Shown one piece after another: positions 1 through 64,000 of a stretch of DNA of 64,000 nt. This DNA comes from Archangium lipolyticum. GTDB lineage: Bacteria; Myxococcota; Myxococcia; Myxococcales; Myxococcaceae. Position 1 is the stretch's first letter. Each line of letters starts with the position of its first letter. The notes beneath the pieces are model-generated. The model worked only from the letters and a program-made list of their open reading frames with translations. It was not told the origin of the DNA and searched no databases. The position numbers and the translations under genes are program-made. Location of the stretch: assembly GCF_024623785.1 (NCBI RefSeq), contig NZ_JANKBZ010000003.1, positions 62,001 through 126,000 on the forward strand, written 5' to 3'.

Positions 1-1
1 C

Positions 2-1876
2 GCGCTCCATCTGATCATCCAGATCCTCGAGGCCGTGGAGCGCGCCCACTCCGTGGGGGTCATCCACGGCGCCATCACCCCGGGCAACGTCCTGCTGTCG
101 CGCGCGGGCCAGCCCCGGGTGGCCGACTTCGGGGCGCTCCGGGCGCTGCTGGAGGTGCCCCAGCTCAAGCGCGTCTTCGCCCACCGGGGCCGCGGCGCCT
201 ACCGCGCCCCCGAGGTGGGCCGGGGCGATCACCCCGACGTCCTGGCCGACATCTATTCCATCGGCGCCATCGCCTACGAGCTGCTCACCCTGCGCGAGGC
301 CATCGTGCCGGATGGGGGCGTCAGCACCCGCCGCGCCGGCCTGCCCCCGCCCAGCCGGCTGGATCGCCGCATCCACGCGCGGTTGGATCCGATCATCCTG
401 CGCGCGCTGGAGGGCATGTCCTCGCGGCGGTTCCACTCGTGCGGCGAGTTCGCCAACGCGCTGCGCAACTTCCTCTCCACCAACGGAGGCGTGCCCGGCC
501 CCGAGGAGCTGCGCCGCTTCGTCTCCGAGCTCTTCCCCAACGAGGTGTCCGTCGGGGCGCTCGGCCCGGTACCGTTCTCCGAGCGCTTCACGCTGACACC
601 CATCTCCGGCGTGTCGCTGGCGCAGGTGAACGCGGACGCGCTGGAGAAGTCCGTGGTGGTGCGGCCCTCCTTCAGTCCGGCCCTCAGCGAGGTCGACACC
701 ATGGAGGCCCCGCCCGCCTTCGAGGAGTACCAGCCCGAGCCCACCGTGGCGCCGGGGCCCGTGATGGCTCGCGGCGTCCTCGACTCCACCCACATCTTCG
801 GGCTGTCGAAGGAGGGCGCCGCCGAGGTGACCCACTTCCCGCCGAAGTCCGAGACGGACCGTGGTGCCCCGGTGACGGAGCTCGAGGTGACCCGTGTCCC
901 GGTGAAGGAGCCCGAGGCCACCCGGGTGGGGCCGAAGGAGGGGAGTGAGGCGGTGCGTCATGGCCCGCCAGGAGACGACGAGCAGACGTGGGTGGCGCCT
1001 CCGGGAGCGGCGCCGCCCAAGCCTCGCCGGGGGCCGGTGCTGCCCCAGGGCGCCGCGAAGGAGGGGACTCGGATTGTGAAGAACCCCCGCCTGCGCGTGG
1101 TGGAGGATCTCACCCGTCCCGAGCCCAAGCCCGAGGAGGGTGATGCGGAGGACCGGATCGACACCGCGAAGATGGAGCCCGAGCACACGGTGAGCCGCTC
1201 GCGGGTGTCCGAGGGCACGGTGACGCGGGCGCGCATCCCTCCGTCCCTGGTGCGAGGCCACTCCGAGAAGCCGCCAGCCGAGCCGGATCGCTCGTACATC
1301 CCCATGCCCCCGCCCACGTCGCCGGAGGTGAAGGCGGCGGTGTCCCAGCAGCGCCTGTTCACCGAGGAGCGCAACCTCCTGGCGGACGCACGGCGCCGGC
1401 GCCAGATGCTGGCCGTGGCGGGAGTCATCGCGCTGGTGGCGACGGTGTGCTTCGTCTTCGGGTTGTGGCGGTTCATGCAGAAGCCGCAGCTCGACACGGA
1501 CCCCAAGGTGTCCGCGGTCAGCGGCGCCGTGGAGCAGTACCTCCAGCAGCAGCCCTCGCCGCCTTCCTCGCCCTCGAAGTCCCGGACGCCGCCGGATCCC
1601 GTGGTGGTCTCCGGGTCCGGTGTGTCCGAGGACTCCCACAAGACGGGCATCGCGTATCTGTCGATCTCCGCCAACCTCCCGGCCCGTGCCTACGTCGATG
1701 GCGTCCGCGTGAAGCGCAACCTGCCGCTGGCGCGCTACCCGGTGCGGTCGGGAACCCGGGAGATCATCGTGGAGACGATCGGCACGCCGCGGCAGCGCGA
1801 GGCGTTCCAGGTGCGCCTGGAGCGCGGCGAGCACAAGAAGTTGGAGCAGCTCTTCCAGCACACCCCCAACCCCTGA
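2..1876 (+). CDS. Ser/Thr kinase-like protein (probable pseudokinase), 5' end outside window
   Basis: The frame is open to the left edge, so the ATP-binding lobe lies outside the window. What remains is the C-lobe of a Hanks-type kinase, with a DFG motif at 125-133 and an APE motif (RAPEVG). The catalytic loop reads HGAITPGN at 65-88 where active kinases have HRDLKPxN, so the catalytic Asp and Lys are both replaced. A long Pro/Glu/Thr-rich linker follows, then one membrane helix (about 1406-1465) and a PEGA-like extracytoplasmic domain (about 1650-1850). The layout is that of a myxobacterial receptor kinase, but phosphotransfer is doubtful. It lies 4 bp upstream of a response-regulator gene and is probably co-transcribed with it. 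The kinase fold is certain; the lack of activity is inferred from the motif. Confidence 0.85.
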   Translation, partial: ALHLIIQILEAVERAHSVGVIHGAITPGNVLLSRAGQPRVADFGALRALLEVPQLKRVFAHRGRGAYRAPEVGRGDHPDVLADIYSIGAIAYELLTLREAIVPDGGVSTRRAGLPPPSRLDRRIHARLDPIILRALEGMSSRRFHSCGEFANALRNFLSTNGGVPGPEELRRFVSELFPNEVSVGALGPVPFSERFTLTPISGVSLAQVNADALEKSVVVRPSFSPALSEVDTMEAPPAFEEYQPEPTVAPGPVMARGVLDSTHIFGLSKEGAAEVTHFPPKSETDRGAPVTELEVTRVPVKEPEATRVGPKEGSEAVRHGPPGDDEQTWVAPPGAAPPKPRRGPVLPQGAAKEGTRIVKNPRLRVVEDLTRPEPKPEEGDAEDRIDTAKMEPEHTVSRSRVSEGTVTRARIPPSLVRGHSEKPPAEPDRSYIPMPPPTSPEVKAAVSQQRLFTEERNLLADARRRRQMLAVAGVIALVATVCFVFGLWRFMQKPQLDTDPKVSAVSGAVEQYLQQQPSPPSSPSKSRTPPDPVVVSGSGVSEDSHKTGIAYLSISANLPARAYVDGVRVKRNLPLARYPVRSGTREIIVETIGTPRQREAFQVRLERGEHKKLEQLFQHTPNP

Positions 1877-1880
1877 CGCC

Positions 1881-2540
1881 ATGGACCGGACCCGCATCTT
1901 CGTCGTCGAGGATCAGCCGACCCTGCTGCGCAACCTCCTCAAGGTGCTCGGGACGTTCCCCGAGCTCGAGGTGGTGGGCAGCTCGCAGGACGGTGAGCAG
2001 GCCGTGGAGGACGTGGTCCAGGCCCGGCCGCAGCTGGTGCTGTTGGACCTGGAGCTGCCGGGCCTCAACGGCATCGAGGTGACGCGGCGGGTGAAGCGCC
2101 GGGCCCCCGAGGTGGAGGTGCTCATCCTCACGTCCTTCGAGGACGAGCAGAAGGTGTACGAGGCGATCCAGGCGGGGGCCTCGGGCTACCTGGTGAAGAG
2201 GGTGGGGCCGGAGAAGATCCGCTCGGGCATCCGCGAGGTGATGGAGGGCGGCACGGTGCTCGAGCCCCTCATCGCGCGGCGCTTCTGGAACTACTTCCAG
2301 TCCATCCAGGCGAAGCCGCCCGAGCCTGAGAAGCAGAACCCGTGGGGCCTGACGCCCACCGAGTTCGACGTGCTGCGCTACGTGGCCAAGGGCCTGTCCA
2401 ACGCCGAGGTGGGGCGGGTGATGACGCTGGAGCGGCGCACGGTGCGCACCCACCTGACGCACATCTACCGGAAGATGGGCGTCAACTCGCACGTGGACGC
2501 GGTGGTGATGGCCCTGCGCGCGGGGCTCGTGGAGCTGTGA
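1881..2540 (+). CDS. NarL/FixJ-family response regulator
   Basis: A 219-residue transcription regulator. The N-terminal receiver domain has the acidic pair near residues 10-11, the phospho-acceptor Asp56 in LVLLDLELPG and the conserved Lys near 106 (YLVKR). The C-terminal LuxR-type helix-turn-helix spans about 150-215 (LTPTEFDVLRYVAKGLSNAE). The protein should bind DNA as a dimer once phosphorylated. It starts 4 bp after the stop of the kinase-like gene, with no room for a promoter, so the pair is likely one transcript. No histidine kinase is adjacent, so its phosphodonor is unknown. Family assignment is firm; the pairing with the pseudokinase is inference. Confidence 0.93.
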   Translation: MDRTRIFVVEDQPTLLRNLLKVLGTFPELEVVGSSQDGEQAVEDVVQARPQLVLLDLELPGLNGIEVTRRVKRRAPEVEVLILTSFEDEQKVYEAIQAGASGYLVKRVGPEKIRSGIREVMEGGTVLEPLIARRFWNYFQSIQAKPPEPEKQNPWGLTPTEFDVLRYVAKGLSNAEVGRVMTLERRTVRTHLTHIYRKMGVNSHVDAVVMALRAGLVEL

Positions 2541-2637
2541 GCCACGGTGGCGTGACGTACTTTCTACGATCGCGGCCGTATCCTCGGGAGGGCGCGATCT
2601 TCATGGAGCGGTGGACCTTTCAAGGGAATCCATCGCC

Positions 2638-3984
2638 ATGCCTCGTCGCCTCTCCATCCTGCTCGCGCTCTACGCGGCCCTACCGTTCTCCGCCCTGACG
2701 GGCTGTGCCACCACGCCCGCGCCACGCGCCACTTCCAGGGCCTACCGGGGTTCCTCCACGGAGTACGCCAACGGACTGCGATTGCTGGTGCACGAGGATC
2801 CGAACGCTTCCCAGACCACGCTGCTCGTCTCCTATCGCGTGGGCGCCGTGGACGACCCCCCTGGCAAGGAGGGGCTCGCGTACCTGGCGGCGAGATTCAC
2901 CCAGGCCGCGGCCTTCGCCACCGGACACTCTCCACATCCCCTGAGGGAACTGGAGGCCAAGGGGGTCCGTGCCGAGAGCAGGCGCGACCACGATACGACC
3001 AGTTTCATGTTCTCCACCCCCAGTGAGCAGCTCTCCCCGTTGATGGAGGTGGAGGCCTGGCGGATGCGCGATCCACTGGCGAACCTCTCCGAGGCGACCT
3101 TCCTCGATGTGCGCGATGAGCTGGTGGAGGAACTGCGCCAGTCACAGAATGCGGAGCTGGAGAGATTGGCGGTAGGGATGATTCAACGGCAATTACTGCC
3201 GGGCCACCCCTATGGCCGGCCCACAGAGGGTACTCCCGAATCCATCGGGCGCCTGACGCTGGACGACGTGCGCGCCTTCGTGAAGCAGCACTACACACCC
3301 GCGGCGGCCGTGGTGGCGGTGGCCGGTCCACGACCGCTGGGGGAAGTCAGGTCCGAGGTAGAGCGGCTCTTTCCGGGCTTGAGGGACACGAGCCGGACCG
3401 AACGTCTCTCTCCCGTCCAGAGCCAACCCCCGTCCTTTCCCAAGGTTCCCCCCAAGGACAAGGGCCTGCCGGTGATATCAGGTCCGGTCGTCAGCCCACT
3501 GCTGTACCTGGTCTGGGTGGCGCCTGGCTATTCCTCCGGGAAGAACCTCGAAGGAGACTTCGCTGAGTTCCTCCTCGGTGCGGTCCTGCGATACCACTCC
3601 GTGGCCCCCGGCATTCGCGTGTTCCGCTATCGCCTGGATGGAGTGTCTCTGATTATCGCGGAGTTGGGGTTGCACGAAAGGGGGGACGTGGAGACCGTCT
3701 TGGATTCCGCTTCGTCCGCGATCAACAAGTTGGTCACGCCTTACTACGTGCGCCGGTTGACTCCCATGACCCAACAACTCGCCCGAGCCATGCTCGTCCA
3801 GCAGGCGGAGCAATTCCCCCTCATGGAGGCGACCCGTCTCTGGCACACCACGGGCAGGGCGGACTACCTCAACCTTCGCAAGCAACAGATCGAGAGCCTC
3901 TCCGATCAGGTGATGCTCGACTACCTGCGGACCTACCTCCGTTTCGATCAGGCCCGGGTGTTTCTCGTGGTGAAATCCGAGTAG
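2638..3984 (+). CDS. M16 peptidase-like lipoprotein lacking the zinc motif
   Basis: A 448-residue protein. The ATG at 2638 is chosen over an in-frame ATG at 2611 because it has an AAGGGA ribosome site and opens directly into a lipoprotein signal peptide ending in a lipobox (LTGC, then TTPAP). The mature protein follows the M16 (insulinase/processing protease) pattern: VSYRVGAVDDPPGKEGLAYL, then an Ala/Arg segment and VRDELVEELR. The HxxEH zinc motif is absent: the equivalent stretch reads GLAYLAARF. It is therefore probably a non-catalytic M16 homologue anchored in the envelope. An active M16 pair is encoded at 16370-19141. No operon partner is evident. Confidence 0.8.
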   Translation: MPRRLSILLALYAALPFSALTGCATTPAPRATSRAYRGSSTEYANGLRLLVHEDPNASQTTLLVSYRVGAVDDPPGKEGLAYLAARFTQAAAFATGHSPHPLRELEAKGVRAESRRDHDTTSFMFSTPSEQLSPLMEVEAWRMRDPLANLSEATFLDVRDELVEELRQSQNAELERLAVGMIQRQLLPGHPYGRPTEGTPESIGRLTLDDVRAFVKQHYTPAAAVVAVAGPRPLGEVRSEVERLFPGLRDTSRTERLSPVQSQPPSFPKVPPKDKGLPVISGPVVSPLLYLVWVAPGYSSGKNLEGDFAEFLLGAVLRYHSVAPGIRVFRYRLDGVSLIIAELGLHERGDVETVLDSASSAINKLVTPYYVRRLTPMTQQLARAMLVQQAEQFPLMEATRLWHTTGRADYLNLRKQQIESLSDQVMLDYLRTYLRFDQARVFLVVKSE

Positions 3985-4042
3985 GCGCGCATGGACCGGG
4001 GGGCGTTGTTTCTCACTCCATGAGACGTGCTTCACTGGCGTC

Positions 4043-5425
4043 ATGCCAGCCGTCCCCGAGACTTCCCCCACCGCTCCTCCCACCACCGGCGAATACGCTC
4101 CCTCCCGCCTCGAGCTGATCAAGACGGCTCGGAGCCGGGGCCGTCTCGGGATGATGATGGACGTCTGGCGCAACCACGGGGACCTGACCCGCCTGCGGAT
4201 CGGCAAGCGCCCGTTCTTCCTGGTGGTCCACCCCGAGCACGTGCGCCACATCTCCGTCACCCACCGCCAGAACTACGACAAGCTCCAGAGCTACGACGAA
4301 GTCCGCAAGCTGTTGCTCGGCGGTGGGGTGCTCACCGCCACCGCCGAGCCCTGGCGCCAGCAGCGCAAGCTCATGGCCCCGTTCTTCACCCCTCGCGGCG
4401 CGGAGAAGTTCCTCCCCATCTTCATCTCCGACACCCAGCACTTCATCGAACGCTGGCGCGCGCGCCAGGGCTCTGGCCAGCCCGTCGAGATGCTCACCGA
4501 GATGATGCTCATCACCGCCCGCGTCATCCTGCACTCCGTCTTCAGCACGGACTCGGACGAGACCCTGCTGCGCTTCAAGGGCGCGGTGGAGACGATGATC
4601 GCGTTCGTGTCGGACCGGAACAACCTGCCGTTCCGGACGCCGCTGTGGCTGCCCACCCCCGGCAACCTGCGCTTCAAGCGGGCCCAGCGGCTCGTGAATG
4701 CCTATATTCGCCAGCTCCTCGCGCAGCGCCGCGCCATCCCCGAGTCCCAGTGGCCGGAGGATCTCCTCACGAAGCTGATGACCACGCGCGACGAGGAGAC
4801 GGGCGCCACCATGGCGGACCAGCTCCTGCTCGACAACGGCATCACCCTGTTCTTCGCCGGGCACGAGACCACCGCCCGCACGCTGTCCTTCCTCTGGTAC
4901 GCGCTCTCCCAGAACCCCGAGGTGGAGGCACGCCTGCACGCCGAGTTGGACTCGGTGCTGGGGGACGCGCCGCCGACGCTCGATGATCTGAAGAAGCTCC
5001 CGTACACCCTCCGGGTCGTGAAGGAGGTGCTCCGGCTCTATCCGGCCGCGCCGTTCTACGCGCGCGATTCCATCGCCGAGGACTCGCTCGACGGGGTGAC
5101 GATCCCCGCCGGTTCACGGATGCTGCTCTTCTCGTTCGCCACCCACCGCCACCCGGCCTTCTGGGAGGACCCCGAGCGCTTCGATCCCGATCGCTGGTTG
5201 CCCGAGCGCGAGGCGGCGCGTGACTCGCACGCCTACCACCCGTTCGCGGCCGGCCAGCGCATCTGCCTGGGCAACAACTTCTCCCTGTTCGAGACGCACC
5301 TCATCACCGCCATGCTGGCGCGCCGGTTCAAGGTGCGACTCGAGCCCGGTCACACGCCGCACATCGACACCGCCGGCACGCTGGGGGTGCGCAACGGCCT
5401 GTGGATGCGCATCGAGGCGCGCTGA
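4043..5425 (+). CDS. Cytochrome P450 (first copy)
   Basis: A 460-residue haem-thiolate monooxygenase. The I-helix oxygen-activation motif is AGHETTART (about residue 272), the K-helix ExxR is in KEVLRLYP, and the haem loop is FAAGQRICLG with axial Cys408. Its length and the AGHETT form resemble the CYP102/CYP4-like, fatty-acid-type class more than the short actinobacterial type. There is no fused reductase and no ferredoxin gene beside it, so electron partners must come from elsewhere. It starts 58 bp after the M16-like lipoprotein. The substrate cannot be told from the sequence. Confidence 0.95.
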   Translation: MPAVPETSPTAPPTTGEYAPSRLELIKTARSRGRLGMMMDVWRNHGDLTRLRIGKRPFFLVVHPEHVRHISVTHRQNYDKLQSYDEVRKLLLGGGVLTATAEPWRQQRKLMAPFFTPRGAEKFLPIFISDTQHFIERWRARQGSGQPVEMLTEMMLITARVILHSVFSTDSDETLLRFKGAVETMIAFVSDRNNLPFRTPLWLPTPGNLRFKRAQRLVNAYIRQLLAQRRAIPESQWPEDLLTKLMTTRDEETGATMADQLLLDNGITLFFAGHETTARTLSFLWYALSQNPEVEARLHAELDSVLGDAPPTLDDLKKLPYTLRVVKEVLRLYPAAPFYARDSIAEDSLDGVTIPAGSRMLLFSFATHRHPAFWEDPERFDPDRWLPEREAARDSHAYHPFAAGQRICLGNNFSLFETHLITAMLARRFKVRLEPGHTPHIDTAGTLGVRNGLWMRIEAR

Positions 5426-5442
5426 GGCAGCGGGGAAGGGGA

Positions 5443-6108
5443 CTACAGCGAGGGCCGCACCAGCCGCAGGTGGGACTTGCGGCCGGAGCCACTCGGGGTC
5501 CGGGGAGCCGGTCCCTGGCCATCACCCAGCGGGAGATCCCTCAGCTCCTCGCCGTGGTGGTTCTCCGGCGCGAGCGGATCCGCCGGCCCGCGCAGGCCCG
5601 AGCGGAGGATCACCAGGAAGAGCACCGTCAGCAGCAGGGTGACGGTGATGAGCGTCAGGTTGGTGTTGAGGTACAGCGAGTCGCGCGCTCCGGGATCCGG
5701 GAAGAAGAGGATGGTGACCAGCAGCATCCACCACACCCCGAGCAGCGCCAGGCCCACGCTCCCGACCCACAGCTTCACCCTCGAGCCGAAGGAACGCCGC
5801 ACGGGGAAGTCCACGATCTTTCTCGGCACGGGATACGACCCGGAGGAGGGAGACTGCTCCTTCTCCCTCGATGCGCTCCGGGCCAGTACGAACGCGGGAA
5901 CCTCTTCCCTCCACTCGCGAGGCCCGGATGGCAGCGCCCACGCCAGACCCCTCTCCCGGCGCATCCACTCGAGCGCCAGCGCCATCAGCACGACGAGGGT
6001 GAGCAGGGTGGGGCTCATCCGGAGGGAGCCGGCGGCGCCGCACAGGAGCACGGCACCGACGAGACCCGAGAGCAACGTCCGGAAGCGGGGGGGAATGAAC
6101 ACCGGCAT
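5443..6108 (-). CDS. Integral membrane protein of unknown function
   Basis: A 221-residue protein starting at the ATG MPVFIPPRF. The open frame extends further upstream, but that part is not coding-like. Hydrophobicity suggests two helical hairpins: about residues 12-50 (LLSGLVGAVLLCGAAG and TLLTLVVLMALALEW) and about 112-165 (VGLALLGVWWMLLVTILFF and LITVTLLLTVLFLVIL). A charged loop separates them and a polar, Arg/Pro-rich cytoplasmic tail follows. I do not recognise the family. It converges tail-to-tail with the P450 gene, 17 bp away, and lies downstream of the secreted protein gene on the same strand (77 bp gap). Confidence 0.7.
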   Translation of the reverse strand: MPVFIPPRFRTLLSGLVGAVLLCGAAGSLRMSPTLLTLVVLMALALEWMRRERGLAWALPSGPREWREEVPAFVLARSASREKEQSPSSGSYPVPRKIVDFPVRRSFGSRVKLWVGSVGLALLGVWWMLLVTILFFPDPGARDSLYLNTNLTLITVTLLLTVLFLVILRSGLRGPADPLAPENHHGEELRDLPLGDGQGPAPRTPSGSGRKSHLRLVRPSL

Positions 6109-6185
6109 GGAGCGAACGGTAGCAGAGATGGAGAGTCTCTCCAGTTTGCCAGCAGTCCGAGGGGTTTGCACTCCTCGCGTACGCC

Positions 6186-7436
6186 CTAGGTTGAGGGGCC
6201 GACGATCGGCTCCGGCATCACCCACAATCCCGCCGGGTCTCCATAGGCCTGGTCGAATGCATAGAGGATGCCCGTCCAGCGATCCCAGAAGGTGCCCCAG
6301 TTATACTCGGTGGGCGGGGCGGTGAAGGGGTTGCCGTCGCGATCCGGCCGGCTGTACGCGTAGTCGGCGTACCTCCACTCCACGGTGCCGAAGTACGTCC
6401 TGAGCAGCGGAGTGATGACCTCCAGCAGCGCCGAGCGGGACACCTCGTCCGGGCGGCGCACGGCCGGCGTGAAGACGGGCTGTGCCATGTCGTGCTGCTC
6501 GCGCCAGGCCACGTAGTTGTTGCCCATGGCGATGAGTGCGTCACGCTCGGCTGGTGTGGGTGCCAGGCGGGCCTTCTCATAGAGCGCGAAGGCCGCCACC
6601 AGCAGACTTTTCCAGTGCATGCCCGAGAAGAGGCCCTCGAACTGGTGCGGCCGGGGCGTGTCGTTGGCGTGGGCGAGCGCGTACTCGTAGGCCACCCGCG
6701 CCTGCTGCGGCACGGCCTCCGGGAGGGAGAACTCCGTCAGCACGCGCTCGGGCGTCATCTCACCGGTGGCGGTCCGGCGCCAGTCGAGGAACAGGCGCCC
6801 CGCGCCACCAATGTCCGTGAAGATGGCGACGTTGCCCTCGTGCAGGGTGCGCTCGAAGGTGATGACGATGGACTCCGCCTTGTCGAGCGGGAAGAAGCCC
6901 GGCGCGCTCCAGTAGAGCGAGGCGAAGCGCAGGACGGTGGTGGTGAAGGTGCGCGGGTCCGCCAGCGCCTCCCAGTTCATGGCCGTGGTGAGCGAGGCGA
7001 TGGACGTGGCCGCGTCGAGGGGCAGGCCGTGCAGGACGAGCTGCAGGGAGAGGCTCTCGACGGTGAGCCGCAGCTCGCCGGTGAGGCCCAGCCCGTCGAG
7101 GAAGTTGCTCACGGAGAGCACCGGCCGTCCCCGGGCGGCGGCGATCGCCTGCCGTGCGATGGCGGTGCCGAGCATGCCCTGGCCACCGGTCTGCGAGGCG
7201 TGGGGCGCGAAGGTGAACCAGTTGGGGCGGACGTTGCTGCTGCCGCCGGGCTGGAGGCTCGGGTCGAGCAGGGCGCCCAACTCGTAGGCGATCTCGATGT
7301 AACCCAGGGTGATGCGGCGGTTGTCCTGCAACGGGGTGGGCTCCGCGTCGGCGTGGGCGGGGGACGCCAGCCCCAGGACGGCCAGCAGCAGCGCGGCGGT
7401 GGCGACGGGGCGGAACGGCGGCTCTTGAATCTCCAC
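6186..7436 (-). CDS. Secreted protein of unknown function
   Basis: A 416-residue protein with a Sec signal peptide (hydrophobic core VATAALLLAVLGLA, probable signal peptidase I site after AHA). The mature part is rich in aromatic residues (NWGTFWDRWTGILYAFDQ near the C-terminus) and has no motif I recognise; it is mostly helical in appearance. Codon use is typical of the genome. Its promoter region faces that of the trehalase gene, so the two may share control through the repeated operator at 7541-7573. No enzymatic role can be assigned. Confidence 0.75.
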   Translation of the reverse strand: MEIQEPPFRPVATAALLLAVLGLASPAHADAEPTPLQDNRRITLGYIEIAYELGALLDPSLQPGGSSNVRPNWFTFAPHASQTGGQGMLGTAIARQAIAAARGRPVLSVSNFLDGLGLTGELRLTVESLSLQLVLHGLPLDAATSIASLTTAMNWEALADPRTFTTTVLRFASLYWSAPGFFPLDKAESIVITFERTLHEGNVAIFTDIGGAGRLFLDWRRTATGEMTPERVLTEFSLPEAVPQQARVAYEYALAHANDTPRPHQFEGLFSGMHWKSLLVAAFALYEKARLAPTPAERDALIAMGNNYVAWREQHDMAQPVFTPAVRRPDEVSRSALLEVITPLLRTYFGTVEWRYADYAYSRPDRDGNPFTAPPTEYNWGTFWDRWTGILYAFDQAYGDPAGLWVMPEPIVGPST

Positions 7437-7540
7437 GGGGTCTCTTCTCCTGCGGTAGGGGGGAACGGGGTGGAGCGGCGCGCACCGTAGTCACCTCGCG
7501 CGGTGTTCCAAATGGTTTCCGGTGGATGGTCGCAGATTGG

Positions 7541-7573
7541 TTTGAAGACAAACTATATATTTTGAAGACAAAC
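7541..7573. promoter_or_regulatory. Repeated palindromic operator in an AT-rich divergent promoter region
   Basis: The 13-base unit TTTGAAGACAAAC occurs at 7541-7553 and again at 7561-7573, exactly 20 bp apart (about two helical turns), separated by TATATAT. Each unit is itself a palindrome, TTTG-N4-CAAA (the left copy extends to GTTTG-N4-CAAAC). It lies between the divergent secreted-protein and trehalase genes in a tract far richer in A/T than its surroundings. This arrangement suggests a site for a dimeric regulator bound twice on one DNA face. A MarR-type protein is a possible reader, but that is inference. Confidence 0.6.
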
Positions 7574-7697
7574 AACTCTCATGGAGTGCGATGCGGATCC
7601 GGCATCAGCAGGTGAGCGGACGAGCCGTGTGAATGTGGATTGGCCGCGCGGCGGACTCGTGTACCTTGAGCGCGCGCATTCACGCAGAAGGTCGAAC

Positions 7698-9647
7698 GTG
7701 CCCATCCGGACGCAGTCTCCCCGTCTTCTCCGCTCTGCTTCCTCCCCGAAGAATCCGCTTCCGATCGCCGCGCCAACGGCTCCCGCCGCACGGCCCGCGA
7801 CTCCGGGTTCCCTGTCCGCCACCACGGCCACCGCGCGCCTCGCCTACGAGGTGCTGATGACCCTGGATCTCGACGGCGATGGCCGCCTCACCGCTCGCGA
7901 CGCCGAGCGCGCCCGTGAGCGTGGGCAGCGCTTCGCGGTGGAGCTGGTGCTCGGCCCGGGAGCGCGTCTGGAGCTGACCGGGGCGGAGCGGCTCGCGCAC
8001 GCCGCGGACGTCCTCTCCGAGGAGCTGCTCGAGGGGCGGGGTGATGAGCCGGGGCTGCCCGTGGAGCGGATGCTCGCCCCGCGCACGGAGACGTTGCGGC
8101 GGTTGATCGACCAGGGTTGGGACGGGCTCGTCCGCCGCTCCGACCGGGCCGAGGATCTCAAGAAGGCGCTCGCGGTGATGCCGGTGAAGGACCCCGAGGG
8201 CCGGCTGCGCGTGTACGTCCCCGCGCGCGATCGCAAGGCTCTCAAGAAGCTCCGCGCCGAGGCCCGGCGCTCCGGCGGCCTGGAGATGGTGCCGCTCCAG
8301 AAGCCTCGTGGGGCCGAGGACTGGCGGGCGCTCATGCGCGCGCCGGGGATGCTCTACCTCCCGCGCCCCTACATCGTCCCGGGTGGCCGCTTCGTGCAGA
8401 TGTTCGGCTGGGACAGCTACTTCAACGCCCGGGGGGCCCTGGCCTCCGGCCGCTACGAGCTCGCGAGGGATCTGCTCGAGAACCAGCTCTACGAGATCGA
8501 GTACTACGGGAAGATCCCCAACTCGAACCTCAGCTACCACCTGTCGCGGACCCAGCCGCCGCTCATGCCCCGGCTGGCGCTGGAGCTCCACGCGGTGCGC
8601 CCGGACCTGCGTCTGTTGAAGCGGGTGGCGAAGGTGGCCGAGCAGGAGCTCGAGAACGTCTTCCGCACGGGTCCGCGCGCCACGCCGAGCGGGCTCTCCC
8701 GCTACAAGGACGACGCCGAGGGGCCCGACGCCGAGGACCTGTCCGCGTTCTATGCCTCGCGGCCGGACGACGCCGAGTTCCACCGTCACGATCGCGCCAT
8801 CCGCGAGAGTGGCTGGGACATGTGCCACCGCTTCGGCACGGCCACGCACCACCACGAGCCGGTGTGCCTCAACTCGCTGCTGTTCCAGTACGAGATGGAT
8901 CTCGCGGAGATCCTCCGCCTGGTGGAAGGGGCGGACTCGCTGAAGGCGGCCCGGTACGCGAAGGCGGCCCGGGCCCGGGCGCGCACCATGCGCACGCGCT
9001 TCTGGGACGCCGGGCGGGGGATGTTCTTCGACCACGACTTCGTGGCCGGACGCCGCTCGCGCTACGAGTCCCTGGCCACCTTCTATCCGCTGTGGACGGG
9101 CTGGGCATCGCGGGAGGAGGCCGCCGCCGTGGCCGCCGCGCTCCCGCGCTTCCTCCATGATGGAGGCCTGACCTCCAGCACCCGCGCGTCGCGCGAGGCC
9201 GCGGGTGGAGAGGCCCTGCAGTGGGACTGGCCCTTCGGCTGGGCGCCGCACCAGATCATCGCGGTGGAGGGGCTGCGCCGCTACGGCTTCCACGCCGAGG
9301 CCGACGCGGTGGCCTACCGCTGGGTGTCCATGATTCTGGACATCGCGGGGAGCCACAACGGCCTGGTGAAGGAGAAGTACGACGTGGTGAGCAGGTCCGC
9401 CGAGGTGGCCGTGGAGTACGGCAACCAGGGCGCGGATCGCGGGCCGCTGCTGGCGCCCAGGTCCGAGCGCACGCTGGGCTTCGCCTGGACGAACGCCTCG
9501 GTGCTGCTGCTGCTGGATGGCTTGTCTCCCGAGCTGCGCGAGGCGCTCGATGCGGGCCTCCCCGCCGACAGCGTGCTCGGACCTCCGCGCGACCAGGGCG
9601 GCAGCGGTCGTTCCCGGAAGAAGCGCGGTGCCCGCATCGCCGCGTGA
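7698..9647 (+). CDS. EF-hand-containing trehalase (GH37)
   Basis: Hydrolyses trehalose to two glucose molecules, by family. The GTG at 7698 is chosen because AGAAGG lies 6 nt upstream; the longer frame from 7581 has no ribosome site. The protein is 649 residues. A Ser/Ala/Pro-rich N-terminus is followed by one EF-hand loop (DLDGDGRLTARDAE, about residues 52-65), then the GH37 domain. Trehalase signature 1 is PGGRFVQMFGWDSYF, followed by GKIPNSNLSYHLSRTQPP. The catalytic acid is in ESGWDMCHRF and signature 2 is QWDWPFGWAP. The catalytic base is likely in VEYGNQG. No clear signal peptide is seen. The Ca2+-binding role is inferred from the loop alone. Confidence 0.9.
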   Translation: MPIRTQSPRLLRSASSPKNPLPIAAPTAPAARPATPGSLSATTATARLAYEVLMTLDLDGDGRLTARDAERARERGQRFAVELVLGPGARLELTGAERLAHAADVLSEELLEGRGDEPGLPVERMLAPRTETLRRLIDQGWDGLVRRSDRAEDLKKALAVMPVKDPEGRLRVYVPARDRKALKKLRAEARRSGGLEMVPLQKPRGAEDWRALMRAPGMLYLPRPYIVPGGRFVQMFGWDSYFNARGALASGRYELARDLLENQLYEIEYYGKIPNSNLSYHLSRTQPPLMPRLALELHAVRPDLRLLKRVAKVAEQELENVFRTGPRATPSGLSRYKDDAEGPDAEDLSAFYASRPDDAEFHRHDRAIRESGWDMCHRFGTATHHHEPVCLNSLLFQYEMDLAEILRLVEGADSLKAARYAKAARARARTMRTRFWDAGRGMFFDHDFVAGRRSRYESLATFYPLWTGWASREEAAAVAAALPRFLHDGGLTSSTRASREAAGGEALQWDWPFGWAPHQIIAVEGLRRYGFHAEADAVAYRWVSMILDIAGSHNGLVKEKYDVVSRSAEVAVEYGNQGADRGPLLAPRSERTLGFAWTNASVLLLLDGLSPELREALDAGLPADSVLGPPRDQGGSGRSRKKRGARIAA

Positions 9648-9680
9648 GATACCTCCCGGCCGTTCGCTTGTTCCTCTGGG

Positions 9681-12600
9681 TCATCCCGTCGTGACGGTGA
9701 CGGCCCGGGCGGCGGCGCGGACCGCGGGGCGTGGATGCTGGCGCAGCTCGCGCAGGAGCCGCCGGGCCTCGTCCCCCCGCCAATCCTGCCGGTTGCCCAC
9801 CTCGCGCACGAGCGCCAGTGACACGAGCGGGGCCTCGGCTCGCACCCGGGCCGCCACGTCCAGCAGCACCTCTTGCGAGCACTCCTCCCTGGCGAACTTC
9901 ATCACCGACGCCACCATGGTCTCGAGCGCCTGGGCGAAGAGGGGCTCGTCGCGGATCTCCGCCGCGAGCCCGAGCAGCGCGTCGGCGACCGGGCCCGCCT
10001 CCTTCCAGACCAGGGCATGCACCCGGAGCCGGGCCGACAGGGGCCACAGGCAGGCGTCCCTGTCGAGCACGCGCGCCACCTCGTTCAGCCGCTGACGCAG
10101 GCCCAGCAACACCGGGCGCGGCTTGACCAGCAGTCCTTCGACGAGGAGCTTCAGCCGGTTGTACGCGGGCAGATCCCCCCGGGGCCCGGCGTCCTGCTCC
10201 TCCTTCATGGAGGCGGAGACGAGCGCCGCCGCGCAGTCCACCACCTGCTCGAAGGCGCGCCCATCCCGTGTCACCAGCGTCAGCAACACGGTGGCGCCAT
10301 TCCATTCCTCTCCGCTGGAGAGATCCACGATGCGCGCCGCCGCGAGCCGCGCCACCCGCTCCTCGATTCCCGACGACCAGTCAAACAGCGCGTGGAAGGT
10401 CCGCTGGCGCACCTCGTATTCCGGGTGGTCCGCCAGTTGGAAGAGGAGCTCGGCGTAGCGGGGACGGAGCCGGTCGGGGAGGGCCTCGGGAGACTGCTCG
10501 AGGACACTCCGGGCCACGTACGGATCCGGGTTGCGCACGAGGGTCGCCAGCATCTCCCAGGCGGACTCCTCCGTCTCCAGCAGCCGGCGCGCGGCGTGGC
10601 TCATCGCGATGCACACGTCCCGGTGCACGTGGGGCTCGTTCCATTGCTGGCGCAGCAGGGCCAGGGAGCTGGCATCACGGGCGGTGGCGAGCTGCCGCAC
10701 CAGCTCCTTGTGCACCGTCACCTTCATCTTGCCGCGCGAGAGCAGCACGGCCAGCGTGCCCGTGCGGCGGGCGGGAGGCAGCTGCTTCAGGATTTCGGGC
10801 AGCGCGTACATGGCCACCCGCGCGCGATCCCCGTCCAGGTGCTCCAGCAGCAGGGGGAGCGCGAACTCGGGCCGGTCCAGCTTCGCGAGCGCGCCGAGCG
10901 CGGCCTCCACCGTGGGCACGTCATGCCACTCGAGGAAGGGTTGGAGGTGCTTCTCCGTCACCACCGGCAGCCGCGCCAGGGTGTGCAGCACGTCCGTCCG
11001 CTCCCAGTCACAGCGCACCTCGTCGTTGGCGATCCGCAGGAGCAGCTCCCGGTAGCGCTCCTGGTGCCGGGGCAGCCAGCGCTGGAAGCCCTCGCGCAGG
11101 ATGGGAATCCAACCCCGGCCGTCCACGGCGAAGCGGCCCTCCAGGGGGCGGCCGTCGAGGTAGGGCTCCAGCGCCTCCGGCCGGTGCCGGTGGAGGTGCT
11201 CGAGCACCTGGGGGAAGGTGATGGCCGAGGCGTCCCGCGCCAGCAGCTTGCGCACGCGCTGATCCCTCGTCCGGGGCGGCTCCAGCCAGTACTGGATCGC
11301 CCGGTGGGCGTGCCAGTCGATCTCCGACTCGGTGATGGGCTCCAGCAGCGCCTGGAGCATGTCCACGTTCCAGGCGCGCCGGCCGAGCGTCTCGCACAGG
11401 GCGAAGACGAGCTTGGGCCGCTCGTGCTGGCCGACGGCACGGATCCGCGGCAGCAGGGCGGCCACCAGGTGGTGCTCGGCGCCTCGGGCCAGCCCCTTGA
11501 GCCGGATGATCTCGATGGAGTCGTCCAGCCCGACGAGCCGCTCCAGCGTCCTCAAGGCGAACTGGAAGAGGTCTCCCCGGTGCTCCATCAGGTGGGCCCG
11601 GATGAGCTCGAGGATCAGGCTCCGCAGCGCCGTCAGGGTGGCCTCCGAGGTGTCGCGCGCCTCGAGCGCGTCCGTCACCAACGTCTCCAGGAGCGCAATG
11701 TGCTCGGAGGTGTAGAGGGGGGCCATGATCTCGAGCGCCCGCAGGACCTCGCGGCGGACCGGATCCTGCTCGTTCTTCAGCCGGGAGAGGTAGGTGAGCG
11801 TCTCCGTCACTCCCCGGCCCGACAGGGCGGTGCTGGCCACGAGCATCGAGAGCGCCATCGCCCGGTCATGGGGGTCGCTGGCGAAGGCGGCCTCCTGGAG
11901 GGGCTCGCGCGAGTGCTCGATGGCGCGGAAGGTCAGCAGGCGGAGCCGCTGATGGCGATCCTCCCGGAGCTCGGGCCGCTCGAGCTGACGTGCCGCCTCG
12001 GCGTCCCGCGTGGCGGTGGGCAGGGCGCAGATGAGATGCGTCTCCAGCTGGGGAGGAGGGACACCGTCGAAGGCATGCGTGAAGAGGGCGGTCCGCTCGG
12101 AGGGGGGCACCCTCTGGAGCAGCCGGGTGAGGAGCCCCTGGCGGTCCGCCAGCAGGCGTGCGAGGCCCAGGCGCTGCTCGGACGAGAAGCACTTCGCCAC
12201 CTCCCGCAGCATGCCCGGTGACAGGATCCTTTCGTTCAGGCTCTTCTGAAGCGAGGGCCGGCCGAGGAGCTGGAGGACCTGTTCCGGGTACTCGCGCACG
12301 AGCCGGGGCAGGCCCCTCACCACGAATTCGGGCACGGAGGTGGAGAGGTACTCGCGCACGAGGGCGAGCACCGCCTCGGTCCGGAGGCCGAGCAGCTCCC
12401 CCAGGGGCACCTGCCAGGTGTGGAAGAGCTCCTCGCGCGCCGAGGCGGAGGCCTCGGAGAACCGGGCCTGGAGGAAGGCGAGCACCGCGTCCGGGTGGCG
12501 GTGCACCAGCGTGCGCCAGGCCCGCACGGCATGTGCGAGCTCCGGCAGGAAGCGCCGCATGTCCTCGGTGTCCAGCGCGGGGAGCAGCAGGGCCGCCTCG

Positions 12601-13019
12601 CCATCGCCATGGTTCGCGCGGACGACTGGCAGCAGCCGGGCCGCGAGCCGTTTCCTCCGGGCGAGCGCCACGCCCTTGAGCACCCGCCGCCGGCTCAGGG
12701 CGGACAGCTCGGGGAGGATTCGCTCGAGCGCCGTGTCGTCCCGGATGCCTTGTCCGGCGAAGGCGGCGGCGCGTCCCCGCACCGCTCGCGAGGGGTGGGT
12801 GAGGCCGCGGAGCAGCACGGCCTCGTTCCGGGCGGCGCGGGCCATCACCAGCGCCAGGGTCGCCTCGTAGGCCTCTCCGGCCACCAACTCGTCCATCAGC
12901 GCCGAGAGGGACTGGAGCCCCCGGGCCTCCCGCCCGATCGTGGCCACGCGCTCGAAGCGTGCCCTGTAGCCCCGTGAGTCCAACTCCTCCAGCAGCGCGG
13001 CGCGAGTGGGTACCTGCAA
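9681..13019 (-). CDS. Very large HEAT/armadillo-repeat protein
   Basis: A 1112-residue, almost wholly alpha-helical protein, starting at TTG with a strong GGAGGGG site about 7 nt upstream. It is built of paired amphipathic helices typical of HEAT repeats (for example LLRGLTHPSRAVRGRAAAFAG, HDVPTVEAALGALAKLDRPEFALPLL, VRNPDPYVARSVLEQSPEAL), implying a long curved solenoid for protein binding. No signal peptide, membrane segment or catalytic motif is visible, so it is probably a cytoplasmic scaffold. It converges with the trehalase gene (33 bp gap). HEAT-type assignment rests on pattern only; the function is unknown. Confidence 0.8.
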   Translation of the reverse strand: MQVPTRAALLEELDSRGYRARFERVATIGREARGLQSLSALMDELVAGEAYEATLALVMARAARNEAVLLRGLTHPSRAVRGRAAAFAGQGIRDDTALERILPELSALSRRRVLKGVALARRKRLAARLLPVVRANHGDGEAALLLPALDTEDMRRFLPELAHAVRAWRTLVHRHPDAVLAFLQARFSEASASAREELFHTWQVPLGELLGLRTEAVLALVREYLSTSVPEFVVRGLPRLVREYPEQVLQLLGRPSLQKSLNERILSPGMLREVAKCFSSEQRLGLARLLADRQGLLTRLLQRVPPSERTALFTHAFDGVPPPQLETHLICALPTATRDAEAARQLERPELREDRHQRLRLLTFRAIEHSREPLQEAAFASDPHDRAMALSMLVASTALSGRGVTETLTYLSRLKNEQDPVRREVLRALEIMAPLYTSEHIALLETLVTDALEARDTSEATLTALRSLILELIRAHLMEHRGDLFQFALRTLERLVGLDDSIEIIRLKGLARGAEHHLVAALLPRIRAVGQHERPKLVFALCETLGRRAWNVDMLQALLEPITESEIDWHAHRAIQYWLEPPRTRDQRVRKLLARDASAITFPQVLEHLHRHRPEALEPYLDGRPLEGRFAVDGRGWIPILREGFQRWLPRHQERYRELLLRIANDEVRCDWERTDVLHTLARLPVVTEKHLQPFLEWHDVPTVEAALGALAKLDRPEFALPLLLEHLDGDRARVAMYALPEILKQLPPARRTGTLAVLLSRGKMKVTVHKELVRQLATARDASSLALLRQQWNEPHVHRDVCIAMSHAARRLLETEESAWEMLATLVRNPDPYVARSVLEQSPEALPDRLRPRYAELLFQLADHPEYEVRQRTFHALFDWSSGIEERVARLAAARIVDLSSGEEWNGATVLLTLVTRDGRAFEQVVDCAAALVSASMKEEQDAGPRGDLPAYNRLKLLVEGLLVKPRPVLLGLRQRLNEVARVLDRDACLWPLSARLRVHALVWKEAGPVADALLGLAAEIRDEPLFAQALETMVASVMKFAREECSQEVLLDVAARVRAEAPLVSLALVREVGNRQDWRGDEARRLLRELRQHPRPAVRAAARAVTVTTG

Positions 13020-13348
13020 GCCTGCTCCCCTCCGGTGTGGTCCGTGACTTCACGCCCCCTGACGTCCAGTGCCCGGTCGCCTGACAGCCGTCAGAGGTGT
13101 AGGCCCACTGCGCACCTTCCTCTTCGAGGCTCGGGGTTGATCCACCGGAGACTCTCTCTGACAATGAGAAATCCAGAACGGTTGGAGCGGCCCGGGGAAT
13201 GGCGGGGCGCCTGACCGCAAAGTTCTCAAGTAGGTTCCGAGAATCGGATTCATCGAAAGACGAACAGGTGAGCGGACGGATGGAGCTGCCCAGCCACCCC
13301 AGTCTCGCCGGGATGGGGGCCCCGGCATTCGAAGTGCGAGAGGCGCGG
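13020..13348. other. Divergent intergenic region (HEAT gene / histidine kinase)
   Basis: No convincing gene. The left end holds the HEAT gene's ribosome site. On the + strand the kinase frame is open from 13199 and could add up to 50 residues if an upstream ATG (13280) is used. A short inverted repeat, TTCTC-N11-GAGAA, lies near 13222-13242. No good -35/-10 pair was found. Confidence 0.4.
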
Positions 13349-15049
13349 ATGAGTGGTGAGACCACGGCGGAGCAGGCCCTGCGTGCCAGCAACCTGCTAC
13401 TCAAGGCCCTCACCGAGGCCCAGACGGAGTTCATCCAGGGCCATGAGCCCCATCGGTTGTTCGACAAACTCCTATCAGTTCTGCTGCGGCTGACGAGCAG
13501 CGAGTACGGCTTCATCGGCGAGGTGAGGCACAACCCGGATGGCACGCCCTACCTGCGGACCAATGCCATCACCAACATCGGTTGGACGCCGGAGCTTCGG
13601 GCCTTCCACGATCGCCAGGCCCCCCAGGGCATGGAGTTCCGCAACCTCAAGACGCTCTTCGGCACGGTGATGACGACGGGCAAGCCGGTGGTGGCCAACA
13701 TGCCGGCGGTGGATCCGCGCCGGGGCGGGCTGCCCGATGGGCACCCCCCGTTGCGCTGCTTCCTGGGACTGCCCTTCCACTCGGCCACGGAGCTGGTGGG
13801 CATGGTGGGCATCGCCAACCGCCCCGGAGGCTATGACGACGAGGTCATCTCCTTCGTCCAGCCCTTCCTGGCCACGTGCTGCGCCATCCTCCAGGGCCTG
13901 CGCAGCGAGCAGCGGCGACAGCAGGCCGAGGAGGAGGTCCGGCGCTCCGCGGCGAGCTTCCGCACCCTCATCGAGCGCTCGCCGGATGCCATCGTCCTGC
14001 ACCGGGATGGCAAGGTGCTCTTCGCCAACCCCGCCGCCGCCTGTCTGCTGGGCCATGAGAGCGAGGAGATGCTCCGGGGCCGTCCGGTCGAGGAGCTCGT
14101 CCAGCCCGGCAACGAGTTCGCGTTCGCCGAGCTCTCCAGTGTCGGCACTCCCCACGAGGTGAAGTTCCGGCACCGCGAGGGCCGGCGGGTGCTGGGCGAG
14201 GTGGTGACCGTCTCCCTGCCTTTCGACGGCCAGCCGACGGTGGTCTCCATCGCCCGCGACATCACCGAGCGCCGGCAGGTGCAGGAGAAGCTGCTGGCCT
14301 CCGAGCGCATGGTGTCGCTGGGCACGCTGGCCGCCGGCGTGGCCCATGAGATCAACAACCCCCTGTCGTACATGCTGAGCAACCTGCGCTTCGTGGACGA
14401 CGAGCTGGCCGCGCTGGCCGAGGCGGGCGAGACGCTCTCGGGCGAGCGGGGACAGGAGGTCCGGGACGCGCTGCGGGAGGCGCTCTCGGGCAGCACCCGC
14501 GTGCGCGACATCGTGCGGGACTTGAAGACCTTCTCGCGCGGCAACGACGAGCAGCAGGGCGGGGCGGTGGACGTGCGGACCGTGCTCGACTCGTGCGTGA
14601 ACATGGCCTGGAGCGAGATCCGCCACCGCGCGCGGCTGGTGAAGGACTACGGCGACGTGCCGCCCGTGGGCGCCAACGAGTCCCGGCTCGCCCAGCTCTT
14701 CCTCAACCTGCTCGTCAACGCCGCCCAGGCCATCCCCCATGGGGATCTCCAGGCCAACGAGATCCGCCTCTCCACCACCCACGAGGAGGGGCAGGTGGTG
14801 GTGGCGGTGCGCGACACCGGCGTGGGCATCCCCAAGGAGAACCTCGGCCGGCTGTTCGATCCCTTCTTCACCACCAAGCCCATTGGGGTGGGCACCGGAC
14901 TGGGGCTCTCCATCTGCCACGGCATCATCACCGCGCTGGGCGGACGCATCACCGTGCAGAGCGCACCGGGCCAGGGCACCACCTTCCGGGTCTTCCTGCC
15001 GGTGGCCGCCTGCTCGGAGCAGCGGGGGCCGGAGCAGGCCGCCTCGTAG
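13349..15049 (+). CDS. Sensor histidine kinase with GAF and PAS domains
   Basis: A 566-residue cytoplasmic kinase with no membrane segment. The ATG at 13349 is chosen for a GAGAGG site 7 nt upstream; an ATG at 13280 is an alternative. Domains in order: a GAF domain (about residues 30-180, beginning LLRLTSSEYGFIGEV), a PAS domain (about 200-310, FRTLIERSPDAIVLHRDG), a dimerisation/phospho-acceptor domain with the H-box VAHEINNPLSYML, and an HATPase_c domain with N-box LAQLFLNLLVNAAQAI and G-boxes DTGVGIP and GTGLGLS. It should autophosphorylate in response to a soluble or redox signal sensed by GAF/PAS. No cognate regulator adjoins it. It converges with the P450 gene, 3 bp away. Confidence 0.93.
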   Translation: MSGETTAEQALRASNLLLKALTEAQTEFIQGHEPHRLFDKLLSVLLRLTSSEYGFIGEVRHNPDGTPYLRTNAITNIGWTPELRAFHDRQAPQGMEFRNLKTLFGTVMTTGKPVVANMPAVDPRRGGLPDGHPPLRCFLGLPFHSATELVGMVGIANRPGGYDDEVISFVQPFLATCCAILQGLRSEQRRQQAEEEVRRSAASFRTLIERSPDAIVLHRDGKVLFANPAAACLLGHESEEMLRGRPVEELVQPGNEFAFAELSSVGTPHEVKFRHREGRRVLGEVVTVSLPFDGQPTVVSIARDITERRQVQEKLLASERMVSLGTLAAGVAHEINNPLSYMLSNLRFVDDELAALAEAGETLSGERGQEVRDALREALSGSTRVRDIVRDLKTFSRGNDEQQGGAVDVRTVLDSCVNMAWSEIRHRARLVKDYGDVPPVGANESRLAQLFLNLLVNAAQAIPHGDLQANEIRLSTTHEEGQVVVAVRDTGVGIPKENLGRLFDPFFTTKPIGVGTGLGLSICHGIITALGGRITVQSAPGQGTTFRVFLPVAACSEQRGPEQAAS

Positions 15050-15052
15050 GCC

Positions 15053-16273
15053 TCAGCGCCGCTCGGCCCTCAGCCGGAGGCTCCGGGGGCCCCGCAGCAG
15101 GAAGCTGCCGCCCCAGTCGATGTGATCCTCCTGGCCAGGGGCGAAGGCCAGGCGGCGCACCCGGCGGAGGATCTCCTCGAGGGCCACCTTCGTCTCGAGC
15201 CGGGCCAGCGGCGCGCCCAGGCAGAAGTGGATGCCATGGCCGAAGGCGATGTGTCCGTGGGTGTCCCGGGTGATGTCGAACCGGTCCGGCTCGGGGAACT
15301 TCCGCGGATCCCGGTTGGCCGAGGCGAGCAGGAACATGACGCGCGAGCCCTTCGGCAGCGCCTGGTCGCCGAGCTCCGTGTCCGCCGTGGTCACCCGGAA
15401 GACGGCATGGGCCGGCGGCTCGTAGCGCAGCACCTCCTCGATGGCGTTGGGGATGAGCGAGGGGTCCGCCGCCAGCTTCTCCCACTCGGAGGGGTGCCGC
15501 ATCAGCGCCACCAGCCCATTGCCGAGCAGGCTGGTGGTGGTCTCGTTCCCGGCCACGAGCAGCAACCGGGTGAAGGCGATGACCTCGGCGGGAGACAGCA
15601 GCCCCTCCTGCTCACCCGATTCCAGCAGGGCGCTGATGAGATCCCCGCGCGGCTCCTGGCGGCGCCGCGCGATGGCGGCCTCCAGGTACTCGTTGAGGGC
15701 CCGGAGCTCGGAGAGCATCCGCGGCATCTCCCGCCTGTCGGTGGAGAAGTCGGTGCTCTGGACGACGGCATCCGACCAGCGCTTGAAGTCCTCGCGGCGC
15801 TCGGGCTCGATGCCCAGCATCTCGGCGATGACGATGACCGGCAGGGGCTCGGCCAGGTCCGCCACGAAGTCGGGCTCCTCCCGGGAGAGCATGGCGTCGA
15901 GCAGCCCGCTGGCGATCTCCCGGATGCGCGGCTCCAGGTCGGCGATCCGGCGGGGCGTGAAGGCGCGGCTCACCAGGGTGCGCAGGCGCGTATGCACGGG
16001 CGGGTCGTTGAAGATCAGGTTGTTGCCGGGCTGGAAGTACTGGAGCAGCTCCCCGCCGAGCGCCTCCGGCGGCAGCCCGCCGGGGGTCGTCCGCGAGGAG
16101 AACAGGGCGGGGTTCTTGAGGGCGGGAAAGACGTCCTCGTGGCGGGTGACGACGTAGCAGCCCATCAGGGCCTCGACCTTCTGGACCGGCCTGCTGGACT
16201 CCCTCAGCGTCCGATAGAGGGGGTAGGGGTTGGCCAGCACCTCGGACGTCAACATGGGGTTGGTGGAATTCAT
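15053..16273 (-). CDS. Cytochrome P450 (second copy)
   Basis: A 406-residue soluble bacterial P450 of the CYP107/109-like size class, starting at MNSTNPML with a GGAGAG site. The I-helix motif is AGNETTTSLL (Asn where many have His), the K-helix ExxR is in EEVLRYEP, and the haem loop is FGHGIHFCLG with axial Cys351. The open frame runs on for 2.6 kb upstream of the true start, but that extension is antisense to the M16 genes and not real. A ferredoxin and reductase are not adjacent. It diverges from the M16 pair (96 bp). Family is firm; the substrate is unknown. Confidence 0.95.
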   Translation of the reverse strand: MNSTNPMLTSEVLANPYPLYRTLRESSRPVQKVEALMGCYVVTRHEDVFPALKNPALFSSRTTPGGLPPEALGGELLQYFQPGNNLIFNDPPVHTRLRTLVSRAFTPRRIADLEPRIREIASGLLDAMLSREEPDFVADLAEPLPVIVIAEMLGIEPERREDFKRWSDAVVQSTDFSTDRREMPRMLSELRALNEYLEAAIARRRQEPRGDLISALLESGEQEGLLSPAEVIAFTRLLLVAGNETTTSLLGNGLVALMRHPSEWEKLAADPSLIPNAIEEVLRYEPPAHAVFRVTTADTELGDQALPKGSRVMFLLASANRDPRKFPEPDRFDITRDTHGHIAFGHGIHFCLGAPLARLETKVALEEILRRVRRLAFAPGQEDHIDWGGSFLLRGPRSLRLRAERR

Positions 16274-16369
16274 CGGCTCTCCGTGTCGTGGGGTCGGCTT
16301 TCGGCCGCGAGACACTCCCGCCTCGAAACACCTGCTTGCTCCGAGGGAAGCCGTGTATAGGGTGTCCTC

Positions 16370-17713
16370 ATGCCGAAGGCACCCGCGAAACCCGCCGAGC
16401 GCACGGCGGACCCCGTCCTCCAATCCCTGTTCGACGTTCAGGAGGCCACGCTGTCCAATGGCCTCAAGGTTCGTCTGCTCGCCAATAATCAAACGCCCGT
16501 GGTGAGCCTCTACACCTTCTTCCAGGTGGGCAGCCGCAACGAGCGGCCCGGCATCACCGGCATCAGCCACCTCTTCGAGCACATGATGTTCAACGGGGCG
16601 AAGAAGTACGGCCCCAAGCAGTTCGACAAGGTGCTCGAGTCCAACGGCGGCCGCTCCAACGCCTACACGTCCACGGACATGACCGTGTACTACGAGGACT
16701 TCGCCTCGGACGCGCTGGAGACGGTGTTGGATCTGGAGTCGGACCGGATGCGCGCGCTGCGCATCAACGACGAGTCGCTCGCCAGCGAGCGCCAGGTGGT
16801 GATGGAGGAGCGCCGCGCCCGGGTGGACAACGACATCACCGGGATGATGGACGAGGAGCTGGGCACGCTCGTCTGGAAGGCCCACCCGTACCGCTGGCCC
16901 GTCATCGGGTGGATGAAGGACATCGAGAACATCACCCGCCAGGACTGCGAGCAGTACTTCCGCACGTACTACGCGCCCAACAACGCGGTGCTCTACATCT
17001 GCGGGGACATCGACCCGAAGAAGACGCTGGCGCTGGTGCGCCGCTACTACGGGGACATCCCCAAGGGCCCCGCGCCCGCCCCCGTGCTCGACGCCGAGCC
17101 CCCCCAGAAGGGCGAGCGCCGCGCCGAGCTGCGCCACCCCGCCCAGTCCCCGTCGGTGATGATCGCCTACCGGGGCCCCGCGGGGCGTGACGAGGACACG
17201 CTCATCCTGGACATCATCCAGTACGCGCTGACGAAGGGCGAGGGCAGCCGGCTGGTGAAGAAGCTCGTCTACGACACGCAGCTGGCCATCTCCGTGGGAG
17301 TGGACTGGGGCTGGCGGATCGATCCCGGCGCCATCCTCGTCTTCCTGGAGCTCAAGCCGGACTCGGATCCGCGCAAGGTGGAGGAGGTCGTCTACGAGGA
17401 GCTGGCGCGCGTGGCCCGCGAGGGGCTCACGGAGCGCGAGCTGCAGAAGGCCAAGAACAACCTGCGGGCGGACCACCTGCGGGAGCTGGCGACGAACAGC
17501 GGGCGCGCGCACGCCATGGGCCACTACGAGGCGCTGCTCGGCTCGTGGCGGAGCGGGCTGACGCTGCCCTCGGTGTACTCGGCCACCACGAACGAGCAGG
17601 TGAAGGCCGTGGCGGCGAAGTACTTCGTCCCCGAGCGCCGCTCCGTGGTGACGCTCCTCCCCGCGCCGGGCGAGGCCGCTGGGGAAATCGAAGATGGAAA
17701 GGACGCCGAGTAG
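16370..17713 (+). CDS. M16 zinc metalloprotease, catalytic subunit
   Basis: A 447-residue protein with the inverted zinc motif HLFEH at residues 67-71 and the third ligand Glu146 (QVVMEERR) at the family spacing of about 75 residues. It is a single two-domain half, as in bacterial M16B (PqqL/YmxG-like) proteases, which pair with a non-catalytic subunit. No signal peptide is seen, so it is probably cytoplasmic. The stop codon touches the start of the partner gene (TAG then ATG), so they are translated together and probably form a heterodimer that degrades peptides. Confidence 0.93.
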   Translation: MPKAPAKPAERTADPVLQSLFDVQEATLSNGLKVRLLANNQTPVVSLYTFFQVGSRNERPGITGISHLFEHMMFNGAKKYGPKQFDKVLESNGGRSNAYTSTDMTVYYEDFASDALETVLDLESDRMRALRINDESLASERQVVMEERRARVDNDITGMMDEELGTLVWKAHPYRWPVIGWMKDIENITRQDCEQYFRTYYAPNNAVLYICGDIDPKKTLALVRRYYGDIPKGPAPAPVLDAEPPQKGERRAELRHPAQSPSVMIAYRGPAGRDEDTLILDIIQYALTKGEGSRLVKKLVYDTQLAISVGVDWGWRIDPGAILVFLELKPDSDPRKVEEVVYEELARVAREGLTERELQKAKNNLRADHLRELATNSGRAHAMGHYEALLGSWRSGLTLPSVYSATTNEQVKAVAAKYFVPERRSVVTLLPAPGEAAGEIEDGKDAE

Positions 17714-19141
17714 ATGGCCACCCGAGCCAAGACCCTGAAGAAGAAGGCAGCCCCGGCCAGGAAGGCGGCCCCCGCGAAGAAGGCGGCCCCGGCCAGGAAG
17801 GCGGCTCCCACCACCACCACCACGGGCACCCTGACGCTGCCCACCATCCACGAGAGCACCACCTCCAGCGGACTGAAGGTGCTGGCCGCCGAGCGCGGAC
17901 CGCTGCCGCTGGTGGCCATGCGGCTCGTCGTCCGGGCCGGCAGCGCGGCGGACCCCGCGGACAAGCACGGCCTGGCGGACTTCACCGCGCGCCTGCTGCG
18001 CCGGGGCACCGCGAAGATGAGCGCGGACGAGCTCGACGAGGCGATCGAGTTCGTCGGCGCGAGCTTCTCCGTGGGCAGCAACGAGGACATCCTCTCGCTC
18101 TTCATCACCACGCCGGCCGAGTACTTCCCGGACATGCTGTCCATCCTCGGGCAGCTGGTGCGCGAGCCCTCCTTCCCGGAGCGCGAGGTGGAGCAGTCCC
18201 GCGAGCGGACGCTGGCGGGGTTCTCCAACGACCTGGACGATCCCTCGGTGATCGCCGACCGGGCCTTCACGCGGGCGCTGTGGGGCAACCACCCGTACGG
18301 CCACGACGTGGGAGGCAGCACGGCGCATGTGCGGACCTTCACGCGTGACGACGTGGTGCGCTTCCACCGGGAGCGGATGGGGCCTCGGGTGTCGCTGCTG
18401 ACGGTGGTGGGCGCGGTGAGCCCCGAGCGGGTGGCGGAGGAGGCGGAGAAGGCCTTCGCTGGCTGGGAGGGCGGGCCGGAGGCGCCGGTGGAGCTCTCGT
18501 CGGGCGACTCGGTGGCCACGGGCCGGGTGATCGTGGTCGACAAGCCGGACCAGACGCAGTCGCAGGTGCGCATCGGCGGACCGGGCTACCGGCTCGGGCA
18601 CCCGGACTACTTCCCGGCCACGGCGATGAACATCGCGCTGGGTGGTGGCTTCACCTCGCGGCTGGTGAACGAGGTGCGCGTGGAGCGCGGCCTGACGTAC
18701 GGCATCCACAGCTACTTCGACGCGATGAGCGCGGGAGGCGTGTTCGGCATCTCCACGTTCACCAAGACGGAGACGACGCGGGAGATCATCGACGTCTCGC
18801 TGGCCGAGGTGACGAAGGTGCGCGAGGGAGGCATTCCCGGGGGCGAGCTGAAGAAGGCCCAGCGCTACCTGGCGGGGCTGTACCCGCTGCGCACGGAGAC
18901 GAACGAGTCCGTGGCGGCGGTCATCAGCGACATCCGGGTGCACGGGCTCGGGGATGACTGGGTGGAGAAGTTCCGGGATCGGCTGCTCGCGGTGAAGCCG
19001 AAGCAGACGGTGGAGGTAGCGGCGAAGTACCTGTTCTCCAAGCCGCCGCTGATCGTCGTGCTGGGCCGCGCGGATGCGATTGGCAAGCAGCTCAAGGGGC
19101 TGGGGCCGGTGACCGTGGTGCCGGCCTCGGAGTACGAGTGA
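17714..19141 (+). CDS. M16 peptidase, non-catalytic partner with a Lys/Ala/Pro tail
   Basis: A 475-residue M16 homologue without zinc ligands: the motif position reads GLADFTARLLRRG. It fits the regulatory subunit of an M16B heterodimer with the preceding gene, whose stop it abuts. The first 35 residues are unusual: a basic low-complexity tail of repeated KAAPA units (RKAAPAKKAAPA pattern) followed by a Thr run, resembling histone H1-like or AlgP-like tails. The tail is in frame and well placed, with no alternative start after it, so it appears genuine. It could bind nucleic acid or be a flexible linker; this is inference. It overlaps the next gene by 4 bp (GTGA). Confidence 0.9.
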   Translation: MATRAKTLKKKAAPARKAAPAKKAAPARKAAPTTTTTGTLTLPTIHESTTSSGLKVLAAERGPLPLVAMRLVVRAGSAADPADKHGLADFTARLLRRGTAKMSADELDEAIEFVGASFSVGSNEDILSLFITTPAEYFPDMLSILGQLVREPSFPEREVEQSRERTLAGFSNDLDDPSVIADRAFTRALWGNHPYGHDVGGSTAHVRTFTRDDVVRFHRERMGPRVSLLTVVGAVSPERVAEEAEKAFAGWEGGPEAPVELSSGDSVATGRVIVVDKPDQTQSQVRIGGPGYRLGHPDYFPATAMNIALGGGFTSRLVNEVRVERGLTYGIHSYFDAMSAGGVFGISTFTKTETTREIIDVSLAEVTKVREGGIPGGELKKAQRYLAGLYPLRTETNESVAAVISDIRVHGLGDDWVEKFRDRLLAVKPKQTVEVAAKYLFSKPPLIVVLGRADAIGKQLKGLGPVTVVPASEYE

Positions 19142-19848
19142 GCGATCTCCGCGTTCTCTTCGAGGGCGCGGGGCTGCTCGCGGTGGACAAGCCGGCGGGG
19201 ATGCTGGTCATCCCCGGCCGCGCCGAGGGGAGCGGGCCGTCACTGCGCGAGGTGCTGGAGGAGCGGCTGAAGCGCAAGGTGTACGTGGTGCACCGGTTGG
19301 ATCGGGACACCTCGGGGGTGGTGGTGTTCGCCCTGGAGCCGGACAAGCACCGGACGCTGTCGATGGCCTTCGAGGCGGGGAAGGTGCGCAAGCGCTACCT
19401 GGCGCTGGTGGAGGGCTGGGTGGAGGCGCCGCGGGTGGTGGACGCGGCGCTGGCGCCCGCGCGCAAGGGGCGCATGCGGGTGGCGAGGCCGGGTGAGGAG
19501 GGGAAGCCCTCGCGCACGCGGGTGAGGCCGGTGGAGGTGTTCGCGGCGGCCTCGCTGGTGGAGGCCGAGCCGGAGACGGGGCGGACGCACCAGATCCGCG
19601 TGCACTTGTTGTCGGAGGGGCACCCGCTGCTGGTGGATCACCAGTACGGGCGGGCCGAGCCGCTGAAGGCGAAGGAGCTGGGCGGGGAGGGGGAGGAGGA
19701 GGTGCTGGCGCGGACGCCTCTGCACGCGGCGAGGCTGGAGTGGCCCGCGATGCCGGGGGTGGAAGCGCGAGTGCTGGAGTCCCCGCTGCCCGCGGACATG
19801 GCGAGGACGGTGGAGCTCCTGCGCAAGGCCCCCCTCTCCGTGAGATGA
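19138..19848 (+). CDS. RluA-family RNA pseudouridine synthase
   Basis: A 236-residue enzyme that isomerises uridine to pseudouridine in rRNA or tRNA. The GTG start overlaps the upstream stop as GTGA, so translation is coupled. The catalytic motif HRLDRDTSG is at residues 52-60, with the nucleophile Asp55; ETGRTHQIRVH and GHPLLVDHQYG are the usual later motifs. There is no N-terminal S4 domain, which is typical of the short RluA/RluC-like group. The target uridine cannot be named. Its stop codon is immediately followed by foreign-looking sequence. Confidence 0.92.
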   Translation: MSDLRVLFEGAGLLAVDKPAGMLVIPGRAEGSGPSLREVLEERLKRKVYVVHRLDRDTSGVVVFALEPDKHRTLSMAFEAGKVRKRYLALVEGWVEAPRVVDAALAPARKGRMRVARPGEEGKPSRTRVRPVEVFAAASLVEAEPETGRTHQIRVHLLSEGHPLLVDHQYGRAEPLKAKELGGEGEEEVLARTPLHAARLEWPAMPGVEARVLESPLPADMARTVELLRKAPLSVR

Positions 19849-19855
19849 GGGCTCT

Positions 19856-20329
19856 GTGGAACTGGGTTGGATTGATGACGCGCAAGATCATATTTCCGAA
19901 GCCGCGGTCGCAAACTCAGCAGTCAAGCGGATCCCCAAGGGCTCCCTGTTGTTTGTCGTCAGAGGAATGATCCTTGCGCATTCATTCCCGACAGCCATTA
20001 CTACGCGAGAAGTGACGATCAATCAGGACATGAAGGCTCTAGTCCTGGCACGACCTGACCTTGGGGAGTTCTTGCTCCGCTCTTGTCAAGCAGCACGGAC
20101 AAGAATACTCCAAAAGGTTGTTCGCTCAACCCACGGTACGTGCCGCCTTGAGTCCAAGGACCTGGAACAGTTCCCTCTTGCAATCCCCTCTCTGGCTGAA
20201 CAAAAGCGCATCGTCGCCAAGGTCAACCAGCTCATGGCTCTCTGTGCGGAACTGGAATCCAAACTGCGGGACGCGGAAAAGGGCGCGGAGCGTCTCGCCG
20301 AGGGGATGACTGCGGCGATGGTGATGTAA
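19856..20329 (+). pseudogene. Truncated type I restriction specificity subunit (HsdS) remnant
   Basis: A 157-codon frame matching only the C-terminal part of an HsdS protein: the end of a target-recognition domain (KGSLLFVVRGMILAHSFPTA, then INQDMKALV), then the conserved helix IPSLAEQKRIVAKVNQLMAL. An intact HsdS has about 400-450 residues with two recognition domains, so more than half is missing. There are no hsdM or hsdR genes nearby. The match begins within 10 bp of the RluA stop codon, which looks like a recombination joint. A/T content is clearly higher than in the neighbours. It is probably non-functional. Confidence 0.8.
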
Positions 20330-20457
20330 TAAGCACGCCATGCGAACTCATGATGCGGGAGCCCGACGGTGTGGCTTCCGCATGCGACTGGCAGGCAATA
20401 AACATTGACAAGCAGGAATCGCATCAAGGCGGCAGGGCGCGAAGGCATCATGTAGAA

Positions 20458-20937
20458 ATGAGACTGCTCGCAGTGATGGCGGCCACGACAATGGTCTACG
20501 CGGGATGCGCCCACACCCAACGGCCAGAGCCCCGAGTCCATGTCATTTCCGAGAATGCGGAGGGAATCGGCACCGGGTCCGGAACTGGCGGCGCTGGAGA
20601 CGACATCTGCCAGAATGAACTCGAAAAATGCATGAAGTCCTGCTGGGAGAAAAAGCAGTGGCCGTACCCCCACAGCAAAGAACAGGCTGGCTGGTACTAC
20701 AAACGCTGCACCGCCGACTGCAATCGGGAATTCACTGCTTGCGAAGAGGAACACGAAGAGGCCGCGCGCCAGAGGGAAAAGAAGCTCGAGTTCTCACGCA
20801 TGGACGAAGCACTCGCATGGCTCAGGGAGCACAAGACCGAGGTGGCGCTGGGAACCATCGTCGTTGTCGGTGGCGTGGCCTTCTTCATCACGACGGGCGG
20901 TTCTGGTGCGCTGCTCCTGGCTCCGCTTGCCCTCTAG
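20458..20937 (+). CDS. Small Cys-rich lipoprotein with hydrophobic C-terminus
   Basis: A 159-residue protein starting MRLLAVMAATT, with a lipoprotein signal and lipobox VYAGC. The mature part has a Gly-rich linker and then a Cys-patterned segment (CxxxC ... CxxxC ... C, in KCMKSCWEKK, RCTADCNREF and TACEEE). A charged helix follows, and then a strongly hydrophobic end (ALGTIVVVGGVAFFI, then a Gly-rich turn and LLLAPLAL). The frame extends upstream to 20350, but the lipoprotein start has GAAGG ahead. It sits 13 bp before a 132-residue partner gene in the less GC-rich islet. The lipoprotein/small-partner layout recalls myxobacterial toxin-immunity cassettes; the function is not proven. Confidence 0.75.
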   Translation: MRLLAVMAATTMVYAGCAHTQRPEPRVHVISENAEGIGTGSGTGGAGDDICQNELEKCMKSCWEKKQWPYPHSKEQAGWYYKRCTADCNREFTACEEEHEEAARQREKKLEFSRMDEALAWLREHKTEVALGTIVVVGGVAFFITTGGSGALLLAPLAL

Positions 20938-20950
20938 TCCGGAGACCAAG

Positions 20951-21349
20951 ATGATCTACAACCACAACTTCGACGTCGATTCTGTCTTCGACATCCTGCG
21001 CACCATCAACGAAAAGTACCCAGAAGGCTCGCCAGAGGACGAAGCACTCCGAATCGCCTCGGTGGCGCTGTTCTACGTCCGTGAAATCCAGAAGCTGGAC
21101 GACTATCGCGAGTTCTTCCGCTCGTTCTACACGCCCGCCATCGATTACATCATCGTGTCCCAGACGTTCGCCACGAGAGAAGAAGCGGACGAGTGGCTCG
21201 GAAGTGGAAGGGCAAGGGATGGCGATCTCGTCCGGATCGCTGGCCAGGGATTCCAGGTCATGCCCGAGCGCAAGGGAACGGGCTTGCGGTTCGTCAGGAT
21301 GCCCCTGCCGGAAGAACTGATGAAGAACCATCCTCCGAAGTCAGAGTAG
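20951..21349 (+). CDS. Small acidic cytoplasmic protein, possible partner of the lipoprotein
   Basis: A 132-residue protein starting at ATG 20951 with a GGAGA site 4-9 nt upstream; the longer frame overlapping the lipoprotein gene is rejected. It has no signal or membrane segment and is helical and acidic at the N-terminus (FDVDSVFDILRTINEKYPEG). It ends with a small mixed alpha/beta segment (FATREEADEWL, then GDLVRIAGQGFQVM). I do not recognise a named family. Its position 13 bp after a lipoprotein gene is what an immunity or chaperone protein would show, but this is inference from context only. Confidence 0.7.
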   Translation: MIYNHNFDVDSVFDILRTINEKYPEGSPEDEALRIASVALFYVREIQKLDDYREFFRSFYTPAIDYIIVSQTFATREEADEWLGSGRARDGDLVRIAGQGFQVMPERKGTGLRFVRMPLPEELMKNHPPKSE

Positions 21350-21361
21350 GAGGGTAAGCGC

Positions 21362-21700
21362 CTACCTGGCGTCCACGGTGGGAGGGGCTTGTGTCTCCCG
21401 GCGCAACTGCGCATCGAGCCAGAACGTCCCGCCAGGCACCAGTGACGCGACGAAGGCCAGCGTCACCCGCTTGAAGCCCCAGCGGTGCTCGATCGCCGCC
21501 ATCATCAGCGTGTACAGGTAGGCGATGAACAGCACGCCGTGAGCCATCCCCACCACGCGCACCATCTGGGGCAGGCCCAGCGCGTACTTCAGCGGCATGG
21601 CGATGAACAGGAGGAGGAGGAAGGACAGCCCCTCCCAGAAGGCGACGAGGCGGAAACGTCCGAGGGGCGTGGTCAGCATGGCGGTTCCTTCCGAGTTCAT
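21362..21700 (-). CDS. DUF3817-type small membrane protein
   Basis: A 112-residue protein with about three membrane helices. It matches the DUF3817 (YdzA-like) pattern: RFRLVAFWEGLSFLLLLFIAMPLKY, then G-x-AHGVLFIAYLY and a final helix followed by a polar tail. The start at 21700 overlaps the stop of the upstream gene as ATGA and has GGGAG 8 nt before it. A second ATG at 21679, with GGAAGG, would give 105 residues. It is the second gene of a two-gene membrane-protein operon. The role of the family is unknown. Confidence 0.8.
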   Translation of the reverse strand: MNSEGTAMLTTPLGRFRLVAFWEGLSFLLLLFIAMPLKYALGLPQMVRVVGMAHGVLFIAYLYTLMMAAIEHRWGFKRVTLAFVASLVPGGTFWLDAQLRRETQAPPTVDAR

Positions 21701-22179
21701 GGTGTGGACTCCCTGATGAGCCATCCGGCCCTCAGCGAGCCAGCGATCGAGACGCAGGTGGCCACCGTCATCATGAGGGCGCCCATGTAAAGCTGCCCCA
21801 CTCCCCACAGCGCCCCCAACGCCGCGATGATGAAGAAGGCCCATCGGGCCAGCTGGCGCCAGGCGAGCTGTCGGCCGACCGTCGCCGCGATGAGGAGGAG
21901 GAGGGCGAAGAAGTTCGCCAGGACCAGACCCGCGAACACGAGGAGCCGACCCCGGAGCAGGATCACCCAACTGGCCTGCTCGAGCGATGGTTTCGCTGAC
22001 GCGAGCTCCAGCAGCTCGGTTGGACCGATGAACACCTGAAACAGGTTGTTCATCCCCAACAGCGTGAGGAACGTCTGGAGGATGAACGCGCCGATCAAAA
22101 CCCCGGCGATGGACCCCCATGGCACAGGGGCCGGACCGGTCTTCCTGGGGGCTACTTCGGACAGGGTCGCGGAACGCAT
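21697..22179 (-). CDS. Four-helix membrane protein of unknown function
   Basis: A 160-residue protein with four predicted membrane helices (IAGVLIGAFILQTFLTLLG; ILLRGRLLVFAGLVLANFFALLLLIAA; ARWAFFIIAALGALWGVGQLY; LMMTVATCVSIAGSL). The ATG at 22179 begins MRSATLSE; an earlier in-frame start exists. It shares a 4-bp overlap with the DUF3817 gene and so is translationally coupled to it. A good promoter lies at 22228-22256. I recognise no family. Confidence 0.75.
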   Translation of the reverse strand: MRSATLSEVAPRKTGPAPVPWGSIAGVLIGAFILQTFLTLLGMNNLFQVFIGPTELLELASAKPSLEQASWVILLRGRLLVFAGLVLANFFALLLLIAATVGRQLAWRQLARWAFFIIAALGALWGVGQLYMGALMMTVATCVSIAGSLRAGWLIRESTP

Positions 22180-22227
22180 GACGGTGATGAGATAACCTCT
22201 CGCCCCATGAGCGGGCGCGCCGCCCAT

Positions 22228-22256
22228 CCTATAGAGGGGGAGCCACGACCATGCAA
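22228..22256 (-). promoter_or_regulatory. Sigma-70-type promoter for the membrane-protein operon
   Basis: Read on the minus strand, TTGCAT (-35) and TATAGG (-10) are separated by exactly 17 bp. The -10 is about 50 bp from the start codon at 22179. Confidence 0.6.
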
Positions 22257-22302
22257 CGCCGGTCCTCGAATCCCCACGGTTGATGGAGAGGGGAGGGGAT
22301 CT

Positions 22303-22860
22303 ATGAAGCATCCCAGTCTCGACGAACTGGTGGCGAGAATGCGGGCTGCTCGCGCGGAGGGCAGCGGCAACCGTCCCAGCCAGGAACAATTGAGGCTGCA
22401 TCGTGAGCTGGTCGAGGCATGCCCCGCGTTCACGCCCAACCTGCTGGAGCTCGCTCGTCTCTTGCGGCTCGACGATGAGCCATTACCTGGGTCGAGTGGC
22501 GAGGAGACCCTTTCGGAGATCCGGCGTCTGTTGGAGCAGGCTGTGCGGGCTTCGGGCCGAAGTGCCCCAGCCCTGGTGGAGCTCGCCTACTTTCTCGACA
22601 TCTTCCATGACTCGCCACCCGAGGCCGAGACTCTCTTCGAGGAAGGTGCTCGGAAGGCTCTGAGTACAGTCGAGGAGGCCTGGGCGGGGTTGATCAGTTT
22701 CTGGTCCTCGAAGAGGACCCGGGAGTCGCTGACCAAGGCGCTCCAACTCGGCGAGACCGCGGAGAAGCTCTTCCCGGATTCCGAGCGCATCGGCCATGAG
22801 TTGCGCTTCGCCAGGGACCTGGCGGTGACGGATGGTCTGATTCCACCCGAGCGTCCCTGA
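22303..22860 (+). CDS. Small TPR-like helical protein
   Basis: A 185-residue soluble protein starting at ATG 22303 after a very purine-rich ribosome site (GGAGAGGGGAGGGG). The sequence is a series of helix pairs with alternating small and large hydrophobic residues (LLELARLLRLDDEP, APALVELAYFLDIF, AEKLFPDSERIGHELRFA), consistent with about three TPR-like repeats. It has no catalytic motif. It converges with the very large kinase gene (7 bp). Possibly an adaptor; the function is unknown. Confidence 0.65.
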   Translation: MKHPSLDELVARMRAARAEGSGNRPSQEQLRLHRELVEACPAFTPNLLELARLLRLDDEPLPGSSGEETLSEIRRLLEQAVRASGRSAPALVELAYFLDIFHDSPPEAETLFEEGARKALSTVEEAWAGLISFWSSKRTRESLTKALQLGETAEKLFPDSERIGHELRFARDLAVTDGLIPPERP

Positions 22861-22866
22861 GCCCAC

Positions 22867-25800
22867 TCAGGGCGCGGAAGGTGCAGCCGCGCACAGCCGC
22901 AGGCCAACGCTGAGATCCCTGAAGTCGGGCTCGGGCGTCTCGCGGTTGGGTGCGCGGGCGGTGCTGGCTCCGAAGTAGTAGCTGCCGCCTCGGGCCACCG
23001 GGCGGCCCGGCTGGAGGACGGAGTCGGTCCACTCGAAGACGTTGCCCACCATGTCGTCCAGTCCGAAGGGGCTGCGCGACTCGGGGTGGCGGCCCACCTC
23101 GTCCGGGCCGAAGTTGGCGCCCACCTTGCCGTAGGTCTCGTCGAAGTTGGCCTGCGAGGGCAACAGCGTGTCGCCGTGGGGGAACTCCCGCTCGTCCGCG
23201 CCCCGGGCCGCCCGCTCCCACTCCAACTCGTTGCACAGCCTCGCCCCGGGGACCCGGCCGGTGCTCGCCAGCCACGCCGCGTACGCACGGGCATCCTCGT
23301 AGTTGATGGCCCCCACCGGCATCCGCCACCAGTCCTGCTCCGCGTCGCGCGGGCGCTGGGTGTAGCGGATGGGCTCGCCCTGGCGCGCCTCATACGTCAC
23401 CGTCCGGGGCTTGAAGCGCAGGTGCCAGCGTCCGTCCGGCTGCCGCTTCAACGCCACCTCGGCGTCCACCGAGGCCACCGACGCGCCATGGGGCGTACGC
23501 ATCGCCAGTTCCTCCGGGGTGAGCGTCTCCAGCCAGGCCACGTACTCGCCGTACGTCACCTCGGTACGGGAGATGAGGTACGGCCCCGTCTCCACCTCGT
23601 GCAGCGGCACCGTGTCGAAGAACTGCCGGATGTTCTCGTCCGCCGCCGTGCCGAAGAGGAAGGTGCCTCGCGGCACGTAGACGAAGCCCTCGGGAACCCG
23701 GGTGGCCTCGGGCAGCTCCAGCTCCAGGGTGCGCTCGGCGCCGGGCTCGGCTCGCAACACGTGGCGCACCGGGGCGCGTCCGGGCGCGCTCAGCTCCACC
23801 ACCCAGGTGCCGCGCTCCAGCGAGAGCCCCTCTTGCGGAGTGGGGCCCGGCTGGCGGGCCGGGGACAGCACCCGCTTCCCATCGTGCGTGGACTCGTAGC
23901 GCGCCAGCGACACCGTGGCTCCAGCGGGCCGGGTGCGCAGGTTCAGCCGCATGGGCGCCTCCCACCGCGCCAGTTGCTCGCCCGTGGTGTCATAGAGCCG
24001 CAGGCGTCCCAGCAGCTCGTCACGAGCGTCGGGGTGGAAGATGCGCTCGGCGAGCCCGGCGCGTTCGGAGAGCACCTCCGCGAAGGCCCTCCGCGACTCC
24101 TCGCGGCCAGGTTCGAGCACCAGCACCCGCTCCAGCGCGTCGCTGGCGCGGGCGTAGGCCCGATCCGTTTCCACCTGAAGCCGGAGTGCCTCGGCCCAAC
24201 GCGGCCGGGCCTCCTCCTGCTTGCCGGTATCGAACAGGGCGAAGGACTCCGTGCGCGCCCGCGTCAGCGCGCGGTTCCGTTCGCGGGCATGTTCCAGGCG
24301 GCCCCGGGCCTCGCCCAGCTGCGCGCGCACCTGCTTCTCCAGCGTGTACCAGTCATTCACCCGCTCGCCCGCGTACACCAGCGCCAGCGAGGCGAGGAAT
24401 CCCGCGGCGAGCACTCGCGTGAGCACCTTCCCCCGGCGCACCGCCTGGCGCGAGGCCTCGAGGAAGGTGCTCTCCCGCACCGAGAGCCCCTCGGGGGCGA
24501 GCGCGTGGACCTCGGCCAGGTGCCGGGTCCCCCATAGCGCCTCGCGCGAGCGCCCCAGCCGCTCCCACTCGGCGGCGGCCCGCTCCAGCCGCGCGTGCAG
24601 CTGGCGCGCCTCGTTGGCCTCGGCCAGCCACTGGGCCAGCCGGGTCCACCCCGTGAGGAGCGCCTCGTGGGCGATGTCGAAGGTGGTGCCTTCCTCCGAG
24701 CGCCGGGCCACCACCAGTCGCGCGCGGATGAGCGCTTCCAGCGCGCCACGCGAGGCTGGATCATTGCCGAGCAGCTCGGCCTCGGAGCGGCGGGCGCGCG
24801 TGCCATCCACCGTGACGAGCCGCATGAGCAGCCGCCGTGCCGCCACCTGTTGATCCGGCAGCAACTGGTCGATGACGCCATCCGCGTACCGGGCGAGCGA
24901 GCCATTGACTCCGCCGAGCGCCTCCAGGGCCGCGGCGGGGATGATGCCCCGGGCCCGATCTCTCGCCTCCCACAGCTCCGCGAGGGTGAACTGGAGGAGC
25001 GGCAGGCTGCCCTCGGCGCGCAGGGTGGACTCCACCAGCGAGCCGATGAGGGCCTCGGACTCGAAGCGCGCGCCCTTGACGCGGGCGGGGCCCGTCACCA
25101 CCTCGCGCACCTCGGCGCGGCCCAGCGGGCGCAGCAGGTAGAGGGCGCGAGCGAGGGCCTCGCCCAGTCCGGGCAGCGCGCCGAGCCGGGTGAGGAAGTC
25201 GCTCCGGGCCGTGGCCAGCAGGCGCAGCCCCGGCACTCCCGAGGCGAGCTGTCCCAGCAGCTCCGCCACCTGTGCCGCCTCCGTCGGCTCGCTCAGGGTG
25301 GTGAGCTCCTCGAGCTGATCCACGTGGAGGATCACCCCCCGGCGCGAGCTGCCTCCGAGGGCGGCGCGCAGGGCCCGCATCAGGGTGGCGGGCTCGGCGC
25401 GGGCGAGCTGATCGATGCGGACCTCGTCCAGGGACACGTGGGGGGCGAGCGCGGCGGCGAGGCCGGACACGGGGCGTCGGCCGGGCACCATGCGCGCCAC
25501 GCTCCACTGGAAGCCGTCCTCCAGCGCGCCCTCCACCACGCGGGGCAGCACGCCGGCCGAGCACAGGGAGGACTTGCCCACGCCCGAGTCGCCGGTGACG
25601 AGGACGAAGGGGCTGGCGCGCAGCCGCTCCACCACGGCGCGGATCTCCTGGCGGCGGCCGAAGAAGAGGGCGCGGTGCTCCTCCTGGAAGGCCTGGAGGC
25701 CGCGGTAGGGGTTGCCCTCGGGGACGCGCGCGGCGGTGTCGCCGGCCTTCAGGTCCTCCAGCGCTTCCAGCAGCTCATCGGCGGAGGCGAAGCGCTCGGT

Positions 25801-26652
25801 GGGCTCGCGGCGCAGGCATCGGTCCACCACCGCCGCGAAGCGGGGCTCCACCTCGGGAGCGGCCTCGCGCAGCGGGCGCGCCTCCCTCTCCTGGACGGCC
25901 TGGGCCAGCACCTGGAGGGGCACGTGGCGGAAGGGGCCCTGGCCCGCGGCGAGCTCGTACAGCACCGCCGCCAGCGAGTAGAGGTCCGAGTGCACCGAGG
26001 CGGGCTCTCCGCGCCAGGCCTCGGGGGACATGAAGTAGGGCGTGCCCACCAGGGAGCCATGGGTGAGGGAGGGCAGCTCGACGTCCGGAGGGAGCTCCTC
26101 GCCGGGGGGCGCGTCCGGCGTGGGCGAGGCCTCCGCGGCCGGCTCGTCGACGAGCTTGGCCAAGCCGAAGTCGAGCAGCTTCACCTCGCCGGACTCATCG
26201 AGGATGGCGTTGCCGGGCTTGAGATCGCGGTGGAGGACGTTGCGGCGGTGGGCGGCGGCGAGCCCGCGCGTCAGATCGATCCCGATGTCCAGGACGCGCT
26301 CCCAGGGCTGGGGCCTGGGCAGCCGATCCAGGGAGATGCCGCGCACGTACTCGGAGACGAGGTACGGGTGGCCCTCGAACTGACTGGCGCGGTAGAGGGT
26401 GGCGACGTTGGGGTGCTGGATGCGGGCGGTGGCGCGCGCCTCGACGAGGAAGCGCGCCAGGGTCTCGTCATCGAGCGCGGGGATGAACTTCACCGCGACG
26501 GTGCGATCCAGCAGCGTGTCCTGGGCGAGGTAGACGAGCCCGGTGCGCCCCCGACCCAGGGGACGCAGCAGCCGGTACTCGTCGAACTCCCGAGGGGGTT
26601 GCCAGCGCTCGCGGGGAGCGTCGGCCCTGGAGGGGGGAGGGGGGCCGCTCAC
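22867..26652 (-). CDS. Ser/Thr kinase - NTPase - FGE-like fusion protein
   Basis: A 1261-residue protein. Residues about 27-300 are a Hanks kinase with intact glycine loop (GRGRTGLVYL), VAVKF lysine, HRDLKPGN loop, DFG and a SPEAW activation end. Next comes a STAND/AAA-type NTPase with the P-loop GDSGVGKSSL (about 350-360), then helical segments, one membrane helix (VLTRVLAAGFLASLALVYAG) and a coiled coil. It ends with a PEGA-like stretch and an FGE-sulfatase/SUMF1-type domain (about 1010-1255: TEVTYGEYVAWLE, RLCNELEWERAARG, DMVGNVFEWTDSV). The last motif reads RGGSYYFGASTARAPNR, so the two copper-binding cysteines of true formylglycine enzymes are absent. The GTG start overlaps the response-regulator stop by 4 bp. 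It is probably a signalling receptor. Confidence 0.9.
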   Translation of the reverse strand: MSGPPPPSRADAPRERWQPPREFDEYRLLRPLGRGRTGLVYLAQDTLLDRTVAVKFIPALDDETLARFLVEARATARIQHPNVATLYRASQFEGHPYLVSEYVRGISLDRLPRPQPWERVLDIGIDLTRGLAAAHRRNVLHRDLKPGNAILDESGEVKLLDFGLAKLVDEPAAEASPTPDAPPGEELPPDVELPSLTHGSLVGTPYFMSPEAWRGEPASVHSDLYSLAAVLYELAAGQGPFRHVPLQVLAQAVQEREARPLREAAPEVEPRFAAVVDRCLRREPTERFASADELLEALEDLKAGDTAARVPEGNPYRGLQAFQEEHRALFFGRRQEIRAVVERLRASPFVLVTGDSGVGKSSLCSAGVLPRVVEGALEDGFQWSVARMVPGRRPVSGLAAALAPHVSLDEVRIDQLARAEPATLMRALRAALGGSSRRGVILHVDQLEELTTLSEPTEAAQVAELLGQLASGVPGLRLLATARSDFLTRLGALPGLGEALARALYLLRPLGRAEVREVVTGPARVKGARFESEALIGSLVESTLRAEGSLPLLQFTLAELWEARDRARGIIPAAALEALGGVNGSLARYADGVIDQLLPDQQVAARRLLMRLVTVDGTRARRSEAELLGNDPASRGALEALIRARLVVARRSEEGTTFDIAHEALLTGWTRLAQWLAEANEARQLHARLERAAAEWERLGRSREALWGTRHLAEVHALAPEGLSVRESTFLEASRQAVRRGKVLTRVLAAGFLASLALVYAGERVNDWYTLEKQVRAQLGEARGRLEHARERNRALTRARTESFALFDTGKQEEARPRWAEALRLQVETDRAYARASDALERVLVLEPGREESRRAFAEVLSERAGLAERIFHPDARDELLGRLRLYDTTGEQLARWEAPMRLNLRTRPAGATVSLARYESTHDGKRVLSPARQPGPTPQEGLSLERGTWVVELSAPGRAPVRHVLRAEPGAERTLELELPEATRVPEGFVYVPRGTFLFGTAADENIRQFFDTVPLHEVETGPYLISRTEVTYGEYVAWLETLTPEELAMRTPHGASVASVDAEVALKRQPDGRWHLRFKPRTVTYEARQGEPIRYTQRPRDAEQDWWRMPVGAINYEDARAYAAWLASTGRVPGARLCNELEWERAARGADEREFPHGDTLLPSQANFDETYGKVGANFGPDEVGRHPESRSPFGLDDMVGNVFEWTDSVLQPGRPVARGGSYYFGASTARAPNRETPEPDFRDLSVGLRLCAAAPSAP

Positions 26653-27104
26653 CGGAGACGCGACTTGCCTCCCGTCTTCTGGAGCAGGGCGCGGATCTGA
26701 TCGGCCACCGTGTCCGGGAGCGCGGGCTTGGAGACGAAGGCATCACAACCCGCTTGCCGGGCCCGCTCCGTATGCGAGGGGAAGACATGGCCGGTGAGTG
26801 CCATCACGGGGATGTCCCGGGTGCTCTCGTCGTCCTTGAGCTGGCGGGTGGCATCCCATCCGCTGACCACGGGCAGTGAGAGATCCATGAGGATGACGTC
26901 CGGGTGGTGCTCCCGCGCGGACTCGAGTGCCTCCTGTCCGTTGCGGGCCGTCTGGACCTGGTACCCGAGGAACTCGAGGTACTCGGCGTACATCTCCCGT
27001 GCGTCATCGTAGTCGTCCACCACGAGCACGCTGCGGGCTTCCGAGGCGGAGGCCTGTTCGGACTCGGGGACTTCGGGCGAGGGAAGCTTGCGGGCGGCGT
27101 CCAT
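26649..27104 (-). CDS. Single-domain response regulator
   Basis: A 151-residue protein: a short Glu/Ser-rich N-terminus, then one receiver domain with the acidic pair VVDDYDD, phospho-acceptor Asp in LMDLSLPV, the Thr switch ALTGH, and Lys in FVSKPAL. There is no output domain. The ATG at 27104 has AGGA before it; the longer frame is rejected. It is the first gene of an operon with the kinase-NTPase-FGE gene (4-bp overlap), so it may pass a phosphorelay signal to that kinase or be a phosphorylation target. That link is inference. Confidence 0.9.
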   Translation of the reverse strand: MDAARKLPSPEVPESEQASASEARSVLVVDDYDDAREMYAEYLEFLGYQVQTARNGQEALESAREHHPDVILMDLSLPVVSGWDATRQLKDDESTRDIPVMALTGHVFPSHTERARQAGCDAFVSKPALPDTVADQIRALLQKTGGKSRLR

Positions 27105-27307
27105 ATGTCCTGAAGGGGGGAAGGGATTCCATCTTCTCAGCGAGCGCGCGAGCCGGACAATGGATCCACGGCACGGATCATCCCTCTTCTGTTGATTGAC
27201 GGAAGCTCTGTTTCCAACGAGCCGCACGCCTTGTCCGGAAATCGCATTGTTGATTCCTTGGAAAACGGGTAGTCGAGGTTCCTCCAGACAATCAGGAGGT
27301 GGTTCTC

Positions 27308-28507
27308 ATGCGGAGCTTCAGGACGGTGGTGATCGCGCTGTTCGTCACCCTCATGTGGGTGCCGGAGGCGCTCGCGGGCCAGAGTGCCTTCGTGCGCTGG
27401 CGGGGGAGCCAGGGTGATTTCTCCTCGTGGCAGCGCAGCGGGGTGGGCCTCGCGGCGGACGGCGCGCTCCAGGTGGATGCTCAGACGGCGGCGGCCGGGA
27501 CGGATCCGTACGCGGCCGGCGCCTACAGCGGAGGCAACTTCTACAACGGCGGGAGCTTCCGCGTGGGCGAGGCCCTCAGCCCCGTGATGCTGGCCGGCTT
27601 CGGCTTCCGCGAGGCCATCGCTTCGTGGGAGGCCGAGACGCCCACCGGCACCTGGGTGGAGACGCAGATGCGGGCGCAGGTCTCCGGCGTCTGGACGAAG
27701 TGGTACAACCTGGGCGTGTGGGCCGCGGATGGCTCGACGGTGCGGCGCCACTCGGTGACTGGGCAGTCGGACACGAACGGGTACGTGGGCACCGACACCC
27801 TGGTCATCACGAACAAGAAGGCGGCGGCGACCGCGTTCCAGGTGAAGCTGCGGCTCTTCAGCGCGGACGGTGTCGCCCTGCCGCGCGTGCGCGCCAGCTC
27901 CGTCACGCTGTCCACCTCGGCCGAGCGCAACCCGGCCGTTCCCCCGGGCAACTCCGCCTATTGGAACAGGGTGAACGCGGTGCCCGGGTGCTCGCAGATG
28001 GTCTACCCGGATGGCGGCGAGGTCTGGTGCAGCCCGACCTCCACGTCCATGGTGCTCGCCTACTGGACGGGTGACACGGGGGCCTGCGAGCCCCGGGTGC
28101 GCGCGGCGGTCGGCGGCGTGTACGACTGGATCTACCGCGGCCACGGCAACTGGCCCTTCAACACCGCGTACGCCGCCTCCAAGGGGTTCGAGGCGCACGT
28201 GACGCGCTTCACCAGCTTCGCCCAGCTCGAGCCGTGGATCGCCGCGGGCGTGCCCGTCATCCTGAGCGTCGCCTGGGGGAGCGGGGAGCTGACCGGGGCG
28301 CCCATCGCATCGACCGCGGGCCACCTGATCGTCCTGGTGGGCTTCGACGCCGCGGGCAACGCGGTGGTGAACGACCCCGCGGCCGCGAGTGACTCCACGG
28401 TGCGCCGTACCTACCTGCGCTCCGAGCTCGAGCCCTTGTGGCTCAAGGCCTCGGCGGGCACGGCCTACCTCATCTACCCGGCCGGCTGGCCCGTCCCCGC
28501 GCTCTAG
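27308..28507 (+). CDS. Secreted C39-like papain-fold peptidase
   Basis: A 399-residue protein with a signal peptide (VVIALFVTLMWVPEALA) and a perfect AGGAGG ribosome site 8 nt before ATG 27308. Residues about 30-210 are a beta-rich region seen in secreted C39-like proteins. The C-terminal half is a peptidase_C39_2-type domain with catalytic Cys241 (GGEVWCSPTSTSM), His339 (TAGHLIVLVGFD) and an Asp/Asn partner near 358 (VNDPAA). It should act as an extracellular cysteine peptidase. It is monocistronic and ends at the REP-like palindrome. A weak promoter may lie in the 200 bp upstream. Confidence 0.87.
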   Translation: MRSFRTVVIALFVTLMWVPEALAGQSAFVRWRGSQGDFSSWQRSGVGLAADGALQVDAQTAAAGTDPYAAGAYSGGNFYNGGSFRVGEALSPVMLAGFGFREAIASWEAETPTGTWVETQMRAQVSGVWTKWYNLGVWAADGSTVRRHSVTGQSDTNGYVGTDTLVITNKKAAATAFQVKLRLFSADGVALPRVRASSVTLSTSAERNPAVPPGNSAYWNRVNAVPGCSQMVYPDGGEVWCSPTSTSMVLAYWTGDTGACEPRVRAAVGGVYDWIYRGHGNWPFNTAYAASKGFEAHVTRFTSFAQLEPWIAAGVPVILSVAWGSGELTGAPIASTAGHLIVLVGFDAAGNAVVNDPAAASDSTVRRTYLRSELEPLWLKASAGTAYLIYPAGWPVPAL

Positions 28508-28529
28508 GGAAAACTGGGTTGCGCATGCT

Positions 28530-28650
28530 CCCTCTCCCTCTGGGAGAGGGCGGGGGGTGAGGGTCGTCCCCGCGTGTCTTCCCTCCCATGTCGCTCACGG
28601 TGCGAGGGGAGGAAAGACCCTCACCCCAACCCTCTCCCAGAGGGAGAGGG
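28530..28650. repeat. REP/MITE-like long palindrome
   Basis: The left arm (28530-28565) and right arm (28616-28650) are near-perfect reverse complements. Each begins or ends with the self-complementary unit CCCTCTCCC-TCTGG-GAGAGGG and continues into a GGGGTGAGGGTC tract. The centre contains a further inverted pair (TTCCCTCCC / GGGGAGGAA). The whole 121-bp element could form a long hairpin. It fills the gap between two convergent genes, so it may also end both transcripts. Similar units are common interspersed repeats in GC-rich genomes; I saw no second copy in this window. Confidence 0.8.
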
Positions 28651-28671
28651 GGCGTCCACGGGCACCGCGAT

Positions 28672-30039
28672 TCAGGCGGCGCCCCGGCTGCGGAGCTGCT
28701 CGGCGATCCTCGGATCGGAACGGACCTGGGCCAGCACGGGCTCCTGGCCGAGCGTCTCGAAGTCGTCGTACCCCGCCCGCAGCGCGCGCTCGAGCCACTC
28801 GGTGGCCAGCTGCAGCCGGCCATCGTGCGCGTGGTAGCGGGCCGCCTGGTAGGCGTCCTCCGCGCGGCCCCCGGCCTCGAAGGCGCTCGCGTAGAGCGCC
28901 GCCGCCGCGCCGAAGTCACCCCGGGCCACCGCCACGTCCGCCCGCCGCGCGTCCCGCGTGGCCGGCGTCTTCCAGGCGAACTCCCGGGCGATGCGCTCGG
29001 CCTCGTCCAGCCTCCGCGCCCCCACCAGCAGGCGCACCGCGAGCGCGGCCACCGCCTCCGTGGGCTCCTTCTCCAGCGCGGCGAGCGCGTGGGTCAGGGC
29101 GCGATCGGCCAGGCCCATGGCCTCGTACGCCATGGCGAGGCTGAAGGGCCGCGCGGCCTGGGGCGGATCCACCTTCTCCAGGTGCGACACCGCGGCGCGG
29201 CCATTGCCCTCGGCCAGCGCCACCCAGGCGAGCAGATCTCTCGCCGCGTTGCTCTCCGGGCCGGGCTTCGCCGCGGACAGGGCCAGGTGCCCCAGCCGTG
29301 CCGCCTCGCTCTCGTTGCCCGCGCGCAGGGCCTTCCAGGCGCGCGCGAGCGCGTCCGGCTCGACCTCCGCCACCTTCGTGGGCTCCAGCGGCTTGATGTC
29401 CCTCGTCACCGACAGGGCCTGCCAGCAGCCGTAGCCCATCCAGCCGAACATGAAGGCCAGGTAGAAGGAGCCCAGGCGCAGCGCCAGGGCGGTGATCGCA
29501 CCCGCGGCGATGATGCCCACCCACAGGGAGATCCGCTGCCGCGTGGGCCCGAGCACGCCGCGCACGATGTGGCCTCCATCGAGCGGAGGCACGGGCATCA
29601 GGTTGATGATGCCCCACCCGAAGTTCACCCACATCAACTGCTGGAGGATGATCATCCCCATGTCGCTGCGCGGGGGGACGAGGATGTTGATGCCGAGCAT
29701 CAGCCCGCCGAAGAGGAAGCCCGTGAAGGGCCCGGCCGCGGAGACGGCCACGTCACGCCAGCGGCTGAGCGCCCGATCGGGGTAGGTGAGCCCGCCCATG
29801 GAGTAGAGCTGGATGGCCGCCACCTCGCAGCCCAGGCTCATGGCCATGAGCGCGTGTCCCAGCTCGTGCACCAGGATGGAGATGAAGACGACGCCCACCC
29901 AGGACACGAGGATCCGCCAGTCCCGGCCCGCTCCGAACAGGCCGAACATGGCCGTCACCAGCCAGAAGCTCGGCTCGACCACCACGGGGATCCGGCCGAG
30001 GTTGAACTGCCAGGTGAAGGGAGAAGATTCAGTGCTCAT
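28672..30039 (-). CDS. Site-2-type intramembrane metalloprotease (M50) with TPR tail
   Basis: A 455-residue protein. The N-terminal half is an M50/S2P domain of about five membrane helices, with the zinc motif HELGH at residues 58-62 and the third-ligand motif in NLMPVPPLDGGHIV (about 145-158). The C-terminal half (about 200-455) is soluble and helical with TPR-like repeats (AVSHLEKVDP, MAYEAMGLADRALTHALAAL). It may cleave a membrane-bound regulator within the bilayer. It is the last gene of a three-gene operon and its start overlaps the preceding lipoprotein gene by 11 bp, which points to shared function. Confidence 0.9.
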   Translation of the reverse strand: MSTESSPFTWQFNLGRIPVVVEPSFWLVTAMFGLFGAGRDWRILVSWVGVVFISILVHELGHALMAMSLGCEVAAIQLYSMGGLTYPDRALSRWRDVAVSAAGPFTGFLFGGLMLGINILVPPRSDMGMIILQQLMWVNFGWGIINLMPVPPLDGGHIVRGVLGPTRQRISLWVGIIAAGAITALALRLGSFYLAFMFGWMGYGCWQALSVTRDIKPLEPTKVAEVEPDALARAWKALRAGNESEAARLGHLALSAAKPGPESNAARDLLAWVALAEGNGRAAVSHLEKVDPPQAARPFSLAMAYEAMGLADRALTHALAALEKEPTEAVAALAVRLLVGARRLDEAERIAREFAWKTPATRDARRADVAVARGDFGAAAALYASAFEAGGRAEDAYQAARYHAHDGRLQLATEWLERALRAGYDDFETLGQEPVLAQVRSDPRIAEQLRSRGAA

Positions 30040-30715
30040 GTGATTCGAGTTTCAGTTTCTTCGAGAGGACCCGGAAGGAGTTCGACGAGGCCGTGCTGCC
30101 CTTTTCATCCACCATTCCGACGTTGAAGGTATTACCAACAGCGTCGATGGTGATTTCCTGCCGGACAAGGCCTTCGGAGAACGGGTTGCTCGGGATGGAG
30201 AGGATGGGGGAGCCATCCTGGTAGATGACGATCGTCACGGTCCCCGTGAAGCGCTCGGCGCTCGGACCCCCGGCATGAATCGTGACGGCGAAGGGCTTGC
30301 CCTGGAGCTGATCGCCAATCGATTCGATCCAGTAGCTGAGATAGGGGGTGACGGTGTAGGCCTGGGTGAGAGTGGCCTCGCGCCCATCCCCCAGGGAGAC
30401 CTGGACATCATAGGTATCGACGTCCAACCCCGGGGGCACGGTGCCCTGGAACTGGCCGCGGCCCAGGTAGCGGGCGAGCGGCACCGTCCACGTGCCGATC
30501 CGCAACTCGGGCTTCTCGAGCATCCGCGCCGAGCGCGTGTTGAAGTCCACGAGGAAGCGGGGCTCCACGTCGAGCTCCACGATGACGTCCTTGGCCTCGA
30601 GGGCGCTCTGCTCGGTGGGGGAGATGGAGAGGATGTGGAAGGAGGGGGGAGGCGCGGGTGGCTCGGCCTCGCACGCACACAGCAGGGCCAGCAGCATGGG
30701 CAGGAGCTTCTTCAT
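30029..30715 (-). CDS. Lipoprotein with Ig-like segments
   Basis: A 228-residue protein beginning MKKLLPMLLALLCACEAE: a lipoprotein signal with lipobox LCAC. The rest is beta-rich and probably one or two immunoglobulin-like folds (LRIGTWTVPLARYLGRGQFQ; DVQVSLGDGREATLTQAYTV). The start overlaps the stop of the upstream gene as ATGA and its 3' end overlaps the protease gene by 11 bp. It may be an outer-membrane partner of the barrel protein. I recognise no family. Confidence 0.8.
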   Translation of the reverse strand: MKKLLPMLLALLCACEAEPPAPPPSFHILSISPTEQSALEAKDVIVELDVEPRFLVDFNTRSARMLEKPELRIGTWTVPLARYLGRGQFQGTVPPGLDVDTYDVQVSLGDGREATLTQAYTVTPYLSYWIESIGDQLQGKPFAVTIHAGGPSAERFTGTVTIVIYQDGSPILSIPSNPFSEGLVRQEITIDAVGNTFNVGMVDEKGSTASSNSFRVLSKKLKLESHEH

Positions 30716-32115
30716 AACGAGTACCTCACCCCGAGGGACGCGGACAGGCCGCCGAGCTGTGCCTCGATCTGATCCGTTCGTGCGGGAGCGTGGCTGCCGC
30801 GCAGCTCGAGCAGGGCGCTCACCGGGCCGAAGCGCCAGGCCGCCTGGGCGGCCAGGAAGCCCATGAAGGTCCGTCCCCGCTGATAGGACTCCTTCTGCGA
30901 GTACGGAGTCGTCGTGCGGTGGTCGAAGTACATCGTTCCGCCCCCCGCGCGTCCGGAGATGGAGAGGGGTCCGCGTTCGAAGGCCAGGACGCGCGCGGAC
31001 AGCATGAGCGGAAGGGCCACCACCCGCGAGTCCAACTCGCCCAGCGGCGACACGGAGGGTCGAGTCCTGGACTGACGCAGCCCCACCTCCGCCTCCAGCG
31101 AGAAGCGGCCGCCCAGCGGAGGCAGGCGGTACGCCGCGCCCACCGACACCAGCGGCCCGAGGTTGTCGCCGCCCGCGAAGAAGCCTCCGGCCAGCAGGGT
31201 GAAGGACACGTTCTTCCTGTCCAACCACGGCTCCCAGAAGGGAGGCTGGGGCGGAGCCTCCACGGGGGGCGGGCTCTTCACCACCGGTGGCTCCGGGGTG
31301 GGGGAGACATGGGCCACGATGGGGGCCAGCACCGGGGCGGTGACGCGTGCCCCGGCGGTGCCGTCCTGCCGGTGGGCCTCCACCACGACGGAGCTCGCCC
31401 CGGGCTCCGGCTTCACGCGGAACACGCCCGGAGAGTGCTCCTCCACGCCGCCCCCCCGCACCCGCAGGGACAGCTCCGAGCCCGGGATGGGCTGCTCGCC
31501 CAGCACCACCAACCACCCGCTCTTGTCCGGAGGGAGCACGTCGGGGCTGAGGAGCGCGAGCATGGGCCGCTCGGGAGGCACGTCGAGCCGGGTGGTGCGG
31601 TTGGTCTGCTGGCCCTTGGCGGTGGCCAGCACGCGCGCCTCGCGCACCCCGGGGGGCACCTCCACGTGCACCTGGGCCTGGCCCTTGCGGTTGGTGCGCA
31701 CGGGGCCGAAGCGCGTGTCGGCGATCTGCACCACCACCTCGGCGCCCGCGCCCGCGTCGGTGGCCACGTCCAGCACCGTGCGCCCCAGCAGGGGGATGTG
31801 CACGGTGGTGACTTCCGGCGGGCCCTCGGGCGTGTCCACCCAGAAGGCGAGCACCGCCAGGAGCGGATAGCGGATGTCCGGAGGAACCCAGCGGTAGGAG
31901 TGCACACCGCGGGCGGTGGCGGGCAGCGGCAGGAGGCTGCCCGTGGAGGCCGAGGCCCGGAGCCGGGAGGTGCCGCGCGGCACCGCCACCTGCACGCTCA
32001 CCGCCATGTCCCGGCCGAGCACCACCTGGGAAGGAGTGGCCGTCACCGGGAACGGAGCCGCCGCCGCGACGGGCGACAGGGCGAGCAGCAGCAGGGTGAG
32101 GAGCGGCGCACGCAT
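30712..32115 (-). CDS. Exported Ig-like/beta-barrel envelope protein
   Basis: A 467-residue protein with a clear signal peptide (LLTLLLLALSPVAAAA). The N-terminal 270 residues are repeated beta-rich Ig-like segments (VLGRDMAVSVQVAVPRG; GQAQVHVEVPPGVREARV). A Pro-rich linker (SPPPVEAPPQPP) leads to a C-terminal region with the alternating pattern and final aromatic/Leu residue of an outer-membrane beta-barrel (FTLLAGGFFAGGD ... SASLGVRYSL). It is the first gene of the lipoprotein-protease operon. It could sense or build something at the cell surface; the function is unknown. Confidence 0.78.
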   Translation of the reverse strand: MRAPLLTLLLLALSPVAAAAPFPVTATPSQVVLGRDMAVSVQVAVPRGTSRLRASASTGSLLPLPATARGVHSYRWVPPDIRYPLLAVLAFWVDTPEGPPEVTTVHIPLLGRTVLDVATDAGAGAEVVVQIADTRFGPVRTNRKGQAQVHVEVPPGVREARVLATAKGQQTNRTTRLDVPPERPMLALLSPDVLPPDKSGWLVVLGEQPIPGSELSLRVRGGGVEEHSPGVFRVKPEPGASSVVVEAHRQDGTAGARVTAPVLAPIVAHVSPTPEPPVVKSPPPVEAPPQPPFWEPWLDRKNVSFTLLAGGFFAGGDNLGPLVSVGAAYRLPPLGGRFSLEAEVGLRQSRTRPSVSPLGELDSRVVALPLMLSARVLAFERGPLSISGRAGGGTMYFDHRTTTPYSQKESYQRGRTFMGFLAAQAAWRFGPVSALLELRGSHAPARTDQIEAQLGGLSASLGVRYSL

Positions 32116-32154
32116 GGGTAGGAGACGTACCGTCCAGCCTCTCCGGCGCCTCTG

Positions 32155-32730
32155 TCAACCCTCGGCGGAGCTACCCGGCGAGGGAGCGGCCTCATCCGTC
32201 GGCTGTGGCTGTGGCTTGTCCGCTGGGCCCGTAGCTTTCGCGCTGGGCGGCTGGAAGGCGGGCTTCTCGGCGGGGGCGCCGCCGCGGCCGTGCACCAGCG
32301 TCTTCGTCTCGGACTTGAAGGTGATGTCCACCTTGTCGCCGCGCACCGCCGTCACCAATCCCAGCCCGAAGGTGGGGTGATGGATGACCTGATCCACCCG
32401 GTAGGTGTCCTTGGGGCTGTACTTCGGCGCGTTGGCGATGTCCTTGCCCGCCAGCTGCTCCTCGAAGGTGATGATCACCTTCTCCTCGGAGGACTTGCTC
32501 GCCCGGGGGGCACGCGTGGACGAGCCGCTGCTGCTGCTGGCACGCGACGCGGGGCTCGGCCTGTCGGTGGTGCCCGGCGCGGACCGGTAGGCGTGGTCTC
32601 CGCCGCAGGTGTTGCAGCGGACTCGGGCGATCTTCGTTCCCACCATCGCGAGGATGGTGTGGGCCAGCGTGAGCTTGCACCGGGTACAGAACGCGTCGAC
32701 CTCGCCGCCGACCTTTTGGTTGGTCGCCAT
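32155..32730 (-). CDS. Zinc-ribbon protein with C-terminal SH3-like/KOW-like domain
   Basis: A 191-residue protein. The N-terminus has two CxxC pairs (FCTRCKLTLAH and VRCNTCGGDH) spaced as in a zinc ribbon. A Ser-rich linker follows, then a segment (YRVDQVIHHPTFGLGLVTAV, RGDKVDITF) that resembles the small barrel of CarD-like or DUF-type RNA-polymerase-binding proteins, and a Pro-rich tail. It is cytoplasmic. A promoter lies at 32781-32809. Nucleic-acid or RNA-polymerase binding is inferred from the fold pattern only. Confidence 0.75.
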   Translation of the reverse strand: MATNQKVGGEVDAFCTRCKLTLAHTILAMVGTKIARVRCNTCGGDHAYRSAPGTTDRPSPASRASSSSGSSTRAPRASKSSEEKVIITFEEQLAGKDIANAPKYSPKDTYRVDQVIHHPTFGLGLVTAVRGDKVDITFKSETKTLVHGRGGAPAEKPAFQPPSAKATGPADKPQPQPTDEAAPSPGSSAEG

Positions 32731-32780
32731 GGGGTGTGCTTCTCGCTTCTCTCTGTGAGGGGGTTGAAAAAGGGGGGCGG

Positions 32781-32809
32781 AACATAACGGCAACGCGGGG
32801 CGGGGCAAA
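32781..32809 (-). promoter_or_regulatory. Sigma-70-type promoter for the zinc-ribbon gene
   Basis: On the minus strand TTTGCC and TATGTT are 17 bp apart (TTGCCC at 16 bp is an alternative -35). The -10 lies about 50 bp before the start codon. Confidence 0.5.
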
Positions 32810-32930
32810 CTCCCTTTATTGGCCGGGGAGTAGGAGCCTGGATGCCTGGGCTGCCTGGGGGCGGAGGGGGGCAGGGAGGCGTAGCCTTTGCTTGTGCCGG
32901 GAAGGGGGCCACGTAGAGTAGGGCCCTCCC

Positions 32931-33752
32931 GTGGCCTCCGAGAACGCACAGAAGGCGGAACAGCCCAAGCCCCCCTCCCTGATCGTCCGGGCCGTGGAGG
33001 ACGTGGGCCGGGGCGCCATCGCCAATGTCGAGGAGCTGGGCAATCTGGTCACGCTCGGGGCCAACGTGGCCCGCTGGAGCGTGCGCCGGCCCTTCCGGCT
33101 GCAGAACCTCTTCTTCCAGCTGGACTTCGTGGGGGTGGGCAGCGTCTTCATCGTCCTGCTCACCGGCCTGTTCACCGGCATGGTGTTCGCCAACCAGTCC
33201 TCGCGCGCCTTCGCCATGTTCGACGCGCAGAGCCTGGTGGGCCCCACGGTGGCGCTGGTGCTCACGCGCGAGCTGGCCCCCGTCTTCTCCGCGCTGATGG
33301 TCACCATGCGCGCCGGCTCCGCCATGTGCACCGAGCTGGGCACCATGCGCGTCACCGAGCAGGTGGACGCCCTGGAGACCATGGCCGTCAACCCCATCCA
33401 GTACCTGCTGGTGCCCCGGGTGCTGGCGGGCCTGTTCATGGTGCCCCTGCTCACGCTGCTCTTCGACACCGCCGGCATCCTCGGGGCCTATGCCGTCTCC
33501 GTGGGGACGCAGGGCGTGTCGGCCGGTACCTTCATCTCCCGCACCCAGCAGTGGTTGGATCCCTCGGACGTCTTCGAGGGGCTCATCAAGGGCGCCGTCT
33601 TCGGCCTGGGGGTGGCCCTCATCTGTTGCTTCAAGGGCTACAACGCCTCGGGTGGCGCCAAGGGTGTGGGCAAGGCGACCACCGAGGCCATGGTGACCAG
33701 CGCCCTCTCCATCTTCATCCTCGACTTCATCGTCGGGGTGCTCCTGCACTGA
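32931..33752 (+). CDS. mlaE: MlaE-type ABC permease
   Basis: A 273-residue integral membrane permease of a lipid (phospholipid) transporter. The N-terminal amphipathic stretch is followed by five to six helices and the family-typical runs LTGLFTGMVFANQ, VLTRELAPVFSALM and GTMRVTEQVDALETMAVNP. It starts with GTG; a possible promoter (TTGTGC, 16 bp, TAGAGT at 32892-32919) leaves a very short leader and no clear ribosome site. The gene overlaps mlaF by 1 bp (TGATG). The complex moves phospholipids between the inner membrane and the MCE protein MlaD; direction in this organism is unknown. Confidence 0.93.
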   Translation: MASENAQKAEQPKPPSLIVRAVEDVGRGAIANVEELGNLVTLGANVARWSVRRPFRLQNLFFQLDFVGVGSVFIVLLTGLFTGMVFANQSSRAFAMFDAQSLVGPTVALVLTRELAPVFSALMVTMRAGSAMCTELGTMRVTEQVDALETMAVNPIQYLLVPRVLAGLFMVPLLTLLFDTAGILGAYAVSVGTQGVSAGTFISRTQQWLDPSDVFEGLIKGAVFGLGVALICCFKGYNASGGAKGVGKATTEAMVTSALSIFILDFIVGVLLH

Positions 33753-34516
33753 TGGCCGACACGAGCTCCCGGTCGATGATCGAGATCGTCGACCTGCACA
33801 AGTCCTTCGGCGATTACCAGGTCCTCAAGGGCATCAACCTCTCCGTGCCCGCGGGGAACACCTGCGTCATCCTCGGAGGAAGCGGCTCGGGCAAGACGGT
33901 GCTGATGAAGCACATGATCGGCCTGCTCAAGCCGGACAATGGGCGGGTGGTCATCGACGGGGAGGACGTCGTCCCCATGGGCGCCGAGGATCTGGAGCGG
34001 GTGCGGCACAAGTTCGGCATGGTGTTCCAGGCCGCCGCCCTGTTCGACTCGATGGACGTCTACGAGAACGTGGCCTTCCCCCTGCGCGAGCACAGCAAGC
34101 TGTCCGAGCAGGAGATCCGCAAGCTGGTCCGGGAGAAGCTGGACCTGATGGGCCTGCCGAAGACGGTGGAGGACAAGTTCCCGGCGGACCTGTCCGGCGG
34201 CATGCGCAAGCGCGTGGGGCTGGCCCGCGCCATCGTGATGAATCCGAAGATCGTCCTCTACGACGAGCCCACCACGGGGTTGGATCCCATCACCACCGAC
34301 TACGTGGACGAGATGATCCTCGCGGCCCAGCGGGAGCTGCACGTCACCAGCGTGGTCATCAGCCACGACATCGCCTCGGCCTTCAACATCGCGGACCAGA
34401 TCGCCTTCCTCAGCAAGGGCGTCATCCTGGAGCAGGGACCGCCGGAGCAGGTGCGCGCCTCGCGCCACCCCACCGTGCAGGTCTTCATGGAGACCTGGTT
34501 CGGAAAGAATGATTAG
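33752..34516 (+). CDS. mlaF: MlaF-type ABC ATPase
   Basis: A 254-residue ATPase that powers the MlaE permease. Walker A is GGSGSGKT, the Q-loop is in MVFQAAALFD, the signature is LSGGMRKRVGLARA, Walker B is IVLYDEP and the H-loop is VISHD. The start at 33752 is set by the mlaE overlap; an open frame upstream is only a shadow of mlaE. mlaD follows after 12 bp. Confidence 0.95.
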   Translation: MADTSSRSMIEIVDLHKSFGDYQVLKGINLSVPAGNTCVILGGSGSGKTVLMKHMIGLLKPDNGRVVIDGEDVVPMGAEDLERVRHKFGMVFQAAALFDSMDVYENVAFPLREHSKLSEQEIRKLVREKLDLMGLPKTVEDKFPADLSGGMRKRVGLARAIVMNPKIVLYDEPTTGLDPITTDYVDEMILAAQRELHVTSVVISHDIASAFNIADQIAFLSKGVILEQGPPEQVRASRHPTVQVFMETWFGKND

Positions 34517-34528
34517 GAGTCAGACCCG

Positions 34529-36052
34529 GTGAAGAAGCTCGTCACGCCTTTCCGTGTAGGTCTGCTGGTGCTCGTCGCCGGAGGATTCCTGTTCGGCTTC
34601 ATCCTCTTCACCCGCAAGGGGGGGCTGGGCAAGGACGAGTCCATCCAGGTGTACGCCTACTTCCGGGACGCCTCGGGCCTGGGTCCCAAGAGCCGCATCC
34701 AGATCGCCGGCATCCCCGTGGGCGAGGTGGAGGATGTGAAGCTGGAGGGCACGCGCGCCCGCGTCACCGTGCGCGTGCGCCGGGACGTGGCGCTGCACCA
34801 GGACGCCGCCCTCATCAAACGCTCGGAGTCCCTGCTGGGCGACTACCTGTTGGACCTGAACCCGGGCTCCGAGGTGATGCCTCCCATGGAGGAGGGCGGG
34901 GAGATCCGCAAGGTGATCGACGTGCAGGGCATGGAGGCCGTGTTCGCCTCGCTCTCGCAGATCACCTCCGACATCCAGCAGGTGACGGGGGCGCTGCGCG
35001 ACGTGCTCGGCGGGGACAAGGGCACCGGCTCGCTCGAGCGCATCATCGCCAGCCTGGTGCGCGTGTCCGAGTCGGTGGACCTGACGGTGCGCAGCAGCGC
35101 CGAGCGGCTGGACGCCATCCTGCGCAACTTCGAGGGCGTGAGCGCCGACGTGCGCGGCATCACCGCCGACAACGAGGAGAGCGTCGGCCACATCGTGCAC
35201 AACATCGAGATCATCACCCGCGACACGCGCGAGGTGCTCTCCACGGTGCAGAAGATCGTCGGCGGCAGCGCGGAAGGGGACCTGAAGGAGAGCGTGTCCA
35301 GCCTGAAGCAGACGATGAACCGGCTGGACAAGACGCTGGCCAACCTGGAGGAGATCACCTCCCGGGTGAACCGGGGCGAGGGCGCCGTGGGCGCGCTGGT
35401 GGCCGACAAGCGCCTGGGCCAGAAGATCTCCGAGTCCGTGGAGGACCTGTCCGACTTCTCCTCGAAGCTCACCGGGCTCCAGACGGAAGTGGGCCTGCAG
35501 GCCACCTACATGTTGGGGCATGGGGCCTCGAAGAACAGCCTGTCGGTGCGGCTGGCCCCCAAGCCGGACAAGTACTACCTGCTGGAGCTGGTGGACGATC
35601 CGCGCGGCACCACCGAGACGCAGTACGTGCAGACCAACCCGCCGTCCTCGGGGGATCCGGTCCTGCAGAAGCAGAAGATCACCCGCGAGGGCTTCAAGTT
35701 CAGCGCCCAGTTCGCCAAGCGCTACTACTTCACCACGCTGCGCTTCGGCATCATCGAGTCCACGGGTGGCGTGGGCGCCGACTTCCACTTCTTCAAGGAC
35801 CACCTGATGTTGAAGCTGGATGCCTTCAACTTCTCGGTGGACGAGCTGCGCTACCCGCGCCTGAGGGCCTCGCTGAGGGCCCAGGCGTTCGACCGGCTCT
35901 TCATCACCGCCGGCCTGGACGACATCTTCAACAACCCCGTGCGCGACAACAACCGGCGCATGCTCGGCGGCCGCGACTTCTTCTTTGGTGGCGGCATCTA
36001 CTTCACGGATGATGATTTGAAGGCCATCCTGCCGGCCGTGCCCACGCCGTGA
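34529..36052 (+). CDS. mlaD: MlaD-type MCE protein with long C-terminal extension
   Basis: A 507-residue protein: one N-terminal membrane helix (VGLLVLVAGGFLFGFILF) and one MCE domain (about 38-120; GLGPKSRIQIAGIPVGEVEDV). A long helical, coiled-coil-like region (about 140-320, repeated VESVDL/ITRDTREVL-type heptads) precedes the C-terminal part. The last 180 residues are beta-rich with alternating aromatics (YYFTTLRFGIIES, FFFGGGIYFTDDD) and look like an outer-membrane or barrel-associated domain. Canonical MlaD is about 180 residues, so this form could span the periplasm without a separate MlaC. It is third in the mlaEFD operon. Confidence 0.9.
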   Translation: MKKLVTPFRVGLLVLVAGGFLFGFILFTRKGGLGKDESIQVYAYFRDASGLGPKSRIQIAGIPVGEVEDVKLEGTRARVTVRVRRDVALHQDAALIKRSESLLGDYLLDLNPGSEVMPPMEEGGEIRKVIDVQGMEAVFASLSQITSDIQQVTGALRDVLGGDKGTGSLERIIASLVRVSESVDLTVRSSAERLDAILRNFEGVSADVRGITADNEESVGHIVHNIEIITRDTREVLSTVQKIVGGSAEGDLKESVSSLKQTMNRLDKTLANLEEITSRVNRGEGAVGALVADKRLGQKISESVEDLSDFSSKLTGLQTEVGLQATYMLGHGASKNSLSVRLAPKPDKYYLLELVDDPRGTTETQYVQTNPPSSGDPVLQKQKITREGFKFSAQFAKRYYFTTLRFGIIESTGGVGADFHFFKDHLMLKLDAFNFSVDELRYPRLRASLRAQAFDRLFITAGLDDIFNNPVRDNNRRMLGGRDFFFGGGIYFTDDDLKAILPAVPTP

Positions 36053-36072
36053 GGGCCGGAGTCCTGGATATC

Positions 36073-36102
36073 TTGACCTGACCGGCCGAAAAGTCGTACC
36101 TC
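36073..36102 (+). promoter_or_regulatory. Candidate promoter for the PfkB kinase gene
   Basis: TTGACC and TACCTC are separated by 18 bp, 68 bp before the start codon. The -35 is good and the -10 is weak. Confidence 0.42.
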
Positions 36103-36170
36103 GCACGGGCACGGGCGGTCCCCCAGGAGCCCCGTGCCTGTCGTCACGGCCTCTACTCCCTGGAACGCCC

Positions 36171-37094
36171 ATGTCTCTTCTCGTCGTTGGCTCGGTCGCG
36201 CTGGACTCGGTGGAAACCCCCTTCGGATTGAAGGAGGACATCCTCGGCGGCTCCGCCACCTATTTCTCCACCTCCGCCTCCTTCTTCACCCCCGTGAAGA
36301 TGGTGGCCGTGGTGGGCGAGGACTTCCCCCAGGCGCACCTGGACTTCCTGCACGGTCGGGGTGTGGACCTCGAGGGCATCACCCGGGAGAAGGGCCGCAC
36401 CTTCCGCTGGAAGGGCCGCTACGGCTGGCAGCTCAACGAGGCCGAGACGCTCGACACCCAGCTCAACGTCTTCCAGTCCTTCTCGCCCAAGCTCCCCGAG
36501 AGCTACCGCGACGCCCAGTTCGTCTTCCTGGGCAACATCCACCCGGAGCTCCAGTCCCAGGTGGTGGATCAGGTGAAGGGCCCCAAGCTGGTGGCCGCCG
36601 ACACCATGAACTTCTGGATCAACGGCAGCCGGGCCTCGCTCCTCAAGACGCTCAAGCGCGTCAACCTGCTCTTCGTCAACGACGCCGAGGCCCGCCAGCT
36701 CTCCGGTGAGCACAACATCGTGCGCGCCGCCCGGGCCATCCTCGGCATGGGCCCCCAGCGCATCGTGGTCAAGCGCGGCGAGTACGGCGCGCTCCTCTTC
36801 GACCACGAGCACATCTTCGCCTGCCCGGCGCTGCCCCTGGCCGACGTGTTCGATCCCACCGGCGCCGGGGACACCTTCGCCGGTGGCTTCATGGGCACCC
36901 TGGCCACCGCCGGCCGCGTGGACTCCGAGGTGCTGCGCCGCGCCATGGTGATGGGCAGCGTCATGGCCTCCTTCACCGTGGAGAAGTTCAGCCTCGAGCG
37001 CCTGCGCGAGGTGAACCGCGCCGACATCCGCGCCAGATTCACGGATTTCAAGCGACTCACGCATTTCGAGGATTTGGGGCCTCTTGAGGGGTAA
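36171..37094 (+). CDS. PfkB-family carbohydrate/nucleoside kinase
   Basis: A 307-residue kinase that transfers phosphate from ATP to a sugar or nucleoside hydroxyl. N-terminal PfkB features (GGSATYFSTSASFF) and the C-terminal signature DPTGAGDTFAGGFMG with catalytic Asp in GAGD are present. The N-terminal VGSVALDSVETPFG and lack of a lid insertion resemble adenosine/ribokinase-like members. The substrate cannot be set. It is followed after 29 bp by its own strong downstream promoter for the PilZ gene, so it is probably monocistronic. Confidence 0.9.
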   Translation: MSLLVVGSVALDSVETPFGLKEDILGGSATYFSTSASFFTPVKMVAVVGEDFPQAHLDFLHGRGVDLEGITREKGRTFRWKGRYGWQLNEAETLDTQLNVFQSFSPKLPESYRDAQFVFLGNIHPELQSQVVDQVKGPKLVAADTMNFWINGSRASLLKTLKRVNLLFVNDAEARQLSGEHNIVRAARAILGMGPQRIVVKRGEYGALLFDHEHIFACPALPLADVFDPTGAGDTFAGGFMGTLATAGRVDSEVLRRAMVMGSVMASFTVEKFSLERLREVNRADIRARFTDFKRLTHFEDLGPLEG

Positions 37095-37123
37095 CCGATT
37101 TCCCGTGGGGTGAGGAGGGCTGC

Positions 37124-37152
37124 TTGACGGATTTTTATGCTGTCCCTAATCT
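37124..37152 (+). promoter_or_regulatory. Sigma-70-type promoter for the PilZ gene
   Basis: TTGACG and TAATCT are exactly 17 bp apart, with an AT-rich spacer (GATTTTTATG). Transcription would start near 37159, which excludes a start codon at 37159 itself. Confidence 0.65.
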
Positions 37153-37194
37153 CCGCACTTGCGAATCCCGATTCCTGGGAAAGCGCGGAGGGAT

Positions 37195-37584
37195 GTGGGG
37201 GACGCGCGTCACGGCCGCGCACCGGAGGAGAAGGGGTTGCGGACGGAGAACCGAAAGCACGCTCGTTTCACCTCGCGCCTGCGCTGCTGGTGTGAGGCGG
37301 AGAACATTACGCTCTACGCTCGGGTGGCGAACCTGAGCGAGGGTGGGTTGTTCTTGCAGACGAACACACCGTTGGCCCAGGGCCGGCGGACGTTGCTGAA
37401 GCTGGCGGGGGGGACCGCGCGGGAGGTGATGGCCGAGGCGACCGTGGTGTGGCGGCGTCCACAGCGGGAGCAGCTGGGCCCACCCGGCATGGGGTTGAAG
37501 TTCGAAGGACTGGATGCTGGCGCGCTGACCCTCCTACAGCGCATCATCTCCGAAGAGCAGCGAGGGTTCGCGCTCGGCACCTGA
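37195..37584 (+). CDS. PilZ-domain protein
   Basis: A 129-residue protein. The PilZ core begins about residue 20: RKHARF (the conserved basic motif), then ARVANLSEGGLFLQT, the NxSxGG c-di-GMP-binding motif, and a barrel ending GMGLKFEGLDA. It probably binds cyclic di-GMP and relays the signal to motility or polysaccharide output. The GTG at 37195 follows GGAGG closely; a TTG at about 37231 after GAGGAGAAGG is an alternative, so the exact start is open. A phosphoesterase gene follows after 31 bp, probably on the same transcript. Confidence 0.85.
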   Translation: MGDARHGRAPEEKGLRTENRKHARFTSRLRCWCEAENITLYARVANLSEGGLFLQTNTPLAQGRRTLLKLAGGTAREVMAEATVVWRRPQREQLGPPGMGLKFEGLDAGALTLLQRIISEEQRGFALGT

Positions 37585-37615
37585 CGAGCGGGCCCGGGGC
37601 CCACGGGAACTCTAC

Positions 37616-38347
37616 ATGCGCATCGCGATCATCTCCGACATCCACTCCAACATCGAGGCGCTGACGGAGGTGCTGCGGGTCGCGGAAGAGCAGAAGGTGG
37701 ATCGGATCGTGTCGTTGGGAGACGTGGTGGGCTACGGGGCCTCGCCCAACGCCTGCTGCGACCTGGTGCGCTCGGTGACCGAGGTGACGCTGCTGGGCAA
37801 CCACGACGCGGCGGTGGCCGGGCGGATGGACTACTCGTACTACTACGACGCCGCCCGCCACGCGCTGGACTGGTCCGCCGGGGTGCTGTCGGACGAGAAC
37901 ATGGATTGGCTCAAGAGCCTGCCGTACACGTACCGGATCGGTGACGTGGGCTTCAGCCATGGCTCGCCGGTGGAGCCCAAGGCGTACGAGTACATCTTCG
38001 CGCTGGAGCAGGCGCGGGAGCTGGCGCCGTACGTGGAGCACCTGCCGGAGGTGACGTTCATCGGGCACAGCCACCTGTGCAAGGCGTTCGCCATCGGCAA
38101 TGGCGAGGTGCACGACGTGGTGGCCCAGAAGTTCGGCATCCGGCGGGGCTACAAGTACATCATCTCGGTGGGAAGCGTGGGGCAGCCGCGGGACTACGAC
38201 AACCGGGCGTGCTTCGTCATCTGCGACACCGGGGCGCGCACGGTGGAGTACCTCCGGGTGGAGTACGACATCGAGTCGGCCGCGCAGAAGATCTTCGATG
38301 CCTCGCTGGCGCTCAACTTCGGCAAGCGCCTGTTCCTCGGGGTGTAG
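37616..38347 (+). CDS. Calcineurin-like metallophosphoesterase
   Basis: A 243-residue enzyme with the complete metal-binding set: DIHSN (residues about 8-12), GDVVGYG, GNHDAAV and GHSHLCK. No signal peptide is seen. It resembles the YfcE/small-phosphoesterase group, whose members act on phosphodiesters, nucleotides or phosphoproteins. It is probably co-transcribed with the PilZ gene. The substrate is unknown. Confidence 0.92.
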   Translation: MRIAIISDIHSNIEALTEVLRVAEEQKVDRIVSLGDVVGYGASPNACCDLVRSVTEVTLLGNHDAAVAGRMDYSYYYDAARHALDWSAGVLSDENMDWLKSLPYTYRIGDVGFSHGSPVEPKAYEYIFALEQARELAPYVEHLPEVTFIGHSHLCKAFAIGNGEVHDVVAQKFGIRRGYKYIISVGSVGQPRDYDNRACFVICDTGARTVEYLRVEYDIESAAQKIFDASLALNFGKRLFLGV

Positions 38348-38376
38348 CCGCCTCGCGCGGCCATGCGTCCAACGGC

Positions 38377-38406
38377 TTGACGGCCGCGCTGGCAACTCCC
38401 TGTAGT
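38377..38406 (+). promoter_or_regulatory. Candidate promoter for the DUF3396 gene
   Basis: TTGACG and TGTAGT are 18 bp apart. The -35 lies at the right edge of an 8-bp inverted repeat (GCGCGGCC 38355-38362 / GGCCGCGC 38382-38389, 19-nt loop) that could end the phosphoesterase transcript or bind a regulator. Confidence 0.48.
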
Positions 38407-38476
38407 CCCCTGGGTCTCGGTTCCTGGCCCACGCGACGTGCTCGGGGAGGTGCGGTGTGTTCACTCGTATCAGCCG

Positions 38477-39454
38477 ATGACCCGACACCCTCCCCGAGTT
38501 CGTCTCTACTCCTCCCAGCCAGACGGAGACCGCCTCTGGATGAGGGAAGTGTTTCGCCTCGTCCTGCATCTGCCGTTCGACCACCATGATCTCGCGAACC
38601 CGGTGAGTCGCGCGCTCGAGGTGTACCTTCGTGCTGTCGGCACCGGGGCAGAAGTCTTCTCCGAATACAATCTTGGATACGAGCCCAACTCGCTGCACGA
38701 GGGCGCCTGGGCACGGATCCGCTCGACACTCTCTCCACCTGTCGGGGAACGCTTTCTCGATGATCTCAGTAACGAGGATGTCTATCCGTATGTGAAGAGG
38801 CAGTTCGAGCGTATGGTCGAGTTGTCGGGCGGCGACAAGGACGTCAGCGGCTATGGCTTCTTCTACTTGTCTCGCCTGCCTTGGCGTTCGCGGGCTCGTG
38901 TCGAGGATGAGGTCAGCCTGGTGAGCTTCTCCTGGCCCACGGAGTACCTCGAGGAGCACGGCCCTGGGAAAATGCGCGAGTTGGCCATGGCGCTGGCCTC
39001 GCTGCTCCCATTCTCCTCTGGTCATGCAGGCCTGGCCTTCTATTCACCCAACACCTTTTGTGGCTCCATGAAGGGGATTCACGAGGAATCCTTCCGCTAC
39101 CCGGGGATGGATGTGTCCCATGGCATCCGGAAACTCGGCTCCCGGGTCGACGGAGTGCACTGGCTCAACTTCCTGGGCCAGCCGGTGCTCGGGGAAATGG
39201 GCGGTGCGGCGGGCCTGCGTGCCCAGCTGCATTCGCCCGGAACCACCGTCCAGGCGTTGGAAGGGGAGAAGGCGGTGGTGACGCTGGGGCAGTGGCCGGA
39301 GGCCGGAGACCTGACCCGGGGCCAGGACCTCCCCGCGTACCGTGAGCTCGCGCGTGTCCTGGAGCCCTGGCTGTACGAGTGTCCCAGCTACTACGACTTC
39401 GACGACGCCTCCCACGAGGAGACCCTCCGATGGTGGCGTCGCTTCCTTGACTGA
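38477..39454 (+). CDS. DUF3396-type protein (immunity-protein family)
   Basis: A 325-residue soluble protein. It fits the DUF3396 pattern I know from type VI secretion immunity proteins: MREVFRLVLHLPFDHHDLA, then RALEVYLRAVGT, EGAWARIRSTL, a central aromatic region (SGYGFFYLSRL, GHAGLAFYSPNTF) and LGSRVDGVHWLNFLG. The ATG at 38477 is preferred, but no clear ribosome site is seen and an in-frame GTG at 38438 exists. No toxin gene adjoins it, so it looks like an orphan immunity gene or a family member with another role. Confidence 0.75.
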   Translation: MTRHPPRVRLYSSQPDGDRLWMREVFRLVLHLPFDHHDLANPVSRALEVYLRAVGTGAEVFSEYNLGYEPNSLHEGAWARIRSTLSPPVGERFLDDLSNEDVYPYVKRQFERMVELSGGDKDVSGYGFFYLSRLPWRSRARVEDEVSLVSFSWPTEYLEEHGPGKMRELAMALASLLPFSSGHAGLAFYSPNTFCGSMKGIHEESFRYPGMDVSHGIRKLGSRVDGVHWLNFLGQPVLGEMGGAAGLRAQLHSPGTTVQALEGEKAVVTLGQWPEAGDLTRGQDLPAYRELARVLEPWLYECPSYYDFDDASHEETLRWWRRFLD

Positions 39455-39549
39455 GGATTCGAGCCCCCCGCGCGAAAAAGGGGCGCGGCGGCCTGGAAAT
39501 GTCGTAGAAAACCGGCCCCGTGCGGACCTACACCCCTGTTTCTGGCCGG

Positions 39550-40227
39550 ATGCTCACCGGCCTCCTGACGGCGCTCCTGGTGATGGCGGCCCCCGTGGCC
39601 TGCCGCAAACCCGCCCAGCCCTCCGAGGCGTACACCCAGGCGCATACGCTCTTCGGCAAGCTGTACGGCGCCAGGGGCGACGAGGCCTTCCTGGATCCCC
39701 AGATGGACCAGGTGGAGGCGCTGCTCTCCCAGGTGCCTCCGGACAGCCTCGACGCACAGGCCGCCAATGACCTGCGTGCCCGCATCCAGACCGGCAAGCA
39801 GCAGGCGCAGGCGCGGGAGAAGGCCCGGAACGACGCCCTCGCCGACGCGCGCACGCCAGAGGCGATGCCCTCCGGATTCGGCTCCGCCCCGGAACCGGCT
39901 CCTTCCGCTCCCACCGAGGAGGCTCCCGAGGCCCAGGCCGAGCCCCCCGATGCCGGCACGGGCGGCGGGCCAGGGATCGGCACCCCGGTGACCCAGCTGG
40001 CGAGCGGCTTCTCCGGCTGCTTCCAGAAGGGGGAGCAGATCGACGTGAAGGGACGCGGTTTGCGCGATCGCTGGGAATTGCAGGACCGCGCGGCGTGTCG
40101 CCAGCAGTATGGCGCGCTCCAGGGGCAGGTGCTGATCATCGAAGAGGGCAAGGTGCTCGCCCTGGTCTCCAAGAGCGCGATCCAGGTCATTCCCGTGGAC
40201 GGCGGTACGCCTCCCCCTGGTCGTTGA
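39550..40227 (+). CDS. Putative lipoprotein with Pro/Ala-rich linker
   Basis: A 225-residue protein. From ATG 39550 the sequence is a lipoprotein signal (GLLTALLVMAAPVAC). An in-frame GTG at 39520 would add ten residues. After a helical segment with Gln/Ala-rich heptads and a Pro/Glu/Ala linker, the C-terminus is a compact region with two cysteines (SGFSGCFQKGEQIDV, DRAACRQQYG) that may pair. No family recognised. It sits alone between the DUF3396 gene and psd. Confidence 0.65.
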   Translation: MLTGLLTALLVMAAPVACRKPAQPSEAYTQAHTLFGKLYGARGDEAFLDPQMDQVEALLSQVPPDSLDAQAANDLRARIQTGKQQAQAREKARNDALADARTPEAMPSGFGSAPEPAPSAPTEEAPEAQAEPPDAGTGGGPGIGTPVTQLASGFSGCFQKGEQIDVKGRGLRDRWELQDRAACRQQYGALQGQVLIIEEGKVLALVSKSAIQVIPVDGGTPPPGR

Positions 40228-40284
40228 AGCGCGCTCGCGCATCTCCATTCCACTTCAGACATCCCATTACCCGGTACCGGTCTC

Positions 40285-41127
40285 ATGAACGAACAGACCT
40301 TCATGAAGTTGATGCAGATCCTCCCCAAGTCCGCGCTGTCCACCGCGGTGGGGATGGCCACGCGCCTGCCCGTGCCGGCGCCCTTGCACCGGGCGGCCAT
40401 CAAGACCTTCGCCAAGGCCTACAACGTCGACGTGGCCGAGGCGGAGCACGCCCTGGAGCACTACCCCACGTTCGCCCAGTTCTTCACCCGGGGGCTCAAG
40501 GTCGGCTCCCGCCCGGTCGACCCGGGGGAGAAGGTGGTGGTGTCCCCGGTGGACGGCGCGGTGTCCCAGGTGGGCTACGCCGAGCACGGCCGCGTGATGC
40601 AGGCCAAGGGCATCCACTACACGGTGGGCGAGCTGCTCGGCGACGAGAAGGCCGCGGAGCCCTTCCACGGCGGCGCCTGGACCACCATCTACCTGTCCCC
40701 GCGCGACTACCACCGCATCCACGCCCCGCTGGGCGGGAAGATCACCGGGTATGCCTACATCCCCGGCGAGTTCTGGCCCGTCAACCCGGCCTCGGTGAAG
40801 AACAAGCAGGCGCTCTTCTGCGTCAACGAGCGGCTCGTCACCTACCTGGACACCGTGGCCGGCAAGTGCGCCGTGGTGAAGGTGGGCGCCACGTGCGTGT
40901 CGCGCATCAAGGCCGCCTACGATGAGATCCTCACCCACGACGGCAAGCCGGGCAAGGTGCATCGCTACGACACCGCCATCCCCGTGGAGAAGGGTGGGGA
41001 GCTGGGCCGCTTCGAGATGGGCTCCACCGTCATCCTCGTCTTCGAGCCGGGCCGCGTGAAGTGGGACGAGTCCTTCCAGCCCGAGGCCGTGGTGCGCATG
41101 GGCCGGCGCATTGGAGAGATTCCGTGA
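40285..41127 (+). CDS. psd: Phosphatidylserine decarboxylase proenzyme
   Basis: A 280-residue enzyme that makes phosphatidylethanolamine from phosphatidylserine at the inner membrane. Landmarks are YPTFAQFFTRGLK, VVSPVDGAVSQVG, YLSPRDYHRIHAPL, and the self-cleavage site FEMGST, where Ser247 becomes the pyruvoyl group of the alpha chain. Length and motifs fit the bacterial type I enzyme. It overlaps hisS by 4 bp (GTGA), so the two are translationally coupled. Confidence 0.95.
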   Translation: MNEQTFMKLMQILPKSALSTAVGMATRLPVPAPLHRAAIKTFAKAYNVDVAEAEHALEHYPTFAQFFTRGLKVGSRPVDPGEKVVVSPVDGAVSQVGYAEHGRVMQAKGIHYTVGELLGDEKAAEPFHGGAWTTIYLSPRDYHRIHAPLGGKITGYAYIPGEFWPVNPASVKNKQALFCVNERLVTYLDTVAGKCAVVKVGATCVSRIKAAYDEILTHDGKPGKVHRYDTAIPVEKGGELGRFEMGSTVILVFEPGRVKWDESFQPEAVVRMGRRIGEIP

Positions 41128-42398
41128 GTCAGAAGATCAGTGGCGTCAAGGGCATGAATGACATCCTCCCCGGCGACGTGGAGGTATGGCAGCACGTGGA
41201 GCGCACCACCCGGGACATCTTCTCGCGCTTCGGCTACGGCGAGGTGCGCACGCCCATCGTCGAGGACACCGCGCTCTTCGTGCGCAGCGTGGGCGAGGAG
41301 ACGGACATCGTCGGCAAGGAGATGTACACCTTCAATGACAAGGGCAACCGCAGCCTGTCCCTGCGTCCCGAGGGTACCGCTCCCGCCGCGCGCGCGTACA
41401 TCGAGCACTCGGTGGTGAGCCAGGAGCCGCTCACGCGCTGGTTCTACATGGGCCCCATGTTCCGCTACGAGCGGATGAAGACGGGCCGCTACCGGCAGTT
41501 CCATCAGATCGGCGCCGAGGCGTACGGCTCGAAGCATCCCGTCCAGGACGTCGAGATGATGGACATGGTGGTGCAGCTCCTGCGGCAGCTGGGGCTCTCG
41601 GACGTGTCGCTCAACATCAACTCGCTGGGCGATGACACGTGCCGGCCCGTGTACCAGGCGAAGCTCGTGGAGCACCTGCGCGGGCACGCCAGCGAGCTGT
41701 GCGACGACTGCCAGAAGCGGCTGGAGCGCAACCCGCTCCGGGTGCTCGACTGCAAGAACGAGCGCTGCCAGCAGATCGCCAGCGCCGCGCCCGACATCCT
41801 CCAGTCGCTGTGCGAGCCGTGCCGCGCGCACTTCGACGAGGTGAAGCGCAAGCTGGACGCGGTGGAGATCAAGTACGTGGTCAACCCGCGCATCATGCGC
41901 GGCCTGGACTACTACACGCGCACCACCTTCGAGTTCATCGCCGCGCACCCGGTGCTGGGTACCGCCAGCACCGTGGGCGGGGGTGGCCGCTACGACAAGC
42001 TGGTGAAGAGCCTCGGGGGGCCGGACGTGCCCGCGGTGGGTTTCGGCCTCGGGTTGGACCGGCTCTGCCTGCTGCTCAAGGAGAGCGGTCAGCACTTCGG
42101 CCGGCCGACGGATCTCTTCATCGCCGTGGCGGACGAGGGGTCGGCGGACGTGGCCTTCACGCTGGCCAGCCGGCTGCGCCGCGAGGGCCTGCGCGTGGAG
42201 TTCGACACGCGCGGCGGCAGCCTCAAGAGCCAGATGAAGCTCGCCGACAAGCTGGGCGCCATCTTCGCGCTGGTGATCGGCGAGGCCGAGCGCCAGAGCG
42301 GCATGGCCCAGCTCAAGCCCATGGCCGGGGGAGAGCCCGCGCCCGTGCGGCTCGCCGAGCTGGCCGAGACCCTGCGCACCCGGCTCGTTTCCTCCTGA
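41124..42398 (+). CDS. hisS: Histidyl-tRNA synthetase
   Basis: A 424-residue class II aminoacyl-tRNA synthetase that charges tRNA-His. Motif 1 lies near EVRTPIVEDTALF, motif 2 is RYERMKTGRYRQFHQIGAEAYG split over the dimer interface, the histidine motif is RGLDYYTRTTFEF, and motif 3 is GFGLGLDRL. The C-terminal anticodon-binding domain begins about residue 330. The GTG at 41124 is set by the 4-bp overlap with psd; the frame extends upstream but is psd shadow. A GC-rich hairpin follows 10 bp after the stop. Confidence 0.96.
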   Translation: MSQKISGVKGMNDILPGDVEVWQHVERTTRDIFSRFGYGEVRTPIVEDTALFVRSVGEETDIVGKEMYTFNDKGNRSLSLRPEGTAPAARAYIEHSVVSQEPLTRWFYMGPMFRYERMKTGRYRQFHQIGAEAYGSKHPVQDVEMMDMVVQLLRQLGLSDVSLNINSLGDDTCRPVYQAKLVEHLRGHASELCDDCQKRLERNPLRVLDCKNERCQQIASAAPDILQSLCEPCRAHFDEVKRKLDAVEIKYVVNPRIMRGLDYYTRTTFEFIAAHPVLGTASTVGGGGRYDKLVKSLGGPDVPAVGFGLGLDRLCLLLKESGQHFGRPTDLFIAVADEGSADVAFTLASRLRREGLRVEFDTRGGSLKSQMKLADKLGAIFALVIGEAERQSGMAQLKPMAGGEPAPVRLAELAETLRTRLVSS

Positions 42399-42408
42399 GA
42401 GGGGAGAG

Positions 42409-42432
42409 GGCGGGCTCCGGTGGGAGCCCGCC
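42409..42432. terminator. GC-rich hairpin after hisS
   Basis: A perfect 10-bp stem, GGCGGGCTCC / GGAGCCCGCC, with a GGTG loop. There is no T-run, so it may slow transcription or protect the 3' end rather than act as a classic intrinsic terminator. Confidence 0.55.
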
Positions 42433-42451
42433 TCCGCGCCGGAAGTAGCCC

Positions 42452-42559
42452 TCAGAACTGGTAGTCCACATCTGTGAGTGACTCGGGCGTCTCCTTGAAG
42501 ACGGAGGGGACGCGCCTGGGCTGTCCGGATTTGTCAGGAGCGCTCGCTAGAGTGGGCAT
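42452..42559 (-). CDS. 35-residue open frame, possible small protein or 3' gene remnant
   Basis: Between hisS and the toxin-like gene the minus strand encodes MPTLASAPDKSGQPRRV, continuing to a stop after VDYQF. Codons 9-35 have the strong G/C third-position bias of real genes here (nearly every codon ends in C or G), whereas the first eight do not. That pattern suggests a conserved C-terminus, either of a small gene or of a gene whose 5' part was lost when the downstream cassette arrived. The start has no good ribosome site. Confidence 0.35.
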   Translation of the reverse strand: MPTLASAPDKSGQPRRVPSVFKETPESLTDVDYQF

Positions 42560-42577
42560 CACCCATCGGAGGCGCTG

Positions 42578-44107
42578 ATGACTTCCAAGCTGCTGACAGG
42601 GCTGCTCTTCATGGCCCTGTTGTCCGCCGGCTGCGCGTCACTGACGCCACCCCCTGGCCGGGCGATGAACCTACGCTACACGCCGCGTGAATCCGCGGAG
42701 CCTGCGTTGACCGAAGGTTCCGTCGTTGAGTCTCCGCGTATCTTCGCTTCTCCACCTGTTACTCCGCCTGAGCCCGAGACACCGGAGCGGCTACACCGAC
42801 GCCGGGTCTCCCATGAGGCCGCGACGGCAGCAGACCCCGACGGTGAATCGGGGGTTGCTCGGCAGAGCGCCCTCGCGGCTCACCTGGCGTTTCTCGGTGC
42901 CGTTGGTGACGTGTCTGGCACCACCCGCCGTATTTCCGGCCAATTCTCCAGACTCAAGGTCAGCAACCTGGGCATTGCTGGCAGGGCCGCCGGCGTCTTC
43001 GTCCGCTACGTGGATTATGGCGAACGTCAACTGCGGTGGATTGACGCCGAACTCTCCGCCGTCAACACGCTGGCCAACGCCGCTTCGGAGGTGGACGACC
43101 CGGACATGCAGCTTGCCCTGCTGCGCCTCGCCGGCCCACGGCTCGAGGCCGCCATGATGGGCTCCATTCTGCTCGCCGGATGGCTCGACTTCCTCAATCT
43201 CGTCGACATCGTGCTCAAGCAGGGTTTCAACCGTGTGGAGATGCTGTTCGTGCACCTGGACCGCTTGCGAAAGCTACTCGAGCCCGCCATGACGGCGCTG
43301 TCTTCCCTGGAGCCAGGACAGGTGGAGGCAGCAGCGGAAGACGTCCCCGCGCTGATGGGCCATTTCTCCGGCGAGTTCAATTCCACTTGTGAGACCGTGC
43401 GGGTGGCGATGAAGCGCGGCGAACAGGCGATGCTGTTGGCGCAGCTCGTCGAGATGGTCACCATGGTGTCGACGCTGAAGATGTCGTTGCCACGGATGCC
43501 GCCGACCGTGCCCACTGCGCTCGGCGTGGGCCTCGTGGTGGGTGGCGATGGCGTGATGATGGGCTCGCGGGTGGTGGTCTCCGCCGAGTGGGTGGAGATG
43601 ATGCGCCGACTGGTGCGGGCGGGCGTCATCTCCCTTCCTGTCGTGAGTGCCGCTGTTCGGATTCATTCCGGCCAGGTGATGATGGCGCAGTCTCACGACG
43701 AGTTGCCGCGGGGCGTGCGCGAGGCGCTCGGCGACGGGCCCGAGGTGCGGGGCATGCGGGTGACGGGCAGAGCGGGGGCCGGCATGGTCGAGCCTCCAGA
43801 GCACCACGTCCTGCCGCGAGAGTTCCGCGAGTGGTTCGAGAAGCGCGGCTTCACCGGCGAGATGGACATTGACCAGTTCTGCGTCAAGCTGGAGCAGGCA
43901 CACCACGAGGCGATCCATGGTGGTGGCGACTGGCGCCTGGGTCGTACATGGTCTGACGAATGGAACCAGGCTGTCATGCGCATCTTGTTCAGAGCCGAGA
44001 CGAGGGCTGGCCGGATGTTGACGCCGAGCGAGATCCTGAGGCTCGTCGCAAAAACCATGAAGCGCTATAACCTCCCGATGAACTTCAGCCCCGGAAGAGG
44101 GCGATGA
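42578..44107 (+). CDS. SitA-like lipoprotein toxin candidate with DUF2380-type C-terminus
   Basis: A 509-residue protein. It has a lipoprotein signal (LLFMALLSAGC) and a Pro-rich linker. A long helical central part with several hydrophobic stretches follows (LRLAGPRLEAAMMGSILLAGW; VPTALGVGLVVGGDGVMM). The last 100 residues form a distinct domain starting HHVLPREFREWF (about residue 408) with AHHEAIHGGGDW and EWNQAVMRIL. The clustered His and Glu residues resemble an HNH/LHH-type nuclease toxin. The DUF2380/TIGR02269 name is from memory. Lipoprotein delivery plus a C-terminal toxin fits myxobacterial SitA toxins moved by outer-membrane exchange. A downstream gene overlaps by 4 bp (ATGA), as an immunity gene would. 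Confidence 0.8.
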   Translation: MTSKLLTGLLFMALLSAGCASLTPPPGRAMNLRYTPRESAEPALTEGSVVESPRIFASPPVTPPEPETPERLHRRRVSHEAATAADPDGESGVARQSALAAHLAFLGAVGDVSGTTRRISGQFSRLKVSNLGIAGRAAGVFVRYVDYGERQLRWIDAELSAVNTLANAASEVDDPDMQLALLRLAGPRLEAAMMGSILLAGWLDFLNLVDIVLKQGFNRVEMLFVHLDRLRKLLEPAMTALSSLEPGQVEAAAEDVPALMGHFSGEFNSTCETVRVAMKRGEQAMLLAQLVEMVTMVSTLKMSLPRMPPTVPTALGVGLVVGGDGVMMGSRVVVSAEWVEMMRRLVRAGVISLPVVSAAVRIHSGQVMMAQSHDELPRGVREALGDGPEVRGMRVTGRAGAGMVEPPEHHVLPREFREWFEKRGFTGEMDIDQFCVKLEQAHHEAIHGGGDWRLGRTWSDEWNQAVMRILFRAETRAGRMLTPSEILRLVAKTMKRYNLPMNFSPGRGR

Positions 44108-44574
44108 ACGAAGGCCATTCCAGGCGGGGCAACTGGAAGGTCCGCCTGTATGAGCGGGTCCGCGAGCGCGGTTATGACTCACTCATGGCCTTTGCTGAGG
44201 CGCGACCCACCGCCTCGCTGGTGTCGCTGGCCGAGGAGCTTGGAGAGGACGACATCAGCGCCGTGCAGTTGTTCAGCGGGTTGGTGGCCGAGGCGGAGCG
44301 GAGCCATCAAGTCACACGTCTGGTGCGCGGACAGCTCGTGCGTGAACTCTCCGAGAGCCTCCCCAACGGTTGGCCGGCCGTCATGGACGATGCCAACCGG
44401 TTCGAGGTCGCGCAGGCACTTGCCTTCTGGAGTTCCTTCACCCCAGAGACCCATCAGGAGCGCGTCGAGCAGGTCGGCGATGTGCTCATGGCCACGCCGC
44501 CGCCGCCCGGCTGGCGCCCGCTTGATCCCGACGACGAGTTGCTGCGCACGCTCCTGCCCGACGAGGAGGTCTGA
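44104..44574 (+). CDS. Probable immunity protein for the lipoprotein toxin
   Basis: A 156-residue soluble, helical, acidic protein (SLAEELGEDDISAVQLFSGL; GWRPLDPDDELLRTLLPDEEV) with no signal peptide. The ATG overlaps the toxin candidate's stop (ATGA), so expression is coupled. Size, acidity and placement fit a SitI-type cytoplasmic immunity protein that would bind the basic nuclease domain. I do not recognise a named family, and neutralisation has not been shown. Confidence 0.72.
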   Translation: MNEGHSRRGNWKVRLYERVRERGYDSLMAFAEARPTASLVSLAEELGEDDISAVQLFSGLVAEAERSHQVTRLVRGQLVRELSESLPNGWPAVMDDANRFEVAQALAFWSSFTPETHQERVEQVGDVLMATPPPPGWRPLDPDDELLRTLLPDEEV

Positions 44575-44613
44575 CGAGAGTCCAGGCACCGCTGTCAGGA
44601 CTCGAGCGTTCCT

Positions 44614-45516
44614 TCATTGGGGAACCGCCACCTTCGGGATGCTGATCGACCGCGGTCCATTCTCCCGGAGCACCACGGTGATATCTCCGAGAGGCACCTT
44701 ACGACCGACGTCCGCCTCCACCACCACCAGACGCGACTCCGTCGCAGGGATGGCACTCTCCTGCCAGAGCCGTATGCCCTTCAACTTCATCCCCGAGGCA
44801 TCCACCAGCGCCGCGTCAGCCGCCATCCAGGGTTCCGGACTGGAATTCCCCAGCCACACCTCTACCGCCACCCGGTAGTTGGAGCGATAGCTCACACCTC
44901 TGACCACGGAGAGCCCGCTCTCGGTGTACCCGCTCAGTTCCTTGATGAACTCCTGGGCACTGATGCCATTGTTGGTCATGGCCCTGCTGGCGATGAGCCT
45001 CCGCATTCCACCTGGGTCTCCGCACTCGATACCCAACTGCTCGAATCGATGTTGGAGCCGCTCGAGCTCGTTGCGCAGTTGTTGGTTCCTGGCGCGTTCC
45101 TGCTCCACCTCATGCAGGAATGACTCGCGGGAACGCTTGTCCCGGTACACCTCCACCTGGTGTGCTGCTCGTCCCGAGTGGCCCACCAGGATGAAGGTGA
45201 CTCTGCCCTGGACGCTCCCGTCCCCGAAGAGTGCCGTCAGCCGGAGCCGCTCTCCTGGCGTCATATCCACCGGGGGGATGATGCTGATGCTGGTGCGGCT
45301 ACGCGTCACCTCCATGAAGCGCACTTCGTCTTGCAGATCCACCACGACGGGTGCGTCGAAGACGAAACCCGTCAGTAGGCCCGGGCTGACGCAGATCTCA
45401 TACGTGCCAGGTGTCAGTGACAGTTCGATGCGCTGCACGTTCTGGCAGATGGGCGCGGTAGGAGCCGGTTGCACGACGGGGGCGCTTTGAAGCAGCGCCA
45501 TGAGCAGGATGGACAT
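44614..45516 (-). CDS. DUF2381-type secreted protein
   Basis: A 300-residue protein with a short N-terminal hydrophobic signal (SILLMALLQSAPVVQ). It shows the myxobacterial DUF2381 (TIGR02268) pattern: RIELSLTPGTYEICVSPGL, then VRFMEVTRSRTSISIIPP, GERLRLTALFGDG, a central coiled coil (QERARNQQLRNELERLQHR) and a beta-rich end with YRVAVEVWLGN. The family is multicopy in these genomes and often sits beside Ser/Thr kinase genes, as here (33 bp downstream of one). The ATG at 45516 is chosen; a GTG at 45531 is possible. The function is unknown. Confidence 0.82.
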   Translation of the reverse strand: MSILLMALLQSAPVVQPAPTAPICQNVQRIELSLTPGTYEICVSPGLLTGFVFDAPVVVDLQDEVRFMEVTRSRTSISIIPPVDMTPGERLRLTALFGDGSVQGRVTFILVGHSGRAAHQVEVYRDKRSRESFLHEVEQERARNQQLRNELERLQHRFEQLGIECGDPGGMRRLIASRAMTNNGISAQEFIKELSGYTESGLSVVRGVSYRSNYRVAVEVWLGNSSPEPWMAADAALVDASGMKLKGIRLWQESAIPATESRLVVVEADVGRKVPLGDITVVLRENGPRSISIPKVAVPQ

Positions 45517-45549
45517 GGGGGAAGGGAGCACGGAGAGCGGTCTCCTGGT

Positions 45550-47214
45550 CTACTTGAAGCTAGGCACCACCACCACGCTGACGCTGGTGACGATGTTGGG
45601 ATTCCTGGCCGTGCCGCCGGCCACTGGCAGTACGCCCAGGTCGGCGTTCTCGTACATCTCCAGGCAGATCGGCACGACCTCTCCGCTGGGCAGCCGGGCT
45701 TCGGTGAATCGGCCATAGACCCGCTCCTTCCCGATGAAGAGCTCTCCGGAGAACATCGTTTTGTCTGGCAGTCCTCCCCAGGGTCCGATGTTTCTCGCGG
45801 TGATGGGGCCCGGTTTCGCGGACATGACGGTGACGGGTCCTTGGAAGGGGGCGAACAGCGCGCCGTGCCACTCCCCCGTGCGGATATCGAATCGTTCGAA
45901 TGTCTCGTCCGATCCGGGCGGGCACGGGGCCGGGGGAGGTGGACGGAGCTGCGGGCCACCCGCGCAGGCGGTGCCCACGCAGATCATGATGGTCGCGGCC
46001 AGGGAGCTCTTGTTGTTCATGTCGGGTTCCTCGCTGGTCGTCGCGTTGGCGACGGGCGCGGGGGTGGATGACTTCTGCGGTTCCGCGCCGTGCACAACTT
46101 CTCCCGTCACCTCTGGGGGCGCCATTTCCTGGCGAGGAATGGCCTGTTGCGGAGGGGGAGGGGCAGGGGACGTGGGAAGTTGGACGGTGTGCGTGGAGAG
46201 CACGCTGGCCGTCACCAGGGCCGCGGTGAGGACAAGCCCCGAGGCCCATCTCCACCTGGAGTCCTGGCGCGCGGGTGCCGCCGCGGCTCGTTTGCCGGGG
46301 CGTCCGCCACCGGGAAAGAGCGGCACGCTCCAGGAGACATCCGCCAGGGCCAGCGCCTCCACCAGCGCGCGCTCGAGTGCCTTGGCGTCCACGTACCTGG
46401 CCTCGGCGTCCTTCTCCAACATGCGCAGGCACAGCTCGCTCAGCGCCGGGGGGACACGCGGGTTGCGCTCGTGCGGGGGGACCGGGTTCTCCTGGAGGAT
46501 GGCGAGCATCAGATCCGGACGGGTCCGGTCCCCGAAAGGGAGCTGGCGCGTCAGCAGGACGTAGAGCGTGACGCCCAGGGCCCACAGATCGTCTCCCGGC
46601 CCGGCCGTGTAGTGCTCTCCCTCCCACGCCCGCGCGAAGCGCACCACGTCGGGGCTGCGGTACTCCGCCGTCCCTGGTGGTAGCCGCATCGTCAGGCGCG
46701 GCGCGCCCTCGTACCCGGCCGCGCCGAAGTCCACCAGCACCGGCTGCCCATCCGTCTCGCGCATGAGGATGTTGGCTTCCTTGAGGTCCCGGTGCACCAC
46801 TCCGGCCTCATGCACGTCCCCCAGGGTGCGCGCGAGCGGCAGCAGCACCTGGACCACCAGCTCGACCGCGGACGGGTTCTTCCCCTGGGCCCACACATCC
46901 AGCGGGTCGCCCTCGATGAGCTCCAGGGCCAGGACCAGGAAGCGAGGCTCCTCGTCCGGCCAGAAGCCATACCCGTGGAAGCCCACCACGTTCGGGTGAC
47001 GCCACACCCGGCGCAGGGTGTCCACCTCCCGGTCTCCTCGCGGATCCATGGGGATCAGCTTGATGGCGAAGGGACGGCCGAGCCGCCTGGCGCGATAGAC
47101 GGTGCCGAAGCTGCCAGAGGCAAGCTTCCCCTCGAGGATGAAGCCCGCCACTTCCGTACCGCGAGACAGGTCCTGCCATGAGCTCTCACATGCTCCATCG
47201 TTCGTCATTTGCAT
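45550..47214 (-). CDS. Ser/Thr kinase with appended secreted domain
   Basis: A 554-residue protein starting at ATG 47214 with GGAGG 8 nt upstream. The kinase domain is intact: GSFGTVYRA loop, AIKLI lysine, HRDLKEAN, VDFGAAG and a SPDVVRF activation end. One membrane helix follows (WASGLVLTAALVTASVL) and a Pro-rich stretch. After it comes an unexpected in-frame signal-like segment, MNNKSSLAATIMICVGTACAGG, split here for length as MNNKSSLAATIM and ICVGTACAGG. That Met (46020) has its own GAGGAA site, so a separate secreted lipoprotein could be made. The tail is beta-rich. It is upstream of the DUF2381 gene in one operon. Confidence 0.88.
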   Translation of the reverse strand: MQMTNDGACESSWQDLSRGTEVAGFILEGKLASGSFGTVYRARRLGRPFAIKLIPMDPRGDREVDTLRRVWRHPNVVGFHGYGFWPDEEPRFLVLALELIEGDPLDVWAQGKNPSAVELVVQVLLPLARTLGDVHEAGVVHRDLKEANILMRETDGQPVLVDFGAAGYEGAPRLTMRLPPGTAEYRSPDVVRFARAWEGEHYTAGPGDDLWALGVTLYVLLTRQLPFGDRTRPDLMLAILQENPVPPHERNPRVPPALSELCLRMLEKDAEARYVDAKALERALVEALALADVSWSVPLFPGGGRPGKRAAAAPARQDSRWRWASGLVLTAALVTASVLSTHTVQLPTSPAPPPPQQAIPRQEMAPPEVTGEVVHGAEPQKSSTPAPVANATTSEEPDMNNKSSLAATIMICVGTACAGGPQLRPPPPAPCPPGSDETFERFDIRTGEWHGALFAPFQGPVTVMSAKPGPITARNIGPWGGLPDKTMFSGELFIGKERVYGRFTEARLPSGEVVPICLEMYENADLGVLPVAGGTARNPNIVTSVSVVVVPSFK

Positions 47215-47225
47215 CCTGCCCACCT

Positions 47226-47258
47226 CCAGAGCGGTGGCGGACGCTACCAGAGCGGTGG
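47226..47258. repeat. Direct repeat upstream of the kinase gene
   Basis: CCAGAGCGGTGG occurs at 47226-47237 and 47247-47258, a 21-bp period, just before the kinase start on the minus strand. It could be a tandem regulator site. Confidence 0.4.
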
Positions 47259-47410
47259 TCCGAGTCCCTGGATGTCCGAGGTAGGGAGTTTCTCACGCGA
47301 CTTCGAGGGACGGCACGTCCCTGGGGGCACGTGTCCAGTGGCCGGGGGCTCGGCGTGGAGGGGCCCCCGAGATTGGGCGTGGACGTGATACGAGCGGGGG
47401 TGGAGCGCCG

Positions 47411-48310
47411 ATGAAGCCCTTCCTCACCGTCATCGCCGGACCCACCGCGTCGGGAAAGACAGCGATCGCCATCGAGCTCGCCCGCCGGCATGGAGGCGAG
47501 ATCGTCAGCGCGGACTCGCAGCAGGTGTACCGGCACTTCGACATCGGTACGGCGAAGCCCTCGGCGGAGGAGCTGGCCACCGTGCCGCACCACCTCATCT
47601 CCGTGGTGGAGCCGCTCGAGGCCTTCTCCGCCGCCGAGTACCAGCGTCGCGCCGACGAGGCCATCGCGGACATCACGTCCCGGGGCAGGCCCGTCTTCGT
47701 GGTGGGCGGGACGGGGATGTACCTGCGCATCCTGCTGCACGGGCTGGTGGAGGCCCCGGGAGCGGATCCCGAGCTGCGCGCCGAGCTGGAGGCGCTCGCG
47801 GCGGCCGAGGGCCGGGAGGCCGTGCACCGCAAGCTGGCCGAGGTGGATCCGGAGACCGCCGCGAAGCTGCCGCCCCAGGATCTGGTGCGCACCATCCGGG
47901 CGCTGGAGATCCACAAGCAGACGGGGAAGCCGGCCTCCGAGTTCCGCCGGGAGCACGCCTTCACCGAGGATCGGTATCCCTTCCGGATGTACGTGCTCTC
48001 GCCGCCGCGCGAGGAGCTGTACCGGGTGATCGACGCGCGCACGGCCGCCATGTTCCAGCGCGGGCTGGTGAACGAGGTGCGGGAGCTGATCGCCCGGGGT
48101 TGGGCCGAGGCCGCGCCGATGCGCAGCGTGGGCTACGTGCAGGCGAAGGCGGTGGTGGACGGGACGCTCTCGGTGGAGGAAGCCATCCAGCAGGCGGCCC
48201 AGGAGACGCGCCGCTACGCCAAGCGGCAGCTCACGTGGTTTCGCAAGGAGCCGGGGGCGAGCTTCGTGGAGCCCCCGTATGAGTCACTCTTGAAGGGAGG
48301 GGGAACATGA
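47411..48310 (+). CDS. miaA: tRNA dimethylallyltransferase
   Basis: A 299-residue enzyme that adds a dimethylallyl group to A37 of tRNAs reading UNN codons. The P-loop is GPTASGKT (residues 8-15), followed by the substrate motif EIVSADSQQVYRHFDIGTAKP, split in the family as SADSxQVY and GTAKP. VVGGTGMYLR and RYAKRQLTWFR are also diagnostic. Full length for the family. It overlaps the SDR gene by 4 bp (ATGA). Confidence 0.96.
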   Translation: MKPFLTVIAGPTASGKTAIAIELARRHGGEIVSADSQQVYRHFDIGTAKPSAEELATVPHHLISVVEPLEAFSAAEYQRRADEAIADITSRGRPVFVVGGTGMYLRILLHGLVEAPGADPELRAELEALAAAEGREAVHRKLAEVDPETAAKLPPQDLVRTIRALEIHKQTGKPASEFRREHAFTEDRYPFRMYVLSPPREELYRVIDARTAAMFQRGLVNEVRELIARGWAEAAPMRSVGYVQAKAVVDGTLSVEEAIQQAAQETRRYAKRQLTWFRKEPGASFVEPPYESLLKGGGT

Positions 48311-49122
48311 GTGAAGCCGAAGGAAAGGTCGTCCTCGTCACCGGAGCGTCGTCGGGCATCGGCCGGGCCTGCGCGGAGCTGTTGAGCGAGCGGGGCCACA
48401 TTGTCTATGGCACGAGCCGCAAGCCGCCACCCGCGCCGACGCACCACCGGATGCTGGCGATGGATGTCACCGAGGACGACTCGGTCCAGAAGGCGGTGGA
48501 CGCCGTGCTCCAGGAACAGGGCCGCGTCGATGCCGTCGTGAACAACGCGGGTTACGCCCTGGCGGGCCCGGTCGAGGACACCTCGCTGGAAGAAGCGCGG
48601 CGCCAGCTCGACACCAACTTCTTCGGTGTGCTGCGCGTGTGCAAGGCGGTGCTGCCGTCCATGCGGGCGCGGGGCTCGGGCCTCATCGTCAACGTGAGCT
48701 CGCTGGGTGGAGTCGTGGGCCTGCCGTTCCAGGGCCTGTACAGCGCCAGCAAGTTCGCGTTGGAAGGGCTGACGGAGAGCCTGCGCCAGGAGGTGGCTCC
48801 GTTCGGTGTCCGGGTCACCCTGTTGCAGCCCGGCGACGTGTGCACGCCCATCACCGACAACCGCGTGCGGGTCCGGGGTTGTGATTCGGGCTCGGTGTAC
48901 TGGAGCCTCTTCGAGGCCGCGCTCCGGATCATCGAGAAGGAGGAGCGGGCCGGGGCACCCGTCGAGCTCGTGGCCCGGAGGGTGCTGGAGCTGATGGAGC
49001 GCGAGCCGCTGGCGGTGCGCTACACGGTGGGCCACGTCTCGCAGCGCCTGCTCGCGTCCACCAAGGCGTTCCTGCCCTCGCGCGTCTTCGAGCGGATCCT
49101 CATGTCCTACTATGGTCTGTGA
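48307..49122 (+). CDS. Short-chain dehydrogenase/reductase
   Basis: A 271-residue NAD(P)-dependent oxidoreductase. The cofactor motif is TGASSGIGRA (residues about 12-21), NNAGYAL is the stabilising NNAG, and the catalytic set is Ser in VSSLGG and YxxxK in YSASKFALEG. Substrate unknown. It starts within the stop of miaA (ATGA), so is co-translated with it; the pairing may be incidental. It converges with the FAD-REC gene (15 bp). Confidence 0.93.
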   Translation: MSEAEGKVVLVTGASSGIGRACAELLSERGHIVYGTSRKPPPAPTHHRMLAMDVTEDDSVQKAVDAVLQEQGRVDAVVNNAGYALAGPVEDTSLEEARRQLDTNFFGVLRVCKAVLPSMRARGSGLIVNVSSLGGVVGLPFQGLYSASKFALEGLTESLRQEVAPFGVRVTLLQPGDVCTPITDNRVRVRGCDSGSVYWSLFEAALRIIEKEERAGAPVELVARRVLELMEREPLAVRYTVGHVSQRLLASTKAFLPSRVFERILMSYYGL

Positions 49123-49137
49123 GGCCCGGCTCCCGCG

Positions 49138-50895
49138 TCAGGAGGCGTAGCGTCCCGACTCGTCGGCCACGCTGCCCTCCGGCTCGGGCCGGTGCGAGGC
49201 CACGGACGTGCCGTCGGGGAGCTGGCCCATGAGCTGGCGCAGCAGCCGCTCGGGATCCACGGGCTTGGGCAGGAAGGCCTCGGCGCCCGCGTCGAGCGCG
49301 CGCTGGCGCACGTGCGGCCGGTTCAACCCGCTCATCACCACCACGCGGGTGTCGCGCGTGAGCGGGTGCTGCTTGAGGCCCTCGCACAGCCGCAGTCCGT
49401 CCACCCAGTGCAGCACCACGTCCAGGAGGATCGCCGTGGGAGGCCGGCGCGCCACCGCGCAGAACAGGGCCAGCTCGTCCGCGAAGGCCACCACACGCGC
49501 GCCCGTGGACTCGAGCAGCTGCGTCATCGCCTCGCGCTGATCCGGATCATCGTCCACGATGTAGTAGAGGTCCGGCTCCAGGGCGGGGATCGTCGCCGGC
49601 AGGGGCTCCACCGTCGTGCGCACCCAGGAGGCCATCGTCTCGCGGATGCCGGCCCACCGGGCGGTGCTCAGCAGGGCCTGCGGGGTGGGGGAGGCGAGCC
49701 CCAGGATGCCCCCGGCGCCCATGCCACCGGACGAGCCACGGTTGCGCGCCGTCAGGAAGGCCTGGGGCGCCCGCCGTCCGGCCCGGCGCAGCCAGGTGAC
49801 GGCGCGAGCCCCGGCCGCCGAGTCCTCGAGCAGCTCGCCGAGGCCCTCGCGCACATACCGGCGCTCCAGGGCCGGAGCCTCCAGGCCCGCGTCCAGCAGG
49901 GACACCGCCGCGCGGCTGCACGAGGCCAGTGTCTCGGACAGTCCCAGCTGCAGCGGGTGGCCGAAGGCGGCCGCGCCCACCGCGAGCTGACCGGGGGCGA
50001 CGATCGTGCGTCCCGGCCCGTACGGCAGCCGCGTCGTCTCCAGCGCGGCGAGCTCGAAGCCTTCCTCGACCAGCCCGTCACGGGCGGCCATCATCAACAC
50101 CTGGCACAGGTCCGCGGGCGTCACCGCCGGCCCGAAGGCGAGCGCGTACACCGAGTGCGCACCGGGCAGCAGCAGCAGCCCGTCCACGGTGGGCAGGGGA
50201 GAGAGCCACAGCCGGGCCAGCGGCGTCACGGAGAGGCGCGGAGAGGCGTGGCGCAACCGGGCCTGCACCGCCGCCACGGTGGGAGCGGGCTGGAAGCCCG
50301 GGAAGAAGGCATCGCCCAGGGACGGACCGGCCCCCGTGGCCAGCACCACCGCGTGGAAGCGATCGCCACTGCCCTGGGCGCGCACCACGAGCGGGCCGCT
50401 CTTGCGCACCGCGGCGGGAGCGTCCGGCGCCGAGGGCTGGTTCTCCACGCGCTCCACGTGCCGCTGCACGAAGCGGGCGCCCTGGGCCGTGGCCGCGCCG
50501 GCGAGCACCTCGCGCACCAGCGCCAGTCCGCCATGGCCCTGCGGCCACCCATCCACCACCCACAGGCCACCCGGGGCACACGGCAGCACCTCGCGCTGAC
50601 CGTGGGAGAGGATCTCCACGCCGCGCAGCTCGTGCGCCCGCCACTCGGGAGGCACCCGGCAGCCGAGCGCGGCCAGCCGCGAGCGGCACTCGGGCGTCAG
50701 CACGGCGGGAGGGGCGATGGTGCCCGGCTCGCTGCTCTCGTACACGCGGACGTCCAGCGTGCAACCCCGGGCCCTGCCGTTGAAGAGCAGCGAGGCGGCC
50801 AGCCCCGCTCCGGCGATCCCGCCTCCGATGATGGCCACCCTCGACCCGCTCGCCAGCCTGCTCCCGTTCATCCGCGCCCTCGCTCCGCCTTCCAT
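49138..50895 (-). CDS. FAD-dependent oxidoreductase fused to a receiver domain
   Basis: A 585-residue fusion. Residues about 18-380 are a Rossmann FAD-binding oxidoreductase like the geranylgeranyl-reductase/hydroxylase group: dinucleotide motif VAIIGGGIAGAGLAASLLF, VVLATGAGPS near 190, and LAVGAAAFGHPLQLGLS, the third FAD contact. Residues about 437-560 are a complete receiver domain: acidic YIVDDDPDQ, phospho-acceptor LLDVVLHWVDG, switch VVMSGL and LPKPVD lysine. No output domain follows. The ATG at 50895 has AGAGGA 6 nt before. It is downstream of a REC-GGDEF gene (27 bp) in one operon. The enzyme is probably controlled by phosphorylation; its substrate is unknown. Confidence 0.88.
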   Translation of the reverse strand: MEGGARARMNGSRLASGSRVAIIGGGIAGAGLAASLLFNGRARGCTLDVRVYESSEPGTIAPPAVLTPECRSRLAALGCRVPPEWRAHELRGVEILSHGQREVLPCAPGGLWVVDGWPQGHGGLALVREVLAGAATAQGARFVQRHVERVENQPSAPDAPAAVRKSGPLVVRAQGSGDRFHAVVLATGAGPSLGDAFFPGFQPAPTVAAVQARLRHASPRLSVTPLARLWLSPLPTVDGLLLLPGAHSVYALAFGPAVTPADLCQVLMMAARDGLVEEGFELAALETTRLPYGPGRTIVAPGQLAVGAAAFGHPLQLGLSETLASCSRAAVSLLDAGLEAPALERRYVREGLGELLEDSAAGARAVTWLRRAGRRAPQAFLTARNRGSSGGMGAGGILGLASPTPQALLSTARWAGIRETMASWVRTTVEPLPATIPALEPDLYYIVDDDPDQREAMTQLLESTGARVVAFADELALFCAVARRPPTAILLDVVLHWVDGLRLCEGLKQHPLTRDTRVVVMSGLNRPHVRQRALDAGAEAFLPKPVDPERLLRQLMGQLPDGTSVASHRPEPEGSVADESGRYAS

Positions 50896-50922
50896 CCGGT
50901 CCTCTGGGGGTATGGGTGTCTG

Positions 50923-51882
50923 TCAGTGCCGCTGTGCCTTCGGGGGAGGCATCTCCTGAGCCCCGTACACCACCACGCGATCGCGCCCCTCGCGCTTGGC
51001 CTCGTAGAGAGCGGCATCGGCGGCCCTCAACAGGGACTCCGTGCTCTCCCGCGGGTTGGCGGTCGAGTGGTCGGCGATCCCCACGCTGACGCTCAGGCCG
51101 AAGGGCGCCGGCCGCCCGTCGCTTCGCGTCACCTTCACGGTGCGCAGTCCGGCGCGGATCCGCTCGGCGAAGACCGCCGCCTCGGCCGCCGTCTGATGGG
51201 GCAGCAGCGCGACGAACTCGTCGCCTCCGAAGCGGGCCGCGAAGTCCACCTCGCGCAGGTTGGTGCGCAGGTGGCTGGCCAGGGCGAGGATTGCCCGGTT
51301 GCCCACGTCATGCCCCATGCCGTCGTTGATGGCCTTGAGGTGGTCCAGGTCGATGACCACCACGGACATGGGGTACTGGTAGCGGTTGGAGCGCTTGAAC
51401 TCCTCGTCGAGCCGGATGGACAGGGCGCGGAAGTTGGCCAGGCCCGTGAGCGCGTCCGTCTGGGCGAGCACCTGCAGGCGCTGTTGCTGCTCGCTCTGGC
51501 GCAGGGCCCGGTCGATGCGGGCCATCAGCTCGCGGCCGCTCGCCGGCTTGTGGACGAAGTCCACGGCGCCCATCTCCAGGCACCGCTCCAGCGTGGCCTC
51601 GTCCGAGTCTCCGGTGAGGAAGATGACGGGGACGGACTCGGTCGCCTTGTCGTGCTGCAGCGACTCGAGAATGGTCAACCCGTCCTCGTGGTCGAGGAAG
51701 CGATCCAGGAGGACCAGATCCGGCTGGCGCTCCCGGGCGAGCACCAGGCCCGACTGGCCGTCGCTCGCGCCCAGCACGTCGAACTTGGCGGCGAGCAGCT
51801 CCACCAGGCTTTCCCGTGTGCCCGCGTCATCTTCCACGACCAGGATCAGTGCCCTGTCCCCGCGGCGGTCGTGCCGTTCCAT
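50923..51882 (-). CDS. Receiver-GGDEF response regulator (diguanylate cyclase)
   Basis: A 319-residue protein. Receiver domain first (VVEDDAGTRE, phospho-acceptor LVLLDRFLDHEDG, FLTGD, VHKPAS), then a linker helix (RIDRALRQSEQQQRLQVLA) and a GGDEF domain with intact active site RFGGDEF and an inhibitory RxxD site (REVD) five residues before it. It should make cyclic di-GMP when phosphorylated and be feedback-inhibited. ATG 51882 has GGAG 8 nt upstream; the frame runs to 52017 but the extension is not preferred. It is first in the operon with the FAD-REC gene. Confidence 0.93.
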   Translation of the reverse strand: MERHDRRGDRALILVVEDDAGTRESLVELLAAKFDVLGASDGQSGLVLARERQPDLVLLDRFLDHEDGLTILESLQHDKATESVPVIFLTGDSDEATLERCLEMGAVDFVHKPASGRELMARIDRALRQSEQQQRLQVLAQTDALTGLANFRALSIRLDEEFKRSNRYQYPMSVVVIDLDHLKAINDGMGHDVGNRAILALASHLRTNLREVDFAARFGGDEFVALLPHQTAAEAAVFAERIRAGLRTVKVTRSDGRPAPFGLSVSVGIADHSTANPRESTESLLRAADAALYEAKREGRDRVVVYGAQEMPPPKAQRH

Positions 51883-52242
51883 GATCCGCTCCACTTCCTG
51901 CGCCTGCCTCTCAATGGCAGGCCGAAAGTCTCGGGTGCCACGCCCGGAGGGATCTCCCTCCCGCCCGTCCGTCGCCGCCACCCAAGGGGAGCACCCCACG
52001 TCCTCCTCCTCCTTCACCCGAGACCCCCGGCTGCCAAGTCCGATGTCTCATCACACCGACCCGCTCTGGCGAGTGGTGTGGCCGACCCGAGGAGCAAGCG
52101 TCGTGCCCCTCTTCAAGTCCGGAGAGGCGGGAGTGATTCCAGGGACTTGCAGCACCCAACGCCTTGGAGGAGGCGCACCTACTAGGCAAGAGTTGCAGCG
52201 TTCCCGGGTATCGTGCCAGTAGGAATTCCTGGGACGGGTGGA
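51883..52242. other. 360-bp region without a convincing gene
   Basis: The diguanylate cyclase frame is open back to 52017 on the minus strand, but the codons look less constrained. The right part faces the 3' end of the TPR gene. No promoter with good spacing, repeat or RNA was recognised. Confidence 0.4.
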
Positions 52243-52989
52243 TCAGCGTCGGGGGCTGAACTGAAAGCGCCTGCCACCGCCACCGCCGATCATCTGGGGC
52301 GGAGGCGGCTCGAGGCCGAACTGCCACCACATGGGCTCGTAGGGCTTCATCTTCAGTTTCTTGTCATTCTGGAGGGCCGAGAGGCTGCTCTTCAGCTTCT
52401 CGTCGGAGGGGTTGGCCTCCACGCCGCGCCCCAGCACCCTGAGGGCCTCGTCCTTCTCCTTGTTCTGTACGAGGCACCAGGCGTAGACGGCCCACATCAG
52501 GGGCTCCTTCTTGCCGGAGGTGACGGCGGCCTCGAAGGACTTCTTCATGGCGGCGAAGTCCTTGCGCTGGAAGAAGAGGGCGCCCTCCATGGCCTTGGCC
52601 ATGTAGTTGCGCGGGCTGGCCTTGGACAGGTGCGCCTTGGCGCCGTCCAGATCCTTGGACATGTACTTCAGCATGCCAATCTGGGAGTGGATCTCCGCGC
52701 CCACGAGGAACTGCCACTTGTCGTAGACGAGCCCACCTTCGAGCATCTTGATGGACCGCTCGACACGCGCCTGGGCTTCCTTCTGGCTGGTGGGCTGCCC
52801 CTGGAGTTCCTTCTGGACGGAGGTCATGAGCGCCTGGAGCTTGTTGCCGATGCGGCGGCCGAGCCAGATGTAGGTTCCGACGAAGACGAGGGTACCCGGG
52901 ATGAGGCCCTGCCAGACCTTGAAGCCCGCGAACTTGGTCACCAGGGTGACGAGCAGACCCGCACCCAGGGCGATGAGAAGGTTGTACAT
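52243..52989 (-). CDS. Membrane-anchored TPR-like protein
   Basis: A 248-residue protein. Two N-terminal hydrophobic segments (LLIALGAGLLVTLVTKF; GTLVFVGTYIWL) anchor it, and the remainder is helical with TPR-like pairs (AHLSKASPRNYMAKAMEGALFF; PLMWAVYAWCLVQNKEKDEALRVL). The tail is Pro/Gly/Arg-rich. Probably a scaffold at the inner membrane; function unknown. It converges with no gene and precedes tRNA-Leu on the opposite strand. Confidence 0.75.
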   Translation of the reverse strand: MYNLLIALGAGLLVTLVTKFAGFKVWQGLIPGTLVFVGTYIWLGRRIGNKLQALMTSVQKELQGQPTSQKEAQARVERSIKMLEGGLVYDKWQFLVGAEIHSQIGMLKYMSKDLDGAKAHLSKASPRNYMAKAMEGALFFQRKDFAAMKKSFEAAVTSGKKEPLMWAVYAWCLVQNKEKDEALRVLGRGVEANPSDEKLKSSLSALQNDKKLKMKPYEPMWWQFGLEPPPPQMIGGGGGRRFQFSPRR

Positions 52990-53082
52990 GGCGCCCGTTT
53001 AGCGATCGTTGGGGGGGACCGCAATCTTCGGATGCGTCCGGGCGGACATCGAGGTATACGTCTGCTCGTTCCAACCCCAAGG

Positions 53083-53168
53083 GGCCCTCTGTCGAAATTG
53101 GTAGACGAGGCGGACTCAAAATCCGCTGCGGCTGACCCCGCGTCCCGGTTCGAGTCCGGGGAGGGCCA
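53083..53168 (+). tRNA. tRNA-Leu (anticodon CAA)
   Basis: An 86-nt tRNA with long variable arm. Acceptor stem GGCCCTC / GAGGGCC pairs perfectly, discriminator A at 53168. The anticodon loop CTCAAAA places CAA at 53117-53119, and the T-arm contains GGTTCGAGTCC. CCA is not encoded. Confidence 0.96.
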
Positions 53169-53240
53169 ATCCGGGGAGTACCCGCCCGCTGGGCACTCCC
53201 GCGGGCAGTACGACTCCGGAGTGCCGGGTGGGAGGACGCG

Positions 53241-53891
53241 ATGAAGGTTCTGCTGGTGGAAGATGACGCCAGTCTCCGCGAGGGGATGGTCGAGCTCATC
53301 TCCGAGCAGGCCCCGGTGCGTGAAGCGGGCAGCGTGACCCAGGCGCTGGGCGCGTTGCGCGAGGAGACCTTTTCCCTGGTGGTCACGGATCTGCGCATCG
53401 GTGAGACGGGGGAGGGAGGGCGCATCATCCTGGAGGCGGCGCGTCAGCGGCTGCAGCCGGTGGCCATCGTCAGCGCGGCGACGGCCGAGGAGGTGGTGCG
53501 GGTGATGAGGCCCCACGAGCCGGACGCGGTGGTGCCCAAGCCGTTCCAGATCGACGACATGCTGGGGTTGGTGGAGCGCTTCCTCTCGCTCAGGAGCGAG
53601 GTGGAGCGGCTGGTGGGGCAGGCGGCGCCCGAGGGGGCGTGGAAGGAGGCGGCCGCCGGTGTCCAGGCGGTCGAGGAGCCGGGCGGGCGGTTGTGGGTGC
53701 GGATGGAGGCGGGGACGAGCCTGCCCCGGCCGCTGCACCGGGGCCGCTCGGGCATGGTGGTGCTGGAGGGCTCGCTCGAGGTGGACGGCGAGCGCCGGGA
53801 GCGGCACCAATATCTCTATCTGTCGGCCGGACCGCGCGAAGTGCGGACTCGCGAGGGGTGTCTGGCCGTCTCGCTGGCGCTCCGCGGGTAG
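53241..53891 (+). CDS. Receiver domain protein with cupin-like C-terminus
   Basis: A 216-residue protein. Residues 1-118 are a receiver domain (LLVEDDASLREG, phospho-acceptor LVVTDLRIG, VSAAT switch, PKPFQ lysine). Residues about 140-216 are a small beta-rich domain (RPLHRGRSGMVVLEGSLEV, ERRERHQYLYLSAGPREV) that resembles a cupin. No DNA-binding domain is present. It lies 22 bp upstream of the methyltransferase gene and may be co-transcribed with it. The REC part is firm; the cupin reading is by pattern. Confidence 0.83.
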   Translation: MKVLLVEDDASLREGMVELISEQAPVREAGSVTQALGALREETFSLVVTDLRIGETGEGGRIILEAARQRLQPVAIVSAATAEEVVRVMRPHEPDAVVPKPFQIDDMLGLVERFLSLRSEVERLVGQAAPEGAWKEAAAGVQAVEEPGGRLWVRMEAGTSLPRPLHRGRSGMVVLEGSLEVDGERRERHQYLYLSAGPREVRTREGCLAVSLALRG

Positions 53892-53913
53892 CGGGGCGCG
53901 GATCGTTCGAGCT

Positions 53914-55281
53914 TTGAGCACACTCTGGCCCACGAGCTTCCTGGATGAGGAGCGTCTGGGGCGGCCGTCGCGACGTGCGGCGACGGCGGCCCTGGAGGCG
54001 CACCTGTCGGTGTTGAAGGGCGAACCCCTGAAGCTGGCGCTGGCCAATGCGTTGAAGGACGCGGGCAGCCTGGGCGGTCAGGAGCGGCGCTTCACGGCCC
54101 TGGCGGTGCGGGAGATGTCCCGGCACCAGCGGCTGTTGGATCTGGCGGCGCGCACGTTGGGGCACCCCCCGAGCAAGATCGGCTTGTTGGAGGATCAGAC
54201 GCTGGTGCGCTACGCGCTCTGGCGCCGGCTCTTCTGTGGCGAGGGCTGGGCGCGCATCGGCCCCGAGGTGAAGCTGCCCGGCCCGGTGCGTCCGCGCACC
54301 ATCAAGGATGATCTGCTGCGTCAGGTGGCGGAGTCGCCGCTGCCGGAGCCGCCGGTGCCCGAGTCCGTCCCCGAGCGCCTGGCGACGCGCTACTCCTTCC
54401 CCAACTGGCTGGTGCTGCGGCTGGCCGAGCTGCACCCGGAGCCGGTGCTGGAGGCGATGCTGGCGGCGCTGGACGAGGAGCCGGCGCTGCACTTCCGCGC
54501 GAGGCCCTCGGGGACGCGGGCCGAGGTGCTGGCGCGGCTGTCCGAGGAGGGCGTGGCGGCGGAGCCGGTGGCGGTGGCGCTGGACGCGGTGCGCATCGCC
54601 GAGGCGAGCCATCGCGTCTTCGAGACGCGGGTGATGAAGGAGGGCCGGTTGCAGGTGCAGGACGTGGGCAGCCAGCTCATCGTCGAGGCGTGCCGTCCCC
54701 TGGAGGGCTCGCTGTCGGGGCGGACGGTGGCGGACATGTGCGCGGGGGCGGGCGGGAAGACGCTCGCGCTGGCGGACGAGGTGGGGGCGAAGGGGCGGGT
54801 GCTGGCGGGAGACCGCTCGCGCCGGCGGCTGGCGCAGGCCCGTGAGCGGGCGAGGGAGCTGTCGCTGCGGCACGTGTCCTTCCCGCACCCGCTGCCGCTG
54901 GAGCAGGCGGACGTGGTGCTGGTGGACGCGCCGTGCAGCGGGACGGGCTCGCTGGCGCGGGAGCCGGATCAGAAGTGGAAGCTGTCGGCGAAGGCGGTGG
55001 CGGAGTTCCACGACACGCAGCTGGGGCTGCTGGAGGAGCTGGCACCCCAGGTGAGGCAGGGAGCACTGGTGGTGTACGCCACGTGCTCGCTGCTGCCCGA
55101 GGAGAACGACGCGGTGGTGCGCGACTTCCTCGCGAAGGTGCCCGGCTTCACGGTGGAGCCCCTCGCGCCCCTCTTCGGCGCCGAGCGGGCGGCGGTGCTG
55201 TGCGATGGCCCCTTCCTGAGGGCCCTGCCTCCGCGGGTGCCCGGGGGTGGCTTCTTCGCCGCCCGGCTGCGCAAGGGGTAG
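53914..55281 (+). CDS. RsmB/NOP-type RNA (cytosine-5) methyltransferase
   Basis: A 455-residue enzyme that transfers a methyl group from SAM to C5 of cytosine in RNA, probably 16S rRNA. An N-terminal helical, NusB-like region (LALANALKDAGSLGGQERRF) precedes the Rossmann domain: motif I DMCAGAGGKTLAL, motif IV DAPCSGTGSLAREPD with Cys341, and motif VI YATCSLLPEEN with Cys391, the catalytic cysteine. TTG at 53914 is the only start near the conserved N-terminus; its ribosome site is poor. The frame reaches back to 53659 but that part is REC-cupin shadow. Confidence 0.92.
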   Translation: MSTLWPTSFLDEERLGRPSRRAATAALEAHLSVLKGEPLKLALANALKDAGSLGGQERRFTALAVREMSRHQRLLDLAARTLGHPPSKIGLLEDQTLVRYALWRRLFCGEGWARIGPEVKLPGPVRPRTIKDDLLRQVAESPLPEPPVPESVPERLATRYSFPNWLVLRLAELHPEPVLEAMLAALDEEPALHFRARPSGTRAEVLARLSEEGVAAEPVAVALDAVRIAEASHRVFETRVMKEGRLQVQDVGSQLIVEACRPLEGSLSGRTVADMCAGAGGKTLALADEVGAKGRVLAGDRSRRRLAQARERARELSLRHVSFPHPLPLEQADVVLVDAPCSGTGSLAREPDQKWKLSAKAVAEFHDTQLGLLEELAPQVRQGALVVYATCSLLPEENDAVVRDFLAKVPGFTVEPLAPLFGAERAAVLCDGPFLRALPPRVPGGGFFAARLRKG

Positions 55282-55287
55282 GCGGGG

Positions 55288-55317
55288 TTGACAGTGCCCG
55301 CGGGCGCACGCTACGCA
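55288..55317 (+). promoter_or_regulatory. Candidate promoter for the coiled-coil protein
   Basis: TTGACA and TACGCA are 18 bp apart, directly after the methyltransferase stop. The -35 is perfect; the -10 is weak. Confidence 0.42.
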
Positions 55318-55351
55318 GGAAAGCAGTCCTCTTTCCGAGAGGTTGCACCCG

Positions 55352-55750
55352 GTGGCAGCCGACCCGAAGCAGTCCGAGACCCTCCGTCAGCTCCAGGAGG
55401 CGTTCCAGTCCGCCCAGTCGCAGATGGCCGAGCTCCGCGAGCAGGTGGAGAAGCATTCCGAGCTGGCTCGAGCGAAGACGCAGAGCGACTTCATCCAGAA
55501 GGAGAAGGATCGCGCGCTGCGCCAGCTGGGCGAGTCGGTCTTCAAGCAGGTGCAGAAGGGGAAGCTGCAGCTGCCCGAGGGCTTTGGCCCCCTCCTGAAG
55601 GCCGTGGAGCACGCGCAGAAGAAGGCCGAGGCCCATGCCCGGGAGATCAGCGACCTCCTCAAGGAAGGAGAGGAGGCGGCCCAGCGGCTGAACGAAAAAA
55701 AAGCGGGGCCGACGAATTCAGGAGTAGCGTCCCGCAAGAAGCCGTTGTAG
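55352..55750 (+). CDS. Small coiled-coil protein
   Basis: A 132-residue basic, wholly helical protein. GTG 55352 is chosen because GAGAGG precedes it by 9 nt. The heptad pattern is continuous (LRQLQEAFQSAQSQMAELRE; ISDLLKEGEEAAQRL) and suggests a dimeric coiled coil. The tail is Lys-rich. No family recognised. It is followed by the tRNA-Ala pair. Confidence 0.65.
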   Translation: MAADPKQSETLRQLQEAFQSAQSQMAELREQVEKHSELARAKTQSDFIQKEKDRALRQLGESVFKQVQKGKLQLPEGFGPLLKAVEHAQKKAEAHAREISDLLKEGEEAAQRLNEKKAGPTNSGVASRKKPL

Positions 55751-55804
55751 AAGGGCGCCGCTTTTGACGGACGGCAGCCACTGCCCAGGTGGTTGCGAGG
55801 TTTC

Positions 55805-55877
<73 letters not shown>

Positions 55878-55889
55878 CAGTCGAAAAAA

Positions 55890-55924
55890 GAGGCCCGTCA
55901 GGATCGCTGACGGGCCTCGTCTTT
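55890..55924 (+). terminator. Intrinsic terminator after the first tRNA-Ala
   Basis: A 12-bp stem GAGGCCCGTCAG / CTGACGGGCCTC (loop GATCG) is followed by GTCTTT. An A-run before the stem may let it also work on the other strand. Confidence 0.75.
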
Positions 55925-55949
55925 CACCCTCGAAGACACAAGTGAATAT

Positions 55950-56022
<73 letters not shown>

Positions 56023-56030
56023 CAATGAAG

Positions 56031-56070
56031 AAGGCCCGTCAGGTTCACTCCTGACGGGCCTTTTCATTTT
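56031..56070 (+). terminator. Intrinsic terminator after the second tRNA-Ala
   Basis: A 13-bp stem AAGGCCCGTCAGG / CCTGACGGGCCTT (loop TTCACT) leads into TTCATTTT. Confidence 0.82.
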
Positions 56071-56227
56071 CCCCATCTGGTGCGCGTCGGCTTCGCCCTC
56101 TCGGCTGATGCCCGTGCGGATGGCCCTGGCGTCGACGGAAGAGGGCCGTGCTCGGGCCGCGAGGCGTCAGGGGTACCCGGAGCCACCCGATGGGGCTCAC
56201 GAGGCACCAGGGGCCTCGCGGAAGCGG

Positions 56228-57394
56228 CTAGGCCTCGCGGATCATCAGCATCTGCAGCAGATCGCGCAGCATCTGCTTGAGACCCCCGGCCTCGGGCAGG
56301 GTGTTGAGGATGCGCGCGGCGGCGTTGGTGGAGCGCTCGATGAGGCGCTCGGTGGCGGAACGGCCCCCGTGCTGCTCCACCAGCTCCCGGGCGCGCTGCA
56401 GCATCATCTCGTCCTTGGGGCCGGGGATGCACAGCGTCTCCAGCTCCTGACGGGCCTCGGGCGTCGCGCGGAGGTAGGCGGCCAGCAGCGGGAAGGTGCG
56501 CTTGCCCTGCGCCAGGTCCGAGTCGGTCGGCTTGCCCACCACGGAGGACTGCCCGTAGAGACCGAGGAGGTCGTCACGAAGCTGGTAGGCGGTTCCCACG
56601 TAGCGGCCAAAGCGCTCCAGCTTGTTGATCAGCTCCGGATCGGAGCCGGCCAGCATGGCGCCGCACACGAGCGGCGCGGTGAAGCCGTACAGCGCCGTCT
56701 TCAGGTAGGCCACGCGCAGCGCGTGGTAGATGGACAGCTCGGCCAGCGGTTGGTGCGGCAGCCGGATGTCCATGTACTGCCCGGCCGCGGTGTAGCGGCA
56801 CACCTTGAGGAAGTAGCGCGTGGCCACGTCCGCGTCCGGCAGGTTGCAGCCCAGCATCACCTCCAGCGAACGGCCGTAGAGGTGGTCACCGATCACGATC
56901 GCCAGGTTCTCGCCGAGCCGCCCCTCGCCGAGCATCTTGTGGAGCGCGGCACCCCCGCGCCGCGTGTCCGCCTGATCCGCCACATCGTCGTGGATCAGCA
57001 TGAACGTGTGCAGCAGCTCCGTGGCCGCCGCGAACCGCCACAACCCCGAGGGAGCCCGCGTGTCGCCCCGCCCCAGGGCGTACCCCACGAGCACCAGGCC
57101 CGGTCGGATGCGTTTGGAGGGACGCAGACTGTAGCTGCGCACCTGCTCCAGCACCTTGTTCCAGGACGTGTCGAGGTGCCTCTCATCCTCGAGCTCGAGG
57201 ATCTGATGCAGCACCACCTGCGTCTGGTACTGCACCGTCTTCGCCCAGGACACGAAGTCCAGGGGGGACGAAGACTGTTCTGCCGCCGGAGTCCCGGCCG
57301 GTGAGGGCTTCCGCTCTTTCATGACGGGGTTCTGCGCACCCGAGGCTCCGCGCGTCGGCATCGTATCCTGCACTGCGGCAACCAACGTCAGCAT
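56228..57394 (-). CDS. Polyprenyl diphosphate synthase
   Basis: A 388-residue trans-prenyltransferase that condenses isopentenyl diphosphate onto an allylic primer. The first Asp-rich motif is HDDVADQADTRRG, the second YQLRDDLLGLYG, with GKPTDSDLAQGKRTFPL downstream; the first Arg-rich site follows KRIRPGLVLVG. ATG 57394 has GGAGG 7 nt upstream. A 60-residue Pro/Ser-rich N-terminus is longer than usual. The chain length of the product cannot be read from the sequence. A promoter lies at 57463-57491. Confidence 0.93.
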   Translation of the reverse strand: MLTLVAAVQDTMPTRGASGAQNPVMKERKPSPAGTPAAEQSSSPLDFVSWAKTVQYQTQVVLHQILELEDERHLDTSWNKVLEQVRSYSLRPSKRIRPGLVLVGYALGRGDTRAPSGLWRFAAATELLHTFMLIHDDVADQADTRRGGAALHKMLGEGRLGENLAIVIGDHLYGRSLEVMLGCNLPDADVATRYFLKVCRYTAAGQYMDIRLPHQPLAELSIYHALRVAYLKTALYGFTAPLVCGAMLAGSDPELINKLERFGRYVGTAYQLRDDLLGLYGQSSVVGKPTDSDLAQGKRTFPLLAAYLRATPEARQELETLCIPGPKDEMMLQRARELVEQHGGRSATERLIERSTNAAARILNTLPEAGGLKQMLRDLLQMLMIREA

Positions 57395-57462
57395 GGCGGA
57401 CCTCCGGGGCTGGGCGGCTTGGGGGGGGTCGGTCAAGCCCCATCGCTGATTCTATTGCGATT

Positions 57463-57491
57463 TTAATAGCAGAAAATTTTTATACAGGCAA
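57463..57491 (-). promoter_or_regulatory. Sigma-70-type promoter for the polyprenyl synthase
   Basis: On the minus strand TTGCCT and TATTAA are separated by 17 bp in a very AT-rich tract. Confidence 0.55.
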
Positions 57492-57567
57492 ATGGCTTTT
57501 AGAGAGAGAAATACTGCCGTCACTGCACAGAAGGAAGGGCCTCCGAGGGAAAAAGATGTAACGGGTC

Positions 57568-57657
57568 ATGAACTACCCATATGGCTTTTTTGACCCGCCT
57601 GCATGTTTTCCATCGGCAATGAAAAAGCGGCCGATCCCGAGGGAAAACGGCCGCTGA
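57568..57657 (+). CDS. 29-codon frame in an AT-rich intergenic island
   Basis: The frame encodes MNYPYGFFDPPACFPSAM then KKRPIPRENGR and stops at 57655. A TATACA -10-like hexamer lies at 57481-57486. A hairpin, CCACGCA / TGTGTGG followed by TTTTG at about 57662-57683, could end a short + strand transcript. An inverted repeat CGGGTCA (57562-57568) / TGACCCG (57591-57597) overlaps the start. The ribosome site (GAGGGA) is too far away, so a small RNA is as likely as a peptide. Confidence 0.25.
   Translation: MNYPYGFFDPPACFPSAMKKRPIPRENGR
57622..57654 (-). terminator. Intrinsic terminator after the aldolase gene
   Basis: On the minus strand the stem GCGGCCG / CGGCCGC (14-nt loop) is followed by TTTTT, 36 bp beyond the aldolase stop codon. 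Confidence 0.75.
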
Positions 57658-57689
57658 AACCCCACGCACGAGTGTGTGGTTTTGTGTAG

Positions 57690-58613
57690 TTATTTGGCGT
57701 TCTTGAAAATGTTCATCACGTCCTTCAGCAGCTTCACGGACTCATCGTGCGGCCGCTGGAAGGCATTACGGCCCATGATGGAGCCGAAACCGCCGCCGGC
57801 GGCGATCTGACGGATCTCCTCGAGCAGGGCCTCGGTCGTCTTGTTCTCGCCACCGGAGAAGATCACGATGCGCTTTCCGTTGAAGGCGGATTTCACGACA
57901 TCGCGGATCCGCTCCTCCATGGTCTTGGTGGGGATCTTGTACGTCTCGTAGACCTTCTTGGCCTCGGGCTGCTCCAGGAAGTCCTTGGGCGGCTTGACCT
58001 TGATGACGTGGGCGCCGAGCTGGGCGCTGATCTGCGCCGCGTAGGAGATCACGTCGATGGCCTGCTCGCCTTCCTTGGAGATGCTACCGCGCGGGTAGGC
58101 CCACAGGACCGTGGGAAGGCCGTACTCCTTGGCCTCGGCGATCAGCTCGCGCAGGGCCTGGTACTGCTCGTTGCGGGCGCCGGAGCCCGGGTAGATGGTG
58201 TAGCCGATGGCCGAGCAGCCCAGGCGCACCGCGTCCTTCACGGAGCCCGTCACGGCGGACATGGGGTGCTCGGGCTTGCCCAGGGTGTCCGAGTTGTTGA
58301 GCTTGAGGATCAGCGGGATCTCACCCAGGTACTTGCCGGCCACGGCCTCCAGGAAGCCCAGGGGCGCGGCGTAGGCATTGCAGCCCGTCTCGATGGCCAG
58401 CTGGATGTGGTAGTCCGGATCATATCCGGCGGGGTTGGGGGCGAAGGAACGAGCCGGGCCGTGCTCGAAGCCCTGATCCACCGGGAGGATCACCATCTTG
58501 CCAGTGCCGGCGAGGGTGCCGGTGTTGAGCAGGCGGGCCAGGTTGGTCAGCGTGCCCGGAGTGTCGGACGGGTACCACGAGAGGATCTGCTTGACGCGAT
58601 CGGTATAAGCCAT
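57690..58613 (-). CDS. fbaB: Class I fructose-bisphosphate aldolase (DhnA/FbaB type)
   Basis: A 307-residue Schiff-base aldolase that splits fructose 1,6-bisphosphate into two trioses; it serves glycolysis and gluconeogenesis. The archaeal-type markers are VDQGFEHGPARSF, LKLNNSD, AIGYTIYPGS and the Lys-containing HVIKVKPP, a probable active-site strand, with the phosphate loop FSGGENK. GAGGAG precedes the ATG. It has its own promoter (58661-58689) and terminator (57622-57654), so is monocistronic. Confidence 0.93.
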   Translation of the reverse strand: MAYTDRVKQILSWYPSDTPGTLTNLARLLNTGTLAGTGKMVILPVDQGFEHGPARSFAPNPAGYDPDYHIQLAIETGCNAYAAPLGFLEAVAGKYLGEIPLILKLNNSDTLGKPEHPMSAVTGSVKDAVRLGCSAIGYTIYPGSGARNEQYQALRELIAEAKEYGLPTVLWAYPRGSISKEGEQAIDVISYAAQISAQLGAHVIKVKPPKDFLEQPEAKKVYETYKIPTKTMEERIRDVVKSAFNGKRIVIFSGGENKTTEALLEEIRQIAAGGGFGSIMGRNAFQRPHDESVKLLKDVMNIFKNAK

Positions 58614-58660
58614 ATGGCTCCTCGATGGGGGGCGGGAGGCCCCTTGACTTGGCGGCGCGG

Positions 58661-58689
58661 ATTCTGCCCATGCGGCGGCCCAGGACCAA
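58661..58689 (-). promoter_or_regulatory. Sigma-70-type promoter for the aldolase
   Basis: On the minus strand TTGGTC and CAGAAT are separated by 17 bp; the -10 is about 50 bp before the start codon. Confidence 0.55.
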
Positions 58690-58830
58690 GCAGATCATGC
58701 GACTCTTCGTCGCGGCGCGAACGCTCGGGCGAAGGAGGGATTCACGATCCCGATGACGGGAGCGTCACGAAGGTGGATGCTGCGCCGCTCGAAAACGCCC
58801 CGCCGGGAGTGGGGCCCTGGGAGATGGCGA

Positions 58831-60342
58831 GTGGTGAACCGCAGAAATCCGCAACGTGTCATGGGAGTGGGGTTGATGCTCGCCGCCACGCTGGCGGGAG
58901 CGCAGATCGCACCGGCTACACCGGCTCCGACTCCGGCGCCCACGCCCCAGGCCCCGGACGTGGCGCCCCAGGTGGGTGAGACGGCCCAGGAGGCGGTGCC
59001 GGAGCAGGGGCCGCCCTCGGCGCCCGGGAAGGTGAAGGCGGAGCCGCTCACGCTGGAGCAGCTCGTCCAGCGCGCGCGCAAGCAGGACGCGCGGGTGGAG
59101 GAGGCCCGGGCGGAGCTGCGCCGGTTGGAGGCGCTGCTGCGCCAGGCGCGCTGGGCCTGGTTCCCCAAGTTCGAGACGACGGTGGGTTTTGGAGGCCCGG
59201 TCCCCGAGGCGCGCAACGACGGCCTGGGCGGACCGCCGACGACGGAGGCCTCGCTCGAGGGCGACTGGCGGTTCGGCCGGATGGGGTTCACCGCCTTCAT
59301 CGAGGCGAACGCGGTGCTGCCGCTCTACACGTTCGGGAAGCTGCGAGCGTTGGAGAAGGCGGCGGAGCAGGGGCCCGTCATCGGCAATGCGCTGAAGGAG
59401 CGCGCGCAGGACGAGGCGGGATTCCAGGCGGCACAGGCCTTCTTCGGCTATCAGCTGGCGCGCTCGGGGCTGGTGCAGCTCGACGAGACGTCGAAGCGGC
59501 TGGAGGACGCGGCGAAACAGCTGCAGAAGATGCTGAACGAGAAGTCCGAGCAGGTGTCGAAGATGGACCTGTACAAGGTCGGCTTCTTCCGCAACCAGCT
59601 CGAGGCGCGCCGGGCCCAGGCCGAGCAGGGCCGGCAGCTCGCGCTGGCCGCCATCCGTCTGCTGGCGGGCACTCCTCCCGGGGAGTCGGTGGAGGTGGTC
59701 GAGGTGGAGCTGGAGCCGGAAGGGGAGCTGAAGCCACCGACGCTGGAGGAGGCGCTGGCGACGGCGGAGCAGAAGCGGCCGGAGCTCGCGGGCATCGCCG
59801 CGGGGGTCGTCGCGCGCGAGCAGGAGGTGTTCATCCGCGAGCGCATGTTCTATCCGGACATCGGGCTCGCGGGCTTCCTGACGCTCCGGTACACCTCGAG
59901 CGCGACGCCGCAGCGGGATCCCTTCGCCTTCGATCCGTACAACCAGCGCGAAGCGGGCGTGGGGCTGGTGGCGCGCAGCACCTTCGACATTCCGGTGAAG
60001 CAGTCGCAGCTGGACCAATCGCGAGCGGAGCTGGACAAGCTGAAGGCGCAGCAGCGGCTGCTTCAGGCGGCCATCCGCCTGGAGGTGACGAAGGCGCACG
60101 GAGAGGTGGTGGCGGCGCTGGAGCGGGCGAGGGTGCTCACCCAGGCGGAGCGGGACGCGCGGCGCTGGGTCACCGCGGCCATGGCCGCGTTCGATCTCGG
60201 CACCACCGGCACCAGGGATCTGATCGAGTCCTTCACGGCGCTCGCCCAGTCGTCGGCCGACCGGGCGCAGAGCTGGCACGACTTCCAGGTCGCCCAGGCG
60301 GAGCTGGCACGGGTCACCGGCACCACGCCCCGGGAGCCGTGA
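58831..60342 (+). CDS. TolC-family outer membrane efflux protein
   Basis: A 503-residue exported protein. The GTG at 58831 after GGGAG gives a signal peptide (VMGVGLMLAATLAGAQ). An in-frame ATG at 58753 would add 26 basic residues. An Ala/Pro-rich linker is followed by two long helical hairpin repeats of the outer-membrane factor fold (LTLEQLVQRARKQDARVEEA; TLEEALATAEQKRPELAGI), the coiled coils of the TolC tunnel. It may export small molecules or lipids. It is followed after 67 bp by mlaC, an unusual neighbour. Confidence 0.88.
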   Translation: MVNRRNPQRVMGVGLMLAATLAGAQIAPATPAPTPAPTPQAPDVAPQVGETAQEAVPEQGPPSAPGKVKAEPLTLEQLVQRARKQDARVEEARAELRRLEALLRQARWAWFPKFETTVGFGGPVPEARNDGLGGPPTTEASLEGDWRFGRMGFTAFIEANAVLPLYTFGKLRALEKAAEQGPVIGNALKERAQDEAGFQAAQAFFGYQLARSGLVQLDETSKRLEDAAKQLQKMLNEKSEQVSKMDLYKVGFFRNQLEARRAQAEQGRQLALAAIRLLAGTPPGESVEVVEVELEPEGELKPPTLEEALATAEQKRPELAGIAAGVVAREQEVFIRERMFYPDIGLAGFLTLRYTSSATPQRDPFAFDPYNQREAGVGLVARSTFDIPVKQSQLDQSRAELDKLKAQQRLLQAAIRLEVTKAHGEVVAALERARVLTQAERDARRWVTAAMAAFDLGTTGTRDLIESFTALAQSSADRAQSWHDFQVAQAELARVTGTTPREP

Positions 60343-60409
60343 ATAACTCCGGGCCGCGGGCTGTCCTCTCTCCCAACTTTCACTTTCAGCGATACGGAGT
60401 CACACCGAT

Positions 60410-60973
60410 ATGTTCGCCTCCCTGCTCGCAGCCGTGCTGCTCACCGCCGCCCCGGGTCCCCTCGATGTCGTGAAGTCGGGCAATACCGACGTCCAGAAGG
60501 TCGCTTCCGCCAAGGGGGCCACCGCGGATCAGCTGTCGAAGGTGGTAGAGCGCTTCGTGGATTTTGGTGAGCTGTCCAAGCGCGCGCTCGGCGACAAGTG
60601 GGACAAGCTGACGGCCGCGCAGCGCAAGGACTTCTCCAGCACCATGGAGGGCCTGCTGCGTGCCTCCTACGCCCAGAAGGCGCTCGGCCAGGGCAAGGCG
60701 CAGGTCGAGTACGGCAAGGAGACCGTCGAGGGGAACGAGGCCACCGTGGGCACCACGGTGAACGTGAACCGGGACAAGTTCCCCGTCGAGTACAAGCTCT
60801 ACAAGACGGCGGGGAAGGGTGAGTGGCGCATCTACGACATCGTCACCGATGACGTGTCGCTCCTGGAGACGTACCAGGGCCAGTTCCGCAAGCTGATCGC
60901 CGACAAGGGCTTCGACGGCCTGCTGGCCACCCTGAAGGCCAAGAAGGCGCAGCTCGAGAAGTCCGTGCAGTGA
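60410..60973 (+). CDS. mlaC: MlaC-type periplasmic lipid-binding protein
   Basis: A 187-residue secreted protein with a short signal peptide (FASLLAAVLLTAAPG). The MlaC/Ttg2D family pattern is clear: VVERFVDFGELSKRALGDKW, then LTAAQRKDFSSTMEGLLRASY, and YDIVTDDVSLLETYQGQF-type C-terminus. It carries phospholipids across the periplasm between MlaD and the outer membrane. The mlaEFD genes are 25 kb away in this window. Here it follows a TolC-like gene, which suggests an outer-membrane partner other than MlaA. Confidence 0.9.
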   Translation: MFASLLAAVLLTAAPGPLDVVKSGNTDVQKVASAKGATADQLSKVVERFVDFGELSKRALGDKWDKLTAAQRKDFSSTMEGLLRASYAQKALGQGKAQVEYGKETVEGNEATVGTTVNVNRDKFPVEYKLYKTAGKGEWRIYDIVTDDVSLLETYQGQFRKLIADKGFDGLLATLKAKKAQLEKSVQ

Positions 60974-60993
60974 CGGACTCCCCCGCACCGCGT

Positions 60994-62175
60994 CTACAGC
61001 GGCTTCTCGTAGACGCGGTACAGCTTGGAGCGCTTGCCGCCCATGGACTCGATGGCGCGGTTGACGAGGTGGTTGTCCTCGAGCGTCCAGGAGATCTCCC
61101 CGCCCTCGTAGCCCAGCTCACGCGCCTTGTTCAGGGTGTCCAGGTAGAGGATGGCGTCCAGGCCGCGGCGCCGGTAGCCCTCGACGGTGCCCAGCAGGAT
61201 GAGGCGCAGCCGGCGGATGCGGCGCGAGGCCAGCAGCAGCTTCGCCAGACCGATGGGCAGGCCGAACGTGGTGAGCCGGCCATTGGCCGCCTTGATGGCC
61301 TCGTTGGCGTCCGGCAGGGTGAGCGAGAAGCCCACGGGCTGGCCCTTCACCTCGGCCACCAGCACGAGCTCCGGACGCACCATCTGCTTCAGATCGCGCG
61401 CCAGGTGATCGAACTCGGCCTCCGTCATCGGCACGAAGCCCCAGTTCTTCTCCCAGGCCTGGTTGTACATCGTCTTCACCCGGGCCACCTCGGCGTCGAA
61501 CTCCTTCAGGTTCACCGGGCGCACGGTGACGCCCTCGCGCTGGCGGATCTTCTCCGCGATGCGCGCCACCTTCTCCGGCGGCGGGGTGGAGGAGGACAGC
61601 TCCCACGCGAACAGGTCCTTGGCCTTGGTGAAGCCGTTGGCCTCGACCAGCGCCGGGTACCAGGTGGGGTTGTACGTCGTCATGATGGCCGGCGGGGTGT
61701 TGAACCCGTCGATGAGCATGCCCACCTCGCCATTGGTGGAGTAGCTCATCGGGCCGATCACGGAAGCGAAGCCCTTGGCGCGCAGCCAGGCGGCCGCCGC
61801 CTCGAACAGCGCCCGGGCCACGCCGGCGTCGTTCACGCACTCGAAGAGGCCGAAGAAGCCGACGTTGGTGCCCTGGTACTCGTTGTAGCGGGGGTTGTTC
61901 ACCGCCGCGATCCGCCCCACCACCTCGCCCTCGCGGCGGGCGAGGAAGAACTCCACCTCACCGAACTCGAAGAAGGGGTGCTTCTTCGGGTTCATGAAGT
62001 CCCGGCGCTCCATCTCCAGGTGCGGCACGAAGTTCGGGTCGCCCTTGTAGATGGTGTACGGGAAGCGGATGAAGGCCGTGTGATCCGCCGAGGTGCGGAC
62101 GGGAGTCACCTGCACGTTGGCGGGAAGGGGCGGCAACTTCGACTCGGAGGTCTGCGTCTCGGCGGTGACGGCCAT
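60994..62175 (-). CDS. GNAT-fold acyltransferase, candidate bacterial ceramide synthase
   Basis: A 393-residue protein of a family often annotated as GNAT or as hypothetical: TIYKGDPNFVPHLEMERRDF, EFFLARREGEVVGRIAAVNN, GFFGLFECVNDAGVARALFEAA, then IGPMSYSTNGEVGMLIDGF and a C-terminal GNAT-like half (GYRRRGLDAILYLDTLNKA). It is 15 bp after the serine palmitoyltransferase gene and co-transcribed. In Caulobacter a protein of this general type N-acylates a sphingoid base (bCerS; from memory). That role is inferred here from family and context, not demonstrated. Confidence 0.72.
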   Translation of the reverse strand: MAVTAETQTSESKLPPLPANVQVTPVRTSADHTAFIRFPYTIYKGDPNFVPHLEMERRDFMNPKKHPFFEFGEVEFFLARREGEVVGRIAAVNNPRYNEYQGTNVGFFGLFECVNDAGVARALFEAAAAWLRAKGFASVIGPMSYSTNGEVGMLIDGFNTPPAIMTTYNPTWYPALVEANGFTKAKDLFAWELSSSTPPPEKVARIAEKIRQREGVTVRPVNLKEFDAEVARVKTMYNQAWEKNWGFVPMTEAEFDHLARDLKQMVRPELVLVAEVKGQPVGFSLTLPDANEAIKAANGRLTTFGLPIGLAKLLLASRRIRRLRLILLGTVEGYRRRGLDAILYLDTLNKARELGYEGGEISWTLEDNHLVNRAIESMGGKRSKLYRVYEKPL

Positions 62176-62190
62176 GGTGTTTCCCTGCTC

Positions 62191-63732
62191 CTAGTTCTGG
62201 TCCTCGCGCCCGTTGCGGATGAAGAGGTTGGCGCCCTTCTCCAGCAGCAGGCCCGGGATGTCCGCGCGCTTCTCCCACAGCTTCATCGGCACCTGGCCCA
62301 GCTTGCGGATGTCCTCCGGCTGGAGGTTGGCGGCCTTCCAGGTGAGCGACTCCATGGCGTCGAACAGCTTGCCGGCCACCTCGCGCGAGGACATGCGCGA
62401 GAGCTGATCCAGCGAGAAGCCGTTCGTGCCGTTCTGACCCACGCTGGCCGCGGCCCACTTCTCCGAGGCCTTGTTGTTGCGCACCTGCGAGCCCGGGCGG
62501 GCGATCTGCACCGGGGTGTACGTGGACGGCCGCGTCTGGGGGATGACGTCCATCTTCTTGCCAATCTGCTCGAAGATGTCGAGCACCCGGTCCAGCTGCT
62601 CGTCCGTGTGCGTGGCCATGTAGCTGGTGCGGATGAGGGCGTGGCCCGGCTCCACCGCCGGAGGAATCACGGGGTTGGCGAACACACCCGCCTCGTGCAG
62701 CGCCTTCCAGAAGCGGAAGCACTTCACCTGGTCGCCGATGTGCACCGGCACCACCGGCGTCACCGACACGCCCGTGTCGAAGCCCATGGCGCGGAAGCCG
62801 TTGTGCATCTTCTCGGCGATGTCCAGCAGGCGCGCGCGCCGCTGCGGCTCGGCCTCGATGATCTCCAGCGCCTTGAGCGCCGAGGCGATGGACGCCGGCG
62901 TCATGGACGCGGAGAAGATGACCGAGCGCGACTTGTGGCGCATGTAGTTGATGACGTCGTGCGGGCCGGCCAGCACGCCGCCCAGCGACGCGAAGCTCTT
63001 GGAGAACGTGCCCATGACGAGGTCCGTCTCCGCCTCCAGCCCGAAGTACTCGGAGGTGCCGCGGCCCTTCTCACCCAGCACGCCCATGGAGTGGGCATCG
63101 TCCGTCATCACCCGCGCGTTGTACTTCTTGGACAGCTCCACGATGCGGGGCAGGTCACAGATGTCGCCCTCCATCGAGAACACGCCGTCGGTGACGATGA
63201 TCTTCCCCGCCTTGGGCTCCTTCTCGGCCGACTGCTGCAGCAGCTGCTCGAGGTGCTCCAGGTCGTTGTGCCGGTACTTGCGCTCGGTGGCGAAGGACAG
63301 CCGCACGCCGTCCACCAGCGAGGCGTGGTTCTGCCGGTCCGCGAAGACGATGTCGTGGCGGCCCAGGATGGAGGCCATGGCCAGGTTCGTCTGGAAGCCG
63401 GTGGAGATGACCAGCGCGGCCTCGCGGTTGAGGAACTTCGCCAGGCGCTGCTCCAGCTCCTCGTGCAGCGCCAGGGTGCCGTTGAGCAGGCGCGAGCCGG
63501 AGCACGTGGTGCCGTAGCGCTCCACCGCCTTGATCGCCGCCTCCTTCACCCGGGGATCCGCGCTCAGGCCCAGGTAGTTGTTCGACCCGACCATGATGAC
63601 GCGGCGGCCCTCGATCTGGACCTCCGTCGCCCCGAACGACTCCTCGATGGCCCGGAAGTAGGGGTAGAGCCCGGTGGCCTTGGCGATGCGGTAGTCCTTC
63701 CAGCTGCGGCACTTCTCGAACACGTCACTCAT
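62191..63732 (-). CDS. Serine palmitoyltransferase-like PLP enzyme
   Basis: A 513-residue alpha-oxoamine synthase that should condense serine with an acyl-CoA or acyl-ACP, the first step of sphingolipid synthesis. Landmarks are SNNYLGL, GTTCSGSRLLNG, FADRQNHASLVDG, TDGVFSMEGD, DDAHSMGVLG and the PLP lysine Lys245 in GTFSKSFAS. Residues to about 400 are canonical. A further 110-residue C-terminal extension (FSLDQLSRMSSREVAGKLFD; LPGLLLEKGAN-like end) is extra and absent from the short bacterial enzymes I know. A strong promoter lies at 63856-63884. Confidence 0.88.
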   Translation of the reverse strand: MSDVFEKCRSWKDYRIAKATGLYPYFRAIEESFGATEVQIEGRRVIMVGSNNYLGLSADPRVKEAAIKAVERYGTTCSGSRLLNGTLALHEELEQRLAKFLNREAALVISTGFQTNLAMASILGRHDIVFADRQNHASLVDGVRLSFATERKYRHNDLEHLEQLLQQSAEKEPKAGKIIVTDGVFSMEGDICDLPRIVELSKKYNARVMTDDAHSMGVLGEKGRGTSEYFGLEAETDLVMGTFSKSFASLGGVLAGPHDVINYMRHKSRSVIFSASMTPASIASALKALEIIEAEPQRRARLLDIAEKMHNGFRAMGFDTGVSVTPVVPVHIGDQVKCFRFWKALHEAGVFANPVIPPAVEPGHALIRTSYMATHTDEQLDRVLDIFEQIGKKMDVIPQTRPSTYTPVQIARPGSQVRNNKASEKWAAASVGQNGTNGFSLDQLSRMSSREVAGKLFDAMESLTWKAANLQPEDIRKLGQVPMKLWEKRADIPGLLLEKGANLFIRNGREDQN

Positions 63733-63855
63733 GGGGGGTCTTCTCTCTTGGGGGAGGTCCGGGCTCCGCGAATAATGGGGCGCGCTTCCCTGCAGTGTTC
63801 ATACCGACCCGGGGCACCGCAGCGCGCGTCCTCCTCGGGGGTCCAGGCGTGGCCG

Positions 63856-63884
63856 TCAATATTGAGTCACCCTCCGAGTGTCAA
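63856..63884 (-). promoter_or_regulatory. Strong sigma-70-type promoter for the sphingolipid operon
   Basis: On the minus strand a perfect TTGACA is followed 17 bp later by TATTGA. Transcription would begin near 63849, leaving a leader of about 117 nt before the start codon. Confidence 0.72.
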
Positions 63885-64000
63885 GGCACCGACTGTCCGG
63901 CGATGTGCTCCCAGGCACGGGGAACTCCCGGTCCCTGGACGGGGTTGACAGGGGTCTCCTTTATGTTCCCCGGACAGGCGAGTGAGCAACCGGTTGCACA

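Follow-up and report, generated by a model that had tools for sequence, protein, structure and literature searches.

What might a protein do that joins a flavoprotein-type domain to a complete receiver domain and is encoded beside a diguanylate cyclase, and is such a protein genuine? This question is raised by two genes in the 64,000-nucleotide stretch of Archangium lipolyticum DNA analyzed here (hereafter, the window). The span 49138–51882, which the first-pass annotation presented as a single feature, consists of two genes on the minus strand, and the fusion gene proper, an ORF of 585 aa at 49138–50895, stops well short of its upper end; a start at codon 9 (50871) is also plausible because the protein begins there in several genera. 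The gene upstream of it, on the same strand and after a gap of 27 bp, encodes a REC-GGDEF diguanylate cyclase of 319 aa (50923–51882). In Pfam searches the fusion protein gave a weak N-terminal match to DAO (31.6 bits, cut-off 27.9) and a match to Response_reg (PF00072) at residues 446–554 (76.3 bits, cut-off 30.2); a TrxB-type domain was not found, as the Pyr_redox_2 score was 12.2 bits against a cut-off of 26.1.

We searched other genomes for the same fusion, as the first-pass annotation had proposed, and found it in 70 genomes of the family to which the window belongs (f1) and in 8–9 genomes from elsewhere in the order, spread over four families (f2, f3, f6 and f9; both counts were read from tables). 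The nearest named relatives were from Archangium, Myxococcus, Corallococcus, Hyalangium, Pyxidicoccus and other Myxococcaceae, and the remaining weak matches mostly covered the N-terminal dinucleotide loop only. The fusion was a single ORF in every relative with a complete ORF and is therefore neither a chance joining nor an assembly error; a frameshift or sequencing error, which the first-pass annotation would have suspected had all relatives lacked the fusion, was ruled out by the presence of one ORF in relatives of five families. In the tree, the REC fusions were monophyletic and broadly tracked the host families, so that a recent horizontal gain is unsupported, although its deep forks have weak support and long branches come together. 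The protein is genuine and conserved, and it has so far been under-described.

The locus itself turned out to have a known counterpart. The window cyclase carries D60, an RxxD I-site (REVD) at 210 and an intact GGDEF motif at 219, and the landmarks published for DmxB (MXAN3735) of Myxococcus xanthus are D60, R210ExD and G219GDEF (PMC4877007). At the M. xanthus locus in our comparison (L046), the cyclase showed D60, R210ESD and GGDEF at 219, and the downstream gene encoded 577 aa, equal to the published length of MXAN_3734, a protein with a C-terminal receiver (PMC8844925). Gene content and gene order agree, and the DmxB landmarks lie at identical positions; by sequence, the window pair is therefore the ortholog of dmxB-MXAN_3734, which is a two-gene operon in M. 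xanthus according to gene spacing and RNA-seq (PMC4877007, PMC8844925). Because this locus is known, the earlier statement that no family of this kind had been described was only partly right. Outside the receiver, MXAN_3734 was reported to contain no known domain (PMC4877007, PMC8844925), whereas we describe for this part a flavoprotein fold whose FAD site is eroded, with a history that spans the order. The possibility that the receiver of the fusion is a recent duplicate of that of DmxB is unlikely, as the receivers of the fusion and of DmxB share only 29% identity. Upstream of dmxB, one site matched the MrpC consensus with two mismatches (52045–52062); because such sites are rarer in the window than expected by chance, we make no claim concerning MrpC.

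To characterize the N-terminal domain, we used an AlphaFold2 model of the fusion (23 homologs, mean pLDDT 78, pTM 0.74). Over residues 16–421 (49633–50850, minus strand), this predicted model matched geranylgeranyl-reductase-like, group A monooxygenase and halogenase structures, the best being 3oz2 (VIA-align Z 27.4, 359 residues, rmsd 3.6), and a Foldseek search of the model gave an E value of 3.8e-17. When solved structures were searched directly by sequence, the matches were all short or weak, and most of them fell on the dinucleotide loop. By sequence, the nearest relatives without REC were geranylgeranyl-reductase-like proteins from Acidobacteriota, Chloroflexota, Bacteroidota and others, and a profile comparison gave strong homology of the domain to them (hhalign probability 100, E 2.8e-42). 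Ta0516 (3oz2) and the TIGR02032-like relatives in Acidobacteriota and Chloroflexota share with the fusion both the fold over residues 16–421 and profile homology. The group A flavin monooxygenases and halogenases PHBH, KMO, RebH and PltA have the same overall fold (Z 24–27), but they are about 15% identical to the fusion, from which their canonical GD motif is absent. The flavoprotein-fold assignment for the MXAN_3734-type N-terminus, as predicted by the model, is new here. Literature searches for FAD-receiver fusions gave no paper on point. Like the fusion, fused response regulator/thioredoxin-disulfide reductase proteins join a receiver to an FAD-fold oxidoreductase, but their receiver is N-terminal and their enzyme TrxB, whereas here the receiver is C-terminal and its partner geranylgeranyl-reductase-like. 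Separately, two acidobacterial loci (L062 and L064) encode two tandem geranylgeranyl-reductase-like domains in one open frame of approximately 890–900 aa.

To see whether this domain still has the flavin site of a redox enzyme, as in the earlier proposal, we compared residues between 26 members of the fusion family and 11 REC-free relatives, a small comparison set. The dinucleotide-binding loop GGGIAG (residues 24–29; 50809–50826, minus strand) is retained, with G24 and G26 present in 26/26 and G29 in 25/26. The GD motif, whose Asp contacts the flavin ribityl chain in this flavoprotein superfamily, is degenerate (G307-A308; 49972–49977, minus strand). The REC-free relatives examined, which have no receiver, keep both the GD Asp and the acid at the end of β2, whereas the fusion family has mostly lost the pair. 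Specifically, the GD position was Asp in 11/11 relatives and in one of the 26 fusions, in which position 308 was otherwise Ala or Pro (19), Ser or Thr (3) or Glu (3), and no aligned member of the Myxococcaceae kept the Asp, Ala or Pro being the usual substitute; the β2 acid was present in 11/11 relatives and in 14/26 fusions, including the window protein (E53). Among PF01494 proteins of the same genome with a readable motif, nearly all had GD. Moreover, where most relatives have a CNxCAG-type cysteine motif, the fusions have LTPECRSRLAxLG, and R73 is invariant in the fusions (26/26) and absent from the relatives (0/11). The DG motif was set aside as evidence because its Asp is mostly missing from the REC-free relatives too. 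The altered GD, β2 and cysteine-motif residues argue for a degenerate or repurposed cofactor site, but these losses do not prove that FAD binding is gone.

These results bear on three readings of the domain. That the fusion is an active FAD-dependent oxidoreductase of the geranylgeranyl-reductase/group A monooxygenase type, switched by receiver phosphorylation, is consistent with its fold match to active enzymes (Z 25–27), the retained GxGxxG loop, E53 in the window protein and purifying selection across the whole domain (dN/dS about 0.1–0.2 for the FAD part). We nevertheless consider it unlikely in view of the GD Asp replaced in all aligned Myxococcaceae, a β2 acid missing from roughly half of the members, the substituted cysteine motif and a DAO match that barely exceeds its cut-off. 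The flavoprotein fold and the complete receiver of the earlier proposal stood, whereas its redox enzyme was weakened because acids conserved in the non-REC relatives are eroded in the fusion family. Another reading, in which the domain binds a small non-FAD ligand or senses flavin or NAD(P)H and the receiver integrates this input, agrees with an intact glycine-rich loop beside altered acidic positions and with family-specific invariant residues such as R73, and appears to us improbable. The reading that we favor, at about even chances, is a phosphorylation-switched, probably degenerate flavoprotein module, that is, a pseudo-flavoenzyme switch. It is supported by the fold match of the model together with nearly invariant receiver residues, by purifying selection on both domains, by the loss of the GD Asp in 25/26 and of the β2 acid in 12/26 members where the relatives keep both, by the GD motif in nearly all PF01494 proteins of the same genome, and by the domain homology to REC-free relatives, the monophyly of the family and the identity of the operon and its orthologs. 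Against it stand the intact glycine loop, E53 in the window protein and the number of relatives compared, which is only 11; some flavoproteins, moreover, may bind FAD even if the canonical Asp is missing.

In the receiver half of this preferred switch, the catalytic residues are nearly invariant. The receiver domain (residues 443–558; 49222–49569, minus strand) of the window protein contains the acid pocket D448–D450, the phospho-acceptor D492 (49420–49422, minus strand), S522 and K544, and thus has the features of a two-component response regulator. D449, D450, D492 and K544 were invariant in the 26 diverse family members aligned, D448 was Asp in 25 and Glu in one, S522 was Ser in 25 and Thr in one, and F541 was kept in 25/26. 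The REC domain is under purifying selection (dN/dS at most about 0.17). The earlier claim of an FAD-type domain and a complete receiver with its phosphorylation residues in one polypeptide is therefore borne out. No histidine kinase was found among the conserved neighbors compared. Only the C-terminal tail drifts (pairwise dN/dS about 0.4–3, in most cases close to 1 or higher); its very end, RYAS, RFAS or RYAAS, is nevertheless conserved in most Myxococcaceae (tails L039–L063). The conserved RYAS end of the window protein (49141–49152, minus strand), behind this fast-evolving tail, resembles a short linear motif or a degradation signal.

We further examined whether the fusion is bound to its neighbor and hence, as had been suggested, to c-di-GMP. 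The Pfam domains, intact GGDEF motif, short gap and conserved arrangement confirmed a REC-GGDEF gene as the next gene upstream: in all loci examined outside f3, provided that the contig reaches it, the cyclase was the same-strand gene immediately upstream, and this adjacency was kept in at least four families (f1, f2, f6 and f9). However, three f3 genomes (G036, G043 and G048) keep the fusion and have no cyclase ortholog, the best cyclase matches in f3 scoring 107–142 bits against about 290 bits for syntenic orthologs; conversely, G013 (locus L132) has a dmxB ortholog directly beside a convergent miaA and no fusion gene, an arrangement that amounts to a natural deletion. Since each gene is kept without the other in some genomes, the partnership is old and not obligatory. 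In f4, f5 and f7, cyclase homologs have other neighbors.

The wider neighborhood is conserved in many loci, namely a TPR protein gene (52243–52989, minus strand), syntenic upstream of dmxB in the Myxococcaceae and in f2 and f6, and a convergent gene near the fusion (47411–48310, plus strand), which we take from its sequence family to be miaA-type (tRNA isopentenyltransferase). The TPR gene also adjoins the fusion in f3 (G036), where the cyclase is absent. At 53241–53891 (plus strand), a gene conserved near the dmxB locus in the Myxococcaceae encodes a receiver and, after it, a weak ChrR-cupin-like match, another unusual single-receiver protein. At four loci of f5 and f7 (L133–L136), a DmxB-like cyclase, in some cases with a histidine-kinase-like N-terminal extension, lies beside a convergent NtrC-type regulator.

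Genetic data from M. xanthus point in the same direction as these separations. DmxB is essential for development and its D60N variant is functional, but a strain with MXAN3734 deleted develops normally, unlike one with dmxB deleted (PMC4877007). The operon is what suggests a tie to c-di-GMP, whereas the deletion has no developmental phenotype, DmxB D60N is functional and the two genes have been lost independently. One could argue that the fusion gene is co-transcribed with dmxB and serves an unrelated pathway, the operon meaning shared regulation only; this accords with the deletion phenotypes and with the separations in f3 and G013, but a same-strand adjacency over at least four families is long for a neutral arrangement, and we regard such independence as somewhat unlikely. 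This is a separate axis, which overlaps the pseudo-flavoenzyme, oxidoreductase and ligand-sensor readings.

Taken together, these computations show the fusion to be an orphan response regulator that occurs across the order and was passed on vertically. Its N-terminal domain derives from a flavoprotein of the geranylgeranyl-reductase-like kind, and its receiver has lost none of the phosphorylation residues. Because the M. xanthus deletion has no known phenotype, we infer the function of the fusion from conservation. For the pseudo-flavoenzyme switch, D492 would be phosphorylated by a histidine kinase encoded elsewhere, and, in a conformational switch, this would change how the receiver contacts the N-terminal domain. 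Having lost canonical flavin-contact acids, that domain would chiefly serve for switched binding or as a scaffold, a non-canonical output in place of an ordinary NAD(P)H-dependent oxidoreductase. Co-produced with DmxB and not strictly tied to it, the fusion would probably adjust the output of DmxB, namely c-di-GMP-dependent exopolysaccharide and development, under certain conditions. The stronger proposal, that a flavoenzyme fold became a binding or sensor module which phosphorylation switches and which directly tunes DmxB and developmental c-di-GMP, and so forms a new class of response-regulator partner domain, is quite doubtful.

Two observations are new here: the loss of the GD Asp in 25/26 members beside nearly invariant receiver residues, and the separations of the two genes in f3 and G013. 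The cyclase responsible for the approximately 20-fold rise in c-di-GMP that M. xanthus requires to form fruiting bodies is DmxB, and the protein that shares its operon has so far been left with no known domains and no phenotype. In the literature searched, we found no description of such a partner domain in response regulators, and should this domain lack enzymatic activity, it would be an instructive example of a pseudo-flavoenzyme in signalling.
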